From contig NZ_CP126740.1 of the NCBI RefSeq assembly GCF_030246925.1, forward strand, positions 2,790,001 to 2,854,000: 64,000 bases of DNA, given 5' to 3'. Origin of the DNA: Microbacterium sp. zg-Y625. Lineage in GTDB: Bacteria; Actinomycetota; Actinomycetes; Actinomycetales; Microbacteriaceae. Position 1 is the first letter of the stretch; every line of letters begins with the position of its first letter. A program made the position numbers and the translations under genes. The notes beneath the pieces were generated by a model. That model made no database searches. It was given only the letters and a program-made list of their open reading frames with translations, and had not been told where the DNA came from. Positions 1-64,000 of the stretch are shown here, piece by piece.

Positions 1-862
1 AGGCCTGGGCTCCCGCCACAACGTGCAGCACTGGGGGTGCAGCGCCAAGCAGCTGCGCATCAGCAGCCCGGTGTACCGCCGGTTCTACCACTACCTCACC
101 GCCGACGAGCGTGTGGGCGATCTGCTGACCGAGCTGCGCGACAGCGACCAGCGCTTCCTCGACACCGACCCGACCCGCAAGGTCCGGACGGATGCCGCGA
201 CCTACCGGCCCGACCGCGCGGCGCTCGCGGTGGGTCTCGGCACGGACTGGGGCGCGCTGGCGGCGACGTGGCTGGCGGACTGGGAGCGCACCGGCAACGA
301 GCGCTCGCGCGACCGGCTGCTGGGGACGATGGCCGACATCGCCGCGATGCCGCGGGGCTTTCTCACCGGCGAAGCGCTGTACGACCTCGACGCGGGGCGG
401 TTCGACACGACGCGCGACCGCGTGTCGGTGTCGCACCTGAGCGCCGTGTTCGGTCTGGTCGAGGTGTGCAGCGAGCTGATCTCGCTCGTCGACGTTCCCG
501 GCTTCGCCGACGCCTGGCAGGAGTACTGCCGGCTGTACCTCGCCTCACCCGAGGAACAGGAGCGCGCGGTCGGTGCGCCCTTCACCGGCGTGCACCTCGA
601 GCAGGCTCACAGCCGGCTGGCGGCGTGGGCGGCGCGGCACGCGGACGACGACGAGCTGGCCGAGCTGGCGTGGCGCGCCTTCGAGGGCATGGGCGAGTGG
701 CTCGTGCACCGCCGTGACTTCGCGCTGCGGCGGATCGACCCGCCCTACGTGCTGCAGCCGGTGGATGAGGTGCCGACCGTCTCGACCAACGACGCCGCGC
801 AGTACGGCCTGGCGGCGATCCAGAACCTCGCGCTCATCGGCGACCGGCTGCCGCGGGGGTAG
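1..862 (+). CDS. Partial: C-terminal part of a YetA/PcRGLX-like protein (exo-rhamnogalacturonan lyase family?)
   Basis: The reading frame is open from base 2, so the gene starts upstream of the window; about 286 C-terminal residues are present. The first visible residues carry the stretch SRHNVQHWGCSAKQLRIS, which I recall from the alpha/alpha-toroid region of large YetA/PcRGLX-type proteins (the fungal member PcRGLX is an exo-rhamnogalacturonan lyase). The rest is helix-rich with many W, Y and charged residues and shows no membrane segment. The assignment rests on memory of the family motif plus context, since the window also holds a PL11 rhamnogalacturonan lyase, an RG-acetylesterase-like gene and rhamnose catabolism. 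It could be another toroid-fold protein. A GC-rich hairpin follows the stop directly. Confidence 0.45.
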   Translation, partial: GLGSRHNVQHWGCSAKQLRISSPVYRRFYHYLTADERVGDLLTELRDSDQRFLDTDPTRKVRTDAATYRPDRAALAVGLGTDWGALAATWLADWERTGNERSRDRLLGTMADIAAMPRGFLTGEALYDLDAGRFDTTRDRVSVSHLSAVFGLVEVCSELISLVDVPGFADAWQEYCRLYLASPEEQERAVGAPFTGVHLEQAHSRLAAWAARHADDDELAELAWRAFEGMGEWLVHRRDFALRRIDPPYVLQPVDEVPTVSTNDAAQYGLAAIQNLALIGDRLPRG

Positions 863-863
863 G

Positions 864-891
864 GGCTGTGGGCGAGCGCCCGTCCACAGCC
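864..891. terminator. GC-rich stem-loop directly after the first gene
   Basis: GGCTGTGG (864-871) pairs perfectly with CCACAGCC (884-891), and the loop itself contains GGGC/GCCC complementarity. It begins 2 nt after the stop codon at 862 and has no U-tract, as is common for high-GC actinobacterial terminators. Confidence 0.5.
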
Positions 892-939
892 GGACGCGGC
901 GCCTTCTCCACAGCTGGGGGGTGCGCAAAGTTATCCACA
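883..939. promoter_or_regulatory. DnaA-box-like TCCACA cluster upstream of the HNH gene
   Basis: Three TCCACA cores lie at about 883, 907 and 934. The last sits in a perfect TTATCCACA 9-mer (931-939), identical to the consensus DnaA box. The cluster is in the leader of the DUF222/HNH gene. Three boxes without an AT-rich stretch or dnaA/dnaN do not make an origin; DnaA titration or regulation of the HNH gene is possible. Confidence 0.35.
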
Positions 940-1003
940 ATGCGGGCCTGGCCTGGGATTTGTGGTGCTCTCAATGTCGGAGGGGGCCGGCAGAATCGGG
1001 GGT

Positions 1004-2434
1004 ATGAACAGCTCCTCTGCCGCCGGCTCGATCGCCGGCTCGATCGCCACCGGCTCGATCGCCACCGCCTCGCACGGCGCGGTGATCAGCGGGGTCGAGC
1101 ACACCCGCCAGGCGATCGCCGCGTTGCAGGCGGAAGAGCTGCAGTGGTTCGCTCGGGCTGAAGCTCTCGCGGCCGAGGAGACCGCACGTATCCCGTCGAG
1201 TGAGGGGCGGGAACGGGAGATGCCGCCTCGCGGCATGGCCGCCGAACTCGCCGCGGTGCTGCGCCGGTCGGATCGGGGCATGCAGGAACGCATGCGCGAC
1301 GCCGCCGTGCTGGTGGACGGGTTCCCCGCGACGCTGGCCGCCCTCGAGTCCGGCCGGATCGACGTGGCGCACGTGCGGGTGATCCAGGATGCCGGGGCCC
1401 GCATCACCGACCCCGACGCGCGGGCACGGTTCGAACAGGCCGCGCTGGTGGTCGCGGAGCGGGAGACGCCGGGCCGGGCCAAGCCGATCATCCTGATGCT
1501 CGCGCAGCGCCTGGACCCCGTGCCGCTGGAAGAGCGGCACACCGAAGCCGCGGCCGGTCGGCGGGTGTGGGTGCGGGACCTCGACGACGGCATGGCCGAA
1601 CTCGCAGCGATCCTGCCGGCGCCGCTGGCGTACGCGATCAAGGAGCGACTCACCGCGCACGCGCGGGAGATCGTCGCGGCGGCCAAGGCCGCACGCTCTG
1701 GGTCTTCGACGGGCACGGCCCCGAGCGAGAACCGCGTTGGCGCCGGTGGTGCCGGCGTCGGAGCAGATCGTGTCGCGGGCGATGACGTCGCCGAGACAGA
1801 TGCCATCGCGACCGACCGGCGGACGACCGATCAGGTCCGCGCCGATGTGCTCACCGATCTCCTCTTGACCGGCCACGCGAGCGCACCGGTGTCATCGGGC
1901 AGCATCCCCGCGACCGCCGCGATCACCGCGCACGTGCAGATCACCATCCCCGCGGCCACCCTCACCGGGGAAAGCACCGAACCCGCCGAACTCGTCGGCT
2001 ACGGACCCATCGACCCCGCCACCGCCCGGCACCTCGCCGCCACCACCCCAGTCTGGGAGCGACTGTTCACCTCCCCCACCACCGGGGCGGTGCTGCAGGT
2101 CGACACCTACCGGCCGAGCATGCAGATGCGACGGCTCCTCGACGCGAGGGACGAGCACTGCCGGTTCCCCGGCTGCCGACGACCCGCCCGACACTGCGAC
2201 GGCGACCACACCATCGACGCCGCCCACGGCGGACCCACCCGCGTCACCAACCTCGCCAACCTCTGCCCCGGCCGACATCACCCCGTGAAACACAAGACCG
2301 CGTGGAGTGTGGTGCAGAAACCCGACGGCATCCTGGAATGGACCAGTCCCACCGGGAGGGTCTATGTCGACATCCCCCGGCGGGTGCTGGAGTTCAGGGC
2401 CAACGCCGCGGCCGACCAGCCCGCGCCGTTCTAG
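1004..2434 (+). CDS. DUF222 domain HNH endonuclease-like protein (13E12 family)
   Basis: An approximately 476-residue protein with an N-terminal DUF222 helical region followed by a C-terminal HNH nuclease fold. The HNH part shows the Cys pairs and His residues expected for a zinc-stabilised domain (CRFPGC, CDGDH, LCPGRHH). This family is multicopy in actinobacterial genomes and its function is not established. I chose ATG 1004 over the GTG at 962 and ATG at 974 because gene-like sequence begins there. The first 25 residues contain a low-complexity S-I-A-G/T run encoded by three copies of a 12-bp repeat. It stands alone, with a TCCACA-rich leader. Confidence 0.9.
   Translation: MNSSSAAGSIAGSIATGSIATASHGAVISGVEHTRQAIAALQAEELQWFARAEALAAEETARIPSSEGREREMPPRGMAAELAAVLRRSDRGMQERMRDAAVLVDGFPATLAALESGRIDVAHVRVIQDAGARITDPDARARFEQAALVVAERETPGRAKPIILMLAQRLDPVPLEERHTEAAAGRRVWVRDLDDGMAELAAILPAPLAYAIKERLTAHAREIVAAAKAARSGSSTGTAPSENRVGAGGAGVGADRVAGDDVAETDAIATDRRTTDQVRADVLTDLLLTGHASAPVSSGSIPATAAITAHVQITIPAATLTGESTEPAELVGYGPIDPATARHLAATTPVWERLFTSPTTGAVLQVDTYRPSMQMRRLLDARDEHCRFPGCRRPARHCDGDHTIDAAHGGPTRVTNLANLCPGRHHPVKHKTAWSVVQKPDGILEWTSPTGRVYVDIPRRVLEFRANAAADQPAPF
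1025..1063 (+). repeat. Three copies of a 12-bp repeat inside the HNH gene
   Basis: GGCTCGATCGCC occurs at 1025-1036, 1037-1048 and 1052-1063 and encodes the repeated GSIA at the protein N terminus. The repeat is in frame, so copy-number changes would not disrupt the gene. Confidence 0.8.
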
Positions 2435-2440
2435 AAGCGA

Positions 2441-3139
2441 TCACTCGGCCCGGCCGTGCACCGGTCTGGCGTTCGCGGGAGGTTCTCCGACCTCCTCGAC
2501 GGTGTGGCCGCTGCAGGCCGTCTGGGTCACGCTGGCCCGCTCGATGCGCGACAGCATGAACCAGCGCATCGCGTCACGCAGTCGACACCACGCGACGAGG
2601 TACCACTGACCGTTCGTGGAGGCGAAGAGCACGGGTTCGACGTCACGGGTGGTCGTCGTCCCATCCCGGGCTGTATAGCGAAGACGAACGACTCGTTGCT
2701 CGGCCATCGCCTCCTCCAGGGCCGACCGGACTGCGCGCGGAGAAGGGGGAACCGCGTTGACCCAGACGCGGCCGGCCAGCTCGTCGGCTCGTGCTCGCGT
2801 TCGGGGATCGAGGACGTCCAGGATCTTCTGGACCCCGGCCCTTGCCAGGTCGGCGTAGGGGGCATCAGGCGCGGCAGACACGGCCGCCATGAGCGCCACG
2901 GCCTGCGTCGGCGAGAGGCTGACGGGTGGCAGCGAGGCACCCACCGCCAAGCCGTAGCCACCACCGGGTCCCGGCCGCGACCAGATGGGAGCGCCACTGT
3001 TCTCGAGCGCATCCAGGTCTCTCTTGACCGTGCGCACGGAGACCCCGAACTCCCTCGCCAGGCGCTCGGCGGAGCAGCCACGCGATCCGCTGCGGCGCAG
3101 CATCTCGGACAGAGCATGGAGCCGTTCCGCCCGCTTCAC
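2441..3139 (-). CDS. WYL-domain transcriptional regulator with N-terminal HTH
   Basis: 232 residues. An N-terminal winged helix-turn-helix of the HTH_11/DeoR type (ERLAREFGVSVRTVKRDLD, about residues 25-43) is followed by a C-terminal WYL ligand-sensing region (QWYLVAWCRLRDAMRWF). WYL proteins bind nucleic acids or small ligands and act as local transcription switches. The start is GTG 3137-3139. It is divergent from the alpha/beta hydrolase at 3213 with a 73-bp shared intergenic region, so it probably controls that gene and itself. Confidence 0.85.
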   Translation of the reverse strand: MKRAERLHALSEMLRRSGSRGCSAERLAREFGVSVRTVKRDLDALENSGAPIWSRPGPGGGYGLAVGASLPPVSLSPTQAVALMAAVSAAPDAPYADLARAGVQKILDVLDPRTRARADELAGRVWVNAVPPSPRAVRSALEEAMAEQRVVRLRYTARDGTTTTRDVEPVLFASTNGQWYLVAWCRLRDAMRWFMLSRIERASVTQTACSGHTVEEVGEPPANARPVHGRAE

Positions 3140-3212
3140 CGGTCACCCCGTACCGAATTCATGCCATAAACAGTGACACACAGCTGTCTTCAGCGCATGC
3201 GAAAGTCGTGAC

Positions 3213-3953
3213 ATGACGACGCAGACGAGCCGCCCGCCCATCATCCTCATCGCCGGCCACTGGTTGGGCGCGTGGGCGTGGGATGAGGTCCTCGACCACC
3301 TCGACACCGACCACTCTCGTGCCATCGCGATGACCCTGCCCGGTCTCGACGCGGCCGATCCGGAGCGTGCGTCCAGGACTCTCGACGACCAGGCGGCGGC
3401 GGTCCTGGACGTCATCGCTCAGCTCGGCGTCTCCAAGGATCAGCCCGCGACGATCGTCGCGCACAGTGGCGCGAACGCCCCCGTCAGCCTGGTGCTCGAC
3501 CGGCATCCCGAGCTCGTCCACCGTGTGGTGTGGGTCGACTCCGGCCCGGCGGCTGCCGGGAGCGTCTTCGCGCCGGATCTCCCGGAGGGGGTGACGGAGC
3601 TTCCGTTGCCGCCCTTCGACGTGCTTGCGCAGCAGGCGAGCCTCGAGGGCCTGAGCGCAGCGGCGCTCGAGCGCTTCCGCGCTCGGGCCGTGCCCGAGCC
3701 CGGACCCGTGCTCCGTCAGCCCGTCGACGTCACCGACGATGCCCGCCGCCGGGTCCCCACCACCCTGGTGTGCTGCTCGATCCCCAGCGCGCAGGTGCTC
3801 GAGCTGGCGCGAGCGGGCCATCCCATGTTCGCCGACGTCGCGCACCTCGAGCACCTCGACGTCATCGACCTCCCGACGGGGCATTGGCCCATGTGGAGCC
3901 GCCCCCGCGAGCTCGCCGAGGTCATTCAGTCGGCAGCGTCTCGGACCGTCTGA
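3213..3953 (+). CDS. Alpha/beta-fold hydrolase
   Basis: 246 residues with the usual beta-turn-nucleophile order. The oxyanion region is AGHWLGAWAWDEV near the N terminus, the nucleophile elbow is AHSGAN, and the C-terminal His is in TGHWPMW. The elbow departs from GxSxG because its first Gly is Ala. No signal peptide is seen. The substrate is unknown; such proteins include esterases and C-C hydrolases. Its 3' end overlaps the convergent glycosidase-like gene by 28 bp. The divergent WYL regulator is the likely controller. Confidence 0.75.
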   Translation: MTTQTSRPPIILIAGHWLGAWAWDEVLDHLDTDHSRAIAMTLPGLDAADPERASRTLDDQAAAVLDVIAQLGVSKDQPATIVAHSGANAPVSLVLDRHPELVHRVVWVDSGPAAAGSVFAPDLPEGVTELPLPPFDVLAQQASLEGLSAAALERFRARAVPEPGPVLRQPVDVTDDARRRVPTTLVCCSIPSAQVLELARAGHPMFADVAHLEHLDVIDLPTGHWPMWSRPRELAEVIQSAASRTV

Positions 3954-4888
3954 AGCACGCCGTCCCGCACCTGCAGCCGCACGCGGTACACCGCGCACCG
4001 GCGGTCGTCGACGCTCTCACGCTCGGGATCGGGCTCGGCCGCGCGGGCCGGGTGCCCGAAGTAGTAGAACCACACGTCGTCACCGTCGCGCACGGCGGCC
4101 CCGTGATGACCGAACCCGGGCCCTGCGACCGTGCCGGCGCCGAGGATGACGGCATCCGGCCCGCCTTGACGCTCCCACGCGACGGCGTCGGCGGAGCGGT
4201 ACACGCCCATCCCCCGCCACTCGTCGACGATCATCCACCACGAGCCGTCGAGCTCGAACACGTACGGACCCTCGTGCGGCCTGCCGCCGATGGCGGTGCC
4301 CTCGTCACGCCACGTCGACAGGTCGCCGGATGCCGCGACCTTCGTGACACTGTCGGCGGCTTCATCCTTGTACCAGAGGCGCCACCGGCCGTCGGGGGTG
4401 CGGGCGACGGCAGCGTCGATCACGCGGTCGCTCGCGAGCGGGATCGGGCCGCGGCATTCCCACCGCGCGAGGTCGTCGGAGACGTACTCGACGATCGAGC
4501 GCGCGAACCCCGGCCACCGGTCGGGAACGCCGTCGATCTCGGTGAGGTACATCCGCCACCGCTCCCCGTCGTGCACGACCTCCGGCGCCCAGTGGGTCAC
4601 GTCCACGTCCGCCGGGGGCGGCCCCGGTTCCAGCGCGAGGCCGGCGGCATCGGGCTCGAGCGTGCCGGCGTACGTCCAGGCCAGACCGTCGCGCGAGCGC
4701 GCGACGCCGATGCGGCTGCCGTGCACCCACGCGACGCCGGGGCCCGGCTCGGGGTGGGTGGCGCGGCGCTGCGTGTAGAACATCCACCAGGTGCCGTCCG
4801 CGATCACCACGGTGGGGTCGGTCGCACCGTCGTAGATCGGGTCCCGATACAGCTCGGCGGGCACGGAGTGCACCGTCGGCACGCTCAC
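3926..4888 (-). CDS. GH43-like five-bladed beta-propeller glycoside hydrolase
   Basis: 320 residues with repeated blade motifs typical of GH43-type propellers. RDPIYDGATDPTVV near the N terminus carries candidate catalytic Asp, HWAPEVV lies in blade two, and Tyr/Trp-rich strands such as WWMFYTQ and WRLWYKDE recur. There is no signal peptide, so it should act in the cytoplasm on imported oligosaccharides. The GTG start (4886-4888) overlaps the stop of the upstream Gfo/Idh/MocA gene as GTGA, so the pair is translationally coupled. The context suggests a pectin side-chain or rhamnogalacturonan-derived substrate. The exact family and substrate cannot be fixed from the sequence alone. Confidence 0.7.
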   Translation of the reverse strand: MSVPTVHSVPAELYRDPIYDGATDPTVVIADGTWWMFYTQRRATHPEPGPGVAWVHGSRIGVARSRDGLAWTYAGTLEPDAAGLALEPGPPPADVDVTHWAPEVVHDGERWRMYLTEIDGVPDRWPGFARSIVEYVSDDLARWECRGPIPLASDRVIDAAVARTPDGRWRLWYKDEAADSVTKVAASGDLSTWRDEGTAIGGRPHEGPYVFELDGSWWMIVDEWRGMGVYRSADAVAWERQGGPDAVILGAGTVAGPGFGHHGAAVRDGDDVWFYYFGHPARAAEPDPERESVDDRRCAVYRVRLQVRDGVLQTVRDAAD

Positions 4889-5979
4889 GCGCCCACCCCG
4901 CGCATGTCGGCGACCGGGCTGGCGAACCCGTTGCGGTGCGTGGGGTGCACCGCGAGGTCGGCAGGGGTGATGACCGCGCCGTCTGCGGCGGCCGAGGCAT
5001 AGATCGCGGCGACAAGCTCCAGCGACCGCGCGGGCGCGTCCGCGGTGGGCGGCAGCGGCGTGCCCTCGCGGAAGGCGTCGAAGACATCGCGCAGCAGCGG
5101 AGCATGGGCGCTGCGCTCCTCCACCTCGGGAAGCGCCCAGCCCGCCGCCTCGTCCTCGAACCCCGGCGCCGGGGTGATGCGCCAGTTCTCGTGACCATGG
5201 CCGTAGACGTGGTCGACGGTCACGGTGGCCTTCTGCGTGTCGATCCGGATGGAGCTGACCTCACGCGGCGACACCGCACTGGTGACCAGCTGCGCCACCG
5301 CGCCGCCGGCGAAGGTCACGGTGGCCGTCGAGGCATCCTCGGTCTGCGTCTCGCGGTCCAGCCGCCACAGCCGACCCTGCACGCTCGTCCAGTCGCCGAG
5401 GAGGAACGCGAGCAGATCGATCTGGTGGATGCCGTGCCCGAGCGTCGTCCCACCGCCCTCGGTCTCCCACGACCCGCGCCAGGGAACGGCGAAGTACGCG
5501 GGGTCCCGGAACCACAGGGTCTGGCACACCGCGACCAGCGGCCGGCCCAGCGCGCCGCTGCCCAGAAGCTCCCGCACGTGAGCCGCGGCGGTGCCGGTGC
5601 GCTGCTGGAACACCACCGCCAGCTGTCGGCCCGCGGCGTCTGCCGCCCGCCGCATCTCGTCGAGCTCCGCCAGCGACGGCGCCGGCGGCTTCTCGACGAC
5701 GACGTGCGCGCCGGCGGCGAAGGCGGCGAGGGTCTGAGCGGCGTGGGCGCCGGGAGGCGTGCAGATCAGCACGACGTCGGGGCGCTCGGACTCGAGCATC
5801 TCGTCGAGGGTGTCGTACACGCTCGCCGCGTCCCAGCGGGCGGCGAAGGCGTCTGCGGCGGCACGGCTCATGTCGCTCACCGCGACCAGCTCGGCGTGGG
5901 GGTAGGCCTGCACGGCCTCGGCGTGGAAGTGCGCGACGGCGCCGGTGCCGACGATCACGCAGCGAAGGGAGGAAGTCAC
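4885..5979 (-). CDS. Gfo/Idh/MocA-family NAD(P)-dependent oxidoreductase
   Basis: 364 residues. The N-terminal Rossmann motif is VIVGTGAVAHFHAE, EKPPAP carries the family catalytic Lys (about residue 97), and GHGIHQID holds the expected active-site His. These enzymes oxidise, reduce or epimerise sugars and cyclitols. It is a close paralogue of the product of 8544-9668 (both have a PWRG-W-EGGG-T-GHGIHQ block). The start is GTG 5977-5979, placed 6 nt after a TAGTCT -10 box, so the mRNA is probably leaderless. A LacI-type operator overlaps the promoter. It is the first gene of an operon with the GH43-like gene. Confidence 0.9.
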   Translation of the reverse strand: MTSSLRCVIVGTGAVAHFHAEAVQAYPHAELVAVSDMSRAAADAFAARWDAASVYDTLDEMLESERPDVVLICTPPGAHAAQTLAAFAAGAHVVVEKPPAPSLAELDEMRRAADAAGRQLAVVFQQRTGTAAAHVRELLGSGALGRPLVAVCQTLWFRDPAYFAVPWRGSWETEGGGTTLGHGIHQIDLLAFLLGDWTSVQGRLWRLDRETQTEDASTATVTFAGGAVAQLVTSAVSPREVSSIRIDTQKATVTVDHVYGHGHENWRITPAPGFEDEAAGWALPEVEERSAHAPLLRDVFDAFREGTPLPPTADAPARSLELVAAIYASAAADGAVITPADLAVHPTHRNGFASPVADMRGVGA

Positions 5980-6017
5980 GCATCCAGACTAGAAGCGGCG
6001 AGCGGAAAGCGCTATCC
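5980..6017 (-). promoter_or_regulatory. Leaderless promoter with LacI-type operator GGAAAGCGCTATCC
   Basis: On the minus strand, TAGTCT (5986-5991) is followed by 6 nt and the GTG start at 5979. The near-palindrome GGAAAGCGCTATCC (6004-6017) overlaps the position expected for the -35 box. It matches the operator family seen at five other carbohydrate loci in the window, so repression by a LacI-family protein, possibly the one at 13339, is likely. Confidence 0.65.
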
Positions 6018-6060
6018 GAGATCTGGACGCCGACCCCCTGGACACCCGATGCCACGTGGT

Positions 6061-6073
6061 TAGCCTGAGGCCT
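6061..6073 (+). promoter_or_regulatory. Leaderless-type -10 box for the DUF1295 gene
   Basis: TAGCCT (6061-6066) lies 7 nt before ATG 6074, so transcription would start at or next to the start codon. Confidence 0.5.
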
Positions 6074-6916
6074 ATGGACCCCCTTCTGCTCGTCCTGCTG
6101 CTGGCGGCCGTCACCTCGGCGGCGTGCTGGATCCTGTCCCTCATCACGAAGGACACCTCGTGGGTCGACCGGATCTGGTCGATCGTCCCGATCGCCTACG
6201 CCTGGATCTTCGCGGTCGCCGCGTTCACCGATGGCGCCGACGCCACCCGATCGGTGCTGATGGCAGCGCTCGTCACCGCGTGGGGCGCGCGGCTGACCTT
6301 CAACTTCGCCCGCAAGGGCGGCTACTCGGGCATGGAGGACTACCGCTGGGCGATCCTGCGAAAGCGCATGACGCCGATGCAGTTCCAGCTCTTCAACCTC
6401 TTGTTCATCGTGCTCTACCAGAACGCCCTCCTCGTACTCATCTCACTGCCCGCGCTCGTGGCCTGGCAGCACCCGACACCGCTCACCGGCTGGGACATCG
6501 CCCTGGCCGCGCTGTTCGTGGCGTTCCTCGTCGGCGAGACCGTCGCCGACCAGGAGCAGTGGGACTTCCACCAGGCCAAGAAGCGCGCCGGCGGCACGCT
6601 GGAGCCCGGGTTCGCCACCACCGGGCTCTTCCGGCTCAGCCGGCACCCGAACTTCTTCTTCGAGCAGGCGCAGTGGTGGGTCTTCTACCTCATCGGCGCG
6701 GTCGCCGCCGTCTCGGCGGGCCTGGGCGTCTGGGGAGGCCTGCTCAACCCCACGATCGTCGGCCCCGTGCTGCTGACGGTGCTGTTCATCGGCTCGACGA
6801 TCTTCACCGAGTCGATCACCGCCTCGAAGTACCCGGCCTACGCCGACTATCAGCGGCGCACATCGATGCTCGTGCCGCTGCCGCCGCGACGGGCGGCAGC
6901 GACGACCCATGCCTGA
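6074..6916 (+). CDS. DUF1295 / steroid 5-alpha-reductase-like membrane protein
   Basis: 280 residues, strongly hydrophobic, with about six or seven predicted membrane segments starting at the N terminus (LLLVLLLAAVTSAACWIL). The C-terminal third has the isoprenylcysteine methyltransferase/steroid-reductase signature, FRLSRHPNFFFEQAQWW, followed by PAYADYQRRTSMLVPLPP. Bacterial members are mostly uncharacterised membrane oxidoreductases. I chose ATG 6074 over the in-frame GTG 6056 because a -10 box sits 7 nt upstream. It converges on the cupin gene with only 3 bp between stops. Confidence 0.8.
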   Translation: MDPLLLVLLLAAVTSAACWILSLITKDTSWVDRIWSIVPIAYAWIFAVAAFTDGADATRSVLMAALVTAWGARLTFNFARKGGYSGMEDYRWAILRKRMTPMQFQLFNLLFIVLYQNALLVLISLPALVAWQHPTPLTGWDIALAALFVAFLVGETVADQEQWDFHQAKKRAGGTLEPGFATTGLFRLSRHPNFFFEQAQWWVFYLIGAVAAVSAGLGVWGGLLNPTIVGPVLLTVLFIGSTIFTESITASKYPAYADYQRRTSMLVPLPPRRAAATTHA

Positions 6917-6919
6917 GAA

Positions 6920-7636
6920 TCAGGCGGAGGGCCACTGCCAGGTCTGCAGGCGCCCGCACATGCCGTAGCCGCGCTCGCCCGGCGTGCGTTCACCGCGCAC
7001 GACGGCTGCCGCGGCCATGAGTCCCGGCTCCCCCGCGGCGAGCGCGTCGAGCTGCGCGCGGGTGCGCTCGGTCTCGGCGGCGACGGTCCGATCCCACCGC
7101 TCCTGCCACTGACCCACCCGGCCCCGCACGAGGCCGACAGCCGCCGCGTGCAGATCGGCGAGGGCCGCCGCCCCGTCCCGCTGCACCGCCTCGCGCAGCG
7201 CCAGGTAGCCGGCGATGGCGAGATCTCGGCGCTCGCGGGCGGCAGCGGCGCGCCCCTCCCCGTCGGGCAGCGTCGCCGCCGCGGCGTAGGCAGCCGGGTC
7301 GGCGAGCACGTCGGGCGGGAAGGTCATCACCGCATCACCCGCCTCGGGGAGGCCGGCGTTGGACATCACGACCAGCAGCCGCAGCCCGCCGTCGTTGACG
7401 AGACGGTGCACCGTGCCGGGCGAGAACCAGAGCACATCGCCCGGTGCGAGCGGATGCACCTCGGCACCGGCGGCCGAAAGGGTCTCGACCGAGCCGGTGC
7501 CGCCGACGACGATGTAGCCCTCGCTCGAGGCGGTGTGCAGGTGCGGCGACCCGCCACACCTGCCGTCGACGGCCTCGGCGTCGTAGACCATCAGATCGCT
7601 GACGGCCACCCCTCCGGGAAAAAGCGGCGTGGTCAT
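6920..7636 (-). CDS. Cupin-domain protein
   Basis: 238 residues. The first 110 form one cupin with likely metal ligands in GGSPHLHTASSEGYIVVGG and a second motif around PGDVLWFSPGTVHRLVND. The rest is an Ala-rich helical extension with a C-terminal GYGMCGRLQTWQW. It is the last gene of an operon; its ATG overlaps the stop of the upstream DUF6807 gene as ATGA (7633-7636). Cupins beside Gfo/Idh/MocA and DUF6807 genes are commonly sugar-binding or sugar-isomerising proteins. The extension is unusual and I cannot name a function. Confidence 0.75.
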   Translation of the reverse strand: MTTPLFPGGVAVSDLMVYDAEAVDGRCGGSPHLHTASSEGYIVVGGTGSVETLSAAGAEVHPLAPGDVLWFSPGTVHRLVNDGGLRLLVVMSNAGLPEAGDAVMTFPPDVLADPAAYAAAATLPDGEGRAAAARERRDLAIAGYLALREAVQRDGAAALADLHAAAVGLVRGRVGQWQERWDRTVAAETERTRAQLDALAAGEPGLMAAAAVVRGERTPGERGYGMCGRLQTWQWPSA

Positions 7637-8547
7637 GCGCCGCTCGCGATCACGTCGCGAACGGCTCCCGCGAGCCCGGCGGCATCGTCCGCGCCGCCGT
7701 CGGCGATGCCCACGCCGTACCGGAACGCCGCCGTCTCACCGGGTTCCACCACCAGCTCCTCGCTGAAGAAGGGCGCGGGGTTCAGGCACGCGAACTCCTC
7801 GGAACGGGCGAACCACTGCGGCGGGTGCTGCGGGTTGTCCGCGGCATCCACCATCACGATGAGCGACTCCGCGTCGACCTCGTCGTGCCGTCCGACGAAC
7901 GCCATCCATTCGTGCCGCTGGCCGCGCACATCGTTGCCGGAGCCGGTGCCCGAAGCCGTCACGAGCGTGCCGCCGGTGAACGACCTCGGACCGCGCCAGA
8001 ACAGACCCCCGTACCCGGCGTTCTCACGCCCCCGGGTGGTGGGCGAGCCGATCGGGATGGGCGCGTCGGTCACGTTCGTCATCGCGGTGTCGACGGTCAG
8101 CGCCCAGGCGCCGCCCTCGAGCGTGCGTGCGGTGATCGCGCGCCGCTCGGTGAAGAGGTGGATGCCGCCCTCGCTCGCCCAGTCCAGGTCGTGGGCGAAG
8201 CGCACGACGCCGTCGGCGTCGACGTCGAGCCGCTCGATGCGGCGATGCGCCTGCGTGCCGTCGTTGGGCAGCTGCACGTACGACTGGCCCTGCACGTAGG
8301 TGGGGCCGCCCCAGAAGTTCTCGTCGCCGACGACCGGGAGCGACCAGGCGATGCCCTTGTGCCACACGTGGTCCCACGGGCGGTAGAGGCTCATGAGCCG
8401 CCCCGAGCGGGTGCGCAGCGGATGCAGGTAGGGCTTGGGCGACTCCAGCTGGGGCGAATCGGGCACGTACGTGTAGCGCAGCAGCTCGACATCGCCGTCG
8501 CGGACGGTGAAGGCGGTGGCGTCGTCGTGGTCGATCTCGAGGCTCAT
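7633..8547 (-). CDS. DUF6807 (PmoA-like) protein
   Basis: 304 residues starting at MSLEIDHDD. Diagnostic stretches are the YLHPLRTRSG region, DHVWHKGIAWSLP, a GGPTY block and RGRENAGYGGLFWRGPRSF, which match PmoA-like DUF6807 proteins often encoded with sugar oxidoreductases in plant-polysaccharide loci. No signal peptide is seen. It is coupled by ATGA overlaps to both neighbours (start with the Gfo/Idh/MocA stop at 8544, stop with the cupin start). The function is unknown; the conserved HP, HxWHK and R residues look like a carbohydrate-binding site. Confidence 0.75.
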   Translation of the reverse strand: MSLEIDHDDATAFTVRDGDVELLRYTYVPDSPQLESPKPYLHPLRTRSGRLMSLYRPWDHVWHKGIAWSLPVVGDENFWGGPTYVQGQSYVQLPNDGTQAHRRIERLDVDADGVVRFAHDLDWASEGGIHLFTERRAITARTLEGGAWALTVDTAMTNVTDAPIPIGSPTTRGRENAGYGGLFWRGPRSFTGGTLVTASGTGSGNDVRGQRHEWMAFVGRHDEVDAESLIVMVDAADNPQHPPQWFARSEEFACLNPAPFFSEELVVEPGETAAFRYGVGIADGGADDAAGLAGAVRDVIASGA

Positions 8548-9668
8548 CGGGTGGTCTCCATCGCGGGCTTGACGGGCGGCCACGGCACGGCGCCGCCGGC
8601 CATGGACTGCAGGAACGGGTCGTCGCCGGCGATCTCGCCGGCACGCACCGGCACCCCGCGGAAGGCCGATGCGTACGTGGCGGCGGCGAACTCGAGGGTG
8701 CGGCGGGCATCGTCGGCGTCCACCCCGGGCGTCGCCCCGGCGGCGAGCGCGTCGACGATCGCGGCGATCTGCGCCCGGTGGCCGCTGGCGCTGCCCTCGG
8801 GCGCGCTCTCCCACAGCTCGGCGAGGTGCTCGTGCCCGGGGGCGGGGGTGAAGGTCCAGTCGGCGTCGGTGTAGCCGTACAGGTGCTCCAGCTCGACGGT
8901 GGCGTGTGCGAAGTCGAACCGCAGCCGCGACGTCTCCCGCGGCGAGACGATGGAGTTGACCACCGTCGCGAGCGCGCCGTTGTCGAACTCGACGAGCGCC
9001 ATCGACACGTCCTCGGTGTCGGTGGGCAGCTGCTGGCGGGCGGCGAACGCGGTGAGGCGCGACCAGGGGCCGAGTACGGCCAGCAGCAGGTCGAACTGGT
9101 GGATGCCGTGACCCATCGTCGGCCCACCGCCCTCGATCTCCCAGCGGCCGCGCCAGGGGAGATCGAAGTACCCGGGGCCCCGGTGCCACAGCGTCTCGCA
9201 CGTCGCGACGAGCGGGCGGCCGAGCGTGCCGTCTGCGACGAGGCGCATCAGGCGCTGCGCGCCCCCGCCGAAGCGGTGCTGGTACACCGTGAGCGCCGGC
9301 ACCTTCGTCTCGCGCGAGACCGCGACCAGCTCGTCCATCTCGGCGAGGCTCAGTGCCGTCGGTTTCTCGATGAGCGCCGGCACGCCGGCGCGTAGCGCCG
9401 CGATCGCCAGCGGCACGTGCGTCTGCGGCGGGGTGCAGATGTGCACGAGGTCGAGCTGCTCGGATGCGAGCAGAGCGTCGGCGTCCGGGTAGACCGCGGC
9501 GGCTCCGAAGCGCTCGGCGAACTCCCCCGCCCGGTCGGCGTCGAGGTCGACGACGGCGGCGAGCACGATGCGCGGCGCCAGGTCGGTCACCGCCTGCGCG
9601 TGCGCGTGCGCGATGCCCCCCGTTCCGATGATCGCCGTCCGCAGGGGTGGGGGTGTGGCATCCGTCAT
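8544..9668 (-). CDS. Gfo/Idh/MocA-family oxidoreductase (paralogue of 4885-5979)
   Basis: 374 residues starting at MTDATPPPL. The Rossmann motif is IIGTGGIAHAHAQAV, EKPTALS holds the catalytic Lys (about residue 100), and GHGIHQFD the active-site region. The block PWRGRWEIEGGGPTMGHGIH closely matches the other Gfo/Idh/MocA protein at 4885-5979, which points to duplication. It is encoded 47 bp downstream of the ABC transporter gene and coupled to the DUF6807 gene by ATGA. It probably oxidises a sugar or sugar acid released from pectin; the substrate is not evident. Confidence 0.9.
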   Translation of the reverse strand: MTDATPPPLRTAIIGTGGIAHAHAQAVTDLAPRIVLAAVVDLDADRAGEFAERFGAAAVYPDADALLASEQLDLVHICTPPQTHVPLAIAALRAGVPALIEKPTALSLAEMDELVAVSRETKVPALTVYQHRFGGGAQRLMRLVADGTLGRPLVATCETLWHRGPGYFDLPWRGRWEIEGGGPTMGHGIHQFDLLLAVLGPWSRLTAFAARQQLPTDTEDVSMALVEFDNGALATVVNSIVSPRETSRLRFDFAHATVELEHLYGYTDADWTFTPAPGHEHLAELWESAPEGSASGHRAQIAAIVDALAAGATPGVDADDARRTLEFAAATYASAFRGVPVRAGEIAGDDPFLQSMAGGAVPWPPVKPAMETTR

Positions 9669-9715
9669 GTTCGCTCCTTCGCGTGGTGATCGTCGGTCGC
9701 CGCGGGGGCGCGGTG

Positions 9716-11500
9716 TCAGGCGAGCCCGGTCTGGGTCATGTGCAGGCGGGCGTAGCGTCCGTCGGCGGCGAGCAGGTCGTCGTGCGTCCCCTGTTCGACG
9801 ATGCGGCCCTGCTCGAGCACGACGATGCGGTCGGCCATGCGCACGGTCGAGAGCCGGTGGGCGACGACGAGCGTCGTCCGGCCGCGCATGAGGCGTCCGA
9901 GCGCCTCCTTGACCAGCTCCTCGGACTCCGGGTCGAGCGCGCTGGTGGCCTCGTCGAGCAGCAGGATGCGCGGGTCCCGCACGAGCGCGCGGGCGATGGC
10001 CAGGCGCTGGCGCTGACCGCCCGACAGCCGCGCGCCGCGCTCGCCCACGACGGCGTCCCAGCCACGCGGCTGCGCGCTGACGAACTCCCAGGCGTTGGCG
10101 TCGCGCAGCGCCTGCTCGATGCGCTCGTCGCTCACATCGGGCAGGCCGTAGGCGATGTTCTCGCGGATGGTGCCCTCGAACAGCACCGACTCCTGCGGCA
10201 CGACCGACACCGACCGCCGCACCGTGCGCAGGTCCAGCTGCTGCATGTCGGCGCCGTCGAGCAGGATGCGCCCCGTCGTCGGCCGCAGGAAGCCCAGCAC
10301 CATGTTCAGCAGCGTGGACTTGCCCGACCCGGAGGATCCGACGAAGGCGAACGTGCGACCGGCGGGGATGTGCAGGTCGATGTCGTGCAGGGCGTCGTCG
10401 TCGGCGCCGGAGTAGCGGTGCGAGGCGCGTTCGAGCACGATGTCGCCCGTCACGGCCGACACGGCCCGCTTGCCCTCGTTCTGCTCGAGGTCGGGCTCCT
10501 GCAGCACCTCGGCGATGGAGCGCACCGACTCGAGGCCTCGGGCTCCCACGGGGATCAGCATCAGCAGCTGGGTGAGCCCTTGGGTGAGCAGCGTGAAGTA
10601 CGTCGAGAGCAGCACGACTTCGCCCGGCGAGATGGGAAGGATGCCGGTGAGCGAGAACACCGCCGCGAGCACGAGGCATCCGACCCCGAGCAGCTGCATG
10701 GCCACCCACGAGATCGAGGCGACGTGGCCGTTGAGCATGTCGAGGTGCAGGCCCGCGCGACGCACCCCCTCGGCGCCGGAGCTGACGCGGGTGACGGCGG
10801 TTTCCTCCAGGCCGTGCGCGCGGGTGACGGGGATGAGTGAGGCCATCTCGCCGACCCGTGCCGACAGCGTCTCGACCTCGCGGCGGAAGACCTCGTTGCG
10901 AGTGCGGGAGCGGTTGCGCATGCCCCAGCGGATGCCGATGGCGATCGGCACCGCGAGCGCATAGACCGGAAGGAACTGGGGCACGGCGATCGCCGTCATC
11001 GACAGTGCGCCGATCATGACCATCGTGGCCGACAGCAGCGGATGGGTCACCTGCTGCAGCATCAGCTCGACGTTCTCGACGTCGCGCACCACCTTGGTCT
11101 GCACGATCGCGGCGCTCATGCGCGTGTGGTAGCCGATCGACAGGCTCTGCAGGCGCGCCGCGAGGGCGTTGCGCAGGTCCGCGCCGGTGTCGCGGACGAC
11201 CGTCATGAAACTGCGCGTGTAGAGGATGTGGTTCGGGTAGTTCTGCAGCAGCAGCACCACCGCCAGCGCGAACCACCAGAGCACCGCGGTGACCTCGCCC
11301 CCGCCCGCGACGATGTCGATGATGGCGGCGGTGATGACCGGGAGGAACCACATCGGGATCTCTTTGACCGCGAACGCGCTCACCGCCAGCGCGATGCGTC
11401 CGGGCCGGCGCGCGAGCAGCCGCAGCACCGATCGGGCCGGATGAGCGCCGTCGATCAGGTCCAGTGAGCTGGAAAGCGGTTTCCGTGGCACGATGTCCAT
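9716..11500 (-). CDS. ABC transporter half-molecule: fused membrane and ATP-binding domains
   Basis: 594 residues. The N-terminal half is a six-helix exporter-type membrane domain (about residues 20-310). The C-terminal half is an ATPase with Walker A GSSGSGKST, signature LSGGQRQ, Walker B ILLLDEAT and a switch His in VVAHRLS. It would act as a homodimer or with a partner in the membrane. ATG 11498-11500 is the longest good start. A -10-like TACGAT (11499-11504) overlapping it would instead suit a leaderless GTG at 11489-11491. A LacI-type operator lies inside the first codons. The substrate is unknown; linkage to sugar enzymes suggests a glycoside or toxic by-product. Confidence 0.9.
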   Translation of the reverse strand: MDIVPRKPLSSSLDLIDGAHPARSVLRLLARRPGRIALAVSAFAVKEIPMWFLPVITAAIIDIVAGGGEVTAVLWWFALAVVLLLQNYPNHILYTRSFMTVVRDTGADLRNALAARLQSLSIGYHTRMSAAIVQTKVVRDVENVELMLQQVTHPLLSATMVMIGALSMTAIAVPQFLPVYALAVPIAIGIRWGMRNRSRTRNEVFRREVETLSARVGEMASLIPVTRAHGLEETAVTRVSSGAEGVRRAGLHLDMLNGHVASISWVAMQLLGVGCLVLAAVFSLTGILPISPGEVVLLSTYFTLLTQGLTQLLMLIPVGARGLESVRSIAEVLQEPDLEQNEGKRAVSAVTGDIVLERASHRYSGADDDALHDIDLHIPAGRTFAFVGSSGSGKSTLLNMVLGFLRPTTGRILLDGADMQQLDLRTVRRSVSVVPQESVLFEGTIRENIAYGLPDVSDERIEQALRDANAWEFVSAQPRGWDAVVGERGARLSGGQRQRLAIARALVRDPRILLLDEATSALDPESEELVKEALGRLMRGRTTLVVAHRLSTVRMADRIVVLEQGRIVEQGTHDDLLAADGRYARLHMTQTGLA

Positions 11501-11504
11501 CGTA
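11471..11504 (-). promoter_or_regulatory. LacI-type operator GGAAAGCGGTTTCC and -10 box
   Basis: The palindrome GGAAAGCGGTTTCC (11471-11484) has perfect GGAAA/TTTCC arms. TACGAT (11499-11504, minus strand) is 7 nt upstream of the in-frame GTG at 11491, which would put the operator just past the transcription start. It may also affect the divergent esterase gene at 11558. Confidence 0.6.
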
Positions 11505-11557
11505 GTGACGGCACCTCGCCCGTGGCACGCCCCCGGACGGATTCCTTCGGAGACACC

Positions 11558-12229
11558 ATGAACTATCACCTCGCCGGCGATTCGACGGTCGCCCCGATGA
11601 AGCCCGGAGAAGAGCCCATGGCGGGCTGGGGCGAAGCGCTCGGCGAGGCGATCGGGCAGTCGGTGCGCAATCACGCGTTCGGCGGCGCCACCACGGAATC
11701 CTTCGTCGCCTCGGGGTCTTGGGCGGCACTCCTTTCCGAGGTCGGCCCCGGCGACACGGTCGTGATCCAGTTCGGTCACAACGACCAGAAGGACCCGCAG
11801 CTGGCCGCCCGCGGCGGCTACGCCGACAGGCTGCGCGGATTCGTCGACGATGTGCGGGCGCGCGAGGCCGTCGCGGTGCTGTGCACGCCGTGCGAGCGCC
11901 GCTGGTTCGACGGGGAGCGGGTCACCCCGACCCACGGCGACTACCCCAACGCGGTGCGCGACCTCGCCGCGGACCTCGGGGCGCCGCTGATCGATCTGAC
12001 CGTCTTCACGACGTGGCTCTACGAGGATCTCGGGGATGCGGCATCCACCCGCCTGCTGTCGCACTATGCCCCGGGCGAGACGGCCGCCTGGCCGGAGGGC
12101 CTCGCCGACGACACGCACTTCCGCCTCGAGGGGGCACGGCGCATCGCCGCGTTCGTCGCCCGCTCGCTGCGCGCGATCGAGCGCCGGGACGGCGACGCGC
12201 CCGCTCGCGGCTCCCAGTTGGTCAGCTGA
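11558..12229 (+). CDS. SGNH hydrolase, rhamnogalacturonan acetylesterase-like
   Basis: 223 residues. The four SGNH blocks are all visible: nucleophile Ser in LAGDSTV (block I), Gly in HAFGGATTESF (II), Asn in FGHND (III), and Asp/His in ADDTHF near the C terminus (V). The layout matches RhgT/RGAE enzymes, which remove acetyl groups from rhamnogalacturonan. There is no signal peptide, so it is probably cytoplasmic and acts on imported oligomers. ATG 11558 follows a plausible CGGAGA ribosome site; the upstream GTG at 11522 is less likely. Its 3' end overlaps the convergent gene by 8 bp. Confidence 0.85.
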   Translation: MNYHLAGDSTVAPMKPGEEPMAGWGEALGEAIGQSVRNHAFGGATTESFVASGSWAALLSEVGPGDTVVIQFGHNDQKDPQLAARGGYADRLRGFVDDVRAREAVAVLCTPCERRWFDGERVTPTHGDYPNAVRDLAADLGAPLIDLTVFTTWLYEDLGDAASTRLLSHYAPGETAAWPEGLADDTHFRLEGARRIAAFVARSLRAIERRDGDAPARGSQLVS

Positions 12230-13265
12230 AGGGCAGCGCCGTGGGCCGCGCCCGTCCGGCATGCGTCACCGTCGGCCATCGCGGGTCGGCCGTGAGCACC
12301 TCGATACCGTCATCGCCGATCAGCACCGTGTCCTCGACCTTCGCGCCGGGGGCACTGGGATTCCACGCGAACGCCTGGTCGGCCACGATCGGGTCCAGGG
12401 TCTGGGCTGTGGCCCGCGGGTCGCGGCCCGCGTACCCGGTGGGACCGCCCTGGTGGTGGCGGGTCCACTCCTCGTCGTCGAATCCGTGAGCGGCGTAAGC
12501 GGCACAGCCCCGCGCGAACGCATCGGAGAGGACGGCGCCCGGCCGCGTGGCCGCGAGGAAGTCCGCCTCCACCGCGAGGATGCGCTCGTCGTCGGGCCCA
12601 GCCGCACCTACCCACCGGGTGGCGTTCGCGATGAGGCCGTGCCGCCGACCGCACACCACGAGCATCGCCCGGTCGCCCAGGGGCGCGTCGGTCGGCAGCG
12701 GGTGACGGTGCCCCAGCCGCGAGCGGCCCGCCACGAGGATCACGAGCGGGTCGATGCCGCGCGCGACGAGCGCGGCGGCCAGCGCCGACGCCGCGGTGCG
12801 CTCGGTGCTCCCCGGTGTGAGTGTGCGCGCGGCATCCGTCATCGCCTCGGCCGTCTGCCGGCCGAGCGCGCGGTACCGGTCACGCTCGCCCGGAAGCAGG
12901 CTCGCGCGCGCGGCGCGCAGCGGGCCGGCGAGGACGGCTTCGGTCATCGCCGGGCCGACGGCGGTCGCGGCGTCGGTGGGAGGGGTCTGCCACGGCACGC
13001 GCACGATGCGCGCCGCGTCGTCCGGGAGCAGCTCCTCCTCGGCGAGGCGGTCGGCCTCGTTCGCCGCGACGAACAGGTGGTCTCCGTCGTCGTCGACCCG
13101 CACCGCGAGCACCGGCGGACCCGCGAGCGACACGTGGGTGCGTACGCCGTCGAGGTACCACGACACCGCCTCGTGCGAGGTGAGCACCAGCGCACCCGCG
13201 CCGGCGTCGGAGCGCACCCGGGCGAGGCGCTGCTGCTTGACTCGTCGATCTGCGGGGGAGGGCAT
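12222..13265 (-). CDS. M24-family (Xaa-Pro aminopeptidase-like) protein
   Basis: 347 residues starting at MPSPADRRVKQQ. An N-terminal creatinase-like domain (to about residue 130) is followed by a pita-bread region with GPTGYAGRDPRAT and an acidic VEDTVLIGDDGIEVLT end. The usual five-ligand metal set of M24 peptidases is not clearly complete: the central HxxGHG-type motif reads as HHQGGPTGY, and the middle Asp ligands are hard to place. It may therefore be a non-peptidase relative. The start codon lies downstream of an operator shared with the divergent LacI gene, so it belongs to the same regulated locus. Confidence 0.65.
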   Translation of the reverse strand: MPSPADRRVKQQRLARVRSDAGAGALVLTSHEAVSWYLDGVRTHVSLAGPPVLAVRVDDDGDHLFVAANEADRLAEEELLPDDAARIVRVPWQTPPTDAATAVGPAMTEAVLAGPLRAARASLLPGERDRYRALGRQTAEAMTDAARTLTPGSTERTAASALAAALVARGIDPLVILVAGRSRLGHRHPLPTDAPLGDRAMLVVCGRRHGLIANATRWVGAAGPDDERILAVEADFLAATRPGAVLSDAFARGCAAYAAHGFDDEEWTRHHQGGPTGYAGRDPRATAQTLDPIVADQAFAWNPSAPGAKVEDTVLIGDDGIEVLTADPRWPTVTHAGRARPTALPFS

Positions 13266-13279
13266 GCGGCATCCGTTCG

Positions 13280-13293
13280 GGGAAACGATTTCT
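13280..13293. promoter_or_regulatory. LacI-type operator GGGAAACGATTTCT between divergent genes
   Basis: It sits between the M24-like gene (start 13265, minus) and the LacI gene (start 13339, plus), with GGAAA/TTTC arms around a CG centre. A TAGTAT element lies just downstream for the plus strand. Autoregulation of the LacI gene and joint control of its neighbour are likely. Confidence 0.55.
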
Positions 13294-13338
13294 CGACATA
13301 GTATGGCCTGGGGACACCAGATCGGAACGGAGCGCGTC

Positions 13339-14340
13339 ATGCGCAGGACGTCGAGCAAGGCCACCATCACCGACGTGGCCCGCCAAGCGGGCGTCTCGCT
13401 GTCGACGGTGTCGCGCGTCATGAACGGCAATGCCACGGTGGACGCCGAGCTGGCCGAGCGAGTGAGAGCCGCCGCTGTGGACCTCGGCTACATCGCCAGC
13501 CCGCTCGCCCGCAGCCTCGTGCTCGGCCGCACCCAGACCATCGCCGTCGTCGTGCCGGACCTCGCCAACCCGACGTTCCAGGAGATCCTGCGGGGGCTCA
13601 GCCGGGCGGCCGCGGGCGACGGCTATCACGTGCTCATCGCCGACTCGGCCGAGCAGGTCGACGAGGAGCGGGTGCTCGCCGCCGAGACGCGACGGCGCAC
13701 CGACGGCGTGGTGCTGTGCGCCCCGCGCATGCCCGACGACGAGCTGGCCGCGCTCCTGCCCGCGCTCTCCCCCGCCGTCGTGATCAACCGACCGCCGCAG
13801 AGCGGCGTGCCCGTGGTGGCCGCCGACTATCGCTCCGCCTTCGCCGACCTGATCGACCACCTGTACGGGCTCGGCCATCGCCGGCTGGTCTACCTCGCCG
13901 GTCTCGCCCGCAGCGCCTCCAACGCGGCGCGGCTGGCCGCGCTGGCCGACGCCCGGTCGGCCCACGCGGACCTCGAGATCGCCGAGCTCCCCTGCGGCGT
14001 CGACTTCGACAGCGGCGCCGCCGCTGCGGGGGCCGTCCGCCGCAGCGGGGCCACGGGCGTGCTCGCCTTCAACGACCTCGTCGCGATGGGCCTGATGTCG
14101 GCCCTCGCCGATCGGGGCGTGCGGGTGCCCGAGGACCTCTCGGTCGCGGGCTTCGACGACATCCCCTTCGCGCAGTACACGACGCCGCCCCTGACGACGG
14201 CCGCCGTGCCGGCGTCCGACCTCGGCGGCCGCGCCTGGCAGGCGATGCACGCCCTGCTCACCGGCGACCATGCCGAGGAGGCGGTCTCGCTCACCCCGCG
14301 CCTGATCGTGCGCGGGAGCACCGGGCGCGCTCCGGAGTGA
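13339..14340 (+). CDS. LacI-family transcriptional regulator (candidate pectin/uronate regulator)
   Basis: 333 residues. The N-terminal HTH reads TITDVARQAGVSLSTVSRVMNG with a hinge region (YIASPLARSL), followed by a periplasmic-binding-protein-like effector domain that includes VLAFNDLVAMG and SVAGFDDIPFAQYTTPPLTT. ATG 13339 has an AACGGAG ribosome site and gives normal LacI length; a longer in-frame extension exists but would run through the operator. It directly precedes the oxidative acid-sugar operon, which has its own operator at 14389. It is a strong candidate for the repressor of the GGAAANCGNTTTCC sites in this window. Confidence 0.9.
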   Translation: MRRTSSKATITDVARQAGVSLSTVSRVMNGNATVDAELAERVRAAAVDLGYIASPLARSLVLGRTQTIAVVVPDLANPTFQEILRGLSRAAAGDGYHVLIADSAEQVDEERVLAAETRRRTDGVVLCAPRMPDDELAALLPALSPAVVINRPPQSGVPVVAADYRSAFADLIDHLYGLGHRRLVYLAGLARSASNAARLAALADARSAHADLEIAELPCGVDFDSGAAAAGAVRRSGATGVLAFNDLVAMGLMSALADRGVRVPEDLSVAGFDDIPFAQYTTPPLTTAAVPASDLGGRAWQAMHALLTGDHAEEAVSLTPRLIVRGSTGRAPE

Positions 14341-14381
14341 CGCCGACGGCCGCCCGCCGGCGCCACGCACGATGACCGTGC

Positions 14382-14402
14382 TACCCTCAGAAAACGTTTC
14401 CT
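14382..14402 (+). promoter_or_regulatory. -10 box and LacI-type operator of the oxidative acid-sugar operon
   Basis: TACCCT (14382-14387) is followed at once by AGAAAACGTTTCCT (14389-14402), centred on CG. Repressor bound here would block the start region. The downstream ATG is at 14427. Confidence 0.6.
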
Positions 14403-14426
14403 GACCATCCCACACGAGGGCTCCCG

Positions 14427-15764
14427 ATGACGAAGACCCGCTACGCGCTCCTGGGCGCCGGACACCGCTCCCAGATGTACGTCGACGCGATCACGGGCGA
14501 CTACGCCGACCGCGCCGACCTCGTCGCCGTGTGCGAGCCGAACCCGGCGCGCGCGGCCCACGCCGTCGATCGGGCCGTCTCTCGGGGTGCCGCCGCCCCC
14601 ACGGTGTGGCAGCCGGATCGGCTCGAGGAGATGATCGCCGCCGAGCGCATCGACCGGGTCATCATCTGCGCACGCGACGACCTGCACGCCGAACTGATCG
14701 TGCGCTCCCTCGATGCCGGCGCCGACGTCGTCGTCGAGAAGCCCCTCACGATCGACGCCGCCAGCGCCGCCGCCATCGAGGATGCCGTCGCCCGCACCGG
14801 CCGCGCCGTGGTGCTCACCTTCAACTACCGGTATTCGCCCCGCAACAGCGCGCTGCGCCAGGTCATCCAGGACGGCCTCATCGGCGAGGTGACCTCGATC
14901 GACTTCTCGTGGATGCTCGACACCAAGCACGGCGCGGACTACTTCCGCCGGTGGCACCGCGAGAAGGAGCACTCCGGCGGGCTGCTGGTGCACAAATCCA
15001 GCCACCACTTCGACCTCGTGAACTGGTGGATCCGCCAGCAGCCGCGTCGTGTCTACGCCTCCGGTGGGCTGCGGTTCTACGGTGCCGACAACGCCGCCCG
15101 GCGCGGGCTCGGCGATCGGCCCGAGCGGGGCACGCACGAGGGTGACCACGACCCGTTCGAACTCGACCTGCGGGACGACCCTCGGCTGCAGGCGCTGTAC
15201 CTCGACGCCGAGCAGCACGACGGCTACCTGCGCGACCGCGACGTCTTCGGCCCGGGCATCACGATCGAGGACAACCTCGCCCTGGTCGTCGACTACTCCG
15301 GCGGCGCGACGCTGTCGTACTCCCTCAACGCCCACGCACCGTGGGAGGGCTACCAGGTGGCCGTCAACGGCACCCTCGGCCGCGCCGAGCTCGAGGTCGT
15401 CGAGCGGGGCGCCGTGCTCGTCGACGAGGGCCTGCACCCGGTCATCGACCCGAGCGCCGTGGATGCCGCAGGCTCGGCATCCCTCCGCCCTCAGGGCGAG
15501 CGCCTGCTGGTGCAGCGCCACTGGGAAGAGGCCGTCGAGATGCCGATCGTGAACGCCGCCGGCGGGCACGGCGGCGGCGACGCGCTGCTGCTGTCGGACG
15601 TCTTCGTCGGCCCCGGCGACGACCCGCTGGCGCGCCCCGCGGACTGGACCGACGGCCTGCGCTCGATCGCGGTCGGGATCGCCGGCAACCGCTCGCTCGA
15701 GACCGGACTGCCGGTGCGTATCGACGAGCTCGGCATCGCCCTCCTCACGGAGACGGGGCGATGA
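14427..15764 (+). CDS. Gfo/Idh/MocA-family oxidoreductase (long form)
   Basis: 445 residues. The Rossmann motif is ALLGAGHRSQMYVDAI, EKPLTID carries the catalytic Lys (about residue 103), and a C-terminal domain includes KSSHHFDLVNWWI. It is longer than the two short paralogues in the window and belongs to a different subgroup that often acts on sugar acids or glycosides. It is the first gene of a five-gene operon and its stop overlaps the next start as ATGA at 15761-15764. It may oxidise the incoming sugar or lactone; the order of reactions is inferred. Confidence 0.85.
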   Translation: MTKTRYALLGAGHRSQMYVDAITGDYADRADLVAVCEPNPARAAHAVDRAVSRGAAAPTVWQPDRLEEMIAAERIDRVIICARDDLHAELIVRSLDAGADVVVEKPLTIDAASAAAIEDAVARTGRAVVLTFNYRYSPRNSALRQVIQDGLIGEVTSIDFSWMLDTKHGADYFRRWHREKEHSGGLLVHKSSHHFDLVNWWIRQQPRRVYASGGLRFYGADNAARRGLGDRPERGTHEGDHDPFELDLRDDPRLQALYLDAEQHDGYLRDRDVFGPGITIEDNLALVVDYSGGATLSYSLNAHAPWEGYQVAVNGTLGRAELEVVERGAVLVDEGLHPVIDPSAVDAAGSASLRPQGERLLVQRHWEEAVEMPIVNAAGGHGGGDALLLSDVFVGPGDDPLARPADWTDGLRSIAVGIAGNRSLETGLPVRIDELGIALLTETGR

Positions 15765-16687
15765 GCCGCATCGTCGTCACCGGCGGCGCGGGCCGCCTCG
15801 GCCGCAGCCTCGCCGCGGGCCTGGCCACGGCCGGGCACGACGTGCTGTCGCTGGACCGCGACACCTCACCCGCCCTCACCGGGGCCGGCGTCGAGCAGCT
15901 CACGATCGACCTCACCGACGCGCGCGCCACCCACGACGCCCTCGAAAGCGCCCGCGCCGACGCCGTGGTGCATCTCGCGGCGATCGCGGTGCCCTTCAGC
16001 GCGCCGGAGGACGTGATCCTGCGCACCAACGCCGCCCTCGCCGTCTCGGTGCTCGGCGGCGCGGTGGCCGCAGGGGTGGGCAAGGTGGTCGCGGCATCCA
16101 GCCCGACCGTGCTCGGCTACAACGCGCCGACGGGGTGGGTGCCCGACCGGTTTCCGCTGGACGAAGAGACCCCGGCCCGCCCGTGGAACGCGTACGCGCT
16201 GTCGAAGCTCCTCATCGAGCAGACGATCGACATGCTGCGGCGTCAGACGGGCGATGCGGTGCGGTTCGCCTCGTTCCGGCCCTGCTACGTGCTGACGCCC
16301 GAGGAGTGGGCCGGCGCACCGACGCAGCAGGGGCACACCGTGCGGGAGCGCCTGGACGACCCCGCCCTGTCGGCGCCGGCGCTGTTCAACTACGTCGACG
16401 CGCGCGACGTCGCCCGCTTCACCGACACGCTGCTGGCCGCCCTCCCCGACATCCCCAACGGCGAGACCTTCTTCGTCGGCGCCGACGACGCCCTCGCCCG
16501 GGAGCCCCTCGCCGAGCTCATGCCGCAGTTCCACCCCGGCACCGAGGCGGCCGCCGCGGTGCTCACCGGCACCGCGCCCGCCTTCTCGACCGCGAAGGCC
16601 CGCCGACTGCTGGGCTGGACGCCGCAGCACCACTGGCGCGACGAACTCGCCGAGACCCCCGCTGACCGAAAGGACGTGCCCGCGTGA
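15761..16687 (+). CDS. NAD(P)-dependent epimerase/dehydrogenase (extended SDR), possible uronate dehydrogenase
   Basis: 308 residues. The cofactor motif is VTGGAGRLGRSLA, an active-site Ser lies in VVAASSPTVLGY, and the catalytic YxxxK is YALSK. Extended SDRs of this kind include uronate dehydrogenase, which converts galacturonate or glucuronate to the aldarolactone. That activity would fit the KdgD, dehydratase and semialdehyde dehydrogenase genes that follow. It is somewhat longer than typical uronate dehydrogenases, so a sugar-lactone or other dehydrogenase role is possible. It overlaps both neighbours (ATGA before, GTGA after). Confidence 0.75.
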   Translation: MSRIVVTGGAGRLGRSLAAGLATAGHDVLSLDRDTSPALTGAGVEQLTIDLTDARATHDALESARADAVVHLAAIAVPFSAPEDVILRTNAALAVSVLGGAVAAGVGKVVAASSPTVLGYNAPTGWVPDRFPLDEETPARPWNAYALSKLLIEQTIDMLRRQTGDAVRFASFRPCYVLTPEEWAGAPTQQGHTVRERLDDPALSAPALFNYVDARDVARFTDTLLAALPDIPNGETFFVGADDALAREPLAELMPQFHPGTEAAAAVLTGTAPAFSTAKARRLLGWTPQHHWRDELAETPADRKDVPA

Positions 16688-17583
16688 ACTTCGACGGCAT
16701 CCTCTTCTTCCCCGTCACCCCCTTCGACACCGCGGGGCGGGTGGACACCGAGCTGCTGGCCACACACGTCGCCACCGGCCTCTCCCACTCCCCGGGCGGG
16801 ATCTTCCCCGCCTGCGGCACGGGCGAGTTCCACGCGCTGAGCGCCACCGAAGCGGCTGCGGTCGTCCGCACCGCCGTGGACACCGTGGCCGGCGCCGTGC
16901 CGGTCGTCGCGGGAGCAGGCGGACCGCTCGGGCACGCGCTCGAGGTCGCCCGCGGTGCGGCCGACGCCGGCGCCGACGCGCTGCTGGTGCTGCCGCCCTA
17001 CCTCGTCGGCGGGCCGCAGGCCGGTCTCGTCGCCTACGTCGAGGCGGTCGCCGCGGCATCCGACCTGCCGGTCGTCGTGTACCACCGCGGCAACGCCCAG
17101 TTCACCCCCGCGTCGGTGCGACGCCTGCTCGAGAACCCGAAGGTCGTCGGATTCAAGGACGGCGTCGGCGACATCGGCACCGCGCAGCTGATCGTGCGGG
17201 CGGTCGCCGAATCGGGCCGCGACGATTTCGCGCTGTTCAACGGCCTGCTCACCGCCGAGCTGACTCAGGGCGCCTACCGCGGCATCGGCATGCCGCTGTA
17301 CTCGTCCGCGGCCTTCGCGATGATCCCCGAGGTGGCGAACGCCCACTACCGCGCGTACGTCGACGGCGACGAGGCTCGGCGCCTGGCGCTCGTCGACGGC
17401 TTCTATGCTCCCCTCGCGGCCCTCCGCGACGAGACCCCCGGCTTCGGCGTCTCGCTCATCAAGGCGGGCCTGCGCCTGAGCGGCCTGCCCGTCGGCGGCG
17501 TCCGGCCGCCGCTGGTGGACCCGACGCCCGAGCAGGAGGCGCGGCTCGCCGAGATCCTCGACGCCGGGAGGGCGCTGCTGTGA
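16684..17583 (+). CDS. kdgD: 5-dehydro-4-deoxyglucarate dehydratase-like (KdgD)
   Basis: 299 residues of the DapA/N-acetylneuraminate lyase TIM-barrel family. The Schiff-base Lys is in VVGFKDGVGD (about residue 160), the conserved Tyr is in VVYHRGNAQF, and the N-terminal substrate loop reads ACGTGEFHALS, the GTGEF form seen in KdgD rather than the GTTGE of DapA. KdgD dehydrates and decarboxylates 5-dehydro-4-deoxy-D-glucarate to 2-oxoglutarate semialdehyde. It starts with GTG in a GTGA overlap, and its stop overlaps the dehydratase start in the same way. The neighbouring semialdehyde dehydrogenase supports this call. Confidence 0.8.
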   Translation: MNFDGILFFPVTPFDTAGRVDTELLATHVATGLSHSPGGIFPACGTGEFHALSATEAAAVVRTAVDTVAGAVPVVAGAGGPLGHALEVARGAADAGADALLVLPPYLVGGPQAGLVAYVEAVAAASDLPVVVYHRGNAQFTPASVRRLLENPKVVGFKDGVGDIGTAQLIVRAVAESGRDDFALFNGLLTAELTQGAYRGIGMPLYSSAAFAMIPEVANAHYRAYVDGDEARRLALVDGFYAPLAALRDETPGFGVSLIKAGLRLSGLPVGGVRPPLVDPTPEQEARLAEILDAGRALL

Positions 17584-18668
17584 CGACCATCGCCTCGCTC
17601 GACGCGCGCCTCGTGCGCGTGCCGCTGACGCGCCCGTGGGGCGCGGACGTGACGAGCGTCGGCGTGATCGCAACCCACCTGGTGCGCGCGGACGGCGCCG
17701 AGGGCTGGGGATTCGCGTGGACGCCGCAGATCGGCGCCGAGGCGGTGCTCGCGCTGCTGCAGCACGACATCGCCCCCGCCGCCGTGGGCGGCTCGGCAGA
17801 GCCGGGCGAGGCGTGGCAGGGCCTGTGGGAGCACCTGCACGAGGCGGGCGGCGGCGGCGTGACGACCATCGCGCTGGCCGGGCTCGATCTGGCGGTGTGG
17901 GATGCCGCGGCGCGCGTGGCCGACGGCACGGTCTCCGACCTGCTGGGGCGGCATCGCGCGTCGGCGGGCGTCTACGGCAGCGGCGTGAACCTGCACTACC
18001 CCCTCGACGACCTGGTCGCCCAGGCCGAGCGGTGGGTCGCCGCCGGCTTCGACGCGGTGAAGGTCAAGGTAGGAAAGGCCGATGCGGCCGAGGACCTCGA
18101 GCGTCTCCGCGCCGTCCGCGAGGTCATCGGCCCCGATCGCGCCCTCATGATCGACGCCAACCAGCGCTGGGACCTCGACCAGGCGACCCTCACGCTCGAG
18201 GTGCTCGCCGAGGTGCGCCCGGCGTGGATCGAGGAGCCGCTGCGCGCCGACGACCTCGCCGGTCACGCCGAGCTCGCCCGGCGCCTGGATGCCTCGTCCC
18301 GCCTTCCCATCGCGGTCGGCGAGAACCTGCACACCGCCCACCGGTTCGGGGATTTCCTGCGCGCAGGTGCCGCGCAGATCGTGCAGCCGAACGTCGTGCG
18401 CGTGGGTGGCATCACGCCATTCCTGCGCATCGCCGCCGTCGCCGCCGACCACGGCGCGGCGCTGCATCCGCACCTGCTGCCGGAGCTCTCCGGCCAGCTC
18501 GCCCTCTGCCTCCCGCCCGCCGAGGGCCTACCGGCGCCACTGGTCGAAGACGTCGAAGACGCCGGCTTCGGCACGCTCGGTGCCCTCGCCGATCCCTCGC
18601 CCGTCGCGATCGCCGACGGACGGCTGACCGAGACCCCGCACGCAGGCCTGGGCCTGCGCTTCGCGTGA
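17580..18668 (+). CDS. Enolase-superfamily dehydratase (mandelate racemase/muconate lactonizing type)
   Basis: 362 residues. The catalytic KxK is AVKVKVG (about residue 160), metal ligands lie in MIDANQRW, IEEPL and GENLH, and a terminal His in LHPHLLPE. Acid-sugar dehydratases of this superfamily remove water from aldarates or aldonates to give the 2-keto-3-deoxy or 5-keto-4-deoxy products used by KdgD. The substrate here is probably galactarate, glucarate or a related diacid. GTG start in a GTGA overlap with kdgD; 31 bp then separate it from the aldehyde dehydrogenase gene. Confidence 0.8.
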   Translation: MTTIASLDARLVRVPLTRPWGADVTSVGVIATHLVRADGAEGWGFAWTPQIGAEAVLALLQHDIAPAAVGGSAEPGEAWQGLWEHLHEAGGGGVTTIALAGLDLAVWDAAARVADGTVSDLLGRHRASAGVYGSGVNLHYPLDDLVAQAERWVAAGFDAVKVKVGKADAAEDLERLRAVREVIGPDRALMIDANQRWDLDQATLTLEVLAEVRPAWIEEPLRADDLAGHAELARRLDASSRLPIAVGENLHTAHRFGDFLRAGAAQIVQPNVVRVGGITPFLRIAAVAADHGAALHPHLLPELSGQLALCLPPAEGLPAPLVEDVEDAGFGTLGALADPSPVAIADGRLTETPHAGLGLRFA

Positions 18669-18699
18669 CACCCTCGTTCCCGCCACGAAAGGAACTGCC

Positions 18700-20142
18700 A
18701 TGACCACCACCACCGAGCAGCTCGACGTCTTCGCGGCCGCGGCCGCCGCCGCCGCACCCGTGTGGCGCACCGCGCCCGCCTCCGACCGCGCCGCGTGGCT
18801 GCGTGCCCTCGCCGATGCGCTGGACGCGGCATCCGACGAGGTCGTCGAGATCGCCGACCGCGAGACCCGCCTGGGCGCCGGTCGCCTGCGCGGCGAAGTC
18901 GCCCGCACCACCGGGCAGCTGCGCCTGTTCGCCGGCGTCGTCGAGCAGGGCTCGTACCTCGAGCTGACCGTCGACGACGCGGATGCCGCGGCCACCCCGC
19001 CGCGACCGGAGCTGCGCCGCATGCTCACCGGCGTCGGCCCGGTGGCGGTCTTCTCGGCTTCGAACTTCCCCTTCGCGTTCTCGGTGCTCGGCGGCGACAC
19101 CGCCTCGGCCCTCGCCGCCGGCAACCCGGTCATCGTGAAGGCCCACTCCGGGCACCCCGAGCTGTCGCGTCGCACCGCCGAGATCGCCGCGGCGGCGCTC
19201 GAGGCCGCGGGGGCTCCTGCCGGGTCTCTCGCCCTCGTCGAGGGGCGCGAGGCCGGCAACGCGCTGGTGCGGCATCCGGTCATTCAGGCCGCCGGCTTCA
19301 CCGGGTCGCTCTCGGGAGGGCGGGCGCTGTTCGACCTCGCCGCTTCGCGCCCCGACCCCATCCCCTTCTATGGGGAGCTCGGCAGCATCAATCCCGTGGT
19401 CATCACGGCCGCGGCCATCGACGCGCGGGGCGCGCAGCTGGCCGAGGGCCTCGCGGCGTCGTTCACGCTCGGCGTGGGACAGTTCTGCACGAAGCCGGGT
19501 GTCGTGTTCGTGCCGCGCGGCACCGGCTTCGAACAGGCGGTCGCGGACGCCGTGACGGGGATCGCCGGCGGGCCACTGTTGACCGACCGCATCACCGAGG
19601 CGTTCCCCGCCGGCGTCGACGCCCTCACCGCCGACCCGTCGGTCACCGTCGTCGCCCACGGGGCCGAGACGGCCGAAGGCGCGCGACCGGTCGTGCTCGC
19701 GACCGACGCCGCGGCTGTCGCCGACCGGGCAGACACCCTCCTCGAGGAGTGCTTCGGCCCGGTGACGCTGCTCATCCGCTACGACGGCGAGGAGGACCTT
19801 CACCGGGCACTCCGGGCGGTGCAGGGGTGCCTGACGGCGACGCTCCACGCCGAGGACACCGACGACGTCTCGGCGACCCTGGCGCTGCTGCAGGACCGCG
19901 CCGGCCGCGTGCTCTTCGCCGGGTGGCCCACCGGCGTCGCCGTCACCTGGTCGCAGCACCACGGCGGGCCGTGGCCGGCGACGACGTCGCTGCACACGTC
20001 GGTCGGGGCGACCGCGATCCGACGCTTCCTGCGGCCGATCGTCTTCCAGGACGCCCCGGAGCGGCTGCTCCCCCCGGTGCTGCGCGACGAGGCGCTGGCG
20101 ACGCTGCCGCACCGTCGCAACGGCGTACTGACGCTGCCGTAG
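18700..20142 (+). CDS. 2-oxoglutarate semialdehyde dehydrogenase-like aldehyde dehydrogenase
   Basis: 480 residues. The catalytic Cys is in LGVGQFCTKPG (about residue 265), the general-base Glu in FYGELGSINPV, and a coenzyme motif in SASNFPFAFSVLGGD. These are characteristic of the KGSADH group, which oxidises 2-oxoglutarate semialdehyde to 2-oxoglutarate. It has a good ribosome site (AAAGGAA) and ends the operon. With KdgD and the dehydratase it completes an oxidative route into the TCA cycle. A large structured inverted repeat follows the stop. Confidence 0.85.
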   Translation: MTTTTEQLDVFAAAAAAAAPVWRTAPASDRAAWLRALADALDAASDEVVEIADRETRLGAGRLRGEVARTTGQLRLFAGVVEQGSYLELTVDDADAAATPPRPELRRMLTGVGPVAVFSASNFPFAFSVLGGDTASALAAGNPVIVKAHSGHPELSRRTAEIAAAALEAAGAPAGSLALVEGREAGNALVRHPVIQAAGFTGSLSGGRALFDLAASRPDPIPFYGELGSINPVVITAAAIDARGAQLAEGLAASFTLGVGQFCTKPGVVFVPRGTGFEQAVADAVTGIAGGPLLTDRITEAFPAGVDALTADPSVTVVAHGAETAEGARPVVLATDAAAVADRADTLLEECFGPVTLLIRYDGEEDLHRALRAVQGCLTATLHAEDTDDVSATLALLQDRAGRVLFAGWPTGVAVTWSQHHGGPWPATTSLHTSVGATAIRRFLRPIVFQDAPERLLPPVLRDEALATLPHRRNGVLTLP

Positions 20143-20155
20143 CCCGGCGCCGCGC

Positions 20156-20236
20156 GCACAACGTCGCCGATTCGCAGCGCAAGAGACTGGGACGCCCAGC
20201 CCGACGGAGGAGGAAGTCGGATTGGCGACGTTGTGC
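20156..20236. repeat. Nested inverted-repeat element with cloverleaf-like folding
   Basis: GCACAACGTCGCC (20156-20168) pairs perfectly with GGCGACGTTGTGC (20224-20236). The enclosed 55 nt hold a CTGGG/CCCAG hairpin (20187-20199), a CCGAC/GTCGG hairpin (20201-20220) and a weaker TTCGC/GCG-AA pairing (about 20171-20182). No gene is present. It lies between two same-strand operons and may act as a terminator, a structured RNA or a small non-autonomous palindromic repeat. Confidence 0.6.
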
Positions 20237-20265
20237 ACGTCCCCGGCGTGCGCCCTGGTACCCCC

Positions 20266-20300
20266 GGGACTGGAAAACGCTTGCCGGGTAGGCTGGGGGC
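20266..20300 (+). promoter_or_regulatory. GH35 promoter with an operator in its spacer, leaderless
   Basis: GGGACT (20266-20271, weak -35), a 17-bp spacer and TAGGCT (20289-20294) are followed by 6 nt and ATG 20301. The operator-like GGAAAACGCTTGCC (20272-20285) fills the spacer, so repressor binding would exclude RNA polymerase. Confidence 0.6.
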
Positions 20301-22058
20301 ATGACTTCGCGCTTTGAGATCGGCGAGACCGACTTCCTGCTCGACGGCGAGCCCCACCGCATCATCTCGGGTGCCCTGCACTACTTCCGCGTGCACCCCG
20401 ATCTGTGGCGCGACCGGCTGCGCAAGGCCCGGCTCATGGGGCTGAACGCGATCGAGACCTACGTCGCGTGGAACGCCCACGAGCCGGTGGAGGGACAGTG
20501 GAATGCCGCGGGCGGCCTCGACCTCGGCCGGTTCCTCGACCTCGTCGCCGAGGAGGGCATGCACGCCATCGTGCGCCCGGGCCCCTACATCTGCGCCGAG
20601 TGGCACAACGGCGGGCTTCCCACCTGGCTCACCGCCGACACCGACATGAAGCTGCGCAGCTCCGACCCGCGCTACCTCGCGGCCGTCACGAGCTTCCTCG
20701 ACCGCATCAACGCGATCGTCGCGCCGCGCCAGATCGACCGGGACGGCAGCGTCATCCTGGTGCAGATCGAGAACGAGTACGGCGCGTACGGCGCCGACAA
20801 GGCGTACCTGGCCGAACTCATCCGCGTGACGCGCGCCGCGGGCATCACGGTGCCGCTGACCCAGGTCGACCAGCCGATCCCGCACATGCTCGAAGGCGGC
20901 GCGCACGAGGGCCTGCACAAGACCGGGTCGTTCGGCTCCCGCATCGCGGAGCGCCTCGCCACCCTGCGCGAGCACCAGCCCACCGGCCCGCTCATGTGCA
21001 TGGAGTTCTGGTGCGGCTGGTTCGATCACTGGGGCGAGAAGCACCACACCACGACGTTCGCCGACGCGGCCCGCGACCTCGATGAGCTGCTCGCGGCCGG
21101 GGCGTCGGTCAACATCTACATGGTGCACGGCGGCACGAACTTCGGCCTCACCAACGGCGCCAACGACTCCGGGCGCTACCTGCCGATGGTGACGTCGTAC
21201 GACTACGACTCCCCCATCACCGAGTCCGGCGACATCACGGAGAAGTTCCGCGCCTTCCGCGACGTGATCGCCAAGCACGCCCCGGTGCCCGACGAGCCCC
21301 TGCCCGAACCCGTCGACGCGCCCGTGCTGTCGGTGCCGCTGCAGCCGGTCGGCGACCCGCTGCCGCTCGTCGCGACCGACCGCGGCACGTTCGACACTCC
21401 GCCGACGCTCGACGAGCTGGGCCCGGACCTCGTGCTCGCCGAGTATGCGGCATCCGTCGACACCGACCGCACCCGCGTGCTCGACGCCGACGTGCGCGAC
21501 TACGCCTGGGTGTCGGTGGACGATCGCCCCGCCGGCATCCTGCAGCGCACGGTCGGCGACCTGGCCATGCCGCTTCCCGCCGGCCGCGAGCTGCGGCTGC
21601 TCGTCGAAGAGACCGGCCGCGTCAACTACGACACGAAGATCGGCGAGCCCAAGGGCCTCGTCGGCGACGTGCGCCTCGACGGCGAGCCGATCGCTGGCCC
21701 CTGGCACGTGCGCACGTTCGACGTGCCGGCCCTCGGCGCGGCGGTCGCCGGCGCCGCACCCGCCGAGGCCGTGGGCGCCGGACGCGCCGCCGGTCCGGTG
21801 GGCTTGCGCGCGTCCTTCAAGCTCGCGGCATCCGCGGACCTCTTCCTCGACACCGCCGGCTGGGGCAAGGGGTATGCCTGGGTCAACGGGTTCTTCCTCG
21901 GCCGCTACTGGCGCCGCGGCCCGCAGCGCACTCTCTACGTGCCGGGCCCGGTCACCCGGGAGGGCGCGAACGAGATCGTCGTCGTCGAGCTCGAGGCGAT
22001 GACGGATGCCACCGCCCGCTTCGTCGCACGCCCGGATCTCGGCCACGAGGTCGAGTAG
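20301..22058 (+). CDS. GH35 beta-galactosidase
   Basis: 585 residues. The TIM barrel begins at once, with no signal peptide. The GH35 signature is GPYICAEWHNGGLPTWL; the acid/base Glu is in VQIENEYGAYG (near residue 158) and the nucleophile in CMEFWCGWFDHWG (E235). The C-terminal part is jelly-roll-like (GKGYAWVNGFFLGRYW). Intracellular GH35 enzymes release terminal beta-galactose, here plausibly from galactan side chains of rhamnogalacturonan I. It sits just upstream of galE and near galT/galK. The ATG lies 6 nt after the -10, so the mRNA is probably leaderless. Confidence 0.9.
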   Translation: MTSRFEIGETDFLLDGEPHRIISGALHYFRVHPDLWRDRLRKARLMGLNAIETYVAWNAHEPVEGQWNAAGGLDLGRFLDLVAEEGMHAIVRPGPYICAEWHNGGLPTWLTADTDMKLRSSDPRYLAAVTSFLDRINAIVAPRQIDRDGSVILVQIENEYGAYGADKAYLAELIRVTRAAGITVPLTQVDQPIPHMLEGGAHEGLHKTGSFGSRIAERLATLREHQPTGPLMCMEFWCGWFDHWGEKHHTTTFADAARDLDELLAAGASVNIYMVHGGTNFGLTNGANDSGRYLPMVTSYDYDSPITESGDITEKFRAFRDVIAKHAPVPDEPLPEPVDAPVLSVPLQPVGDPLPLVATDRGTFDTPPTLDELGPDLVLAEYAASVDTDRTRVLDADVRDYAWVSVDDRPAGILQRTVGDLAMPLPAGRELRLLVEETGRVNYDTKIGEPKGLVGDVRLDGEPIAGPWHVRTFDVPALGAAVAGAAPAEAVGAGRAAGPVGLRASFKLAASADLFLDTAGWGKGYAWVNGFFLGRYWRRGPQRTLYVPGPVTREGANEIVVVELEAMTDATARFVARPDLGHEVE

Positions 22059-22086
22059 CGCCGTCGGCGCACGCCGCACGATCAGG

Positions 22087-22098
22087 CAGGATGGAAGC
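22087..22098 (+). promoter_or_regulatory. Leaderless -10 box for galE
   Basis: CAGGAT (22087-22092) is followed by 6 nt and ATG 22099, with no ribosome-binding site. galE therefore probably has its own start site 40 bp after the GH35 stop. Confidence 0.5.
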
Positions 22099-23079
22099 AT
22101 GTCCTGGCTTGTCACCGGCGGTGCCGGCTACATCGGTGCCCACGTCGTCCGCGCGCTCGCTTCGGCGGGGCTTGCTCCGGTCGTCATCGACGACCTCTCC
22201 AGCGGCCACGCGTCGTTCGTGCCCGAGGGGGTGCCCTTCGTCCGCGGCACGATCCTCGACCGCGCGCTCATGGAGCAGACGCTGCGCGAGCACGACGTCG
22301 AGGGCGTCATCCACGTCGCCGGGTTCAAGTACGCCGGTGTCTCGGTGAAGCGCCCGCTGCACACGTACGAGCAGAACGTCGAGGGCACCCGCGTCGTGCT
22401 GCAGGCGATGGCCGATGCCGGCGTCGACAAGCTCGTCTTCTCCTCGTCCGCCGCCGTGTACGGCACCCCCGACGTCGAGCTCGTGACCGAGGACCTCCCC
22501 AAGCGCCCGGCGTCGCCCTACGGCGAGTCGAAGCTGATCGGCGAGTGGCTGATCCGCGACCAGGCCGTCGCGACCGCCGACGACGCGGCGCCGCTGCGCC
22601 ACACGTCGCTGCGGTACTTCAACGTCGTGGGGTCCGGCGACCTCGCCGTCTACGACACCAGCCCGCACAACCTGTTCCCGCTGGTGTTCGAGGCGCTCAT
22701 CGAGGGCCGCACCCCGCGCATCAACGGCGACGACTACGACACCCCCGACGGCAGCAACGTGCGCGACTACGTGCACGTCGCCGACATCGCCGCCGCCCAC
22801 GTCGTGGCCGCGCAGCGCCTGGCCGCCGGCGAGCCGATCGAGGCCGCATACAACCTGGGGTCCCGCAACGGCCTGTCGGTGCGCCAGATCATGGATGCCA
22901 TGGCCCGCGTCACCGGCATCGACTTCACGCCCGAGATCGCGCCGCGTCGTGCGGGGGACCCCGACCGCATCGTCGCCACCGGCGAACTCGCCGCCCGCGA
23001 TCTGCAGTGGGAGAACCGGTACTCCGTCGACGAGATGGTCCGCACCGGCTGGGAGGCCCGCCGCGCGGCGGACGCCTAG
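22099..23079 (+). CDS. galE: UDP-glucose 4-epimerase
   Basis: 326 residues. The NAD-binding motif GGAGYIGAHVV lies at the N terminus, the active-site Ser/Tyr/Lys in SSSAAVYG and SPYGESK, and DYVHVADIA is a GalE signature. It interconverts UDP-galactose and UDP-glucose in the Leloir pathway. ATG 22099 was chosen because it starts the Rossmann fold and has a leaderless-type -10; a longer in-frame extension overlaps the GH35 gene. Its stop TAG (23077-23079) shares the tetranucleotide CTAG with the stop of the convergent repressor gene. Confidence 0.95.
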   Translation: MSWLVTGGAGYIGAHVVRALASAGLAPVVIDDLSSGHASFVPEGVPFVRGTILDRALMEQTLREHDVEGVIHVAGFKYAGVSVKRPLHTYEQNVEGTRVVLQAMADAGVDKLVFSSSAAVYGTPDVELVTEDLPKRPASPYGESKLIGEWLIRDQAVATADDAAPLRHTSLRYFNVVGSGDLAVYDTSPHNLFPLVFEALIEGRTPRINGDDYDTPDGSNVRDYVHVADIAAAHVVAAQRLAAGEPIEAAYNLGSRNGLSVRQIMDAMARVTGIDFTPEIAPRRAGDPDRIVATGELAARDLQWENRYSVDEMVRTGWEARRAADA

Positions 23080-24131
23080 CCGCTCGGCGGGGCGGTGCTG
23101 GCCCGCACGACCAGCGTCGCGGGCAGCAGCACCACCGGCTGGTCGCCGCCCTCGATCGCCGCGACGAGCGCGGCAAGGGCCTCGGCCCCGAGGGCGTCGA
23201 AGTCCTGGCGCACGGTGGTCAGCGGCGGCCGGTAGTCCGCGGCATCCGTCACGTCGTCGAAGCCCACGACGCTGACGTCCTCGGGCACGCGCCGCCCGGC
23301 CTCGGTGAGCGCGCGCAGCGCGCCGAGGGCCATCTGGTCATTCGCGGCGAACACCGCCGTGACATCGACGGGAAGCTCAGCGGCCGCGGCGAAGCCGGAT
23401 GCCGCGGTCCAGTCGCCGCGCACGGGTGGCGGTACCTCGATGCCGGCGTCGACCAGCGCCGCACGCCATCCCCGCTCGCGCTCGGCCGCAGCGTACGACG
23501 TCTCGGGTCCGGCGAGGTGCCAGACGGTCGCGTGACCGAGGCCGAGCAGGTGCTCCGTCGCCGCGCGCGCGCCGGCGGCGTGGTCGGTCTGGACGGCGGC
23601 GAACCGGTCATCGACGGGCGAGTCCACGACCACGAGCGCGAGGCCCGCCGGCGCCACGGCGTCACGCACGACGGCGGTCGCCTCGTTCAGCACGATGGCC
23701 CCGTCCACCCCCTGGTCGCGCAGCCGCGCGAAGGCGTCGGCGATGCCGGATGCCGCATCCAGCGTCACGACCACGACGGCGTAGCCCCGGCCGGTCGCGG
23801 CATCCACCACCGCTTGCAGCATGCGGGAGTTCCCGACGGTGGCGAGGGTCGTCGCGACGAGTCCGACGGTGTGGGTGCGGCCGGTGCGCAGCGCCCGGGC
23901 GGCGCGATGCGGACGGTAGCCGAGCCGTTCCATCGCCTCTTCGACGCGCGCCCGCGTGGCCGGGTCGACTCGCGGGCTGCCGTTGACCACCCGCGAGACC
24001 GTCTGCCCCGAGACGCCCGCCCGTGCGGCGACGTCCAGCATCGACACCCGCTTCGCCGCGCCCGTGGCATCCGCCCGCGCCGCAGGGGCGCGCTCGAGCC
24101 GGTCCAGGTCGTTCATCGGGTCGCGAGCCAT
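23076..24131 (-). CDS. LacI/GalR-family regulator, candidate galactose repressor
   Basis: 351 residues. The HTH reads VSMLDVAARAGVSGQTVSRVVNG after a 25-residue extension, then a hinge (YRPHRAARAL) and an effector domain with VFAANDQMALG and SVVGFDDVTDAADYRPPLTT. ATG 24131 follows a GGTGAGGAGA ribosome site, which favours it over the ATG at 24118. It is divergent from galT, with a palindrome in the 63-bp gap, and convergent with galE, so it is very probably the local gal repressor. The stop codon is read from the same CTAG as galE on the other strand. Confidence 0.9.
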   Translation of the reverse strand: MARDPMNDLDRLERAPAARADATGAAKRVSMLDVAARAGVSGQTVSRVVNGSPRVDPATRARVEEAMERLGYRPHRAARALRTGRTHTVGLVATTLATVGNSRMLQAVVDAATGRGYAVVVVTLDAASGIADAFARLRDQGVDGAIVLNEATAVVRDAVAPAGLALVVVDSPVDDRFAAVQTDHAAGARAATEHLLGLGHATVWHLAGPETSYAAAERERGWRAALVDAGIEVPPPVRGDWTAASGFAAAAELPVDVTAVFAANDQMALGALRALTEAGRRVPEDVSVVGFDDVTDAADYRPPLTTVRQDFDALGAEALAALVAAIEGGDQPVVLLPATLVVRASTAPPSG

Positions 24132-24155
24132 CCGCGTTCTCCTCACCCCACGGTC

Positions 24156-24194
24156 GTGTTGACGATAACACAGGCCTCGACATAGCCTGTTGAC
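24156..24194 (+). promoter_or_regulatory. galT promoter, GalR-like operator, leaderless start
   Basis: TTGACG (24159-24164), an 18-bp spacer and TAGCCT (24183-24188) are followed by 6 nt and GTG 24195. The palindrome GTGTTGACGATAACAC (24156-24171) covers the -35 box. Binding here would repress galTK and could autoregulate the divergent repressor. Confidence 0.7.
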
Positions 24195-25379
24195 GTGAAC
24201 ATTGCTGAGTTCGGCACACCCGAAACCCCCGAACCCGTCACGCTGGCAGCCGGGGTGGTCAAGCGGGCCACCCGCATGGCCGACGGCCGCGACCTCTTCT
24301 ACTACGACGACCCCGACACGACGCTCGGCCCCGAGCGCGCCGTGGACACCCGCGAGCTCGACCCGCGGCCGGCCACGGCGACGATGCGCCAGGACATCCT
24401 CACCGGCGACTGGATCTCCATCGCCGCCGCGCGGCAGAACCGCGCGTTCCTGCCGCCGGCCGAGCTCGACCCGCTCTCGCCGCAGTCGCCGACCAACCCG
24501 TCGGAGATCCCCTCGCGCTACGACGTCGCGGTGTTCGAGAACAAGTCGCCGTCGTTCGGTCCCGCGCTCGCCGAAGCGCACGGCGACGCCCCCGCCGCGA
24601 GCGACCCGCCGCGCGGCATCGAGGACCTCGCGCACCTCGGCCTCGGCCGCACCCGCACGTCGGTCGGTCGGTGCGAGGTCGTCTGCTTCAGCCCCGAGCA
24701 CTCCGGCTCGTTCGGCACGCAGTCCGTCACCCGCGCCCGCACGGTGATCGAGGCCTGGGCCGACCGCACCGCCGCCCTGTCGGAGCTTCCCGGCATCGAG
24801 CAGGTCTTCCCCTTCGAGAATCGCGGTGAGGCGATCGGCGTGACCCTCCCCCACCCCCACGGCCAGATCTACGCCTACCCGTACATCACCCCCCGCACGA
24901 CCCGGCTGCTGGACTCGATCGACCGCACCGCGCCCGACCTCTTCCAGCGCATCCTCGACTTCGAGCGCACCGGGCCCCGTGTCATCCTCGCCGGCGAGCA
25001 CTGGACCGCCTTCGTGCCGTTCGCGGCGCGCTGGCCGCTGGAAGTGCACCTGCTGCCGCACCGCCACGTCGCCGACTTCGCCGAGACGACCGATGCCGAA
25101 CGCGACGAGCTCGCGCCGCTCTACCTGCGGCTGCTGCGCGGCGTCGACGCCCTCTACGACTCCCCCACGCCCTACATCGCCGCCTGGCACCAGGCGCCGG
25201 TGCACCACGGCCGCGACACCGTGCGCCTGAACCTGCAGCTCACGAGCCCCCGCCGCGCCGCCGACAAGCTCAAGTTCCTCGCCGGCAGCGAGGCGGCCAT
25301 GGGCGCCTGGATCGGCGATGTTCCCCCCGAAACCGCAGCGGAGCGCCTGCGCGCCGCCATCGAAGGAGTGTCCCTGTGA
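24195..25379 (+). CDS. galT: Galactose-1-phosphate uridylyltransferase
   Basis: 394 residues. The active-site HPHGQ lies in GVTLPHPHGQIYAYP (about residue 220). It moves UMP between UDP-glucose and galactose-1-phosphate. The substrate-binding PFENRGEAIGV and a second region VHLLPHRHVADF are conserved. GTG start, with the -10 box ending 6 nt upstream and no ribosome site. The stop overlaps galK (GTGA), so the two are coupled. Confidence 0.95.
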   Translation: MNIAEFGTPETPEPVTLAAGVVKRATRMADGRDLFYYDDPDTTLGPERAVDTRELDPRPATATMRQDILTGDWISIAAARQNRAFLPPAELDPLSPQSPTNPSEIPSRYDVAVFENKSPSFGPALAEAHGDAPAASDPPRGIEDLAHLGLGRTRTSVGRCEVVCFSPEHSGSFGTQSVTRARTVIEAWADRTAALSELPGIEQVFPFENRGEAIGVTLPHPHGQIYAYPYITPRTTRLLDSIDRTAPDLFQRILDFERTGPRVILAGEHWTAFVPFAARWPLEVHLLPHRHVADFAETTDAERDELAPLYLRLLRGVDALYDSPTPYIAAWHQAPVHHGRDTVRLNLQLTSPRRAADKLKFLAGSEAAMGAWIGDVPPETAAERLRAAIEGVSL

Positions 25380-26569
25380 CCGAGACCGCCAGCACCCGGG
25401 ATGCCGCACGCGACCTCTTCGCCACGCTCACGGGCCACGAGCCGATCGGCACCTGGTCGGCGCCGGGCCGGGTGAACCTCATCGGCGAGCACACCGATTA
25501 CAACGACGGCTTCGTCTTCCCGTTCGCCACGCCCCACCGCACGCACGTCGCGCTCGGGACCCGCACCGACGGCCGCATCCGCGTCGTGTCGACCTTCGAC
25601 CCCGTGCCCGTCGAGGTTCCGCTGACCGACCTCGACGCGCTGTTCCCGAGCGAGGGCGCCCCGCGCGTCCCCGAGTGGTCGGCGTATCCGCTCGGCGTCG
25701 CCTGGGCGCTGCTGCACGCCGCCGGCCTCTCCGCCGACGCCGTGACCGGCGTCGACCTCGCGTTCGCCTCCGACGTGCCGGTCGGAGCCGGCCTGTCGTC
25801 GTCGGCGGCCATCGAGGGCGCTGCCGCGACGGCGCTGGCCGACACCTGGGGCGTGAGCGCCGACCGCGTCACCCTCGCCCAGGTGGGCCGCCGCGCCGAG
25901 AACGAGGCGGTGGGGGCGCCCACCGGCATCATGGACCAGATGGCGTCGATGCTCGGGCAGACGGATGCCGCGATCTTCCTGGACTGCCGCACGCTCGAGG
26001 CCCAGGTGGTGGACCTCGGCTTCGCCGCCGCGGGCCTGGAGCTGCTCGTCATCGACACGCACGTCAAGCACGCGCACGCCACCGGCGGGTACGGCGAGCG
26101 CCGGGCGTCGTGCGAGAAGGGCGCCGAGATCATGGACGTGCCGTCGCTGCGCGATGTGTCGGTCGCCGACCTCGACCGGGCGCAGGAGCTCATGGACGAC
26201 GTCACCTTCCGGCGCGTCCGCCACGTCGTGACCGAGAACCAGCGCGTGCTCGACACCGTCGAGGCCCTGCGCGCAGAAGGCCCCCGCGCGATCGGCGCAC
26301 TGCTCGACGCCTCGCACGTGTCGATGCGCGACGACTTCGAGATCTCGGTGCCCGAGCTCGACACCGCCGTCGAGGCGGCGGTGGCCGCGGGTGCGGTCGG
26401 CGCCCGCATGACCGGCGGCGGCTTCGGCGGCTCCGCCATCGCGCTCGTGGCACACGACCGGGTCGCGGCCGTCTCGGATGCCGTCACGCGCGCGTTCGCC
26501 GATGCCGGCTTCGCCGCACCGCACCTGTTCACCGTCACCCCGTCGGCGGGCGCCGGTCGCGACGCCTGA
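25376..26569 (+). CDS. galK: Galactokinase
   Basis: 397 residues of the GHMP kinase family. The galactokinase signature GRVNLIGEHTDYNDGFVFP lies near residue 35, the ATP-binding motif is PVGAGLSSSAAIEG, and the C-terminal motif is GGGFGGSAIAL. It phosphorylates galactose to galactose-1-phosphate in the cytoplasm. The GTG start overlaps the galT stop by 4 nt. No galM gene follows. The nearest upstream galactoside-releasing enzyme is the GH35 beta-galactosidase. Confidence 0.95.
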   Translation: MTETASTRDAARDLFATLTGHEPIGTWSAPGRVNLIGEHTDYNDGFVFPFATPHRTHVALGTRTDGRIRVVSTFDPVPVEVPLTDLDALFPSEGAPRVPEWSAYPLGVAWALLHAAGLSADAVTGVDLAFASDVPVGAGLSSSAAIEGAAATALADTWGVSADRVTLAQVGRRAENEAVGAPTGIMDQMASMLGQTDAAIFLDCRTLEAQVVDLGFAAAGLELLVIDTHVKHAHATGGYGERRASCEKGAEIMDVPSLRDVSVADLDRAQELMDDVTFRRVRHVVTENQRVLDTVEALRAEGPRAIGALLDASHVSMRDDFEISVPELDTAVEAAVAAGAVGARMTGGGFGGSAIALVAHDRVAAVSDAVTRAFADAGFAAPHLFTVTPSAGAGRDA

Positions 26570-26628
26570 CGGTGGTAGCAGAGCCGGGGCACCGCAACCT
26601 CTGGCGCCCACGAGCGGCGGCCCTCTAG

Positions 26629-27513
<885 letters not shown>

Positions 27514-27524
27514 GCCGGGCGCAG

Positions 27525-28865
27525 TCAGTCCTGGACCGCGCCCCGGTCCGCCCGGCGGCGCCGGACGACGCGCGCGGCGAGGTAGAGCACGGCGCCCACC
27601 GCCAGCAGGACGATGCCGAACATCCACACCTGTGCGCTCTGCTGACTGAGCAGCAGGATGCAGGATGCCGCTCCCAGCACCGGTACGAACGACCACACCC
27701 GGAAGTGATCGTGGTCGACCGTCTCGCGCCGGAGCACGAGCACCGCGATGTTGGTGCTGAGGAAGACGAACAGCAGCAGCAGCACGACCGTTTCGGCCAA
27801 AGTCGCGAGGTCGCCGATGAGCGCGAGGACCATCGCGACCGCGGTCGTGGCGACGATGGCGACCCATGGCGTGCGACGCTTCGGGAGCACCTTGCCCAGC
27901 ACCGAGGGCAGCAGCCCCTGCTCGGCCATCCCGAAGGCGAGGCGGCTGGCCATGATCATCGTCAGCAGCGCGCCGTTGGCGACGGCGATGAGCGCGATGA
28001 GGCTGAAGAGGATCTCGGGGATCGGAACGCCGGTGGCCGCGACGACGTCCAGCAGCGGCCCGCTGGAATTCTGCAGGTCCTCGGCGGGAAGGGCGATGGC
28101 ACTGGCGAGGCCCACCAGCACGTACACGATGCCCGCGACGATGAGCGAGCCGAACAGCGCCCGCGGGTAGACGCGCGAGGGGGCGGTGACCTCTTCGATG
28201 ATGTTCGCCGACGTCTCGAACCCGACGAAGGAGTAGTAGGCGATGATCGCACCGCCGAGCACGGCGATCGCGGGCGAGGTGTCGGTCGGGAACTGACCGA
28301 TGCGCGAGACGTCTCCCCCGCCGGAGCCCATCATGATCGCCACGGCGACGATCACGATCACGAGGCCGCTGAGCTCGATGCACGTCATCACCATGTTCGT
28401 GCGCATCGATTCGCGGATGCCGCGCGCGTTCAGCGCCGCGACGAGGGCGAGGAAGACCAGGGCGGCGAGCGTGGGGGGCACGTCGATGAACGACGTGAGG
28501 TAGTCGCCCGCGAAGGCCAGCGCCAGTCCCGCCGCACTCACGACGCCCGCAGCGAGCATGCTGAAGCCGACCAGGAACGACAGCCATTTCACCTTGAACG
28601 CGCGCTCCGCGAACACCGCCGCCCCGCCCGCACGGGGGTATTTGGTGACCAGTTCCGCGTAGGAGCCCGCCGTCAGCAGGGCGAGGGCCAGCGCGACCAG
28701 CAACGGCGCCCACAGCGCGTCGCCGACCTCAGCCGACAGCACACCCATGAGCGCGTAGATTCCCGCGCCCAGCACATCCCCCAGGATGAAGACGAACAGC
28801 AGCGGTCCGGTTATGCCCCGCTTGAGCTTGTCGTGAGCCTGGTGTGCTTCACGGATGTCTGCCAC
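27525..28865 (-). CDS. APC-family amino-acid permease
   Basis: 446 residues with about twelve hydrophobic segments. The N-terminal GPLLFVFILGDVLGAGIYALMG is the unwound first helix of APC transporters, and SYAELVTKYPRAGGAAVF is a second family hallmark. It should import an amino acid or related solute with protons. The start is GTG (28863-28865) after GGAGAACGAAAA; longer in-frame starts run into the TetR gene. It lies 82 bp downstream of the TetR regulator on the same strand and could be co-transcribed. The substrate is unknown. Confidence 0.85.
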   Translation of the reverse strand: MADIREAHQAHDKLKRGITGPLLFVFILGDVLGAGIYALMGVLSAEVGDALWAPLLVALALALLTAGSYAELVTKYPRAGGAAVFAERAFKVKWLSFLVGFSMLAAGVVSAAGLALAFAGDYLTSFIDVPPTLAALVFLALVAALNARGIRESMRTNMVMTCIELSGLVIVIVAVAIMMGSGGGDVSRIGQFPTDTSPAIAVLGGAIIAYYSFVGFETSANIIEEVTAPSRVYPRALFGSLIVAGIVYVLVGLASAIALPAEDLQNSSGPLLDVVAATGVPIPEILFSLIALIAVANGALLTMIMASRLAFGMAEQGLLPSVLGKVLPKRRTPWVAIVATTAVAMVLALIGDLATLAETVVLLLLFVFLSTNIAVLVLRRETVDHDHFRVWSFVPVLGAASCILLLSQQSAQVWMFGIVLLAVGAVLYLAARVVRRRRADRGAVQD

Positions 28866-28947
28866 TTTTCGTTCTCCACTCGTCGCGCCGGGCGGGCCGG
28901 TCGGGCCGGGCCTCAGGCAGTGTAAGACGCGGCCGTGATCTGGTTTC

Positions 28948-29514
28948 TCAGCTTGCGAAAGCCCGCCGGAACTGCTTTCGCGCGCGCGTCGCGACGGCAG
29001 CGCGGTCGGCCTCGTCGGTGCGGGCGAGCTCACCGGCGAGCATGCCGACGGCGAGCATGATGTCGGCGGTGTCGACGTGGGCGCCGACGTGACCGGCCTG
29101 CAGCTCACGAGCCAGCAGGCGGTCGACGACCTGGCGGAAGCGATCACCGAGGGCCACCACGTGCGCGTCGTGGCGGTTGCGCACCATGAGGTCGATGAGC
29201 GCGGTGGAGACCACCGCCTGATCCACGATGACGTCGAAGAGGTCCTCGAGCGTGCGGTCATCGGGCGCGGTGTGCGCCTCGATCGCCGCGACGTTCTCCT
29301 CGAAGAGCGCCGCGGCGAGCGCGGTGCGGTCGGGGAAATGGCGGTAGAGGCTGCCCTGCCCGACGCCGGCGCGCTTGGCGACGGCCGAGAACGGCGCCGA
29401 CAGGCCGTACTCGGCGAACACCTCCCGGGCGGCACGGAGGAGCGCGCGACGGTTCTCGGGCCCCGCCGCGCGGCCGCGGTTGACCTTGCGAGAAACCTCC
29501 TCGTCGTTGTCCAC
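28948..29514 (-). CDS. TetR/AcrR-family regulator
   Basis: 188 residues with an N-terminal TetR helix-turn-helix (AVAKRAGVGQGSLYRHFPDR, about residues 43-62) and a helical ligand-binding domain. The start is GTG 29512-29514, 6 nt after a TAGGTT -10 box, with no ribosome site. A 22-bp palindrome with perfect 9-bp arms lies directly upstream in the gap to the divergent SDR gene, so it very likely represses both the SDR gene and itself. The APC permease downstream may be part of the regulon. Confidence 0.9.
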   Translation of the reverse strand: MDNDEEVSRKVNRGRAAGPENRRALLRAAREVFAEYGLSAPFSAVAKRAGVGQGSLYRHFPDRTALAAALFEENVAAIEAHTAPDDRTLEDLFDVIVDQAVVSTALIDLMVRNRHDAHVVALGDRFRQVVDRLLARELQAGHVGAHVDTADIMLAVGMLAGELARTDEADRAAVATRARKQFRRAFAS

Positions 29515-29549
29515 GGGTATAACCTAATACCGGACACTCTTGTCCGGTA
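29515..29549. promoter_or_regulatory. TetR operator with perfect 9-bp arms and leaderless -10
   Basis: TACCGGACA (29528-29536) and TGTCCGGTA (29541-29549) flank CTCT, an ideal TetR-family operator. On the minus strand TAGGTT (29521-29526) then 6 nt lead to the TetR GTG. The operator is also 14 bp upstream of the SDR start at 29564. Confidence 0.8.
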
Positions 29550-29563
29550 GAAAGGACTACACC

Positions 29564-30625
29564 ATGGGCACCACCCCGCTCACCGGCGACTCTGCGATCG
29601 CCGATTGGCTGGCCGACCCGGCCGGCAACGCCATTCTCACCGACATGCTCGCGCAGAGCGGCCAGACGCCCGAGGTCTTCAAGCCGGTCAAGCGCCTGGC
29701 CATCAAGCGTCTCGTCAAGCTGAGCCGCGGCTCGTTCACCCAGGAGATGCTCGACGAGCTCGTCCGTCGCGTCGCCGCCGGTGAGGTGCCCGAGGGCGTC
29801 GTCCCCGCACCCGCCGTCGCGGATGAGGCAGACGCCGACACGACCCCGGCCGTGCCGCTGCGCGAGTGGACCGAGCGCCTCGACCAGGGCCGCTTCACCG
29901 GCCAGACCGTGATCGTCACCGGCGCGGGCTCCGGCATCGGCCGCGCCACGGCGTCGCGCGTCGCCCGTGAGGGCGGCCGTGTGGTCGCCGTCGACGTCAG
30001 CGAGGAGCGCCTGGCGGAGTTCACGGCCGAGCACCCCGGCGCCGACATCGTCACCGTCGTCGCCGACATCACCGACGACGGCGGCATCGCCCGCATCGTC
30101 GAGGCCGCCGGCGACACGATCGACGGCCTCGCCAACGTCGCGGGCATCATGGACGACATGACGCCCATCGGCGACGTCACCGACGCCGTCTGGGACCGCG
30201 TCATGGCCATCAACGTCACCGGCACGATGAAGCTCACCCGCGCGGTCATCCCGACCATGCTCGCGCAGGGCGGCGGCTCCATCGTCAACACCGCCTCCGA
30301 GGCGGCGCTGCGCGGCTCGGCCGCGGGCGCGGCCTACACCGCGTCGAAGCACGCCGTGGTGGGACTCACCAAGTCCACCGCGTTCATGTACGGTCCGAGC
30401 GGCATCCGCTGCAACGCCGTGGCCCCGGGCGCGACCATCACCAACATCGAGGCGAAATTCGCCTCGCCGCTGGGTGCTGAGCGCGTGCGTGCGGCGATGG
30501 CGATCCTCCCCGACCCCGCCGAGGCCGATGCCCTGGCGGCATCCATCACCTTCCTGCTGAGCGACGACGGCGTGAACATCAACGGCGTCACCCTCGCCAG
30601 CGACGGAGGATGGTCGGCAGCCTGA
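29564..30625 (+). CDS. Short-chain dehydrogenase with N-terminal helical extension
   Basis: 353 residues, about 100 longer than a classical SDR. Residues 113-353 are a normal SDR domain: cofactor motif TGAGSGIG (119-126), NVAG, an active-site Ser in NTASEAAL and YTASK for the catalytic Tyr/Lys. Residues 1-75 form an extra helical module (IADWLADPAGNAILTDML, then KRLAIKRLVKLSRGSF and a Leu-rich helix) that resembles the C-terminal tail of the convergent GH3 enzyme. ATG 29564 follows AAAGGAC. The gene is divergent from TetR, with an operator between them. The substrate is unknown. Confidence 0.85.
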   Translation: MGTTPLTGDSAIADWLADPAGNAILTDMLAQSGQTPEVFKPVKRLAIKRLVKLSRGSFTQEMLDELVRRVAAGEVPEGVVPAPAVADEADADTTPAVPLREWTERLDQGRFTGQTVIVTGAGSGIGRATASRVAREGGRVVAVDVSEERLAEFTAEHPGADIVTVVADITDDGGIARIVEAAGDTIDGLANVAGIMDDMTPIGDVTDAVWDRVMAINVTGTMKLTRAVIPTMLAQGGGSIVNTASEAALRGSAAGAAYTASKHAVVGLTKSTAFMYGPSGIRCNAVAPGATITNIEAKFASPLGAERVRAAMAILPDPAEADALAASITFLLSDDGVNINGVTLASDGGWSAA

Positions 30626-30647
30626 CCCGAACCCGCTGCCGACCAGG

Positions 30648-30676
30648 GGCCCCGAGAGCGCATCGCGCCCGGGGCC
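30648..30676. terminator. Bidirectional stem-loop between SDR and GH3
   Basis: GGCCCCG (30648-30654) pairs with CGGGGCC (30670-30676) around a 15-nt loop. It lies in the 55-bp gap between convergent stop codons, a typical place for a shared terminator. Confidence 0.65.
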
Positions 30677-30680
30677 TCTG

Positions 30681-32960
30681 TCATGTCCCCGCGACTCCGT
30701 TCGCCACGGCGACCAGCTGCTCGAGCTGCTCGTACGAGACCGGCACTCCGGGAAAGCCCGCCAGCCGGCCGATCGGGAACGACGCGATCATCTTCTGCAT
30801 CGCCTCGTCGGGCATGATCCCGCCGCCGGTGGAGCCTCCCAGCATCGCCCCCATCGCCTGCTGCACGAGGGGGCCGACGACCGGGTGGCCGAGCAGTTCG
30901 CCCACCGACGAGCCCATGGTCAGCGGCAGTCGCACCTCGTCTGCCGCGACGGGGACGGTCACCGTGCCGCGGATGTCGCGGCTCGACGCGGCCACGGCGA
31001 CGAGGTAGTCCCCACCCTCGACCACCCACCGGTCGGCCCGCACGTCCCAGTACGCGAGGTCCGCGCGCGCGACGAGCAGCTCCACCTCGCGCGTCTCGCC
31101 CGCATCGAGCGCCACCGACGCGAACGCCTTCAGCTCCCGCGGCGGTCGGGCCACGGCCGAGCCCGGCAGCGACGTGTAGACCTGCACGACCTCTCGCCCC
31201 GCCCGGTCACCGGTGTTGGTCACGGTCAGCGCGACGCGCAGGTCACCGGCGTCGGTGACGGATGCCGCAGGCGCCCCGTACGCGAACGAGGTGTACGACA
31301 GCCCGTGGCCGAAGGGATACGCGATGTCCATCTGCCGGGCGTCGTACCAGCGGTACCCGACGAAAAGGCCCTCGCCGTAGCGCACGTGCCCGGCTTCGCC
31401 CGGGAAGTTGCCGTAGGCGGGGGTGTCGGCCAGGCGCAGCGGAATCGTCTCGGCGAGCTTGCCCGACGGGTTCACCTCGCCGAAGAGCACGTCGGCGGTC
31501 GCGCCGCCGCCGGCCTGCCCCAACAGCCACGCGTCGACGATCGCCGGCACCCGGTCGCGGAAGGGCAGCGCGACGACGCCGCCGTGCGAGAGCACGACGA
31601 CCGTGCGCGGGTTGACCTCGAGCACCGCGTCCAGAAGTGCGAGCTGCTCCGCGGGAAGGTCGATGTGCTCGCGGTCGAAGCCCTCGGACTCCTCCGCGGC
31701 GGGCAGGCCCACAAAGACCACGGCGGTCTCGGCGTCGCGCGCGGCTGCGACGGCCTCGGCCACCAGCACGCCGGCATCCGGACGGTCGGCGTCGGCGGCA
31801 TCCGCCCCGCCGGCGTCGAGCGCGAAGCCGGCGGCGAAGACGACGCCGCCGTCGGACAGGGCGCGGATCTCCTCCAGCGCCGTGTCGAGCCGGGTCGGGT
31901 TGATGAGCGATGAGCCCGCTCCCTGATAGCGCGGCACGGCGGCGAAGGCGCCGATGACGGCCACGCGCGCGTCCCGCCGCAGCGGCAGCAGGGCGCCGTC
32001 GTTCTTCAGCAGCACGATCGAGCGCCCTGCGGCCTCGCGCGCGAGGGCGTGATGCGCGTCGACGTCGAGCGACGCGGGAGCGTCGGGGCGTTCGCCGGCC
32101 CGCGCCACGAGGTCGATGACCCGCTGCGCCGCGGTCTCGAGCGCCCCCTCGGCGAGCCTGCCCCCCTCGACGGCGTCGACCAGCTGCGCATCGGTGCGCC
32201 CGCCGCTGGCCGGCATCTCCAGGTCGAGCCCTGCTGCCAGTGCCGCGACGCGGTCCTCGACGGCGCCCCAGTCCGACACGACGAGCCCGTCGAAGCCCCA
32301 CTCGTCCCGCAGCACCTGCGTCAGCAGCCACGGATCCTCCGAGGCGTACACGCCGTTGATGCGGTTGTAGGCGCACATCACCGTCCAGGGGCGGGCCTCG
32401 GTCACCACCCGTTCGAAGCCGCGCAGGTAGATCTCGCGGAGCGGCCTCGGGTCGACGTCGGCGCTCACCCGCAGGCGGTCGGTCTCCTGGTTGTTGGCGG
32501 CGAAGTGCTTGAGCGACGCGCCCACGCCCTGGGACTGGATGCCGCGCACGGCCGCCGCACCGAGCACTCCCGCGACGATGGGGTCCTCGGAGTAGTACTC
32601 GAAGTTGCGGCCGCACAGCGGCGAGCGCTTGATGTTGATCCCGGGACCGAGCACCACCGCGACGTCCTCGATCGCCGCCTCCCGCCCGATGGCCGCGCCC
32701 ACGCGCTCCACAAGGTCGGCGTCGAACGACGAGGCCAGGCCCGCCGCCGGTGGGAAGCACGTCGCCGGCACGCTCGACGCGAGCCCCAGGTGGTCGCCGG
32801 CGCCGGTCTGCTTGCGCAGGCCGTGCGGCCCATCGGTCATCATGATCGAGGGCACCCCGACACGTTCGACGGCCTTGGTGCTCCAGAAGTCGGCGCCGCT
32901 GGTGAGCGACGCCTGCTCGTGGACGGTGAGTTCGGATGCCGGGCGTGACCGCTGTGTCAT
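30681..32960 (-). CDS. GH3 beta-glucosidase
   Basis: 759 residues. The GH3 N-terminal barrel has GPHGLRK, KHFAANNQE and the nucleophile Asp in GLVVSDWGAVEDR. The GH3 C-terminal domain follows (SIVLLKNDGALLPL), then a fibronectin-like domain (PFGHGLSYTSFAYG and GREVVQVY), and a last 80-residue helical tail starting near SSVGELLGHP. There is no signal peptide, so it is intracellular. ATG 32958-32960 is preceded by TATCGT and 6 nt, so it is probably leaderless. The tail resembles the N-terminal module of the neighbouring SDR. It probably hydrolyses beta-glucosides or related glycosides; no transporter is adjacent. Confidence 0.9.
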   Translation of the reverse strand: MTQRSRPASELTVHEQASLTSGADFWSTKAVERVGVPSIMMTDGPHGLRKQTGAGDHLGLASSVPATCFPPAAGLASSFDADLVERVGAAIGREAAIEDVAVVLGPGINIKRSPLCGRNFEYYSEDPIVAGVLGAAAVRGIQSQGVGASLKHFAANNQETDRLRVSADVDPRPLREIYLRGFERVVTEARPWTVMCAYNRINGVYASEDPWLLTQVLRDEWGFDGLVVSDWGAVEDRVAALAAGLDLEMPASGGRTDAQLVDAVEGGRLAEGALETAAQRVIDLVARAGERPDAPASLDVDAHHALAREAAGRSIVLLKNDGALLPLRRDARVAVIGAFAAVPRYQGAGSSLINPTRLDTALEEIRALSDGGVVFAAGFALDAGGADAADADRPDAGVLVAEAVAAARDAETAVVFVGLPAAEESEGFDREHIDLPAEQLALLDAVLEVNPRTVVVLSHGGVVALPFRDRVPAIVDAWLLGQAGGGATADVLFGEVNPSGKLAETIPLRLADTPAYGNFPGEAGHVRYGEGLFVGYRWYDARQMDIAYPFGHGLSYTSFAYGAPAASVTDAGDLRVALTVTNTGDRAGREVVQVYTSLPGSAVARPPRELKAFASVALDAGETREVELLVARADLAYWDVRADRWVVEGGDYLVAVAASSRDIRGTVTVPVAADEVRLPLTMGSSVGELLGHPVVGPLVQQAMGAMLGGSTGGGIMPDEAMQKMIASFPIGRLAGFPGVPVSYEQLEQLVAVANGVAGT

Positions 32961-33017
32961 GCGCACACGATAAGCCATCGGCCACCCCGGACGGGGCGAG
33001 CGGTCTACGCTCGATGC
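32961..33017. promoter_or_regulatory. Back-to-back leaderless promoters in 57 bp
   Basis: For GH3 (minus) TATCGT at 32967-32972 precedes ATG 32960 by 6 nt. For the esterase (plus) TACGCT at 33006-33011 precedes ATG 33018 by 6 nt. Both -35 regions must fall in the same 20 bp near 32983-32995, so the two promoters probably compete. Confidence 0.6.
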
Positions 33018-34511
33018 ATGGCCGCGCCGACCCTGGTCACCACCGATGCGGGACGCGTCCGGGGGTTCTGGCGCACCCGCGGGGGGTTCCGCTCGGCGGC
33101 CTTCCTCGGCATCCCGTATGCCGCAGCTCCCGTGGGGGCCCTCCGCTACGCCGCGCCCGCACCCGTCGTGCCGTGGACGGGCGTGCGGGATGCCACCGCG
33201 TACGGCGCCACGCCGCACCGGTTCGACGACGGGCTCACCCTCATCCCGGAGCCGTCGATCCCCGGTGACGAGACGCTGAACGTCAACGTCTTCACCCCGA
33301 ACCCCACCCACAGCGGGCCGGGGCTGCCGGTGCTCGTGTACATCCACGGCGGGGGCTTCACCTCGGGATCGCCGGCGAGCCCTTGGTATGACGGCGCCGC
33401 CTTCAACCGCGACGGCGTGGTGACGGTCACCGTCGCCTACCGGCTGGGATTCGACGGCTTCGGGGCGATCGAGGGGGCGCCGTCGAACCGCGGCGTCCGC
33501 GACTGGCTCGCGGCCCTGGAATGGGTGCAGCGCAACATCGCCGCGTTCGGCGGCGACCCGGCGCGCGTCACCCTGGCCGGCCAGTCCGCCGGCGGCGGGG
33601 CGGTGCTCACCCTCCTCGGCATGCCCGCCGCGCAGCATCTCTTCCACGCCGCGGTCTCGTTCTCAGGGGCCATCGCCGACGTGGCGCCCGATCGCGCGGC
33701 GCGCGCCTCTCGCCGCCTCGCGGCGCTGGCCGGCGTGGCGCCCACGCGGGAGGGGTTCACGTCGGTCCCCGAGGAAGAGCTCTGGAAGCTGCAGGAGGCG
33801 GCGGGCAGGCCCGAGGATGCCGGCGCCCTCACCGTCGTGCGCGAACTGCTGCACGAGGGACTCCCCTGGGGCCCCCTCGTCGACGGCGAGCTGGTGCCCC
33901 GGCCCACCGTCGATGCGCTCGCCGCCGGCATCGGCGCCGACAAGCCCCTGCTGCTCGGAACGACCGACGACGAGTTCACGATGGTCACCGACGGGCTGCG
34001 GAAGGTGCTGCGCCTGCTGCCCCCCTCCCTGCCGCTGTCGCTGTTCCTTCCCCGACGGTCGGTGCGGCGCGCGTACCTCGCGGCGAACCGGTCGCTGCGC
34101 CGACGCGGCACCGCGGCGACCGTGGGCCGTTACGTCACCGACCGGCTGTTCCGCTCGCTGGTGCTGCGCGTCGCCGACGCCCGCGTCGCCGCCGGCGGCC
34201 CGGCCGCGACCTGGGCGTACAGCTTCTCGTGGCCATCTCCCACCCGCCGGTGGGCGCTGCACTGCCTCGACGTGCCGTTCTGGTTCGACTGCCTCGATGC
34301 CGTGGGGGTCGCCGACGTCGCCGGGCCCCGGCCGCCGCGTGCGCTCACGGCGGCCCTGCACGGCACGGCGGTCGCGTTCGTGCGCGAGGGCGACCCCGGG
34401 TGGACCCCGTGGTCGGCGCAGCCGGGTGTCACGCGGGTCTTCGGCGCACCGGCATCCGCCCCCGACATCATCACCGACGGCTACGCCGGCGCCCGTCCCC
34501 TCGTCAGCTGA
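33018..34511 (+). CDS. Type-B carboxylesterase
   Basis: 497 residues. The oxyanion-hole motif HGGGF lies in VYIHGGGFTSGSPA, the nucleophile Ser in TLAGQSAGGGAV, the acidic residue in LGTTDDEFTM, and the His in ALHCLDVPFWF. This matches bacterial type-B carboxylesterases (p-nitrobenzyl esterase relatives). There is no signal peptide. The ATG is 6 nt after TACGCT, so the gene is leaderless. It is divergent from GH3 and overlaps the convergent LLM gene by 8 bp. The substrate is probably an acyl ester; nothing ties it to a specific pathway. Confidence 0.85.
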   Translation: MAAPTLVTTDAGRVRGFWRTRGGFRSAAFLGIPYAAAPVGALRYAAPAPVVPWTGVRDATAYGATPHRFDDGLTLIPEPSIPGDETLNVNVFTPNPTHSGPGLPVLVYIHGGGFTSGSPASPWYDGAAFNRDGVVTVTVAYRLGFDGFGAIEGAPSNRGVRDWLAALEWVQRNIAAFGGDPARVTLAGQSAGGGAVLTLLGMPAAQHLFHAAVSFSGAIADVAPDRAARASRRLAALAGVAPTREGFTSVPEEELWKLQEAAGRPEDAGALTVVRELLHEGLPWGPLVDGELVPRPTVDALAAGIGADKPLLLGTTDDEFTMVTDGLRKVLRLLPPSLPLSLFLPRRSVRRAYLAANRSLRRRGTAATVGRYVTDRLFRSLVLRVADARVAAGGPAATWAYSFSWPSPTRRWALHCLDVPFWFDCLDAVGVADVAGPRPPRALTAALHGTAVAFVREGDPGWTPWSAQPGVTRVFGAPASAPDIITDGYAGARPLVS

Positions 34512-35490
34512 GGGCGGGGATGACCTCGGCCTCGAACAGCTCGACGCCGGAACGGTCGTAGGCCAGCTCCGGGAAGTAGTGGATCGCGTAGCCCATGCCT
34601 CGCTCGCGCATGGCCTGCAGGCGTTCGATCACCTGCTCCGGGGTGCCCACGAGACCGCGGCCGCCACGGTACTCGGCCATGAAGCCGTCCGTGCGCTCGC
34701 CGAGGTACGGGCGCACGCGCGCCTCGATCGCCTCGAGACGATCGGCCACCTCGGACTCGGTGGCCGCCACCACGGTGTTGAAGTTGGTCGAGAGAACGAT
34801 CTCGCCCGGGTCGCGGCCGAGGTCGGCGCAGTGGCCTTCGAGGACCTGCTTCTTGTGGCTGAACTCGTCGGGGTCGCTCGACCAGTTCGTGTACGAGGCG
34901 TACTGCGCGGCGATGCGCAGCGTCTTCTTCTCGCCGCCGCCGGCGATCCACATCGGGATGCCGCCCTGCTGCACCGGCTGCGGCTGCACGATGGCCCCGT
35001 CCACCTGGTAGTGCGCGCCGTCGAGGGTCGCCTGGCCGGTCTCCCAGGCCTGCCGCATGATCTCGACACCCTCGGCGAGCATGCCCAGCCGGTCGCCGAT
35101 GCGGGGGAAGCCGTAGCCGTAGGCGCGCCACTCGTGCTCGTACCAGCCGCCGCCGATGCCCATCTCCACCCGGCCCGCCGAGACGTGGTCGACGGTGGCG
35201 GCCACCTTCGCCAGGTACGCGGGATTGCGGTAGCCCATGCAGGTGCACATCTGGCCGAGCCGGATGCGGCTCGTCGACGCGGCGAACGCCGACATCAGGG
35301 TCCACGCCTCGTGCGTGGCCTCGTTGCTCGGCACCGGCACGGTGTGGAAGTGGTCGTAGACCCACAGCGACTCCCACGGGCCGGCATCGGCACGCTGGGC
35401 GAGGTCGCGCATGAGGGTCCACTGGTCGGCGGGCGGGATGTCGACGAGGTCGTGTCGCCATCCCTGGGGGATGAAGGTTCCGAAGCGCAT
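34504..35490 (-). CDS. LLM-class F420-dependent oxidoreductase
   Basis: 328 residues of the luciferase-like monooxygenase fold, starting MRFGTFIPQGW. MGIGGGWYEHEWRAYGY and a C-terminal GTPEQVIERLQAMRERG are typical of the F420-dependent subgroup found in actinobacteria. It should transfer a hydride between F420 (or flavin) and an unknown substrate. It overlaps the esterase gene by 8 bp at the 3' ends and lies 38 bp from the stop of the methyltransferase, on the same strand. Confidence 0.85.
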   Translation of the reverse strand: MRFGTFIPQGWRHDLVDIPPADQWTLMRDLAQRADAGPWESLWVYDHFHTVPVPSNEATHEAWTLMSAFAASTSRIRLGQMCTCMGYRNPAYLAKVAATVDHVSAGRVEMGIGGGWYEHEWRAYGYGFPRIGDRLGMLAEGVEIMRQAWETGQATLDGAHYQVDGAIVQPQPVQQGGIPMWIAGGGEKKTLRIAAQYASYTNWSSDPDEFSHKKQVLEGHCADLGRDPGEIVLSTNFNTVVAATESEVADRLEAIEARVRPYLGERTDGFMAEYRGGRGLVGTPEQVIERLQAMRERGMGYAIHYFPELAYDRSGVELFEAEVIPALS

Positions 35491-35528
35491 GTGTTCACCC
35501 TACGGATGCCGCAGCGCCTGGTCACGCC

Positions 35529-36467
35529 TCAATCGCCGTGCACCGTGGCGTGCGGCATCCGCTGCCGCATGATTGCGATCGCCTCGGGGTTGGCGTCCAC
35601 CAGCACCGCGTCGCGGCCGAGCGCCGAGGCGACGGCGCCGGTGGTGCCGCTGCCGGCGAAGAGGTCGAGCACCCGGTCGCCGGGGCGGCTGGAGGCCTGC
35701 ACGATGCGACGGAGGATCCCCTCGGGCTTCTGGGTGGGGTAGCCGGTCTTCTCACGTCCCGAGGTCGGCACGATGGTGTGCCACCAGACGTCGGTGGGGA
35801 GCTTGCCGCGCGCCGCCTTCTCGGGGGTCACCAGGCCCGGCGCCATGTAGGGCTCCCGGTCCACCGCCGTGGAGTCGAAGTGGTAGCCGGCCGGATCCTT
35901 GACGTAGACGAGGATCGTGTCGTGCTTCGTCGGCCAGCGGCGGCGGCTCTTCGCCCCGTAGTCGTACGCCCAGATCAGCTCGTTGAGGAACCGCTCCCGG
36001 CCGACGAGGGCATCGAGCAGCACCTTGGCGTAGTGCGCCTCGCGGTAGTCCAGGTGCAGGTACAGCGTGCCGTCGTCGGCCAGCAGCCGCCACGCCTCGG
36101 CCAGGCGGGGCTCAAGGAAGTCCCAGTAGTCCTCGAACCGGTCGTCGTAGCGGCTGAGGTCGCCGCGCAGCCGGGCGTATTCGCGGCCGCGGAAGCCGGC
36201 CTTGACCGGGCCGGATGCCGAAGTCCTCAACAACCGACCGTCTTCGCGGGATTCGGCCGGTCCCCCCGCCTCGGCAAGCGGATCTTGAGGAGTTGCGGTC
36301 ACGTCGACCGCGGATTCGACCGCCCGCTCGCGCCGACGCCCGGTGTTGAACGGCGGATCCAGGTAGATGAGCGTGAACGAGGCGTCGGGGAGGGTGCGCG
36401 CGACGGCGAGGTTGTCGCCGTGATGGATGTCGACGCGGCCGGGGGCGATCCCAGGCTCGCCGATCAC
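35529..36467 (-). CDS. Beta-class adenine/cytosine-N4 DNA methyltransferase, apparently orphan
   Basis: 312 residues. Catalytic motif IV is DPPF (37-40, in LIYLDPPFNTG) and the SAM-binding motif I is FAGSG (270-274, in LDLFAGSGTTG). The order IV before I, with the target-recognition region between, defines the beta class, which includes CcrM-type and M.RsrI-type enzymes. No restriction endonuclease or specificity gene lies nearby. The start is GTG (36465-36467) in a GTGA overlap with the lipoate-ligase gene, so the two are coupled. The recognition sequence cannot be read from the protein. An epigenetic or phage-defence role is possible. Confidence 0.85.
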   Translation of the reverse strand: MIGEPGIAPGRVDIHHGDNLAVARTLPDASFTLIYLDPPFNTGRRRERAVESAVDVTATPQDPLAEAGGPAESREDGRLLRTSASGPVKAGFRGREYARLRGDLSRYDDRFEDYWDFLEPRLAEAWRLLADDGTLYLHLDYREAHYAKVLLDALVGRERFLNELIWAYDYGAKSRRRWPTKHDTILVYVKDPAGYHFDSTAVDREPYMAPGLVTPEKAARGKLPTDVWWHTIVPTSGREKTGYPTQKPEGILRRIVQASSRPGDRVLDLFAGSGTTGAVASALGRDAVLVDANPEAIAIMRQRMPHATVHGD

Positions 36468-37513
36468 GGAACGCGGTGCAGCCACGCGTCGGTGGCGAAC
36501 TTCGACTGCACCAGGGCCTCGGCCTCGGCGTACTCCTCGTCGCTGATGGCACCCTCGGTCGCGCCGTAGAGGGTGGCGAAGGTGTCCTTGAACCGCTCGA
36601 TGATCTCCTCGCGCGGCAGGCCCGTCTGGCTGCGGAGCGGGTCGACGCGCTTGGCGGCGGAGGTCGTGCCCTTGTCGCTGAGCTTCTCGCGACCGATGCG
36701 CAGCACCTCGGTGAGCACCTGGCCGTCCATGTCGTAGCTGAGGCTCGCGTGGTGCAGCACGCCGCCGTTGGCGAGGCGCTTCTGCGCGGCACCGCCGATC
36801 TTGCCCTCCGGGGAGGAGATGTCGTTGAGCGGCTTGTACGTCGCGTCGATGCCGAGGGACCGCAGCGCCTGCAGCGCCCAGTCGTCGAGGAACGCGTACG
36901 AATCGGCGAACGTCATCCCGGCGACGAGGGATGCCGGCACGTACAGCGAGTAGGTGATGATCCACTCCGCCGAGATGAGCATGGCCCCGCCGCCGGAGAT
37001 GCGCCGCACCACCTCGAAGCCGTGGCGGGCCGCGCCCTCGGGGTCGACCTCGTTGCGGTACGACTGGAACGAGCCGATCACGACGGCCGATGAGTCCCAC
37101 GTCCAGATGCGCATGGTGGGGTTGCGGCGGCCGTCGCCGACCCGCGCGGTCAGCACCTCATCCAGAGCCAGGTTCATGTTGGGCGACAGCGGCCGGTCGT
37201 GCACGATCTCCCAGTCGAACTCGCGCCAGCCGGGAGCGGTCACGAGCGCCCGGCGCACCGCGGTGCCGACCGATTCGGGGGTGAAGCCCAGCAGCTGCGC
37301 GCCCTCCGGCAGCGCTGCGCGCACGGCGGCGGCGATGGTGGCGACGTCGGACTCGATCGGCAGCCCCGTGACGGCGGCGTCGATGTCGGCGAGGGCGTCG
37401 TCGGGCTCCAGGAAGAAGTCTCCGGCCAGGTGGAAATCGGTGATCAGCCCCTCGTCGACCTCGAGGTCGACGACGACCAGTTTGCCGCCAGGAACCTTGT
37501 ACTCACCGTGCAT
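36464..37513 (-). CDS. lplA: Lipoate-protein ligase A family protein with N-terminal accessory domain
   Basis: 349 residues. The first 90 match the lipoate-ligase accessory domain placed N-terminally, and the rest is the biotin/lipoate transferase fold with RRISGGGAMLI and the catalytic Lys in GKIGGAAQKRL. It attaches lipoate to 2-oxoacid dehydrogenase E2 subunits and the glycine-cleavage H protein. The stop overlaps the methyltransferase start. It is divergent from the helicase at 37703, with a long shared leader region. Confidence 0.85.
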   Translation of the reverse strand: MHGEYKVPGGKLVVVDLEVDEGLITDFHLAGDFFLEPDDALADIDAAVTGLPIESDVATIAAAVRAALPEGAQLLGFTPESVGTAVRRALVTAPGWREFDWEIVHDRPLSPNMNLALDEVLTARVGDGRRNPTMRIWTWDSSAVVIGSFQSYRNEVDPEGAARHGFEVVRRISGGGAMLISAEWIITYSLYVPASLVAGMTFADSYAFLDDWALQALRSLGIDATYKPLNDISSPEGKIGGAAQKRLANGGVLHHASLSYDMDGQVLTEVLRIGREKLSDKGTTSAAKRVDPLRSQTGLPREEIIERFKDTFATLYGATEGAISDEEYAEAEALVQSKFATDAWLHRVP

Positions 37514-37539
37514 GGGTCAAGCCTACGGCGCGGCGCTGG

Positions 37540-37702
37540 TAGGGTGGTCAGGTGGCCTCAGTGCCACTACGTCGTCGTCACGACTCCCCGATCCCGATCG
37601 CGGCATCTTTTCGAACGGCGAACCGATGCGCGAATCCGCGCCGTCGCCTCCCCCGCACCGCGATCCACTTCATGATCTGCGTGTGCCTGCCCGAAAGCAC
37701 AC
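37540..37702 (+). promoter_or_regulatory. Helicase leader: -10 box, 5' hairpins, leaderless GTG ORF
   Basis: TAGGGT (37540-37545) lies 6 nt before GTG 37552, which opens a leaderless-type frame of 136 codons (Arg/Pro-rich, with CVC near codon 42) that overlaps the helicase start out of frame. The transcript would carry GTGGC/GCCAC and GCGCG/CGCGC hairpins in about 150 nt before the helicase ATG. This suggests post-transcriptional control of the helicase; whether the frame is translated is unknown. Confidence 0.45.
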
Positions 37703-39220
37703 ATGTCTACTTTCCTTTCCCTCGGCGTGCCCGAGAAGCTCGCCGCCGTCCTCGCAGCAGACGGCAAGACCGAGGCGTTCGCCATTCAGCGCGACACCCT
37801 CCCCGACTCCCTCGCCGGCCGCGACGTGCTCGGCCGTGGCCGCACCGGCAGCGGCAAGACCATCGCGTTCGCGCTGCCGATGGTGGCCCGCCTGTCCGGC
37901 GCCGCGGCATCCGGACGTCGCGCGGGTCGTCCCCGCGGCCTCGTGCTCGCCCCGACCCGTGAGCTCGCGACGCAGATCGCCGCGACCATCGCCCCGCTGG
38001 CGGATGCCGTCGGCCTCACCGTCACCACCATCTTCGGCGGCGTCAGCCAGCGCCCGCAGGAGCAGGCGCTCGCCCGCGGCGTCGACATCGTCGTGGCCTG
38101 CCCCGGCCGCCTCGAGGACCTCATGAAGCAGAAGGTCGTCGACCTCGGCGCGGTGGAGATCGCCGTGCTCGACGAGGCCGACCACATGGCCGACCTGGGC
38201 TTCCTCCCCGGCGTCACCCGCATCCTCGCCGCCACGCCCGCCGGTGGACAGCGCCTGCTGTTCAGCGCGACGCTGGACCGCGGCGTCGACTCGCTGGTGC
38301 GCAAGTTCCTGCGCGACGAGGTGCGCCACGAGGTCGACGAGTCCAGCGTCCCGCAGGGGCAGATGACCCACCGCGTGTTCGTGGTGCCCGGCACCGACGA
38401 GAAGACCGCGCTCGTGCGCCACCTCGCCTCGGGCCAGGGCCGCCGCATCCTCTTCACCCGCACCAAGCACCAGGCCAAGAAGCTCGCCAAGCAGCTGACG
38501 GCCTCCGGCATCCCCGCCGTCGACCTGCACGGCAACCTGTCGCAGGGTGCCCGTGACCGCAACCTCGCCTCGTTCGGCGCCGAGACCTCCAAGGGCGGCG
38601 TGCGCGTGCTCGTGGCCACCGACGTCGCGGCGCGCGGTGTGCACGTCGACGACGTCGAGCTGGTCGTGCACGTCGACCCGCCCATGGAGCACAAGGCGTA
38701 CCTGCACCGCTCGGGCCGCACCGCCCGTGCCGGCGCCGAGGGCGTCGTGGTCACCGTGGCGCTCAACGCGCAGCGCAGCGAGGTCAAGGATCTGCTCCGC
38801 AAGGCCCAGGTCTCCGCGGCCCTCGAGCCCGTGGCCGCAGGCGGCTCCGAGGTGTCGGTGCTCGTCGGCGAGCCGGCCGCGCACGTCGTCCCCGCGCCGA
38901 TCGTCGCCACCCCGCAGCGCTCCGGCGGCGGCAGCGGCGGCGGTCGCTCCGGCGGCTCCGGCCGTTCCGGCGCCGGTGGCGGTTCGCGTCGCGGCGGCGG
39001 CTCCGGTCGCGACGGCTCCGGCCGCACCGGCGAGACCCAGGCTGCACGCGGCGGCTCCGGCCGTTCGGGCGGCGGCGCCCGCTCGGCGAGCGGCCAGGCC
39101 CCGGCATCCGCTCGTCCGGCCCAGCGCCCCTCGCGTCCGACCACCGGCGCCACGGTCGCCGACATCCGCGCCAGCTCGGGTACCGGCCGCGGCCGCGGCT
39201 CGCGTCGCGCGCACGGCTGA
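37703..39220 (+). CDS. DEAD-box RNA helicase
   Basis: 505 residues. Helicase motifs in order: Q-motif AIQRDTLP, Walker A GRTGSGKT, Ia PTRELA, DEAD in VLDEADHMAD, III SAT, IV LFTRTK, V ATDVAARG and VI HRSGRTARAG. The last 130 residues are a low-complexity Gly/Ser/Arg tail typical of RNA-binding DEAD proteins. It unwinds structured RNA in ribosome assembly, decay or cold adaptation. It is preceded by an unusually long leader and followed by a strong stem-loop. It is divergent from lplA. Confidence 0.9.
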   Translation: MSTFLSLGVPEKLAAVLAADGKTEAFAIQRDTLPDSLAGRDVLGRGRTGSGKTIAFALPMVARLSGAAASGRRAGRPRGLVLAPTRELATQIAATIAPLADAVGLTVTTIFGGVSQRPQEQALARGVDIVVACPGRLEDLMKQKVVDLGAVEIAVLDEADHMADLGFLPGVTRILAATPAGGQRLLFSATLDRGVDSLVRKFLRDEVRHEVDESSVPQGQMTHRVFVVPGTDEKTALVRHLASGQGRRILFTRTKHQAKKLAKQLTASGIPAVDLHGNLSQGARDRNLASFGAETSKGGVRVLVATDVAARGVHVDDVELVVHVDPPMEHKAYLHRSGRTARAGAEGVVVTVALNAQRSEVKDLLRKAQVSAALEPVAAGGSEVSVLVGEPAAHVVPAPIVATPQRSGGGSGGGRSGGSGRSGAGGGSRRGGGSGRDGSGRTGETQAARGGSGRSGGGARSASGQAPASARPAQRPSRPTTGATVADIRASSGTGRGRGSRRAHG

Positions 39221-39265
39221 CCCGCGCCCCGGCGCTGCGGCGGCGCCCCGGCGCTGCCCCGGCGC

Positions 39266-39332
39266 TGAGACGACTACTGACGGCCGAGACCCTGGGTATC
39301 ACCCGCGGTCTCGGCCGTCGGCATTCGTCTCA
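39266..39332. terminator. Large nested palindrome between convergent genes
   Basis: TGAGACGA (39266-39273) pairs with TCGTCTCA (39325-39332). Inside, after a symmetric 5-nt internal loop, GACGGCCGAGACC (39279-39291) pairs with GGTCTCGGCCGTC (39307-39319), and an apical GGGT/ACCC is possible. The near-perfect 67-nt structure between the helicase and the hydrolase fits a bidirectional terminator. Confidence 0.75.
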
Positions 39333-39379
39333 CCGTTGAGGGCGGGGGCAGGGGCGCGGCCAGGGCGGGGCGGCGGGGG

Positions 39380-40243
39380 TCAGTCGGCGGCGGGGCGCAG
39401 CGGGTACCGCGCGCCGAGCCAGGCCAGCAGGTCGCCGCGCACCTGATCCTGGGCCACCTCGTTGTAGATCTCGTGCCTCGCCTCGGGGTAGACCAGCGTG
39501 GTCACATCGGTGAAGCCCGAGCGCCGGCGGTACGCGTCGGCCAGGCGATGCACGCTGCGCGGGCCGCCGACGGTGTCGTCGCGGCCCACCTGCAGCAGCA
39601 CCGGCAGGTCCACACCCGGCGTCCGCCGCGGGAGCCCGTAGAGTCGCAGCCCCTCGCGCACGCCGAAGAGCTTCGCCAGCGGCACCGACGTCGTGAGCGG
39701 GTCGTCGAGGAAGGCACGACCCACCGCGGCATCCGAGGACAGCCATTCCGTCCCCAGCGCGCCGGCGGCCTCCCACGGCGCGTTGTAATTGCCGACCTTG
39801 AGCGAGTCCGGCCGGCGCAGTCCCGAGCCCGACAGCACGAGACCGTCGTAGGCGAAGGGATGCTCGTCCGCGAGTATCTGCGCGAGCAACGATCCCCACG
39901 AGTGGCCGAAGAGGATGAGCGGCAGGCCGGAGTCCTCTTCGTCGTGGATGATGCGGGTCAGCTGCCACACGGCATCCTTCGCCGCCCGCATCCCGCCGGG
40001 ACCCAACCGCCCGAGCTTGTCGGCATCACCCCCGTGCTGACGGATGCCGGTGCGTCCGTGCCCGCGGTGGTCGTCCGCGTAAACGATGAACCCGGCATCC
40101 GTCAGCGCCTCGATGAGCGCGCCGTAGCGGCCGGCGTGCTCCCCCACCCCGTGGAGCACCTGCACGATTCCGCGCGGTTCGGAGCGGGCGGGATGCACGT
40201 CGTACACGATCGCGATGCCGTGTGCGTCGATGAACTCGGGCAT
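39380..40243 (-). CDS. Monoacylglycerol-lipase-like alpha/beta hydrolase
   Basis: 287 residues starting MPEFIDAHG. HGVGEHAGRYG (oxyanion region), GHSWGS (nucleophile, in LILFGHSWGSLLAQ), Asp in VGRDDTVGG and His in ARHEIYNE match the serine aminopeptidase S33/lysophospholipase (YtpA/MGL) family. It probably hydrolyses lipid esters in the cytoplasm. TAGACT (40251-40256) lies 7 nt upstream of ATG 40243, so I chose this start over the longer frame. It converges on the helicase. Confidence 0.85.
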   Translation of the reverse strand: MPEFIDAHGIAIVYDVHPARSEPRGIVQVLHGVGEHAGRYGALIEALTDAGFIVYADDHRGHGRTGIRQHGGDADKLGRLGPGGMRAAKDAVWQLTRIIHDEEDSGLPLILFGHSWGSLLAQILADEHPFAYDGLVLSGSGLRRPDSLKVGNYNAPWEAAGALGTEWLSSDAAVGRAFLDDPLTTSVPLAKLFGVREGLRLYGLPRRTPGVDLPVLLQVGRDDTVGGPRSVHRLADAYRRRSGFTDVTTLVYPEARHEIYNEVAQDQVRGDLLAWLGARYPLRPAAD

Positions 40244-40256
40244 GCGCACGAGTCTA
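40244..40256 (-). promoter_or_regulatory. Leaderless -10 box of the lipase-like gene
   Basis: On the minus strand TAGACT (40251-40256) is followed by 7 nt and ATG 40243. No ribosome site is present. Confidence 0.5.
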
Positions 40257-40277
40257 GGCGTGCGCATGCCCGTCCGC

Positions 40278-43202
40278 TCAGCGGCGGCAGGCCGCGGCGG
40301 GGTAGCCCACCTCGTAGGTCGACCGGTACTCGACGCCGTCGACGACGGCGGATGCCGTGACCGTCGCGGTGCCGGCGGCGACCGAGCGCTCCCGCGTGTT
40401 CACGAGCTCGGTGACGATGCCGCCGCGGCGGACATCCGCCTTGTGCTTCTCGCTGCCGTGCACGGCGACCGTGATGTCGGCGCGCTGCGGCCCGGCGTTG
40501 AGCACGAGGACGCCCACGTAGACCGACCGGCCGACGCAGTGCGCATACGCGTCGGCCAGCAGTCGGGTCGGCTGTCCCTTGGTCACCGTCGCGGTGGCCG
40601 AGGGCTCGGAGGCATCCGACGATCCGACGGCGCTTCGGGCCACCACAGTCGCCGACCAGCGACCGGGGGCGACCGCGGCGAAGGTGACCGTGCGGACATC
40701 GCCCGCGACCTCCTGCACCAGTGGCTCGCCCTGCTCCGGCGTCAGCGTCACGACGTACCCGGTGACCTCGCCGGTGCCGGGCTCCGCCGGGGCCTCCCAC
40801 GAGACCGAGACGTCGGTGCCGTCCACGACCAGGCCGGGAGCGGCGACCGGCTGCGGGGCCGCGCGCAGCGGCACGGCGGCGAAGTCCATGCCTGCGGCGA
40901 GGTGGAAGCCGGTGTACGCGGGCTGGTTGTACGCGGTCTGCTGCCGCGCGATCTCGGCCCGGTACTGCGGGTCGTGCATGAGCGTGTACAGCTTGTGGCC
41001 GGTCACCTCGGTGGAGGTGTAGACCCGCAGCGCGGCGGAGTCGGCGGTGCGCACGAGCAGCTCCTCGCGCCAGTCGCCGAACACATCGGCGACGAGCGAC
41101 GGGTTGCCCTTCGTGCCGTTGTTGGTGCGGGTGTCGGGTGCCGTCAGCACTGTGCCCCGCGTCCAGTCGTCGATCGTCGGCGTGACGTCTGCGGCGCCGT
41201 TCACGATCTGCGTCGTCAGGTCGCCCGCCCAGCGGATGGACTGGTTGGTGCCCGGGTTGGTGGATGACAGCACGTCGCCGGTGGCGGAGAGCAGCCCCGA
41301 GGCCTCGGTGCCTGCCGGCATGCTCGACCAGACCTCGATGCCGGGGACGTCGGCGCGCACGTCGCCGATCATGCCTCGACCGGTGTCGCGGCCGGAGTAG
41401 GCGCCGAACAGCACCTCGCCGGTGGCGGCGTCGCGCAGCGCCGAGCCGTAGGGAGCCCACGCCCCGCCCTCGTGCACCGTGAAGATCTCGAGTCCCGGGC
41501 GGGCCGGGTCGATGTCGGTGACGTGCATGGCGTCGCCGTGCCCGAGCCGGGTGTTCTCGCCGGGGGCGCCGCTGCCTTCGGGCATGACGCCGAACGACGA
41601 GTACAGCAGCCCGCCGTCGTCGAGCGTCGCCGAGCCGTAGACGATCTCCTGCCGACCGTCAGCGTCGACGTCGGCGGCGCTCAGGCTGTGGAAGCCCTGC
41701 GTCGTCAGGGTGCCGTACTCGGGGTCGGTGCCGTCGCGCCCGTGCGGGCCGTCGTTGAAGGGGTTGGTCAGCGGAACGTGCCCGCTGTCGACGAACCAGC
41801 GCTGCGACAGGTTCTCGCCATCCCAGTCGTAGGTCGCCACCGTGGAGCGCGTGTAATAGCCGCGGGCGAACACCGCCGACGGCCGCTCGCCGTCGAGGTA
41901 GGCGACCCCGGAGAGGAAGCGGTCCACGCGGTTGCCCGGCTCGATGCGGCTCATCGCGTAGTCGCCCCACAGCAGCCCGTCGTCACCGCGACCGGGCTCG
42001 TAGTGCACGGTCTGCAGCTCCTGACCGGTGGCGCCGTCGAAGACGGTGAGGTACTCCGGGCCCTCGAGGATGAACCCCTCGAACGCGCGCAGCACGTTGC
42101 GCGCAGAGCGGCCCGGTGCGTAGACGTCGATGAAGTAGTCCACGAGCTCCTCGGCGCTCTCACGCGACAGCGGGTACTCGTGCGTCACCTCGGTGCCGAA
42201 GGCCTGCTCGAGGGTCGCGGGCCACTGCCCCGAGACGACCTCTTCGCGCTCCGACCAGCCCAGGAACATCTCGACGAGGTGCTCCTCGTAGTCGGCGGCG
42301 CTCATGCGGTAGTCGTCGTCGTGGGAGTAGCCCGCGGCGACGTCCTCTGCGGGCATGGTGATGAACGCCTCGCCTGTCACCGATCCGTCGGCGGCGTAGG
42401 TGATCGACTTCGTGCCGGGGGCGGTCTTGAGCATCGTCTCGGCACGGCCGTCGCCGTCGAAGTCATAGACGAGGAACTGCGTGTAATGGGCGCCCGCGCG
42501 GATGTTGTCCCCCAGCTCGATGCGGTTGAGCAGGGTGCCATCGAGCTCGTAGGTGTCGAGGAACACCGGTCCGGTGTATCCGACCTGCGAGACGTCCTTG
42601 GCGTTGGAGGGGTCCCACTTCACGACGTACTCGTATGCCCCATCGCCGTCGACGTCACCGACCGAGACGTCGTTGGCCGTGTACGTGTAGGCCTCGCCGG
42701 CGGGGGTCACCCCGTCGGCCGGGCGCGTGAGCGGGATGTCCAGGTGGTTCTGCGCGAGCGGGGATGCGGGGGCGCTGGGCTCCCCCTCGCGGCCGGCGAG
42801 CACCGGGGCGACCTGGTAGGTCGCGCCGGCTGAGCCGGCGGCGTCGAGCAGGTTGGTGCTGTCGGTGACCGTGGCGATCTTCTCCCCGTCGCGGTAGACG
42901 GCGAAGTCGGTGCCGGTGAGGCCGGTGGCATCCGCGCCGTACGCCTCCCCCTGCAGCAGCCGCCAGCTGACGAAGACACCGGAGCCGGTGTCGACCGCGA
43001 CGACTCCGCGGTCGAGCGACTCCAGCTGAGGGCTTGCCGTGCCGGGGCCGGAGGTGGGGACGGATGCCGCGGCATCCGGTGCCAGCGCCGCGGCGGCCGA
43101 CACGGGGAGGGCCAGGGCGGCGGCGGTCAATGTCGCCGTCGCGATCGCGGCCGCGCGCCGCCGTGGCGAGGTGCGGACGGGCCGCAGGGCAGGGTTTGTC
43201 AT
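40278..43202 (-). CDS. Secreted PL11 rhamnogalacturonan lyase with FnIII and a C-terminal Cys-bounded domain
   Basis: 974 residues. A signal peptide (RRRAAAIATATLTAAALAL, cut after AAA) is followed by an N-terminal beta domain, then the PL11 eight-bladed propeller with several calcium-type DxDGDG motifs (GDVDGDGAYEY, YDFDGDGRAE, ADVDADGRQE) and SIRWAGDL, and an FnIII domain (about residues 735-830). A final 110-residue domain is bounded by Cys (AHCVGR and AAACRR). PL11 enzymes cleave the rhamnose-galacturonate backbone of RG-I outside the cell. ATG 43202 fits a GAAGGTG ribosome site. It is controlled by a LacI-type operator. Confidence 0.92.
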   Translation of the reverse strand: MTNPALRPVRTSPRRRAAAIATATLTAAALALPVSAAAALAPDAAASVPTSGPGTASPQLESLDRGVVAVDTGSGVFVSWRLLQGEAYGADATGLTGTDFAVYRDGEKIATVTDSTNLLDAAGSAGATYQVAPVLAGREGEPSAPASPLAQNHLDIPLTRPADGVTPAGEAYTYTANDVSVGDVDGDGAYEYVVKWDPSNAKDVSQVGYTGPVFLDTYELDGTLLNRIELGDNIRAGAHYTQFLVYDFDGDGRAETMLKTAPGTKSITYAADGSVTGEAFITMPAEDVAAGYSHDDDYRMSAADYEEHLVEMFLGWSEREEVVSGQWPATLEQAFGTEVTHEYPLSRESAEELVDYFIDVYAPGRSARNVLRAFEGFILEGPEYLTVFDGATGQELQTVHYEPGRGDDGLLWGDYAMSRIEPGNRVDRFLSGVAYLDGERPSAVFARGYYTRSTVATYDWDGENLSQRWFVDSGHVPLTNPFNDGPHGRDGTDPEYGTLTTQGFHSLSAADVDADGRQEIVYGSATLDDGGLLYSSFGVMPEGSGAPGENTRLGHGDAMHVTDIDPARPGLEIFTVHEGGAWAPYGSALRDAATGEVLFGAYSGRDTGRGMIGDVRADVPGIEVWSSMPAGTEASGLLSATGDVLSSTNPGTNQSIRWAGDLTTQIVNGAADVTPTIDDWTRGTVLTAPDTRTNNGTKGNPSLVADVFGDWREELLVRTADSAALRVYTSTEVTGHKLYTLMHDPQYRAEIARQQTAYNQPAYTGFHLAAGMDFAAVPLRAAPQPVAAPGLVVDGTDVSVSWEAPAEPGTGEVTGYVVTLTPEQGEPLVQEVAGDVRTVTFAAVAPGRWSATVVARSAVGSSDASEPSATATVTKGQPTRLLADAYAHCVGRSVYVGVLVLNAGPQRADITVAVHGSEKHKADVRRGGIVTELVNTRERSVAAGTATVTASAVVDGVEYRSTYEVGYPAAACRR

Positions 43203-43226
43203 TCGGTTCACCTTCGAATCGGAATT

Positions 43227-43284
43227 GGAATGCGCTTTCCCCAGTCGCCGCCCCGAGCCTAGGGCCGACGGCGCGCCGGGTCAA
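43227..43284 (-). promoter_or_regulatory. PL11 promoter TTGACC-N17-TAGGCT with LacI-type operator
   Basis: On the minus strand the -35 TTGACC (43279-43284), a 17-bp spacer and the -10 TAGGCT (43256-43261) precede the palindrome GGAATGCGCTTTCC (43227-43240), which lies in the early transcribed region. This is the clearest member of the pectin operator family here. Confidence 0.8.
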
Positions 43285-43306
43285 TGGATCGCGGCCCTGC
43301 ATTTAC

Positions 43307-43330
43307 TTAGCACGACTAATGAGCTATGCT
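43307..43330 (+). promoter_or_regulatory. MarR promoter and inverted repeats
   Basis: TTAG-N5-CTAA (43307-43319) lies directly upstream of a TATGCT -10 (43325-43330), which is 10 nt before ATG 43341. TTAGCA (43307-43312) is also mirrored by TGCTAA across the -10. These are plausible MarR autoregulatory sites. Confidence 0.5.
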
Positions 43331-43340
43331 AACTATTCGC

Positions 43341-43793
43341 ATGACTACGACAGACCTCCCCGCCTCAACGCCCCCAGACCTCTCCGCCGCGGCATCCGAG
43401 CTGCGCATGGCCACCTTCCGCCTCGCCCGGCGCCTGCGCGCCCAGCGCGCGGTCGACGAGATGAGCGACGGGCAGTTCGCCGTACTCGCAGCGCTCACCA
43501 TGCACGGTCCGCACACCCTCGGCGAGCTCGCCGACCGCGAGCGCGTGTCGGCCCCGTCGATGAACCGCACCGTGAACTGCCTCGAGGAGTCGGGCTACAT
43601 CACACGCACCCCCGACGAGCAGGACCGGCGCAAGGTGAACGTGTCGCTCACCGACGCCGGCCGCGCCGTGGTCGAGGAGACCACCCGCCGTCGCGACTCG
43701 TGGCTCGAGGGGGCGATCGCGTCGCTGACCGACGACGAGCGCGACGTGCTCGCCCAGGCCGCCGCGATCATGCGGGAGGTGGCGTCGCGATGA
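43341..43793 (+). CDS. MarR-family regulator
   Basis: 150 residues with the winged-helix fold: LGELADRERVSAPSMNRTVNCLEESGYI is helix-turn-helix plus wing start, and DEQDRRKVNVSLTDAG is the MarR wing. MarR proteins sense phenolics, oxidants or drugs. The stop overlaps the MFS start as ATGA, a classic repressor-efflux-pump pair. The upstream -10 leaves only a 3-4 nt leader, and AT-rich inverted repeats overlap the promoter. Confidence 0.9.
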   Translation: MTTTDLPASTPPDLSAAASELRMATFRLARRLRAQRAVDEMSDGQFAVLAALTMHGPHTLGELADRERVSAPSMNRTVNCLEESGYITRTPDEQDRRKVNVSLTDAGRAVVEETTRRRDSWLEGAIASLTDDERDVLAQAAAIMREVASR

Positions 43794-45169
43794 GCGCCAT
43801 GTTCCGCTCGTTCTCGATCTTCAACTACCGCGTGTGGTTCATCGGCGCGCTGGTGTCCAACATCGGCGCCTGGATGCAGGCCACCGCCCTCAGCTGGGTC
43901 GTCCTCACGCAGCTCACCGACAACGACGCCGGCGCGATGGGCGTGACGATGGCGCTGCAGTTCGCCCCGCCGCTGCTGCTCGTCGGCGTCACCGGATGGG
44001 TCGCCGACCGCTTCGACCGACGCAAGCTGCTCATGATCACGCAGAGCCTGCTGCTCGTGGTCGGCGTGGTCATCGGCTCGCTCCTGCTGGCCGGGGTCAT
44101 GACGCTGCCGCTCATGTACGGCTTCGCGCTGCTGCTCGGCTTCATCGCCGCGTTCGACAACCCGTCGCGGCAGGCGTTCGTCTCGGACCTCGTCTCGCGT
44201 GAGAACGCCTCCAACGCCGTGGCGCTGAACGCGGCATCCTTCAACGGCGCCCGCATGATCGGCCCCGCCGTGGCGGGCGTCGTGATCGTCGCCGTCGGCA
44301 CGGGCTGGGTGTTCTTCGTCAACGCCGTCACCTTCATCGCGATGATCGTGGCCCTCATGCTCATCCGCACCGATGAGCTGATCCCGCGGATCAAGCACTC
44401 CGGTGCCGCGCGACTGGCCGACGGCTTCCGCTACGTCGGCAAGCGCCCCGACCTCATGGTGGCGTTCGCGATGGTGTTCCTTCTCGGCGCCTTCGGCATG
44501 AACTTCCCGATCTTCGCCTCGACGATGGCGCTGGAATTCGGTCAGGAGGCCGACGGCTACGGCCTGCTGAGCTCGATCCTCGCCGTCGGGTCGCTCATCG
44601 GCGCGCTGATGGCCGCCCGCCGCGACCGCGCCCGCATCCGCCTGGTGATCCTCGGCACCCTGATGTTCGCCGTCGCCGCCACCGTCTCGGCGTTCATGCC
44701 GAACTACTGGCTGTACGCGCTCACCCTCATGCTCACCGGGTTCGCGGTCGTGACGACCCTCACCACGGCCAACGGGTACGTGCAGACCACCACCGACCCG
44801 GCCCTGCGCGGTCGGGTGCTGGCCCTGTACATGGCGATCCTCATGGGAGGCACGCCCCTCGGCGCGCCCATCGTGGGCTGGGTCGCCGATGAGTTCGGTC
44901 CGCGGTCGGCGATCCTGCTCGGCGCCGCGGCGGCGTTCGTCGCCTTCGCGATCGGGGCGACCTGGATGCTCGTCTCCGGCCGCGTGCAGCGCTCCGAGTC
45001 GCGGCGTTTCGGCGTCACGCTCGGCGAGACCCGGCCGGTGGCGATCGTGCCGCCCGAGGCCTTCTCCGACGAGATCGCCGGCACGACGCCCATCCGGCTG
45101 CCGGACGGCGACGCAGACGGCGAGGGCGACCGGGACGGTGCCCGCGCGCGCAAGCGGCTGACCCGCTAG
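43790..45169 (+). CDS. MFS efflux transporter (MFS_3/EntS-like)
   Basis: 459 residues with about ten to twelve membrane helices starting in FNYRVWFIGALVSNIGAWMQ. The cytoplasmic loop motif DRFDRRKLL after the second helix is the MFS signature A, and FAAFDNPSRQAFVSDLV-like sequence is typical of the EntS/multidrug group. The last 60 residues are a charged cytoplasmic tail. It is co-translated with the MarR gene (ATGA), so it probably exports a compound sensed by MarR. The substrate is unknown. Confidence 0.88.
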   Translation: MSAMFRSFSIFNYRVWFIGALVSNIGAWMQATALSWVVLTQLTDNDAGAMGVTMALQFAPPLLLVGVTGWVADRFDRRKLLMITQSLLLVVGVVIGSLLLAGVMTLPLMYGFALLLGFIAAFDNPSRQAFVSDLVSRENASNAVALNAASFNGARMIGPAVAGVVIVAVGTGWVFFVNAVTFIAMIVALMLIRTDELIPRIKHSGAARLADGFRYVGKRPDLMVAFAMVFLLGAFGMNFPIFASTMALEFGQEADGYGLLSSILAVGSLIGALMAARRDRARIRLVILGTLMFAVAATVSAFMPNYWLYALTLMLTGFAVVTTLTTANGYVQTTTDPALRGRVLALYMAILMGGTPLGAPIVGWVADEFGPRSAILLGAAAAFVAFAIGATWMLVSGRVQRSESRRFGVTLGETRPVAIVPPEAFSDEIAGTTPIRLPDGDADGEGDRDGARARKRLTR

Positions 45170-45179
45170 CCGGGGCTGC

Positions 45180-45213
45180 GGGGTCGCGGGCTCAGCGGGG
45201 TCGCGGGCTCAGC
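45180..45213. repeat. Two tandem copies of a 17-bp unit across a stop codon
   Basis: GGGGTCGCGGGCTCAGC occurs at 45180-45196 and 45197-45213. The second copy contains the alditol oxidase stop codon (TCA, 45209-45211), so the duplication copied the end of the gene into the short intergenic region. Confidence 0.85.
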
Positions 45214-46459
45214 GGGGTTCGCGCACCCCGACGCGCACGAGGTGGTCGTTGACGAATCGGCCGTCGGGGTCGAGACCTTCGAAGACTGCACGGGCGTCGG
45301 CCAGGCGCGGGTGGACCCGCTCCATGGCCGCGCGGTCGAACCGGTGCGCCTTGCCCCAGTGCGGGCGGGCGCGGAACGGCGCGAGGGCCTCCTCGATACC
45401 GGGCAGCAGCGCCGCGACCTCGTCGGGGTGGTTGTGCCAGGTGAAGTGGATGATCGCGACGTCCCGCTGATACGCCGGGCTCAGCCAGAGCTCGTCGGCG
45501 GCTGCCGTGCGCAGCTCGGTGACGATGAGGTGGGGGCGGATGCCATCGGCGAGCTCCCGCACCGCGGACAGGGCGGCGGCGGCATCCCGTCGGTCGACGA
45601 AGTACTCGCTCTGGATCTCGTCGCCGAAGGACGGCTGCATGTCGAGGCGGAAGTGGGGCAGGCGCAGCAGCCACGGACCGGGGACGCCCGCAAGCTCGGT
45701 GACGTTCGTCATTCCGCTGAGCGGCGATTCGTCGCCCAGCTGGCGCACGCCGTCGAGAAGCGTGTCGCTGACGGGGTCGTCATCGGCATCCAGTCGTGTC
45801 TTGACCCAGACGTGGCCGATGGTGTCGGGCTCCCAGAGCGAGAACACCGACACGCTGTAGCCGGCGGAGGTGAGCTCGTCGTAGTCGGCGAGCGCGGCAT
45901 CCCAGGTGATGCCGGTGTAGATGTCCTGGCGCACGCGGAAGGTGGGCTGGATCTCGAGGGTGACCGAGACCGTGATGCCGTAGGCGCCGAGCCCCACGAC
46001 GAACGCGGCGAAGTCGGGGTCGCCGCGGCGCACCTCGTGCAGGTCGCCGTCGGCGCCGACGTACCGCAGCGCCGTCACCGCGCCCGACAGCACGCCGTTG
46101 CGGTCGCCCGAGCCGTGCGTTCCGGTCGCGATGGCGCCGCCGACGTTGATGTGCGGGAGGGACCCCATGTTGCGCAGAGCCCAGCCGCGTTCCTCGAGCC
46201 ACAGGGCGAGCTCGCCGTAGCGTGTGCCGGCGCCGACGGTGACGGTCCCCGCTTCGGCGTCGAGGGCGAAGGCGGGATCGATGCGGGTGACGTCGATGAG
46301 GGTGCCGTCGGTGTCGGGGAGGTCGGTGAAGGAGTGGCGCGTTCCGAGCGCGTGCACCCGGCCGCCGGCGGCGACGAGGCGGCGGACGTCGTCGATGGTC
46401 TCCGCGACCTCGATCCGGGGCGCCCGGTATTCGTACGTCCCTGCCCAGTTCTGCGCCAT
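45209..46459 (-). CDS. Alditol oxidase-like FAD enzyme
   Basis: 416 residues of the VAO/FAD-linked oxidase family with a C-terminal D-arabinono-1,4-lactone-oxidase domain. GTHGSGD holds the His that carries covalent FAD (near residue 106 in alditol oxidases), and HWGKAHRFD is the conserved C-terminal motif. The length matches actinomycete alditol oxidases, which oxidise xylitol or sorbitol to aldoses with release of peroxide. ATG 46459 follows a G-rich ribosome site; a longer frame to 46495 is less likely. A six-copy repeat array lies 44 nt upstream. Confidence 0.85.
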   Translation of the reverse strand: MAQNWAGTYEYRAPRIEVAETIDDVRRLVAAGGRVHALGTRHSFTDLPDTDGTLIDVTRIDPAFALDAEAGTVTVGAGTRYGELALWLEERGWALRNMGSLPHINVGGAIATGTHGSGDRNGVLSGAVTALRYVGADGDLHEVRRGDPDFAAFVVGLGAYGITVSVTLEIQPTFRVRQDIYTGITWDAALADYDELTSAGYSVSVFSLWEPDTIGHVWVKTRLDADDDPVSDTLLDGVRQLGDESPLSGMTNVTELAGVPGPWLLRLPHFRLDMQPSFGDEIQSEYFVDRRDAAAALSAVRELADGIRPHLIVTELRTAAADELWLSPAYQRDVAIIHFTWHNHPDEVAALLPGIEEALAPFRARPHWGKAHRFDRAAMERVHPRLADARAVFEGLDPDGRFVNDHLVRVGVREPR

Positions 46460-46502
46460 CGCCGCCCCCTCGCCTTTTCGCGTCCCCCACAACATAACCC
46501 CC

Positions 46503-46612
46503 CGAGTGAGTATTGGGCTCGCGAGTGAGTATTCGGGGTCGCGAGTGAGTATTCGGGGTGAATACTCACTCGGCGCTGCGAATACTCACTCGGCGGGGTG
46601 AATACTCACTCG
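46503..46612. repeat. Six-copy head-to-head array of CGAGTGAGTATTC at 20-bp spacing
   Basis: Three direct copies (46503-46514, last C changed; 46522-46534; 46542-46554) are followed after a 5-nt GGGGT centre by three inverted copies (46560-46572, 46580-46592, 46600-46612). Unit spacing is 19-20 bp. The central pair can form a perfect 13-bp stem. The last copy supplies the stop codon of the upstream LLM gene (GAG-TGA). Possible roles are an operator array, a terminator or mRNA structure for the alditol oxidase. Confidence 0.85.
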
Positions 46613-47532
46613 AGGACGGCGGCGAGAGACGAGAGGGCGGCGACGGGGTCGCCGACCGGGATGAACACCGAGCTGTGCACGCCGGCGGCGGCCAGCTCGT
46701 CGATGCGGGCGCGAACCTCGGCGGCCGTGCCCGCGAGCGCCAGCTGCGCGACCCACTCGTCCGGCATCGCGCGGGCGAACTCCGCACCGTCGGCGCACCG
46801 CGCCCGCAGGGCCGCGAACTCGGCGGCGAACGGCAGCGGCGCGATGTGCGGCGCCCAGTCCGGCTCCCCGATCGCCGCGAGCGCCGGCCGCGCCGCCGCC
46901 CGCGCCGCGGCGCCGTCCGCCGCCACCACGCCGACGTTGTAGGCCACGACCCGGTGGTCGGATGCCGCGATCTGCCCGAGCGCCGCCCGCGCGTACTCCG
47001 GGGCCACCGGCTCCGCGAGCACGGTGCCGTCGGCGACGCGTCCTGACAGCGCCAGCGACTTCGGTCCCCGCACGCCCAGCAGCAGGGGCGGCGGGTCGGC
47101 CGGGACGCTCGTGGCATCCAGCCGCACGCCGCCCACCTCCCCACCCGCGAGCAGCGCGCGAACCGTCGTCACGTGCTCCTCGAGCGCCCGCAGCGGACGC
47201 TGCGGCCACGCACCCACGGACCGCATCCACTCCGGCATCCCGTGCCCGATCCCGGCGTCCACCCGTCCCGGGAACAGCTGCGCGAGCGTCGCCAGCTCCA
47301 TCGCCGCGAAGGCGGCGTTGCGGGCGCCGGCGGGGAGGATACCGATCCCGACGCGGATCCGCTCGGTCAGCGCCAGCACCGCGGTCGCCTGCGCGATGCC
47401 GCCGCGGAAGCCGAGGTCCTCCACGACCCACAGCTCGTCGAAGCCGAGCTCCTCGGCGCGCACGGCGAACTCCGCCACACGCGTCGCCTCGATGTCGCGG
47501 GGCAGCATGACCCCGATCGCGCAGGTGGTCAC
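46606..47532 (-). CDS. LLM-class flavin/F420-dependent oxidoreductase
   Basis: 308 residues of the luciferase-like barrel: LWVVEDLGFRGG near the N terminus, GIGHGMPEWM, and a C-terminal AAEVRARIDELAAAGVHS. The substrate is unknown. The GTG start (47530-47532) overlaps the aldo/keto reductase stop as GTGA, so it is the second gene of a two-gene operon. The end of the gene runs into the six-copy repeat array, which supplies the TGA. Confidence 0.82.
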   Translation of the reverse strand: MTTCAIGVMLPRDIEATRVAEFAVRAEELGFDELWVVEDLGFRGGIAQATAVLALTERIRVGIGILPAGARNAAFAAMELATLAQLFPGRVDAGIGHGMPEWMRSVGAWPQRPLRALEEHVTTVRALLAGGEVGGVRLDATSVPADPPPLLLGVRGPKSLALSGRVADGTVLAEPVAPEYARAALGQIAASDHRVVAYNVGVVAADGAAARAAARPALAAIGEPDWAPHIAPLPFAAEFAALRARCADGAEFARAMPDEWVAQLALAGTAAEVRARIDELAAAGVHSSVFIPVGDPVAALSSLAAVLE

Positions 47533-48488
47533 AGCAGCGGCTGCGCGTCGGCGGCATCCTGCGCCGGCAGCGGACTCGGCGCCGCCCCGAGTGCGTCGAT
47601 CTCGGCCCACAGCCCGTCAGGGATGACCGTGTCGCGCAGCTGCAGCAGCTGATCCAGGCGCCGGGCCGAGGCGATGCCGACGATCGTGGAATCCACGAGC
47701 TCCGAGCGCAGCGAGAAGTGCAGGGCCGCGGCGGCGAGGGGCACACCGTGGTCGGCGCACACCTGCTCGGCGCGCCCGATCCACGCCATGAGATCCGGCG
47801 ACGCGTCGGTGTACGCGTAGCTGGCGCGCGACGCCGAGCCCTTGGCGAGGATGCCGGCTCCGAACGGCGCCGCGTTGAACACGCCCATGCCGCGCCGACG
47901 CGCCTCAGCGAACAGCGCCTCGGCGCTGCGGTCGACGAGGGTGTACCGGTTGTGCGAGAGCACCACGTCGAACAGCCCGGTCTCGACGTACCGCGTCATG
48001 AGCGGGATGGGTCCGGCGGCGATGCCGATCGCGTCCACCGCGCCGGAGTCGCGCAGCTCGCGCAGCCCTTCCAGCGCCCCGCCCGGGCCGGTGGCCTCGG
48101 CGAAGGTCACGCTGTAGGGGTCGTGGAAGTGGAGGATGCCGACGCGGTCGAGCCCGAGCCGCGCGAGGCTCTCCTCGTAGGAGCGCAGCACCCGGTCGCG
48201 GTCGAAGGCGCCCGTCTCGCCGTCACGGTCCACCTTGGTGGCGATGCGCGCGGTCGCCTGCGACCCCATCTCGGCGAGGGCGAGGCCGAGCACCGCCTCG
48301 GAGCGCCCGTTGCCGTAGTTGTTCGAGGTGTCGATCAGGGGAAAGGGACCCGCCAGGAGCGTCCGGGCGTCGGCGACCGCCTGCGCCTCCTCGGGCGACC
48401 CGGGCTCGGTCCCCTCGCCCAGGGCGGAGGTGCCGATCGTGATGTCCCCGACGGTGATGCCGGTGGCTCCGAGAGTCGTGTGCGTCAT
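47529..48488 (-). CDS. Aldo/keto reductase (L-fucose dehydrogenase/aldose dehydrogenase type)
   Basis: 319 residues of the AKR (TIM-barrel) family. The catalytic Asp and Tyr are in LIDTSNNYGNGRSE, Lys is in IATKVDRDG, and His is in LHFHDPYSV. This subgroup includes NAD(P)-dependent dehydrogenases for L-fucose, D-threo-aldoses and similar sugars. It is the first gene of an operon with the LLM gene and lies 41 bp downstream of a rhamnose-locus LacI gene on the same strand, so it may be involved in deoxysugar oxidation. ATG 48488 has no strong ribosome site. Confidence 0.85.
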   Translation of the reverse strand: MTHTTLGATGITVGDITIGTSALGEGTEPGSPEEAQAVADARTLLAGPFPLIDTSNNYGNGRSEAVLGLALAEMGSQATARIATKVDRDGETGAFDRDRVLRSYEESLARLGLDRVGILHFHDPYSVTFAEATGPGGALEGLRELRDSGAVDAIGIAAGPIPLMTRYVETGLFDVVLSHNRYTLVDRSAEALFAEARRRGMGVFNAAPFGAGILAKGSASRASYAYTDASPDLMAWIGRAEQVCADHGVPLAAAALHFSLRSELVDSTIVGIASARRLDQLLQLRDTVIPDGLWAEIDALGAAPSPLPAQDAADAQPLL

Positions 48489-48529
48489 GGATGCGTCGCC
48501 TTTCTGGGTGCAGGGGCCGGAAACGCGGC

Positions 48530-49552
48530 TCAGACCCGCGTCGTGGATTCGCGGACCACCAGCTCGGGCTGGAACCGCACGTTGCGCTCGTGGCCGGAGC
48601 CGGCCGGCGAGCCCGCGTCGTCCAGCTCCTGCAGCAGCAGGTCCACCGCGGTGTATCCGATGAGCGACGCCGGCTGGCGGATGGAGCTCAGTGGCACGGT
48701 CGTCGACGCCGCGAAGTCGATGTCGTCGTAGCCGATCAGCGCGATGTCGTCGGGGATGCGCACGCCCGACATGATCGACAGCGCCTGGATCGCGCCGACG
48801 GCGAGCAGGTCGTTCGCCGCGAAGATGGCGTCCGGGCGCTGGTCCGCCGCGCGCCCGACGATCTCGAGCCCCGCCGCCCGCCCCTGCAGCACGGTGAGTG
48901 CCGGCGCCTCGACGACCTCGAGGGTCGCCCCCGCGACCTCGTCCACCGCCCGCCGCGCACCCTCCAGCCGGTCCGCCACCTGGCGGATCGACTGCGGCCC
49001 GCCGAGGAACAGCAGCCGTCGGCGTCCGCCCGACAGCAGGTGGGATGCCGCGAGGCGACCGCCCTCGACGTCGTCGACGGACACGGAGGAGAACCCGCCC
49101 CCCGGCATCTCGCGGTCGACCAGGACCACGGGCGTCCCGGCGTCGCGCAGGCGCGTCAGCCGGGCCACGTCCTCGGTCGTCGGGGTGATGAGCACGCCGT
49201 TGACCCGTTGCTCGAGGAAGAGGTCCAGGTAGCGCGCCTCACGGGGCGGGTCTTCGTCGGCGTTGCCCAGCAGCACCGTCATGCCGGCCTCGTCGGCGCG
49301 AGCCTCCGCTCCCCGCGCGACGTCGGTGAAGAAAGGGTTGGCGGCATCCAGCACGATCAGCCCGATGCTGCGGCTGCGACCGACGCGCAGCTGGCGCGCG
49401 GCATCGTTGCGAACGAAGCCGAGGTCCTCGATGGCGCGCTGCACGCGCTCGACCGTCGCGGGCGCGACCTTCGCGGGACGGTTGAGCACGTTGGACACCG
49501 TGCCGACCGAGACGGCGGCTGCTGCCGCGACGTCACGGATGCTGACGACCAT
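48530..49552 (-). CDS. LacI-family regulator, candidate rhamnose repressor
   Basis: 340 residues. The HTH is SIRDVAAAAAVSVGTVSNVLNR, a GTVSN recognition helix shared with the regulator at 60605, and the effector domain ends SIRQPASLIGYTAVDLL. It is divergent from rhaM with a TGAANCGNTTCA operator in the 109-bp gap, so it is the likely local regulator. The shared GTVSN helix and shared operator consensus suggest the two regulators bind related sites. Confidence 0.9.
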   Translation of the reverse strand: MVVSIRDVAAAAAVSVGTVSNVLNRPAKVAPATVERVQRAIEDLGFVRNDAARQLRVGRSRSIGLIVLDAANPFFTDVARGAEARADEAGMTVLLGNADEDPPREARYLDLFLEQRVNGVLITPTTEDVARLTRLRDAGTPVVLVDREMPGGGFSSVSVDDVEGGRLAASHLLSGGRRRLLFLGGPQSIRQVADRLEGARRAVDEVAGATLEVVEAPALTVLQGRAAGLEIVGRAADQRPDAIFAANDLLAVGAIQALSIMSGVRIPDDIALIGYDDIDFAASTTVPLSSIRQPASLIGYTAVDLLLQELDDAGSPAGSGHERNVRFQPELVVRESTTRV

Positions 49553-49595
49553 CGGCGCCCCCTCATCTACTCCCGGCCGATCCTAGACCGGCCGG

Positions 49596-49636
49596 TTGCG
49601 GCGCGACGGTTTGTCCACTAATTTTGAAACGATTCA
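49596..49636 (+). promoter_or_regulatory. rhaM promoter TTGCGG-N17-TAATTT fused to operator TGAAACGATTCA
   Basis: The -35 (49596-49601), 17-bp spacer and -10 (49619-49624) are followed immediately by the palindrome TGAAACGATTCA (49625-49636). The layout is the same as at 60482-60539. Confidence 0.8.
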
Positions 49637-49661
49637 CAGCCGCACACGTCAGGAGTCCTCG

Positions 49662-50045
49662 ATGACGAGCCCGTCACAGCCGCAGCGCGTCTGCTTCCAG
49701 CTTCAGGTCAAACCCGAGATGCTCGACGAGTACCTGCGGCGACACTCCCCGGTCTGGCCCGAGATGCTCGCCGAGATCGCGGCATCCGGTCGGCGCAACT
49801 ATTCCCTCTTCCTCGGCGAGGGCGGCCGCCTCACCGGCTACTACGAGACCGACGACGACGAGGCCGCCAAGGCGTACCTCGCGGCCTCGGAGGTCGCCTC
49901 CCGCTGGGAGGCCGAGATGGCCCCCTTCTTCGTCGGTCTCGAGGGCCGCCCGGATCAGGCCGCGCCGGCATTGCGCGAGGTCTTCAACCTGCACGACCAG
50001 CTGGCGGCATCCGCCACGCCCGACACGACAGAGAGCACCCACTGA
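49662..50045 (+). CDS. rhaM: L-rhamnose mutarotase
   Basis: 127 residues, normal for RhaM. RVCFQLQVKPEMLDEYLRRH and an acidic GRLTGYYETDDDEA stretch match the family, which interconverts alpha- and beta-L-rhamnose for the isomerase. ATG 49662 follows AGGAG at 49651. The stop overlaps rhaI by 1 nt (TGATG), so the two are coupled. It is controlled by the operator just upstream. Confidence 0.92.
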   Translation: MTSPSQPQRVCFQLQVKPEMLDEYLRRHSPVWPEMLAEIAASGRRNYSLFLGEGGRLTGYYETDDDEAAKAYLAASEVASRWEAEMAPFFVGLEGRPDQAAPALREVFNLHDQLAASATPDTTESTH

Positions 50046-51211
50046 TGAGCATCCTCTCCCCCGCCATCCTCACCGAGCTCGAGGGCCAGGGCATCGAGCT
50101 GCCCAGCTGGGCGTTCGGCAACTCCGGCACCCGCTTCCGCGTGTGGACGACCGAAGGCACGCCCCGCGACCCCTTCGAGAAGATCGCCGACGCCGCCGAG
50201 GTCAACCGCCTCACCGGGCTCGCCCCCTCGGTCGCCCTCCACATCCCGTGGGACAAGGTCGACGACTACGGCGTGCTGCGCCGCCACGCCGAGGACCTCG
50301 GCGTGAAGCTCGGCACGATCAACTCCAACACGTTCCAGGACGAGGACTACAAGTTCGGCGCCCTCACGCACGAGAACGAGGCGATCCGCCGCAAGGCCAT
50401 CGACCACCACATCGAGTGCATCGACGTGATGGATGCCACGGGCTCGCGCGACCTGAAGATCTGGCTCGCCGAAGGGTCGAACTACCCCGGCCAGACCGAC
50501 ATGCGCGCCCGCCAGGATCGCCTGCAGGACTCGCTGCAGCAGATCTACGCCCGCCTGTCCGGCGAACAGCGCCTGGTGCTGGAGTACAAGTTCTTCGAGC
50601 CGTCGTTCTACCACACCGACGTTCCCGACTGGGGGACGTCCTACGCCCAGGTCGCCGCGCTCGGCGAGCGCGCCATGGTGTGCCTCGACACCGGCCACCA
50701 CGCCCCGGGCACGAACATCGAGTTCATCGTCATGCAGCTGCTGCGCCTCGGGAAGCTCGGCTCGTTCGACTTCAACTCGCGCTTCTACGCCGACGACGAC
50801 CTGATCGTCGGCGCCGCCGACCCGTTCCAGCTGTTCCGCATCCTGTTCGAGGTCATCCGCGGCGGAGGGCTCAACAACCCCGACGTGGCGTTCATGCTCG
50901 ACCAGTGCCACAACATCGAGGCGAAGATCCCCGGCCAGATCCGCTCCGTGCTGAACGTCCAGGAGATGACGGCCCGCGCGCTGCTCGTCGACCGCGACGC
51001 CCTGGCGGCGGCGCAGAGCGCGAACGATGTCCTCGGCGCCCAGGCCGTCTTCATGGATGCCTTCTACACCGACGTGCGCCCGGCGCTGGCCGAATGGCGC
51101 GAGTCGCGCGGCCTGCCGGCCGACCCGATGGCCGCCTACGCCGCCTCGGGCTACCAGCAGAAGATCGAGGCCGAGCGCGTCGGCGGCACGCAGGCCGGCT
51201 GGGGCGCCTGA
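50045..51211 (+). CDS. rhaI: L-rhamnose isomerase (non-E. coli type)
   Basis: 388 residues, close to the RhaI group from Pseudomonas and Bacillus. Metal-binding regions include LEYKFFEPSFYHTDVPDW and CLDTGHHAPGTNIE, with a later FDFNSRFYADDD loop. It converts L-rhamnose to L-rhamnulose. It overlaps rhaM by 1 nt and the next hydrolase gene by 1 nt, so all three are likely coupled. No FGGY kinase follows here; the RhaB-like kinase is in the minus-strand operon at 52930. Confidence 0.92.
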   Translation: MSILSPAILTELEGQGIELPSWAFGNSGTRFRVWTTEGTPRDPFEKIADAAEVNRLTGLAPSVALHIPWDKVDDYGVLRRHAEDLGVKLGTINSNTFQDEDYKFGALTHENEAIRRKAIDHHIECIDVMDATGSRDLKIWLAEGSNYPGQTDMRARQDRLQDSLQQIYARLSGEQRLVLEYKFFEPSFYHTDVPDWGTSYAQVAALGERAMVCLDTGHHAPGTNIEFIVMQLLRLGKLGSFDFNSRFYADDDLIVGAADPFQLFRILFEVIRGGGLNNPDVAFMLDQCHNIEAKIPGQIRSVLNVQEMTARALLVDRDALAAAQSANDVLGAQAVFMDAFYTDVRPALAEWRESRGLPADPMAAYAASGYQQKIEAERVGGTQAGWGA

Positions 51212-52077
51212 TGGCCCACGCCGTCCGGGACCGCACGCTCGACGGGCCGCATGGTCCGCTGGGCGTGCGGACCTACGCGCCCGCCGACGGGGCACGCGTG
51301 GGTCTCGTCTGGGCGCACGGCGGCGGATTCGCCGGCGGCGACCTCGACATGCCCGAAGCGCACTGGGTCGCCGGGCAGCTCGCCGACCGCGGCATCGCGG
51401 TGGTGTCGGTCGACTACGCCCTGGCGCCCGTGCCCGCAGGCTGGACCATGCCTCCCGCCGGGCACACGCGCGAACGCGTGCACTACCCGCTGGCATCCGA
51501 GGAGGTCGGCTTCGCGTTCGCGTGGGCCCTCTCCTCGGGCCTCGCCGACGGCCCGTGGGCCCTCGGCGGCGCGAGCGCCGGGGCGAACCTCGCCACCGGC
51601 GCGGCGCTGCGCCTCGTGCACACCGGCGGGCCGGTGCCCGCCCTGGTGGTGCTCGCCTACCCCACCCTGCAGGCCGTGCAGCCGCCGGCCGACGCCGAGC
51701 TGCGCGCGCTCCTGGCTGCCCAGCCCGACGCCGACCGCTTCGGGGCGGACGTCGTGCGCACCATGTACGAGAACTACCTCGGCGGCCCGCTCGACGCCGC
51801 CGACGCCTACGCCATCCCCGGGATCGCCACGACCGCACAGCTCATGGGCTTTCCCCCGGTGCTCATGATCAACGGCGAGGCCGACGAGCTGCGTATGTCG
51901 GGCGAGGCCTTCGCGCGCTCACTCGCCGCTGCCGGCGTCGCGGTGGATGCCGTCACCGAGCGCGGCACCCAGCACGGCCATCTCAACCGCCCCGCCGAGC
52001 CCGCGGCATCCCTCTCCATCGAGCGCATCGCCGCCCGCCTTCACACACTGTCCCCTGGCGATACCTCGATGCGGTGA
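51211..52077 (+). CDS. HSL-family alpha/beta hydrolase in the rha operon
   Basis: 288 residues. The oxyanion motif HGGG is in VWAHGGGFAGGD, the nucleophile Ser in GGASAGANLA, the Asp in GEADELRMSG and the catalytic His in THQHGHL-like QHGHLNR. These are features of the hormone-sensitive-lipase group. Coupled to rhaI by a 1-nt overlap, it may remove acyl groups from rhamnose-derived oligomers or glycosides. It converges on the aldolase gene across a 28-bp gap that holds a GGCGCC/GGCGCC hairpin (52078-52092). Confidence 0.85.
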   Translation: MAHAVRDRTLDGPHGPLGVRTYAPADGARVGLVWAHGGGFAGGDLDMPEAHWVAGQLADRGIAVVSVDYALAPVPAGWTMPPAGHTRERVHYPLASEEVGFAFAWALSSGLADGPWALGGASAGANLATGAALRLVHTGGPVPALVVLAYPTLQAVQPPADAELRALLAAQPDADRFGADVVRTMYENYLGGPLDAADAYAIPGIATTAQLMGFPPVLMINGEADELRMSGEAFARSLAAAGVAVDAVTERGTQHGHLNRPAEPAASLSIERIAARLHTLSPGDTSMR

Positions 52078-52105
52078 GGCGCCGGCGGCGCCGGCCTTCC
52101 CTGGC

Positions 52106-52882
52106 TCAGCCGCTCGTGCCCGCGAGCGTCGCACGGCGCTCCCGGAAGTCCGGTCGATCGAAATAGCCGGCGATCGTCTCAGGGCTCAATGGCGCGACAC
52201 CGCCCGCCGCGCGCGCACCGAGACGCACGCGGGCACTCTTGACCGCCATCAGCGAGATCGCCTCAGCGCCTGCCGCGGTATCCGAGATCGCGACGATCCC
52301 GTGGTTGCCCAGAAGCACGAGCGATGGCAGCTCGCCGTTGCGCTGCACGTACGAGTCGAGCTCGGCCAGGAACACCCGGCCCAGTTCCATGCCGGGCTGC
52401 GCGTAGGGCACGTACATGCTGCGCCCCAGGATCATGAACTCCTCCGAATAGACGGGTTCTGCGAACGCCTGCTCCGCTTCGGCGCTGGCCAGGAGTGCCA
52501 CGACCTGCGTGGGATGGGTGTGCGCGACGAAGCGCGCCGTCCCGAATGCCCTCACCGCCGCGTGGACGAGCGACTCGATCGACGCGCGCACAGTGCGCCC
52601 GCCTGCCTTGCCCGCGGTGAGCGCAGTCGTCAGGGCATGCTGGTCGGCTTCGGGACTGCGCAGCAGCTCCAGCAGTCGCGGCACATCGACCGAGACGAAA
52701 TCCTCGGGGCCGGCCTCGGCCATGGACGACCCTGATGCCTTGACCACCATGGTGGTCGGGTCCACAAGCTCGCTGGTGTTCCCCTCCGCCAAGATGACGA
52801 GGTCTCGCTCGGGCAACCCCAGACGGCGGGTGAGGCCCAGCAGCTCGGGCGTGACGGCGGCGGGGTCGATACGGGCGGTCAT
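52106..52882 (-). CDS. Class II (zinc) aldolase/adducin-family protein
   Basis: 258 residues. The N-terminal part has GNTSELVD and KASGSS phosphate-binding loops; Zn ligands appear as HTHPTQ plus a later GNHGIV His. The family contains L-fuculose- and L-rhamnulose-1-phosphate aldolases, which cleave ketose-1-phosphates to DHAP and an aldehyde. It is the last gene of the minus-strand operon, 47 bp after the kinase. A second, fused aldolase for rhamnulose-1-phosphate lies at 62539, so this one may use a different substrate. Confidence 0.85.
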   Translation of the reverse strand: MTARIDPAAVTPELLGLTRRLGLPERDLVILAEGNTSELVDPTTMVVKASGSSMAEAGPEDFVSVDVPRLLELLRSPEADQHALTTALTAGKAGGRTVRASIESLVHAAVRAFGTARFVAHTHPTQVVALLASAEAEQAFAEPVYSEEFMILGRSMYVPYAQPGMELGRVFLAELDSYVQRNGELPSLVLLGNHGIVAISDTAAGAEAISLMAVKSARVRLGARAAGGVAPLSPETIAGYFDRPDFRERRATLAGTSG

Positions 52883-52929
52883 GGTGGTTTCCTCTCGGAG
52901 TGGGGACGGGGGCGGGGACGCGAGCCGTG

Positions 52930-54348
52930 TCAGCGCGGCTCGTACCGGACGAGATCGTGGGTGTGGCGGACCAGGGTCCGCAGATCGGCGAGCGTGCCGT
53001 GGAGGACTCCAACGGTGCGCGCCTGGACGAGGATGCTTCCCAGCGCGGTGGCCTCGACGGGGCCGGCGAGCACCGGAAGCCCGCTGAAGTCCGCCGTCCG
53101 CTGGCACAGCAGCGCGTTCTGCGCACCCCCGCCGACGATGTGCACGCAGTCGACGGGAGAGCCGGAGATCTCCCCGGCACGGCGCACGGCCTGCGCGAAC
53201 GCGTGCGCCAGGGATTCCACGATGCAGCGCGCAACAGCAGGGATGCCGTGAGGTGGTTCGATCCCCCTGTCCAGACACCAGCGGGCGATGCGGGCGGGCA
53301 TGTCACCCGGCGGGAGGAACTCGGGGTCGTCCACGTCGATGAGGGGCACAGCGCCCGTCACCTCGGCCGCCTGCGCGAGCAGCTCGGAGAGGCGGATGAC
53401 CTCTCCCCGGCGCTCCCATTCCCGCACCGCCTCACTGAGGATCCACAACCCCATGACATTGCGCATCAGGAGGGTCTTGCCGTCCACGCCCGCCTCGTTC
53501 GTGAAGCCGGCTTCGCGAGCGGCGTCGCCCAGTTCCGGCGCGGGCCGCTCCACACCGACCAGACCCCAGGTGCCGCACGAGACGAAGGCCGAGCGTTCCG
53601 ACGCCAGTGGTACCGCCACGACGGCCGACGCGGTGTCGTGCGACCCCGCCGCCACGACCTGCACAGCGTTGTGCAGCCCCGTCACACGGACGACGTCGGG
53701 GCGCAGCGCGCCCAGCGGCGTGCCGGGGTCGACCAGCTCGGGCAGCAGTCCCGGCGCCGTCCCGGACGCGGCCACCAGCGCCCGGTCCCACTGTCGGGTC
53801 CGCGCGTCCAGCATCCCGGTTGTCGAGGCCATCGTCCGCTCCGCGAAGCGGGCCCCACTCAGCCAGTACGTGAAAAGGTCGGGGACGAGCAGCACGCTCT
53901 CGGCGACTTCCAGCAGTCCGTCCTCGGCCTCGGCGGCCAACTGGTAGATCGTGTTGATCGGCATGTCCTGGATGCCGGCGACGCGGTACTGCTGCGCGGC
54001 AGGCATGCGCGACTGCACGGTGGCGACGACGCTGGCTGTGCGGCCGTCACGGTAGTGCACCGGGTTCGACAGCAGCCTCCCGCCGCGCAGTAGCGCGTAG
54101 TCCACGCCCCACGTGTCCACGGCGACGGCAGCCAGCCGCGGGTACTCCCGGCCCGCCTCCCGCAACCCCGTGATGGCGCCCTCGAACAGCGCCAGCACGT
54201 CCCAGTGCAACCGAGATCTGACCTGCACCGGCCGATTGGCGAAGCGCCCGAATGAGCGCAGCGCGAGGCTCTCCGGCGCGACCTCGCCCACGATGACCCG
54301 CCCGCTGCTGGCACCGAAGTCCAGCGCGGCGACCGCAGTGGGGGTCAC
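52930..54348 (-). CDS. rhaB: FGGY kinase, rhamnulokinase-type
   Basis: 472 residues. LDFGASSGRV at the N terminus is the RhaB ATP-binding motif, VAVDTWGVDYALL and a YRDGRT region match E. coli RhaB, and SHDTASAVVAVP plus SCGTWGLVGVE and HIVGGGAQN form the actin-fold ATP site. It should phosphorylate L-rhamnulose or a similar ketose at O1. The start is GTG 54346-54348 with a GGTGAGGG ribosome site, 10 nt after the ThuA-like stop. It is the only rhamnulokinase seen here and could serve both the rhamnose pathway and this operon. Confidence 0.82.
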   Translation of the reverse strand: MTPTAVAALDFGASSGRVIVGEVAPESLALRSFGRFANRPVQVRSRLHWDVLALFEGAITGLREAGREYPRLAAVAVDTWGVDYALLRGGRLLSNPVHYRDGRTASVVATVQSRMPAAQQYRVAGIQDMPINTIYQLAAEAEDGLLEVAESVLLVPDLFTYWLSGARFAERTMASTTGMLDARTRQWDRALVAASGTAPGLLPELVDPGTPLGALRPDVVRVTGLHNAVQVVAAGSHDTASAVVAVPLASERSAFVSCGTWGLVGVERPAPELGDAAREAGFTNEAGVDGKTLLMRNVMGLWILSEAVREWERRGEVIRLSELLAQAAEVTGAVPLIDVDDPEFLPPGDMPARIARWCLDRGIEPPHGIPAVARCIVESLAHAFAQAVRRAGEISGSPVDCVHIVGGGAQNALLCQRTADFSGLPVLAGPVEATALGSILVQARTVGVLHGTLADLRTLVRHTHDLVRYEPR

Positions 54349-54358
54349 CGCGGCGCCC

Positions 54359-55108
54359 TCACCGGCTCTCCCGGGCGAGCCAGGAGATGAGCTGCTGCCA
54401 CATCGGCCCGTAGCCCTCCCACTGCAGGAAGGATTCGGGCAGCCAGTGCGGGCCCATGTCGCTCGCGAACGCCGCTGAGCGACCGGCGCCGACCTCTCCC
54501 ACCGCCAGCAGCGGGCGGTCGCCGATCCGCGCGAGCACCTGGGACGCCTTCCGGGCTTGCAGCCGGTGATACCCGAGCACGGGGGGCCAGTTCCCTCCCA
54601 GTCCTTGCGTGACCGGGTGGTCGTCGACGGCCGTCGGCACAGCTCCCTCCGGCGTCTCCTCCCGGTCGTCACCGGCCTCCATGACAACCGGGAGGACCTC
54701 CGCGAGCGGAGTGTTCCGATAGTTCGCCTTGGCTTCGATGCCCTGGAAGCTCAGGTATCCCCCCACCATCAGCAGCGCTCCGCCCGACCGCGTCCACTCC
54801 GCCAGCATCTGGAGCCGGTTGGGGGCTGTGCGGCCCTGCGAGAACACCTTCGGCGGGAGCAGGAGGGTGTTGGCGCCGATGTCGCTGAGCACGACGACGT
54901 CCACCTCGGCCAGTCCCGACGCATCGAAGGGGAAGTCCGTGGCTGCAACGTGATTGGGCTGGAACGAGACGGCATGCCCTCCGGCCTGCACGGCCGCGAT
55001 GAAGGAGTCCGCTCCCTCCTCGTACACCGATGTCACGAAGGAGTCGAATCCCTTGGTGTGGATGGAAGTGGTCGACCAGGACTCGCCGGCCAGCAGTATG
55101 CGCGCCAT
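54359..55108 (-). CDS. Glutamine-amidotransferase-like (ThuA/DUF1355-type) protein
   Basis: 249 residues. The Rossmann-like N terminus (ARILLAGESWSTTSIHTKGF) and GGALLMVGGYLSFQG resemble class-I glutamine amidotransferase folds of the ThuA or cytoplasmic DUF1355 type. The canonical Cys-His-Glu triad is not evident: the GG-S-F elbow has Tyr-Leu-Ser rather than Cys. It lies between the RpiB-like and kinase genes (25 bp and 10 bp). Members often sit in sugar-uptake operons, but the function is unknown. Confidence 0.7.
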   Translation of the reverse strand: MARILLAGESWSTTSIHTKGFDSFVTSVYEEGADSFIAAVQAGGHAVSFQPNHVAATDFPFDASGLAEVDVVVLSDIGANTLLLPPKVFSQGRTAPNRLQMLAEWTRSGGALLMVGGYLSFQGIEAKANYRNTPLAEVLPVVMEAGDDREETPEGAVPTAVDDHPVTQGLGGNWPPVLGYHRLQARKASQVLARIGDRPLLAVGEVGAGRSAAFASDMGPHWLPESFLQWEGYGPMWQQLISWLARESR

Positions 55109-55133
55109 GTCGTAATGCCTTTCGCCGTGCCGG

Positions 55134-55697
55134 TCAGTATGCGAGGCCGCGCGGCTGCGCCCCCAGGGGCGCCTCCTGTGCGTCAGGCACCTGGAAGCCG
55201 TTGGCGCGGTAGGCCTCGTAGTCGAACCGCTCGCACTCCTCGTAGCCGATGCGGTGGTACTCCGCGAAACCGTCCCACTCCTCATAACCGTCACCGAAGG
55301 AGTGGTCCAGGAACGCGTCGGCCATCGCCATGCCCAGCCGCGGCCCCACATAGAAGGCGCCCATCGCGAGCAGGTTGCAGTTGTTCGCCGTCGCCGCTCG
55401 CTGAGCGGCGGGCGCGCTCTCAGCGACGGCAGCATGGACGTGAGGGACCTTGCTGGCTGCGACGTGGATACCCATCCCCGTGCCGCAGAACGCCAGCGCC
55501 TTCTCGTACTGGCCCTCGGCGATCTGCGCGCCCAGCATGAACCCGACCCGGTGATACATCGGCACACCGTCCAAGGAGGGCGTGAGGTCCTCGACCGTCC
55601 AGCCTCGCTCCTGGAGGTGAGCCTTCACGGCCTCCTTCAGCGGGAAGCCTGCGAAGTCCGCTCCCACCACGACGTGGCGGTCCTTGGTCAGTTTCAT
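55134..55697 (-). CDS. RpiB/LacA/LacB-family isomerase with changed active site
   Basis: 187 residues, longer than typical RpiB (about 150). The active-site Cys is C71 in FCGTGMGIHVAASKVP, and the anion-hole Asn lies near N106 in ATANNCNLLAMGAF. The usual D-H-A-G motif reads D14-F15-A-G, so the His used with phosphate and ring opening is Phe. A C-terminal acidic/aromatic extension follows residue 145. It may isomerise a non-phosphorylated or unusual sugar. It overlaps the upstream permease gene as ATGA. Confidence 0.8.
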   Translation of the reverse strand: MKLTKDRHVVVGADFAGFPLKEAVKAHLQERGWTVEDLTPSLDGVPMYHRVGFMLGAQIAEGQYEKALAFCGTGMGIHVAASKVPHVHAAVAESAPAAQRAATANNCNLLAMGAFYVGPRLGMAMADAFLDHSFGDGYEEWDGFAEYHRIGYEECERFDYEAYRANGFQVPDAQEAPLGAQPRGLAY

Positions 55698-56734
55698 GCG
55701 TCTTTGCCTTTCCATCGGAAGAATCGATTGAGGTTGCCCTTGCGGTCCCATTGGTTGACGACGATCACCAACAGCAGCACTGCTCCCCAGATGAGGGGCC
55801 GGTAGAAGCTGCTGACCTGCGGGAATGTGTTCAGCAGGGAGGACAGCACCTGCAACACGACGACGGCCAGGACGACTCCGGACAGCCGGCCGGACCCACC
55901 ATTGGGGTTGATGCCGCCCAGCACCACGATCAGGACGGCCAGCAGGGTGTACGTCGAGCCGTAGTCCGCCTTCGCGGAGTTGTAGTTCGCGAGCATCACG
56001 AGTCCCGCGGCCGAAGCGAGCACACCCGAGAGCATGTAGGTCCGGATCGTGAGGCTGGTGGTCTTCAGGCCGCTGAAGGATGCCGCAGTCTCGTTGGACC
56101 CGAGCATGTACAGCTTGGTTCCGAACGCCGTCTTGTACATCAGCAGCCCGACCAGCACTGTCGCGACGACGAAGATGATGAGCGGCATGGGGATCAGGCC
56201 GAAGAGCCTGCTGGCCATCACCTCCCCATACTGCGGCGGCAGGCCGCTGGTGGGCTTCCCCCCGCTGATGATGACCGCGATCCCGGTGAAGAGCTCGAAA
56301 GTACCGAGCGTCACCAGGATCGCAGGGATCCGGACCTTGGCCACCAGGAAGCCGTTGAGCGCGCCGGCGAGCGCGCCCACCAGCAGCGAGAGGCCGATCG
56401 CCGCGACCAGCGCGACGTAGCCCTGTCCGGCGTCGGAACCCACCGGCGCGATCCAGAGCATGAGAGTCGCGCTGCCGATGGCGGTCATGTTGGCCACGCC
56501 CACCACCGAGAGGTCGATGCCTCCGATGACCATGGCGAGCATGACTCCGAGGGCCATCAGACCGAATTCCGGGAACTGGATCGCCATGGACTGCCACGTG
56601 GGCAGGCTGAAGAAATTCTCCGTCTTGACCAGGGCGAAGAAGGCGAGCAGGACGACCAGCACGGCGGCCAGGCGCATCACATGAGGATCGCCCGTCACCC
56701 GCCGCTGGGGCCGGGATGTCATAGTGGCGGTCAT
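55694..56734 (-). CDS. CUT2-type sugar ABC transporter permease (second)
   Basis: 346 residues with about nine or ten membrane helices starting near VMRLAAVLVVLLAFFALV. LGSNETAASFSGLKT is the RbsC-type ATPase-contact loop, and NPNGGSGRLSG is another family mark. ATG 56734 follows TGAGAGGAAG. It pairs with the permease at 56748 to form the heterodimeric channel. The stop overlaps the RpiB-like start as ATGA, tying uptake to that enzyme. Confidence 0.9.
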   Translation of the reverse strand: MTATMTSRPQRRVTGDPHVMRLAAVLVVLLAFFALVKTENFFSLPTWQSMAIQFPEFGLMALGVMLAMVIGGIDLSVVGVANMTAIGSATLMLWIAPVGSDAGQGYVALVAAIGLSLLVGALAGALNGFLVAKVRIPAILVTLGTFELFTGIAVIISGGKPTSGLPPQYGEVMASRLFGLIPMPLIIFVVATVLVGLLMYKTAFGTKLYMLGSNETAASFSGLKTTSLTIRTYMLSGVLASAAGLVMLANYNSAKADYGSTYTLLAVLIVVLGGINPNGGSGRLSGVVLAVVVLQVLSSLLNTFPQVSSFYRPLIWGAVLLLVIVVNQWDRKGNLNRFFRWKGKDA

Positions 56735-56747
56735 TGCGGTCTTCCTC

Positions 56748-57758
56748 TCAGGCGAACGCGACGGTGCGCTTGCGCACACGGGTGAGCTGAATTGCGGAGA
56801 TCGCGGTTCCCACGATGATCAGAACGCCGAGCGCGAAGCCCTGCCAGAACGTCGGGATGCCGACCAGAATCATGCTGTTCTGCACGATCACGATCAGCAG
56901 CGTGCCCAGCATCGCGCCGGTGAGCGTCCCCGTGCCTCCCGTGATCGCCGCGCCGCCCAGGACCACCGCGGCGATGACCATCAGCTCCATGCCGAGCAGA
57001 TTGGTCGGATGCATCTGGTCCATCATGCTGGTGCGGACCAGTCCCGCCAGGCTGGCGATGACGCCGACGATGACGTACAGCCAGAACTTGGTGGCGCGCA
57101 CGTTGAAGCCGGCCCGGGCAGCAGAACTCTCGTCGCCGCCGAGGGCATACACACCCCGACCGAATGTCGTGTAGCGCAGCAGCACGAACGCCGCGACGAG
57201 CACCCCCACCAGGATCAGGAATGCCACGGGCATGTTGGAGGTGAGCCCCGAATCGGGGTTGGTGGCTACGAACAGCGTCGCTCGACCGAACTCGCTCATA
57301 CCGGCGGGGATGGTGGGGATCTGCACGGAGCCCAGCGCCCCCTGCATGAATCCTGAGAACACGTTCGCAGTGCCGAGGGTGATGATCAGGACGGGGACGG
57401 CGAATCGGGCGGTGAACAGGCCGTTGAACGCCCCGAGGAGTGCCCCGAACACCACCACGAGAGCCAGCGGCACCCAGATGCTCCCGCCGTAGCCGGCATC
57501 CACCAGGAGACGGGTGGTCGCGTACACCGACAGCGAAGCCAGCGCGGGAAAGGAGACGTCGATGCCTCCGGAGACGAGCACCATGAATGCGCCGACGGCG
57601 AAGATCCCGGGGACGATCATGGCGTTAGCGATGTCGACCAGGTTGTTCGCGGTGAAGAACTGACCGCTCCTGGCCTGGATGACGACGCTGAGCACGACGA
57701 TCACCAGGAGCAGATAGAACTCGTTGGATTTCAGGAGTTTCCGGCTCGTTGCCTTCAT
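56748..57758 (-). CDS. CUT2-type sugar ABC transporter permease (first)
   Basis: 336 residues with about nine membrane helices; VLVSGGIDVSFPALASLS and LGGDESSAARAGFNV are RbsC/RhaP-type motifs. It forms the membrane channel with the second permease and receives sugar from the binding protein at 59356. The gene starts 1 bp after the stop of the ATPase gene, so it is translationally linked. Confidence 0.9.
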   Translation of the reverse strand: MKATSRKLLKSNEFYLLLVIVVLSVVIQARSGQFFTANNLVDIANAMIVPGIFAVGAFMVLVSGGIDVSFPALASLSVYATTRLLVDAGYGGSIWVPLALVVVFGALLGAFNGLFTARFAVPVLIITLGTANVFSGFMQGALGSVQIPTIPAGMSEFGRATLFVATNPDSGLTSNMPVAFLILVGVLVAAFVLLRYTTFGRGVYALGGDESSAARAGFNVRATKFWLYVIVGVIASLAGLVRTSMMDQMHPTNLLGMELMVIAAVVLGGAAITGGTGTLTGAMLGTLLIVIVQNSMILVGIPTFWQGFALGVLIIVGTAISAIQLTRVRKRTVAFA

Positions 57759-57759
57759 C

Positions 57760-59274
57760 TCAGTGCTCCTCTTGCTGAAGGGTCGCGTCCTGGGTCATGA
57801 GCGCGGTGAGCTCCGCGTCATTGGTCGCGGCGGGGTCGATCTCGGCGACGATGCGGCCGGCGTTCATCACGAGCACACGGCTGCAGTTGTGGAGGACTTC
57901 CGGGATGTCGTCGGAGATGATGATGACGGCCAGCCCTTCCGCGGCCAGCTCTCGCAGCACTCGGTGGATGTCGTGCTTGGAGCCGATGTCCACCCCGACG
58001 GTCGGCCCGTTGAGGATGAGGACGCGCGGCTTCGTCGCCAGCCACTTCGCCAGCACGATGCGCTGCTGGTTCCCGCCCGAGAGGGTGCTCGCTGCGTTCT
58101 CCGGGTTGGGCGTGGCGATCCGCAGGTCCTCGATCCACCGCTGCGCCTCGGCTCGCGCTCGGCGCTGGTCGAAGACCCCCCACTTCGATACGAAAGCGTC
58201 GATCTCGGAGATGACGATGTTGGAGCCGATGGAGCGCTCGAGGAACAGCCCCTCCGTGAGGCGGTCCTCCGGGACGTACCCGATTCCGTGCCCGATCGCG
58301 TCGCGCACCCCATGGAGGTGCACTGGCGCGCCGTCGATGTGGATCGCACCGGCATCCGGTTGCAGCGCACCGAAGAGGGCCAGCGCGAGTTCGGTCCGCC
58401 CGGAGCCCAGCAGCCCCGTGATCCCGAGGATCTCTCCCGGGCGCAAGGTCAGGTCGACCCCGGTGAAGCCGCCCTCGAGAGTGAGGCCGATCGTCTCCAG
58501 CACGGGCTCTGCGGTCCGTGTCTCGGCGAGGAACCGGGTCTCCTCGAACTCGCGGCCGGTCATGTACGCCGAGAAGCTCCGGTGGTCCAGTTCCTCAGGC
58601 AGGCAGGTGATGACGTGCTTTCCGTTGCGGATGATGGTGAACCGCTCGCAGATCTCGAAAACCTCTTCCAGCTTGTGACTGACGAAGAGGGTGGCGATGC
58701 CGCGCGATTTGAGGTCGAGGATGATGCGGAACAGCGCCGCGACCTCGCGGCGCGTCAGAGCTGTCGTCGGCTCGTCCATGATGATCAGTCGCGCGTCGCT
58801 CATGAGGGCACGGGCGATCGCGATGAGCTGCTTCTGGGCGACCGGCAGCCGCTCCACCTTCTCGTCAAGATCGATCTGGACGTCGATCTTCGCCAGCGCG
58901 TCCGCGGCGATCCGCCGCATGCGCCGCCAGTTCACGAACGTGCGCCTTTCGGCCAGCTCGCTCGTCAGCGCGAGGTTCTCCATCACGGACAGGTTCGGGA
59001 ACACCGAGAAGTCCTGGTAGATGACCTGCACGCCGTTGGCGATCGCGTCCATGGGGCTCAGCTGCGTGAACTCGCGGCCGTTGAGCTCGATCACGCCGGC
59101 ATCGGGTGAGTGCACGCCGGAGATGACCTTGATGAGCGTCGACTTGCCGCTGCCGTTCTCCCCGGCGAGGCAGTGGATCTCCCCCGGCGCGATCTCGATC
59201 GAGATGTCGGTGAGGGCCTGCACTCCGGCGAAGGCCTTGCTGACGCCGCGTACCGCGATGACGTTGTCCACCAT
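57760..59274 (-). CDS. CUT2-type sugar ABC transporter ATP-binding protein (two ATPase domains)
   Basis: 504 residues with two tandem ATPase domains, as in RbsA/MglA. The first has Walker A GENGSGKSTLIK, an atypical signature (VAQKQLIAIARAL) and Walker B LIIMDEPT. The second has a degenerate Walker A (GLLGSGRTELALAL) but a good LSGGNQQRI signature. It energises uptake by the two permeases. A stem-loop separates it from the binding-protein gene. Confidence 0.92.
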   Translation of the reverse strand: MVDNVIAVRGVSKAFAGVQALTDISIEIAPGEIHCLAGENGSGKSTLIKVISGVHSPDAGVIELNGREFTQLSPMDAIANGVQVIYQDFSVFPNLSVMENLALTSELAERRTFVNWRRMRRIAADALAKIDVQIDLDEKVERLPVAQKQLIAIARALMSDARLIIMDEPTTALTRREVAALFRIILDLKSRGIATLFVSHKLEEVFEICERFTIIRNGKHVITCLPEELDHRSFSAYMTGREFEETRFLAETRTAEPVLETIGLTLEGGFTGVDLTLRPGEILGITGLLGSGRTELALALFGALQPDAGAIHIDGAPVHLHGVRDAIGHGIGYVPEDRLTEGLFLERSIGSNIVISEIDAFVSKWGVFDQRRARAEAQRWIEDLRIATPNPENAASTLSGGNQQRIVLAKWLATKPRVLILNGPTVGVDIGSKHDIHRVLRELAAEGLAVIIISDDIPEVLHNCSRVLVMNAGRIVAEIDPAATNDAELTALMTQDATLQQEEH

Positions 59275-59315
59275 CGACGCGTCCTTTCGTTTGTCATGGG
59301 CAACCGGTGCCCGGT

Positions 59316-59344
59316 CCGGGGCAGGGTCGGACGCCCTGCCCCGG
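59316..59344 (-). terminator. Intercistronic stem-loop after the binding-protein gene
   Basis: CCGGGGCAGGG (59316-59326) pairs perfectly with CCCTGCCCCGG (59334-59344) around a 7-nt loop. It sits between the binding-protein and ATPase genes, where such hairpins usually allow partial termination or protect the upstream mRNA, giving more binding protein than transporter. Confidence 0.75.
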
Positions 59345-59355
59345 TGAGGGACGGC

Positions 59356-60402
59356 TCAGAATCCGTAGTCGTCCACGTTGTCCTGATTGATGACAACCCA
59401 GCCGTTGCCTTCGAGCACCTTGTCGCTGCCCTCGGCGAAGCGCATGTCTTCGTAACCGGCAACGCCGAGGTCGACCCCGTCGGCGATCTCCTCGCCGTCG
59501 AGGATCATCTTGGCGAGAGACGCCATTGCGTAGCCGGCATCGGCGGGGTCCCACAGCGTGAGGCTCTTGACCAGCCCTTTCTGGAGGATCGCCTTGTTGG
59601 CGGCGGGCATGCCGGTGCCGGTGACGAACACCTTGCCGGTAAGGCCGAGCTCCTCGATCGCGCGTGCGACGCCGGGGGCATCGAAGGAGGAGGTACCGAC
59701 GAAGCCGGAGATCTCGGGGTACTTCTTGAGCATCTCCTTCGCCACCTGGTAGGCAACTTCTCCGTCGTCCTGCGACTCCACCCGCGGCTCGGCTTCGAGA
59801 AGGGTCATACCGGGGTACTCCGCGAGCTGCCGGGCCACTGCACCGTCCGCCCATTCGTTGTGGGAGGCGTTGGTGACGTGGCCCACCATCGTCGTGTAGA
59901 CGCCTTCTTCGCCCATGGCCTCGGCAAGGTTGTCCATGATGAACCCGCCGTAGTCGCTGTTGTTGAACGCCTCGATGTCGTACATCGTGTTCTGCTGACT
60001 GGCGCCCTCGTGGGTGACGACGACGATGCCGGCGTCGATGGCCTGCTTGAGGACGGTCTCGAGCGCCCCAGGGTCGACCGGGACGACGCCGATCGCATCC
60101 ACGCCCTGCGCGATGAGGTCCTGGATCACCTGCGCCTGCATCGTGGCATCGGTTTCTGCGGGGCCCTTCTGATAGACGTCGAGGCCCGTGTCCGCGGCGA
60201 ATCGCTTGACACCCTCGTCCATGCGGACGAACCACGGGTTGGTCGCATCCTTGGGAACGATCGCGATCGTGTAGTCGCCGTCTCCCGCGTCTCCCGCACC
60301 CGCGTCGGGCGAGCCGCTGCCGCCCGGGGTGCACGCCGCCAGACCGAGTGTCAGGACTGCGGCCAAGCCGAGAGCCAGGCCGGCAAAGCGTCGTTGCTTC
60401 AT
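59356..60402 (-). CDS. CUT2-type sugar-binding lipoprotein
   Basis: 348 residues. A lipoprotein signal ends in LAAC (LTLGLAACTPGG), followed by an acidic linker and a periplasmic-binding domain of the RbsB/RhaS class: IVPKDATNPWFVRMDEGVKR at the N terminus, VTHEGASQQN and TGTGMPAANKAI later. The lipid anchor places it on the outer face of the membrane. It defines the substrate of the operon, probably an L-deoxysugar or other monosaccharide; I cannot name it. Strong operators lie upstream. Confidence 0.9.
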   Translation of the reverse strand: MKQRRFAGLALGLAAVLTLGLAACTPGGSGSPDAGAGDAGDGDYTIAIVPKDATNPWFVRMDEGVKRFAADTGLDVYQKGPAETDATMQAQVIQDLIAQGVDAIGVVPVDPGALETVLKQAIDAGIVVVTHEGASQQNTMYDIEAFNNSDYGGFIMDNLAEAMGEEGVYTTMVGHVTNASHNEWADGAVARQLAEYPGMTLLEAEPRVESQDDGEVAYQVAKEMLKKYPEISGFVGTSSFDAPGVARAIEELGLTGKVFVTGTGMPAANKAILQKGLVKSLTLWDPADAGYAMASLAKMILDGEEIADGVDLGVAGYEDMRFAEGSDKVLEGNGWVVINQDNVDDYGF

Positions 60403-60481
60403 GTTGTTCTCCTTGATGCCTCTGCGGGTCGCGTGAGCGCGCGGGGCCGGAGCCGGAGTGCGCCATTGCGTGTGTAAGGTT

Positions 60482-60539
60482 TGAAGCGCTTCATTCTCTG
60501 AAGCGCTTCAAAAGTACACAGACCGCCGAGCGCCCGCAA
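60482..60539 (-). promoter_or_regulatory. Transporter promoter TTGCGG-N17-TACTTT with two TGAAGCGCTTCA operators
   Basis: On the minus strand -35 TTGCGG (60534-60539), a 17-bp spacer and -10 TACTTT (60511-60516) lead straight into a perfect 12-bp palindrome (60499-60510). A second identical palindrome lies at 60482-60493, with centres 17 bp apart. Cooperative LacI-type repression is likely; the divergent LacI gene at 60605 is the natural regulator. Confidence 0.88.
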
Positions 60540-60604
60540 CTCGCAACAGAAGGTCCCGCGACCTAGAGTGAGCGAGTCGAGGCTGAGGCCGGGAGGAACT
60601 CCAC

Positions 60605-61648
60605 GTGAGCAAGGCAGACCTGCCGCCCCATGACCCCGTGCGCCTCCGGGACGTGGCCGAACGCGCAGCCGTGTCGACAGGGACGGTATCCAACACCATC
60701 AACCACCCCGAGCGCGTCCATCCCCGCACGCGCGCGGTCGTGCTCGATGCGATCGAGGCGCTCGGATTCGTGCCGAACCAGCAGGCTCGGGTGCTGACCG
60801 GTGCAGCCAGCAACATCATCGGGCTCGTGGTGCTCGACGTGGAGAGCCCCTTCTACATGGAGACGGCGCATGCGATTGAACGCGCCGTGCGCGAGTCCGG
60901 TCACGTCGTGATGCTGTGCAACTCCGAAGGAGAGCCGGTCCGGGAATCGGAACTGCTGACGATGCTCGCCGCCCAGCGGGTGCGTGGCGTGCTGCTGGCT
61001 CCGGCCGCGGCCGAGATCGGCGCGACCTGGCACCGGCGGCTTCCGCAGAACCTCCCCGTCGTGCTGCTGGACTTTCCCGGCGGGCCGAAGCAGTGCTCCG
61101 TGGCCGTCGACAACGTCGCCGGCGGAAGGCTGGGAGTACGCCATCTACTCGATCTCGGCCACGAGCGGATCGCGTTCGTCGGCGGATCCCCCTCGCTGCG
61201 TCAGTTCGCCCAACGGTCCAGCGGTGCGCGGGAAGAACTCGCCGCTGCAGGGCTGGACCCACGCAGGGCTCTCGTCGAGGTGAGCACGTCGGGGCTCGGT
61301 ATCCGCGACGGGCAACGCGCCGTCGAGCTCCTTCTGCAGTCCGACCTGCCAGACGCGATCTTCTGCGGCAACGACATGCTGGCGTTCGGCGTGTACCGCG
61401 GGCTCGCCGCGGCCGGCATCCGCGTGCCAGAAGACATCGCACTGGTTGGCTACGACGACATTGATTTCGCGAAGGATTGGATCGTCCCCCTCACCTCTGT
61501 GCGACAGCCGATCGACGAGCTCGGTCGGCGGGCGGCACAGCTGCTGATCGAGCATTCGTCGCGAGACGAGGCGCACGAGCACCGCCAGCTGACCCTCCAG
61601 CCCGAGCTCGTCGTACGCAGATCAAGCGATCGGCGAGCAACGGACTGA
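60605..61648 (+). CDS. LacI-family regulator of the minus-strand sugar operon
   Basis: 347 residues. The HTH reads LRDVAERAAVSTGTVSNTINHPE, sharing the GTVSN recognition helix with the regulator at 48530; the effector domain has IFCGNDMLAFG and IALVGYDDIDFAKDWIVPLTS. GTG 60605 follows GGAGG at 60593-60597. It is divergent from the ABC transporter operon with paired TGAAGCGCTTCA operators between, so it probably represses that operon and itself. Confidence 0.92.
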   Translation: MSKADLPPHDPVRLRDVAERAAVSTGTVSNTINHPERVHPRTRAVVLDAIEALGFVPNQQARVLTGAASNIIGLVVLDVESPFYMETAHAIERAVRESGHVVMLCNSEGEPVRESELLTMLAAQRVRGVLLAPAAAEIGATWHRRLPQNLPVVLLDFPGGPKQCSVAVDNVAGGRLGVRHLLDLGHERIAFVGGSPSLRQFAQRSSGAREELAAAGLDPRRALVEVSTSGLGIRDGQRAVELLLQSDLPDAIFCGNDMLAFGVYRGLAAAGIRVPEDIALVGYDDIDFAKDWIVPLTSVRQPIDELGRRAAQLLIEHSSRDEAHEHRQLTLQPELVVRRSSDRRATD

Positions 61649-61684
61649 TCCCGCGCCACATGCCGTTAGCCTGGATCTAACATC

Positions 61685-61693
61685 AACGAACAT
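61685..61693 (+). promoter_or_regulatory. AACGAACAT element upstream of the DeoR gene
   Basis: The 9-mer AACGAACAT also occurs just before the bifunctional aldolase start (62515-62523). It is a candidate binding site for the DeoR-family protein encoded between the two copies. Confidence 0.4.
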
Positions 61694-61711
61694 CGAGCCA
61701 GCGAGGACGTG

Positions 61712-62470
61712 ATGGCGAGAACGAGCACATTGCGGGGCGAGGAGCGCCGTCACGCCATCATCGAGCGGGTGAACCGGGACGGCTCAGCCGGTCTGGACGA
61801 GTTGGCGGACGAGCTGCGAGTGTCGTCGATGACGGTGCGACGCGACCTCGACGATCTCGAGGCCGACGGACTGCTGCGGCGGGTCCGCGGTGGCGCCGTC
61901 GCGCTGAACGGCCCGCGTCAGTTCGGCGAGCGCCGGGCGGTCCGCACGCGCGCGAAGCAGGTCATCGCAGCGAAGGCCGCGGCCTTTCTCCCCACGTCGG
62001 GCGCCATCGCCCTGGACGCCTCCAGCACCGTCGGCACGCTCGCCGCGATGCTCGCGGCACACGCCGGACTCGTCGTTGCAACCAACTCTTACGAGAATTT
62101 CACGACTGCCAATGCGAGCGATGTCAGAGCGGTGCTGATCGGCGGGGAGCTGGATGACGCCACGGGCAGCTTCGTCGGCAAGGTCGCCTGCGACGCGGCG
62201 TCGTCGATGCTCTATCGGAGATTCTTCACCTCCGCCGCCGCCTTGGATCCTCGCCAGGGCAGCTCCGAGGCGTCGCTGGCAGAGAGCCAGGTCAAGCGCG
62301 CCTTTGCCGAACGCAGCCAGCACGTCGTGCTCTGCGTGGATTCCTCCAAGCTCGGCGGCGTCGCAGTGTCCGCAGCCTTCCGACTGCACGAGGTGGAAGC
62401 ACTCATCACGGAGCTCAGCCCAGAGGACCCGCGCTTAGACGCCTACCGCGAGGCGACCGACGTCCGCTGA
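61712..62470 (+). CDS. DeoR/GlpR-family regulator
   Basis: 252 residues. The N-terminal HTH reads GLDELADELRVSSMTVRRDLDDL with wing GLLRRVRGGAV, followed by the DeoR sugar-phosphate sensor domain (IALDASSTVGTLAAML and VLIGGELDDATGSFVG). It precedes the bifunctional aldolase gene by 68 bp on the same strand. DeoR-type proteins serve as rhamnose regulators in several bacteria. ATG 61712 was chosen over GTG 61709 because the AGGA site at about 61703 fits. It likely senses rhamnulose-1-phosphate or a related phosphate. Confidence 0.88.
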   Translation: MARTSTLRGEERRHAIIERVNRDGSAGLDELADELRVSSMTVRRDLDDLEADGLLRRVRGGAVALNGPRQFGERRAVRTRAKQVIAAKAAAFLPTSGAIALDASSTVGTLAAMLAAHAGLVVATNSYENFTTANASDVRAVLIGGELDDATGSFVGKVACDAASSMLYRRFFTSAAALDPRQGSSEASLAESQVKRAFAERSQHVVLCVDSSKLGGVAVSAAFRLHEVEALITELSPEDPRLDAYREATDVR

Positions 62471-62514
62471 GGCCGTCGCTTGTGCTTGAAGTTATTTCTT
62501 GTCAAAATCACAGA

Positions 62515-62523
62515 AACGAACAT
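62515..62523 (+). promoter_or_regulatory. AACGAACAT element upstream of rhaEW
   Basis: It lies in an AT-rich stretch (62487-62523), unusual for this DNA, 16 nt before the ATG. GTTATTTCT at 62491-62499 is a partial inverted match of AGAAACGAAC, giving an imperfect palindrome. Confidence 0.4.
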
Positions 62524-62538
62524 GAACCAGGAAGCCCT

Positions 62539-64000
62539 ATGACGAACCCCGCAGCCGCAGACCTCATCGCCCGCAGCAACCGCCTCGGCGCCGACCCGAA
62601 GAACACCAACTACGCCGGGGGCAACACCTCCGCCAAGGGCACCGAGACCGACCCGGTGACGGGCGAGCCGGTCGAGCTGCTGTGGGTCAAGGGCTCCGGC
62701 GGCGACCTCGGCACCCTCACCGAGAAGGGCCTGGCCGTGCTGCGCCTGGACCGCATGCGGGCACTCGTGAACGTCTACCCTGGCGTCGACCGCGAAGACG
62801 AGATGGTCGCGGCCTTCGACTACTGCCTGCACGGCAAGGGCGGCGCCGCCCCGTCGATCGACACCGCCATGCACGGCCTGGTGGATGCCGCGCACGTCGA
62901 CCACCTGCACCCGGACTCGGGCATCGCGATCGCGACCGCCGCCGACGGCGAGAAGCTCACCTCCGAGATCTTCGGCGACAAGGTCGTCTGGGTGCCGTGG
63001 CGGCGCCCCGGCTTCCAGCTGGGCCTGGACATCGCCGAGATCAAGGCGCAGAACCCGCAGGCGATCGGCTGCATCCTCGGCGGCCACGGCATCACCGCGT
63101 GGGGCGACACGTCGGAGGAATCCGAGCGCAACAGCCTGTGGGTCATCGACACCGCCGCCGCCTACATCGCCAGCAACGGCAAGGCCGACCCGTTCGGCGG
63201 CGTGCGCGCCGGCTTCGAGGCGCTGCCCGAGGCCGAGCGGCGCGCCCGCGCTGCCGCCCTCGCGCCGACGATCCGCGGCATGGCATCCACCGACAAGCCC
63301 ATGGTCGGCCACTACACCGACAGCGACGTGGTGCTGGACTTCCTCGCCTCCGAGAAGGCGCCCTACCTTGCAGGTCTCGGCACGAGCTGCCCCGACCATT
63401 TCCTGCGCACCAAGGTCAAGCCGCTGATCCTCGACCTGCCCGCCACGGCGACGGTCGAGGAGCAGCTGGCGCGCCTGCAGGAGCTGCACGCCGAGTACCG
63501 CGCCGACTACCAGGCGTACTACGACGCGCACGCGGATGCCTCGAGCCCCGCAATCCGCGGCGCGGACCCGCTCATCGTGCTCGTCCCGGGCGTCGGCATG
63601 TTCAGCTACGGCGCGAACAAGCAGACCGCGCGCGTCGCCGGCGAGTTCTACGTCAACGCGATCAACGTCATGCGCGGCGCCGAGGCGCTGTCGACCTACT
63701 CCCCCATCTCGGATGCCGAGAAGTTCCGCATCGAGTACTGGGCGCTGGAAGAGGCGAAGCTGCAGCGGATGCCGAAGCCCAAGACCCACCAGGGCCGCAT
63801 CGCGTTCGTGACGGGCGCGGCATCCGGCATCGGCAAGGCCATCGCGACCCGCCTGGCGGCCGAGGGCGCGTGCGTCGTCGTGGCCGACCTCGACCTCGAG
63901 AAGGCGCAGGCCGCGGCCGCCGAGCTCGGCAACGCCGACGTGGCGATCGGGGTCGCGGCGAACGTGGCGGATGCCGCGGGCGTGCAGGCCGCCATCGACG
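62539..64000 (+). CDS. rhaEW: Partial: bifunctional rhamnulose-1-phosphate aldolase / L-lactaldehyde dehydrogenase
   Basis: The gene runs off the window after 487 codons. The N-terminal part is a class II aldolase (NYAGGNTSAKG, WVKGSGGDLGTLTEKG, Zn ligands in HLHPDSGIAIA and GGHGITAWG). From residue about 415 a short-chain dehydrogenase begins with VTGAASGIGKAIA. This fusion is the RhaEW enzyme of actinobacteria and bacilli: it cleaves L-rhamnulose-1-phosphate to DHAP and L-lactaldehyde, then oxidises the latter to lactate. ATG 62539 follows AGGAAG. It completes rhaM, rhaI and rhaB. Confidence 0.93.
   Translation, partial: MTNPAAADLIARSNRLGADPKNTNYAGGNTSAKGTETDPVTGEPVELLWVKGSGGDLGTLTEKGLAVLRLDRMRALVNVYPGVDREDEMVAAFDYCLHGKGGAAPSIDTAMHGLVDAAHVDHLHPDSGIAIATAADGEKLTSEIFGDKVVWVPWRRPGFQLGLDIAEIKAQNPQAIGCILGGHGITAWGDTSEESERNSLWVIDTAAAYIASNGKADPFGGVRAGFEALPEAERRARAAALAPTIRGMASTDKPMVGHYTDSDVVLDFLASEKAPYLAGLGTSCPDHFLRTKVKPLILDLPATATVEEQLARLQELHAEYRADYQAYYDAHADASSPAIRGADPLIVLVPGVGMFSYGANKQTARVAGEFYVNAINVMRGAEALSTYSPISDAEKFRIEYWALEEAKLQRMPKPKTHQGRIAFVTGAASGIGKAIATRLAAEGACVVVADLDLEKAQAAAAELGNADVAIGVAANVADAAGVQAAID

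Follow-up and report, generated by a model that had tools for sequence, protein, structure and literature searches.

D-ribulose has been described as a nutrient only recently, with the Rbl system of C. rodentium and the Aau system of EHEC (PMC12307932). Both employ a CUT2 transporter, and AauA, the solute-binding protein of Aau, is a proven D-ribulose binder that contacts the sugar through K37, W43, E118, H167, E196 and S223; these contacts match those of the operon described here. Like this operon, Rbl places an FGGY kinase and an isomerase next to its transporter; it differs in that the isomerase has a KpsF-like domain and is dispensable for growth, the kinase is a D-ribulokinase and no aldolase is described (PMC12307932). 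The L-rhamnose and L-fucose pathways (isomerase, FGGY 1-kinase, class II aldolase) have the proposed order of steps and the kinase and aldolase superfamilies in common with the operon, which holds, however, an RpiB-like isomerase instead of RhaI or FucI and has its own regulator and class of solute-binding protein.

For the RpiB/LacA/LacB family (PF02502, IPR003500), residue roles have been published. In Leishmania RpiB, Cys69 is the base, His102 works in ring opening, and His11, Arg113, Arg137 and Arg141 contact or anchor the phosphate (PMC4783025). Substrates without phosphate, as proposed below for the isomerase of the operon, are handled by DhuI, a 212-residue family member acting on a uronate (PMC12838403), which is 13% identical to it in a structural match, and presumably by SqwI of sulfo-transketolase sulfoglycolysis, proposed to act on a sulfonated tetrose; direct measurement of the latter activity was not achieved according to its source (PMC9594981).

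An operon among rhamnose genes

The window, i.e. the whole 64,000-nucleotide stretch of Microbacterium sp. zg-Y625 DNA that was analysed, carries on its minus strand (52106-60402) genes for a CUT2 transporter with its solute-binding protein (SBP), an RpiB-like isomerase (RpiBl), a PF07090 protein, a RhaB-like kinase (kin) and a class II aldolase (ald2), which are separated by small gaps or overlap (Table 1). The gene positions of the original prediction stand for the whole operon, ald2 starting at 52882 rather than at the long-ORF start 53278; its label "ThuA-like" had to be replaced, as the cysteine-free protein matches PF07090 (GATase1_like) instead.

Table 1. Features of the operon and its surroundings (positions in the window)
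Feature	Position	Strand	Evidence
rhaM and rhaI, neighbours outside the operon	49596-51211 (rhaM 49596-50045, rhaI 50045-51211)	+	rhaM: PF05336; RhaI orthologues 68-82% identity in other genomes
ald2, stand-alone class II aldolase, proposed ketose-1-phosphate aldolase	52106-52882	-	PF00596, 74.7 bits; RhaE domains lead among NCBIfam relatives, none reaching its cut-off
kin, FGGY kinase, RhaB/FucK-like, proposed ketose 1-kinase	52930-54348	-	Rhamnulokinase model TIGR02627, 383 bits against a cut-off of 528; best PDB relatives 4C23 FucK, 2CGJ RhaB
PF07090 GATase1-like protein, zero cysteines	54359-55108	-	324 bits to PF07090; relatives 3SOZ, 2GK3
RpiBl, RpiB-like isomerase lacking the phosphate site, 187 aa	55134-55697	-	PF02502, 105 bits
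CUT2 permease 2 (possibly with an internal true start)	55694-56779	-	AraH-type models
CUT2 permease 1	56748-57758	-	GguB/RbsC-type models
CUT2 ATPase	57760-59274	-	AraG/XylG/RbsA-type models, best ones below cut-offs
CUT2 SBP, D-ribulose-type pocket K51 W57 E132 H181 D212 S239	59356-60402	-	PF13407; alignment to 9I1M/AauA; conservation
Two TGAAGCGCTTCA palindromes, proposed LacI operators	60482-60493, 60499-60510		Exact-match count and upstream conservation
LacI-family regulator, divergent from the operon	60605-61648	+	LacI/Peripla_BP_3
DeoR regulator ahead of rhaEW	61709-62470	+	PF00455/PF08220
rhaEW, running beyond the window; RhaB-like kinase next, outside	62539-63999	+	

As had been predicted, canonical rhaM, rhaI and fused rhaEW are present, and rhaB just outside the window completes a rhamnose set around the operon, which doubles isomerase, kinase and aldolase in line with the redundancy first proposed. 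This second RhaB-like kinase is 57% identical to kin and, at 406 bits, also falls below the cut-off of the rhamnulokinase model TIGR02627. The 3.26 Mb genome contains the TGAAGCGCTTCA palindrome in exact form just twice, both times in the intergenic gap between LacI and SBP, and the genome-wide search gave zero exact copies at rha genes. Among 29 upstream regions compared, that of the window counted in, its core also precedes SBP in 4 other loci, and a further 5 show near forms. In Salinibacterium-type loci and in L069/L070, LacI orthologues of 72-76% identity are likewise transcribed divergently from the same operon; the palindrome pair is likely a private operator of this regulator.

The isomerase, the binding pocket and the partner enzymes

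RpiBl scores above the curated PF02502 cut-off, and its predicted model has the RpiB fold, which was not counted as substrate evidence; over residues 73-82, which belong to the active site, the model is weak. The NCBIfam models of PF02502 type that it matches are phosphosugar isomerases, all under cut-off, the RpiB equivalogs among them (71 of 138.65 bits for TIGR01120, 86 of 168 for TIGR02133). Fold, catalytic Cys, CGTG/CGSG loop and the Asn after the ring-opening position are shared with RpiB/LacA/LacB; unlike these, RpiBl lacks His at the positions for phosphate binding and for ring opening, has lost the recognised phosphate Arg (the GxRVVG Arg is retained in L001, a PF02502 paralogue in the same genome) and possesses an extended C-terminal part with hardly any variation within the subfamily. 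In the alignment, E. coli H10, R83, H99 and R110 correspond to F15, H88, A104 and F115, R133 to Y138 and R137, past an alignment gap, to E154; the counterparts of H10, H99 and R110 are visible also against 3HE8/3PH3. F15, F115, Y138 and, after the gap, E154 thus occupy the places of the phosphate-binding His/Arg of RpiB sensu stricto. Among the 120 listed clusters (the window's own RpiBl included; each with 72% identity to it or more, with several thousand member sequences behind them), C71, the catalytic Cys of the CGTG loop, and F15 are found in 120/120, A or G at position 104 likewise, and F115 in 117; the basic residues H78, H88, R50 and R100 are invariant. Both Cys71 and the Phe in place of the DHAG His had been recognised correctly, but the losses go further, to the His of ring opening and to the residues recognised as phosphate binders. 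Loss of these contacts supports the suggested non-phosphorylated substrate, which is probably a free pentose, ribulose or ribose for example. When plasmids were searched with RpiBl, the matches listed (352 records) were all below 60% identity.

The best curated model for the SBP is RhaS (TIGR02637), at 145 of 342 bits and hence short of its cut-off. Aligned to 9I1M/AauA, five of the six D-ribulose contacts are identical and one is a Glu to Asp exchange (E196/D212, a pair near an alignment gap), overall similarity being moderate (177 bits). The match includes the pair of residues holding the hydroxyl that is labelled C5 in the AauA structure, and all six are invariant in 29/29 orthologues; the binders of rhamnose (RhaS) and AI-2 (LsrB) match at two of the six positions, K and D. 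By its contacts the pocket is of D-ribulose type, and D-ribulose binding is predicted.

For both kin and ald2, the nearest relatives are enzymes of rhamnose breakdown, which counts against a pentose substrate. For kin, 383 bits to RhaB compare with 68 to LsrK; between 9 kin and 11 RhaB-type sequences, ten positions differ by the thresholds chosen (e.g. Ile131 for Phe in the GIQxxPxNT loop), which suggests a different, unnamed substrate. Class II membership of ald2 is clear (cut-off 22.2 bits); it reaches 66 of 1014 and 61 of 568 bits with two-domain-protein models of rhamnulose-1-phosphate aldolase and 20 of 170 with the single-domain model; phmmer gave no PDB match at E<=1e-3.

Recurrence in other actinobacteria

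Transporter and RpiBl genes are syntenic in 28 of the 33 other loci read, so the operon is more than a chance assembly. Their partners vary: relatives of kin and ald2 occur in 9/33 loci; L077 has a RhaB-like kinase and another type of class II aldolase (top model 3-oxo-tetronate 4-phosphate decarboxylase, FucA models second, which counts against a pentose); L075 has a different transporter with 5/6 SBP contacts and a XylB-like kinase, with no aldolase alongside. Of 17 Actinomycetaceae-type loci, 10 include a ribokinase relative, which in 7 cases precedes SBP and shares its strand; the other 7 loci have none beside the unit. Ribokinase relatives occur in 18/18 genomes tested, mostly away from the RpiBl locus, but in G684 and G746 the sole one at E<=1e-30 sits there; the window genome's own lies elsewhere, with no CUT2 permease of the operon's type beside it. 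Across 398 Microbacteriaceae-type genomes, an ald2 relative (E<=1e-25) was found in 11/11 with RpiBl and 34/387 others. RpiBl occurs without this transporter in L019, L071 and L072, rhaEW adjoining in the first two. Salinibacterium-type loci carry the unit (4 complete, 1 without SBP) with no rhamnose gene nearby, rhaI being found elsewhere in these genomes; together with the likely private operator, this bears out the view that the operon serves a second sugar route apart from rhamnose.

A possible free-pentose pathway and its rivals

In the reading we favour, the operon would serve to break down a free pentose, D-ribose or D-ribulose being the likeliest, with a phosphate-independent RpiB acting ahead of the kinase; we put the probability of this reading at about 0.43. 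The ABC transporter would import the sugar, and RpiBl would interconvert free aldose and ketose, the RpiB reaction minus the phosphate. Phosphorylation of the ketose by kin, presumably at C1, would allow ald2 to split the ketose-1-phosphate into dihydroxyacetone phosphate (DHAP) and an aldehyde (glycolaldehyde in the case of D-ribulose), under control of the divergent LacI, which probably regulates little else. The PF07090 protein is not accounted for by these steps. The varying partner enzymes around a constant transporter and RpiBl would fit a free pentose that enters central metabolism directly as its 5-phosphate but requires an aldolase when phosphorylated at position 1; ribokinase and aldolase-free XylB-like kinase partners elsewhere, together with the SBP pocket, argue for an ordinary pentose over a 6-deoxyhexose. 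Of the substrates originally suggested, a "four/five-carbon sugar" fits and "deoxysugar-like" lacks support. Several points speak against the free-pentose reading: no single imported sugar would make RpiBl obligatory in every version, as D-ribulose with a ketose kinase or D-ribose with ribokinase would bypass it, and it is surprising that an enzyme for a furanose should have lost the ring-opening His. The ribokinase relatives away from the RpiBl locus, the 7 Actinomycetaceae-type units with none alongside, the moderate similarity of SBP to AauA with its E196/D212 pair near a gap, the loci with RpiBl but not this transporter, and the weak stretch of the RpiBl model also count against it.

It is conceivable, if on balance doubtful, that RpiBl founds a phosphate-independent RpiB branch isomerising free D-ribose/D-ribulose and marks a pentose route of Actinomycetota in which isomerisation comes first and the second step can be exchanged: a 1-kinase with an aldolase, yielding DHAP and glycolaldehyde outside the pentose phosphate pathway, a pentulokinase, or ribokinase. 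A housekeeping enzyme for phosphosugars would then have switched to free sugars through loss of its phosphate and ring-opening residues, with the base retained, a subfamily now named only RpiB/LacA/LacB family or ribose 5-phosphate isomerase B would gain a function, and RpiBl would offer a naturally occurring candidate for catalysis on D-ribose/D-ribulose or on rare sugars related to them. Among the papers listed on RpiB with non-phosphorylated sugars, on tetroses and on D-ribulose with ribokinase and RpiB, none describes the operon, to judge from titles and the first lines of abstracts; for apiose isomerase and apulose no papers were listed.

A second route for L-rhamnose or another 6-deoxyhexose, in which RpiBl would isomerise the deoxysugar and kin and ald2 would yield DHAP and lactaldehyde, seems unlikely. 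The similarity of kin to the kinase behind rhaEW, the RhaE-like ald2, the RhaS model and the setting within the rha locus, which L069/L070 share (RpiBl by rhaEW in L071 and L019), favour it; against this stand the SBP contacts, of which just K and D recur in RhaS and LsrB, the absence of exact palindromes from rha genes, the Salinibacterium-type loci and the ribokinase and XylB-like partners, which make little sense for a 6-deoxysugar. Quite unlikely is a phosphosugar isomerase with a new anion site (e.g. H78, H88, R50, R100) or a non-catalytic RpiBl: the invariance of these residues and the names of the matched, below-cut-off models point that way, but recognised phosphate contacts and ring-opening His were lost together with the base Cys kept, and DhuI and, putatively, SqwI are precedents for phosphate-free substrates.

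RpiB chemistry favours 2R,3R aldoses and RhaB/RhaE-type enzymes handle L-xylulose, which would suit L-lyxose (to L-xylulose) or D-allose (to D-psicose); these are very unlikely substrates, as a kinase alone (L075) or ribokinase would need further enzymes to reach central metabolism, none of which was noticed, in passing, to recur. D-apiose or a similar branched furanose, converted by RpiBl to apulose, phosphorylated and cleaved by transketolase, is the least probable alternative weighed: by our reasoning apiofuranose resembles ribulofuranose in shape, and split transketolase genes lie downstream of a ribokinase relative in G709 (L073), but this pair was noticed at one locus only, in passing, a class II aldolase could not usefully cleave apulose phosphate (again our reasoning), and 5IBQ, which we take to be an apiose complex, scores only 29.6 bits against the SBP. 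The D-apiose pathway comprises an apiose isomerase (ApsI, name from PMC13001218), apulose kinase and apulose-4-phosphate transketolase.

Several further candidates were set aside. Redundancy for rhamnose only was not adopted as the main reading in view of the private palindrome and differing pocket, nor was autoinducer-2 as substrate (LsrB-like SBP, FGGY kinase), given the 2/6 contacts and the LsrK score of kin. 5-deoxyribose salvage gains no support from the ribokinase and XylB-like variants; for sulfo-sugars, suggested by SqwI, no other sulfoglycolysis genes were noticed in passing. Tetritols were rejected on the DerI model (101 of 240 bits) and on paralogue L001 with its Arg missing in RpiBl. 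As for fucose, the ~36% kinase match in Schaalia-type genomes sits in a FucI/FucU-looking locus (labels by eye).

The operon and the flanking rhamnose genes

All genes of the original prediction are real and follow one another on the minus strand: solute-binding protein (SBP), ATPase, two permeases, RpiB-like protein, a cysteine-free PF07090 protein, FGGY kinase and stand-alone class II aldolase, with a LacI-family gene divergent from them. As rhaM, rhaI, rhaEW and a second RhaB-like kinase are present, the rhamnose set is complete without the operon, whose isomerase, kinase and aldolase duplicate it. The two kinases are 57% identical; in the rhamnulokinase model the second kinase scores higher (406 bits versus 383 bits), and neither reaches the cut-off of 528. 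The alpha/beta hydrolase (PF07859) next to rhaI is possibly an esterase for acylated rhamnosides. Past the window, downstream of the rhamnose genes, lies a contractile phage-tail-like or injection-system-like cluster with sheath, baseplate and gp25-like proteins (resemblance by eye).

Coordinates of the operon and its surroundings (window positions unless marked; G000, the genome of this strain; L067, the locus past the window)
Feature	Coordinates	Position
Operon	52106-60402 (-)	
SBP	59356-60402 (-)	
RpiB-like protein	55134-55697 (-)	
LacI-family gene	60605-61648 (+)	
rhaM + rhaI	49596-51211	rhamnose genes, one side of operon
Alpha/beta hydrolase	51214-52077	directly 3' of rhaI
rhaEW	from 62539	behind DeoR gene, other side of operon
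Second RhaB-like kinase	G000:2854572-2856029	after rhaEW, just beyond window
Phage-tail-like cluster	L067 5356-17982 (G000:C1:2858355-2870981)	past window

Distribution of the RpiB-like protein and its transporter

The RpiB-like protein is an accessory trait: at E<=1e-50, with its own genome counted, it was found in 11/398 genomes of the same family (Microbacteriaceae-type), 26/200 of a second family in the same order (Actinomycetaceae-type) and 3/297 sampled across the order, and also in 11 named contigs, among them Salinibacterium, Subtercola, Arachnia and Propionibacteriaceae. Of the 37 genomes with the RpiB-like protein, 24 have RhaI; the RpiB-like protein is therefore not tied to rhamnose catabolism. 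Kinase relatives (E<=1e-30) occur in 37/37, so that their presence alone is uninformative. Within the same family, a relative of the stand-alone aldolase (E<=1e-25) is found in 11/11 genomes with the RpiB-like protein, five of these 11 being from one genus, versus 34/387 without; in one genome (G331) it lies ~21 kb from the RpiB-like gene.

Besides the window, 33 loci were compared (11 from named contigs, 22 from other genomes), and in 28 of them SBP, permeases and RpiB-like protein are encoded on one strand. The exceptions are L021 (no SBP), L075 (another transporter) and L019, L071 and L072, where no transporter of the operon's type lies beside the RpiB-like gene. Kinase and aldolase relatives follow downstream on the same strand in 9/33 loci (39 and 38% identity in L068), a PF07090 gene is nearby in 11/33 (on the opposite strand in two) and rhaEW in 4/33. 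A Salinibacterium unit (L016) is flanked by truA-like and rplM-like genes (by eye) and holds no rhamnose gene within the locus; the genomes of Salinibacterium-type loci have rhaI elsewhere.

L021 (6768-7913; Salinibacterium-type, contig CH672415.1) has a truncated ATPase, SBP and LacI were not found there, and the locus looks decayed or misassembled. L071 (4195-12210) is a rhamnoside-type locus without CUT2 transporter, in which the RpiB-like gene adjoins rhaEW, a GH78-rhamnosidase-like protein, an oxidoreductase and a pair of ThuA-like proteins (by eye; NCBIfam gave no match). In L072 (8883-10296) the RpiB-like gene and a 34%-identical aldolase form a two-gene unit, with kinase and transporter absent beside it.

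Binding pocket, partner enzymes and predicted substrate

The best PDB relatives of the SBP are 5BRA (251 bits), 9I1M and 3D02 (177 bits each), followed by entries for RhaS and LsrB, none above 92 bits. The source on 9I1M, AauA of EHEC, gives a KD of 1.98 uM for D-ribulose versus 598 uM for L-arabinose, and names Trp43, His167, Glu118, Lys37, Glu196 and Ser223 as D-ribulose contacts (PMC12307932). These contacts, as named there, align with W57, H181, E132, K51, D212 and S239 of the SBP, D212 being near a two-residue gap where a one-position shift is possible. In an alignment of 37 rows, the six residues are unchanged in all 29 orthologues (window and 28 loci), whereas of eight distant paralogues two match 5/6 and six match 1/6 or 2/6; the SBP of L075 (40% identity) has 5/6. 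Read from the alignment, 5BRA matches 4/6, and 5BQ3 (RhaS) and 3EJW (LsrB) match 2/6 each.

The informative evidence is the change of partners around a constant transporter-RpiB-like core. L077 combines a RhaB-like kinase (174 bits) with a class II aldolase of another type, whose matches are all under cut-off: 3-oxo-tetronate 4-phosphate decarboxylase at the top (138 bits), then FucA types (104 bits or less) and ribulose-1-phosphate aldolase (81). In L075 an XylB-like kinase (232 bits, cut-off 380) accompanies the RpiB-like protein, and no aldolase was seen in the locus. A ribokinase relative lies near the RpiB-like gene in 10/17 second-family loci, in seven on the same strand upstream of the SBP; three of six such relatives scanned passed the model cut-off and three missed it. 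Such relatives occur somewhere in 18/18 genomes tested (1/18 above cut-off): G684, G709 and G746 have theirs at the RpiB-like locus, and the remaining genomes, judging by coordinates, at another site.

D-ribulose and D-ribulose 1-phosphate are substrates of FucK/FucA-type enzymes. The ketose of the pathway may be converted either to a 1-phosphate, an aldolase then being needed, or to a 5-phosphate, with nothing further needed; a ketose with both routes would be a pentulose that belongs to the pentose phosphate pathway. The D-ribulose pocket, the native ribose/ribulose reaction of RpiB and the partner variants thus favour the D-ribose/D-ribulose pair, which, judged from sequence, would be the simplest common answer for the substrate of the transporter-RpiB-like units. 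No single imported sugar makes the RpiB-like protein obligatory in every version of the locus. The operon does represent a second sugar pathway, as had been proposed, and has a regulator of its own; it is better read as a predicted free-pentose (D-ribulose/D-ribose) route than as the proposed deoxysugar route. The predicted pathway would be built on an RpiB subfamily without phosphate site.

Two further neighbourhoods were observed. In L073 (13024-14759; G709), split transketolase genes lie downstream of the genes for the RpiB-like protein, PF07090 protein and ribokinase relative. In L079 (10323-10691), a small macrodomain-like gene (by eye; its product has no NCBIfam match) directly 3' of the RpiB-like gene could hint at ADP-ribose as sugar source.

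A putative operator

Two copies of the palindrome TGAAGCGCTTCA, 17 bp apart, lie in the gap between the LacI and SBP genes, and an exact-match search found none elsewhere in the 3,259,775 bases of the genome; the reversed word, used as a control, is found at a single site. The next-best match inside the window (49625, near rhaM) has 2 mismatches, a stringency at which 25/100 shuffles gave three or more matches. We infer that the LacI protein uses this palindrome as its operator. In 19 of 29 SBP upstream regions scanned (window included), among them nearly all Actinomycetaceae-type loci, no comparable palindrome was seen; the core of TGAAGCGCTTCA recurs 5' of the SBP in L022, L023, L069 and L070, and related palindromes are found there in L074, L025, L026, L017 and L018.
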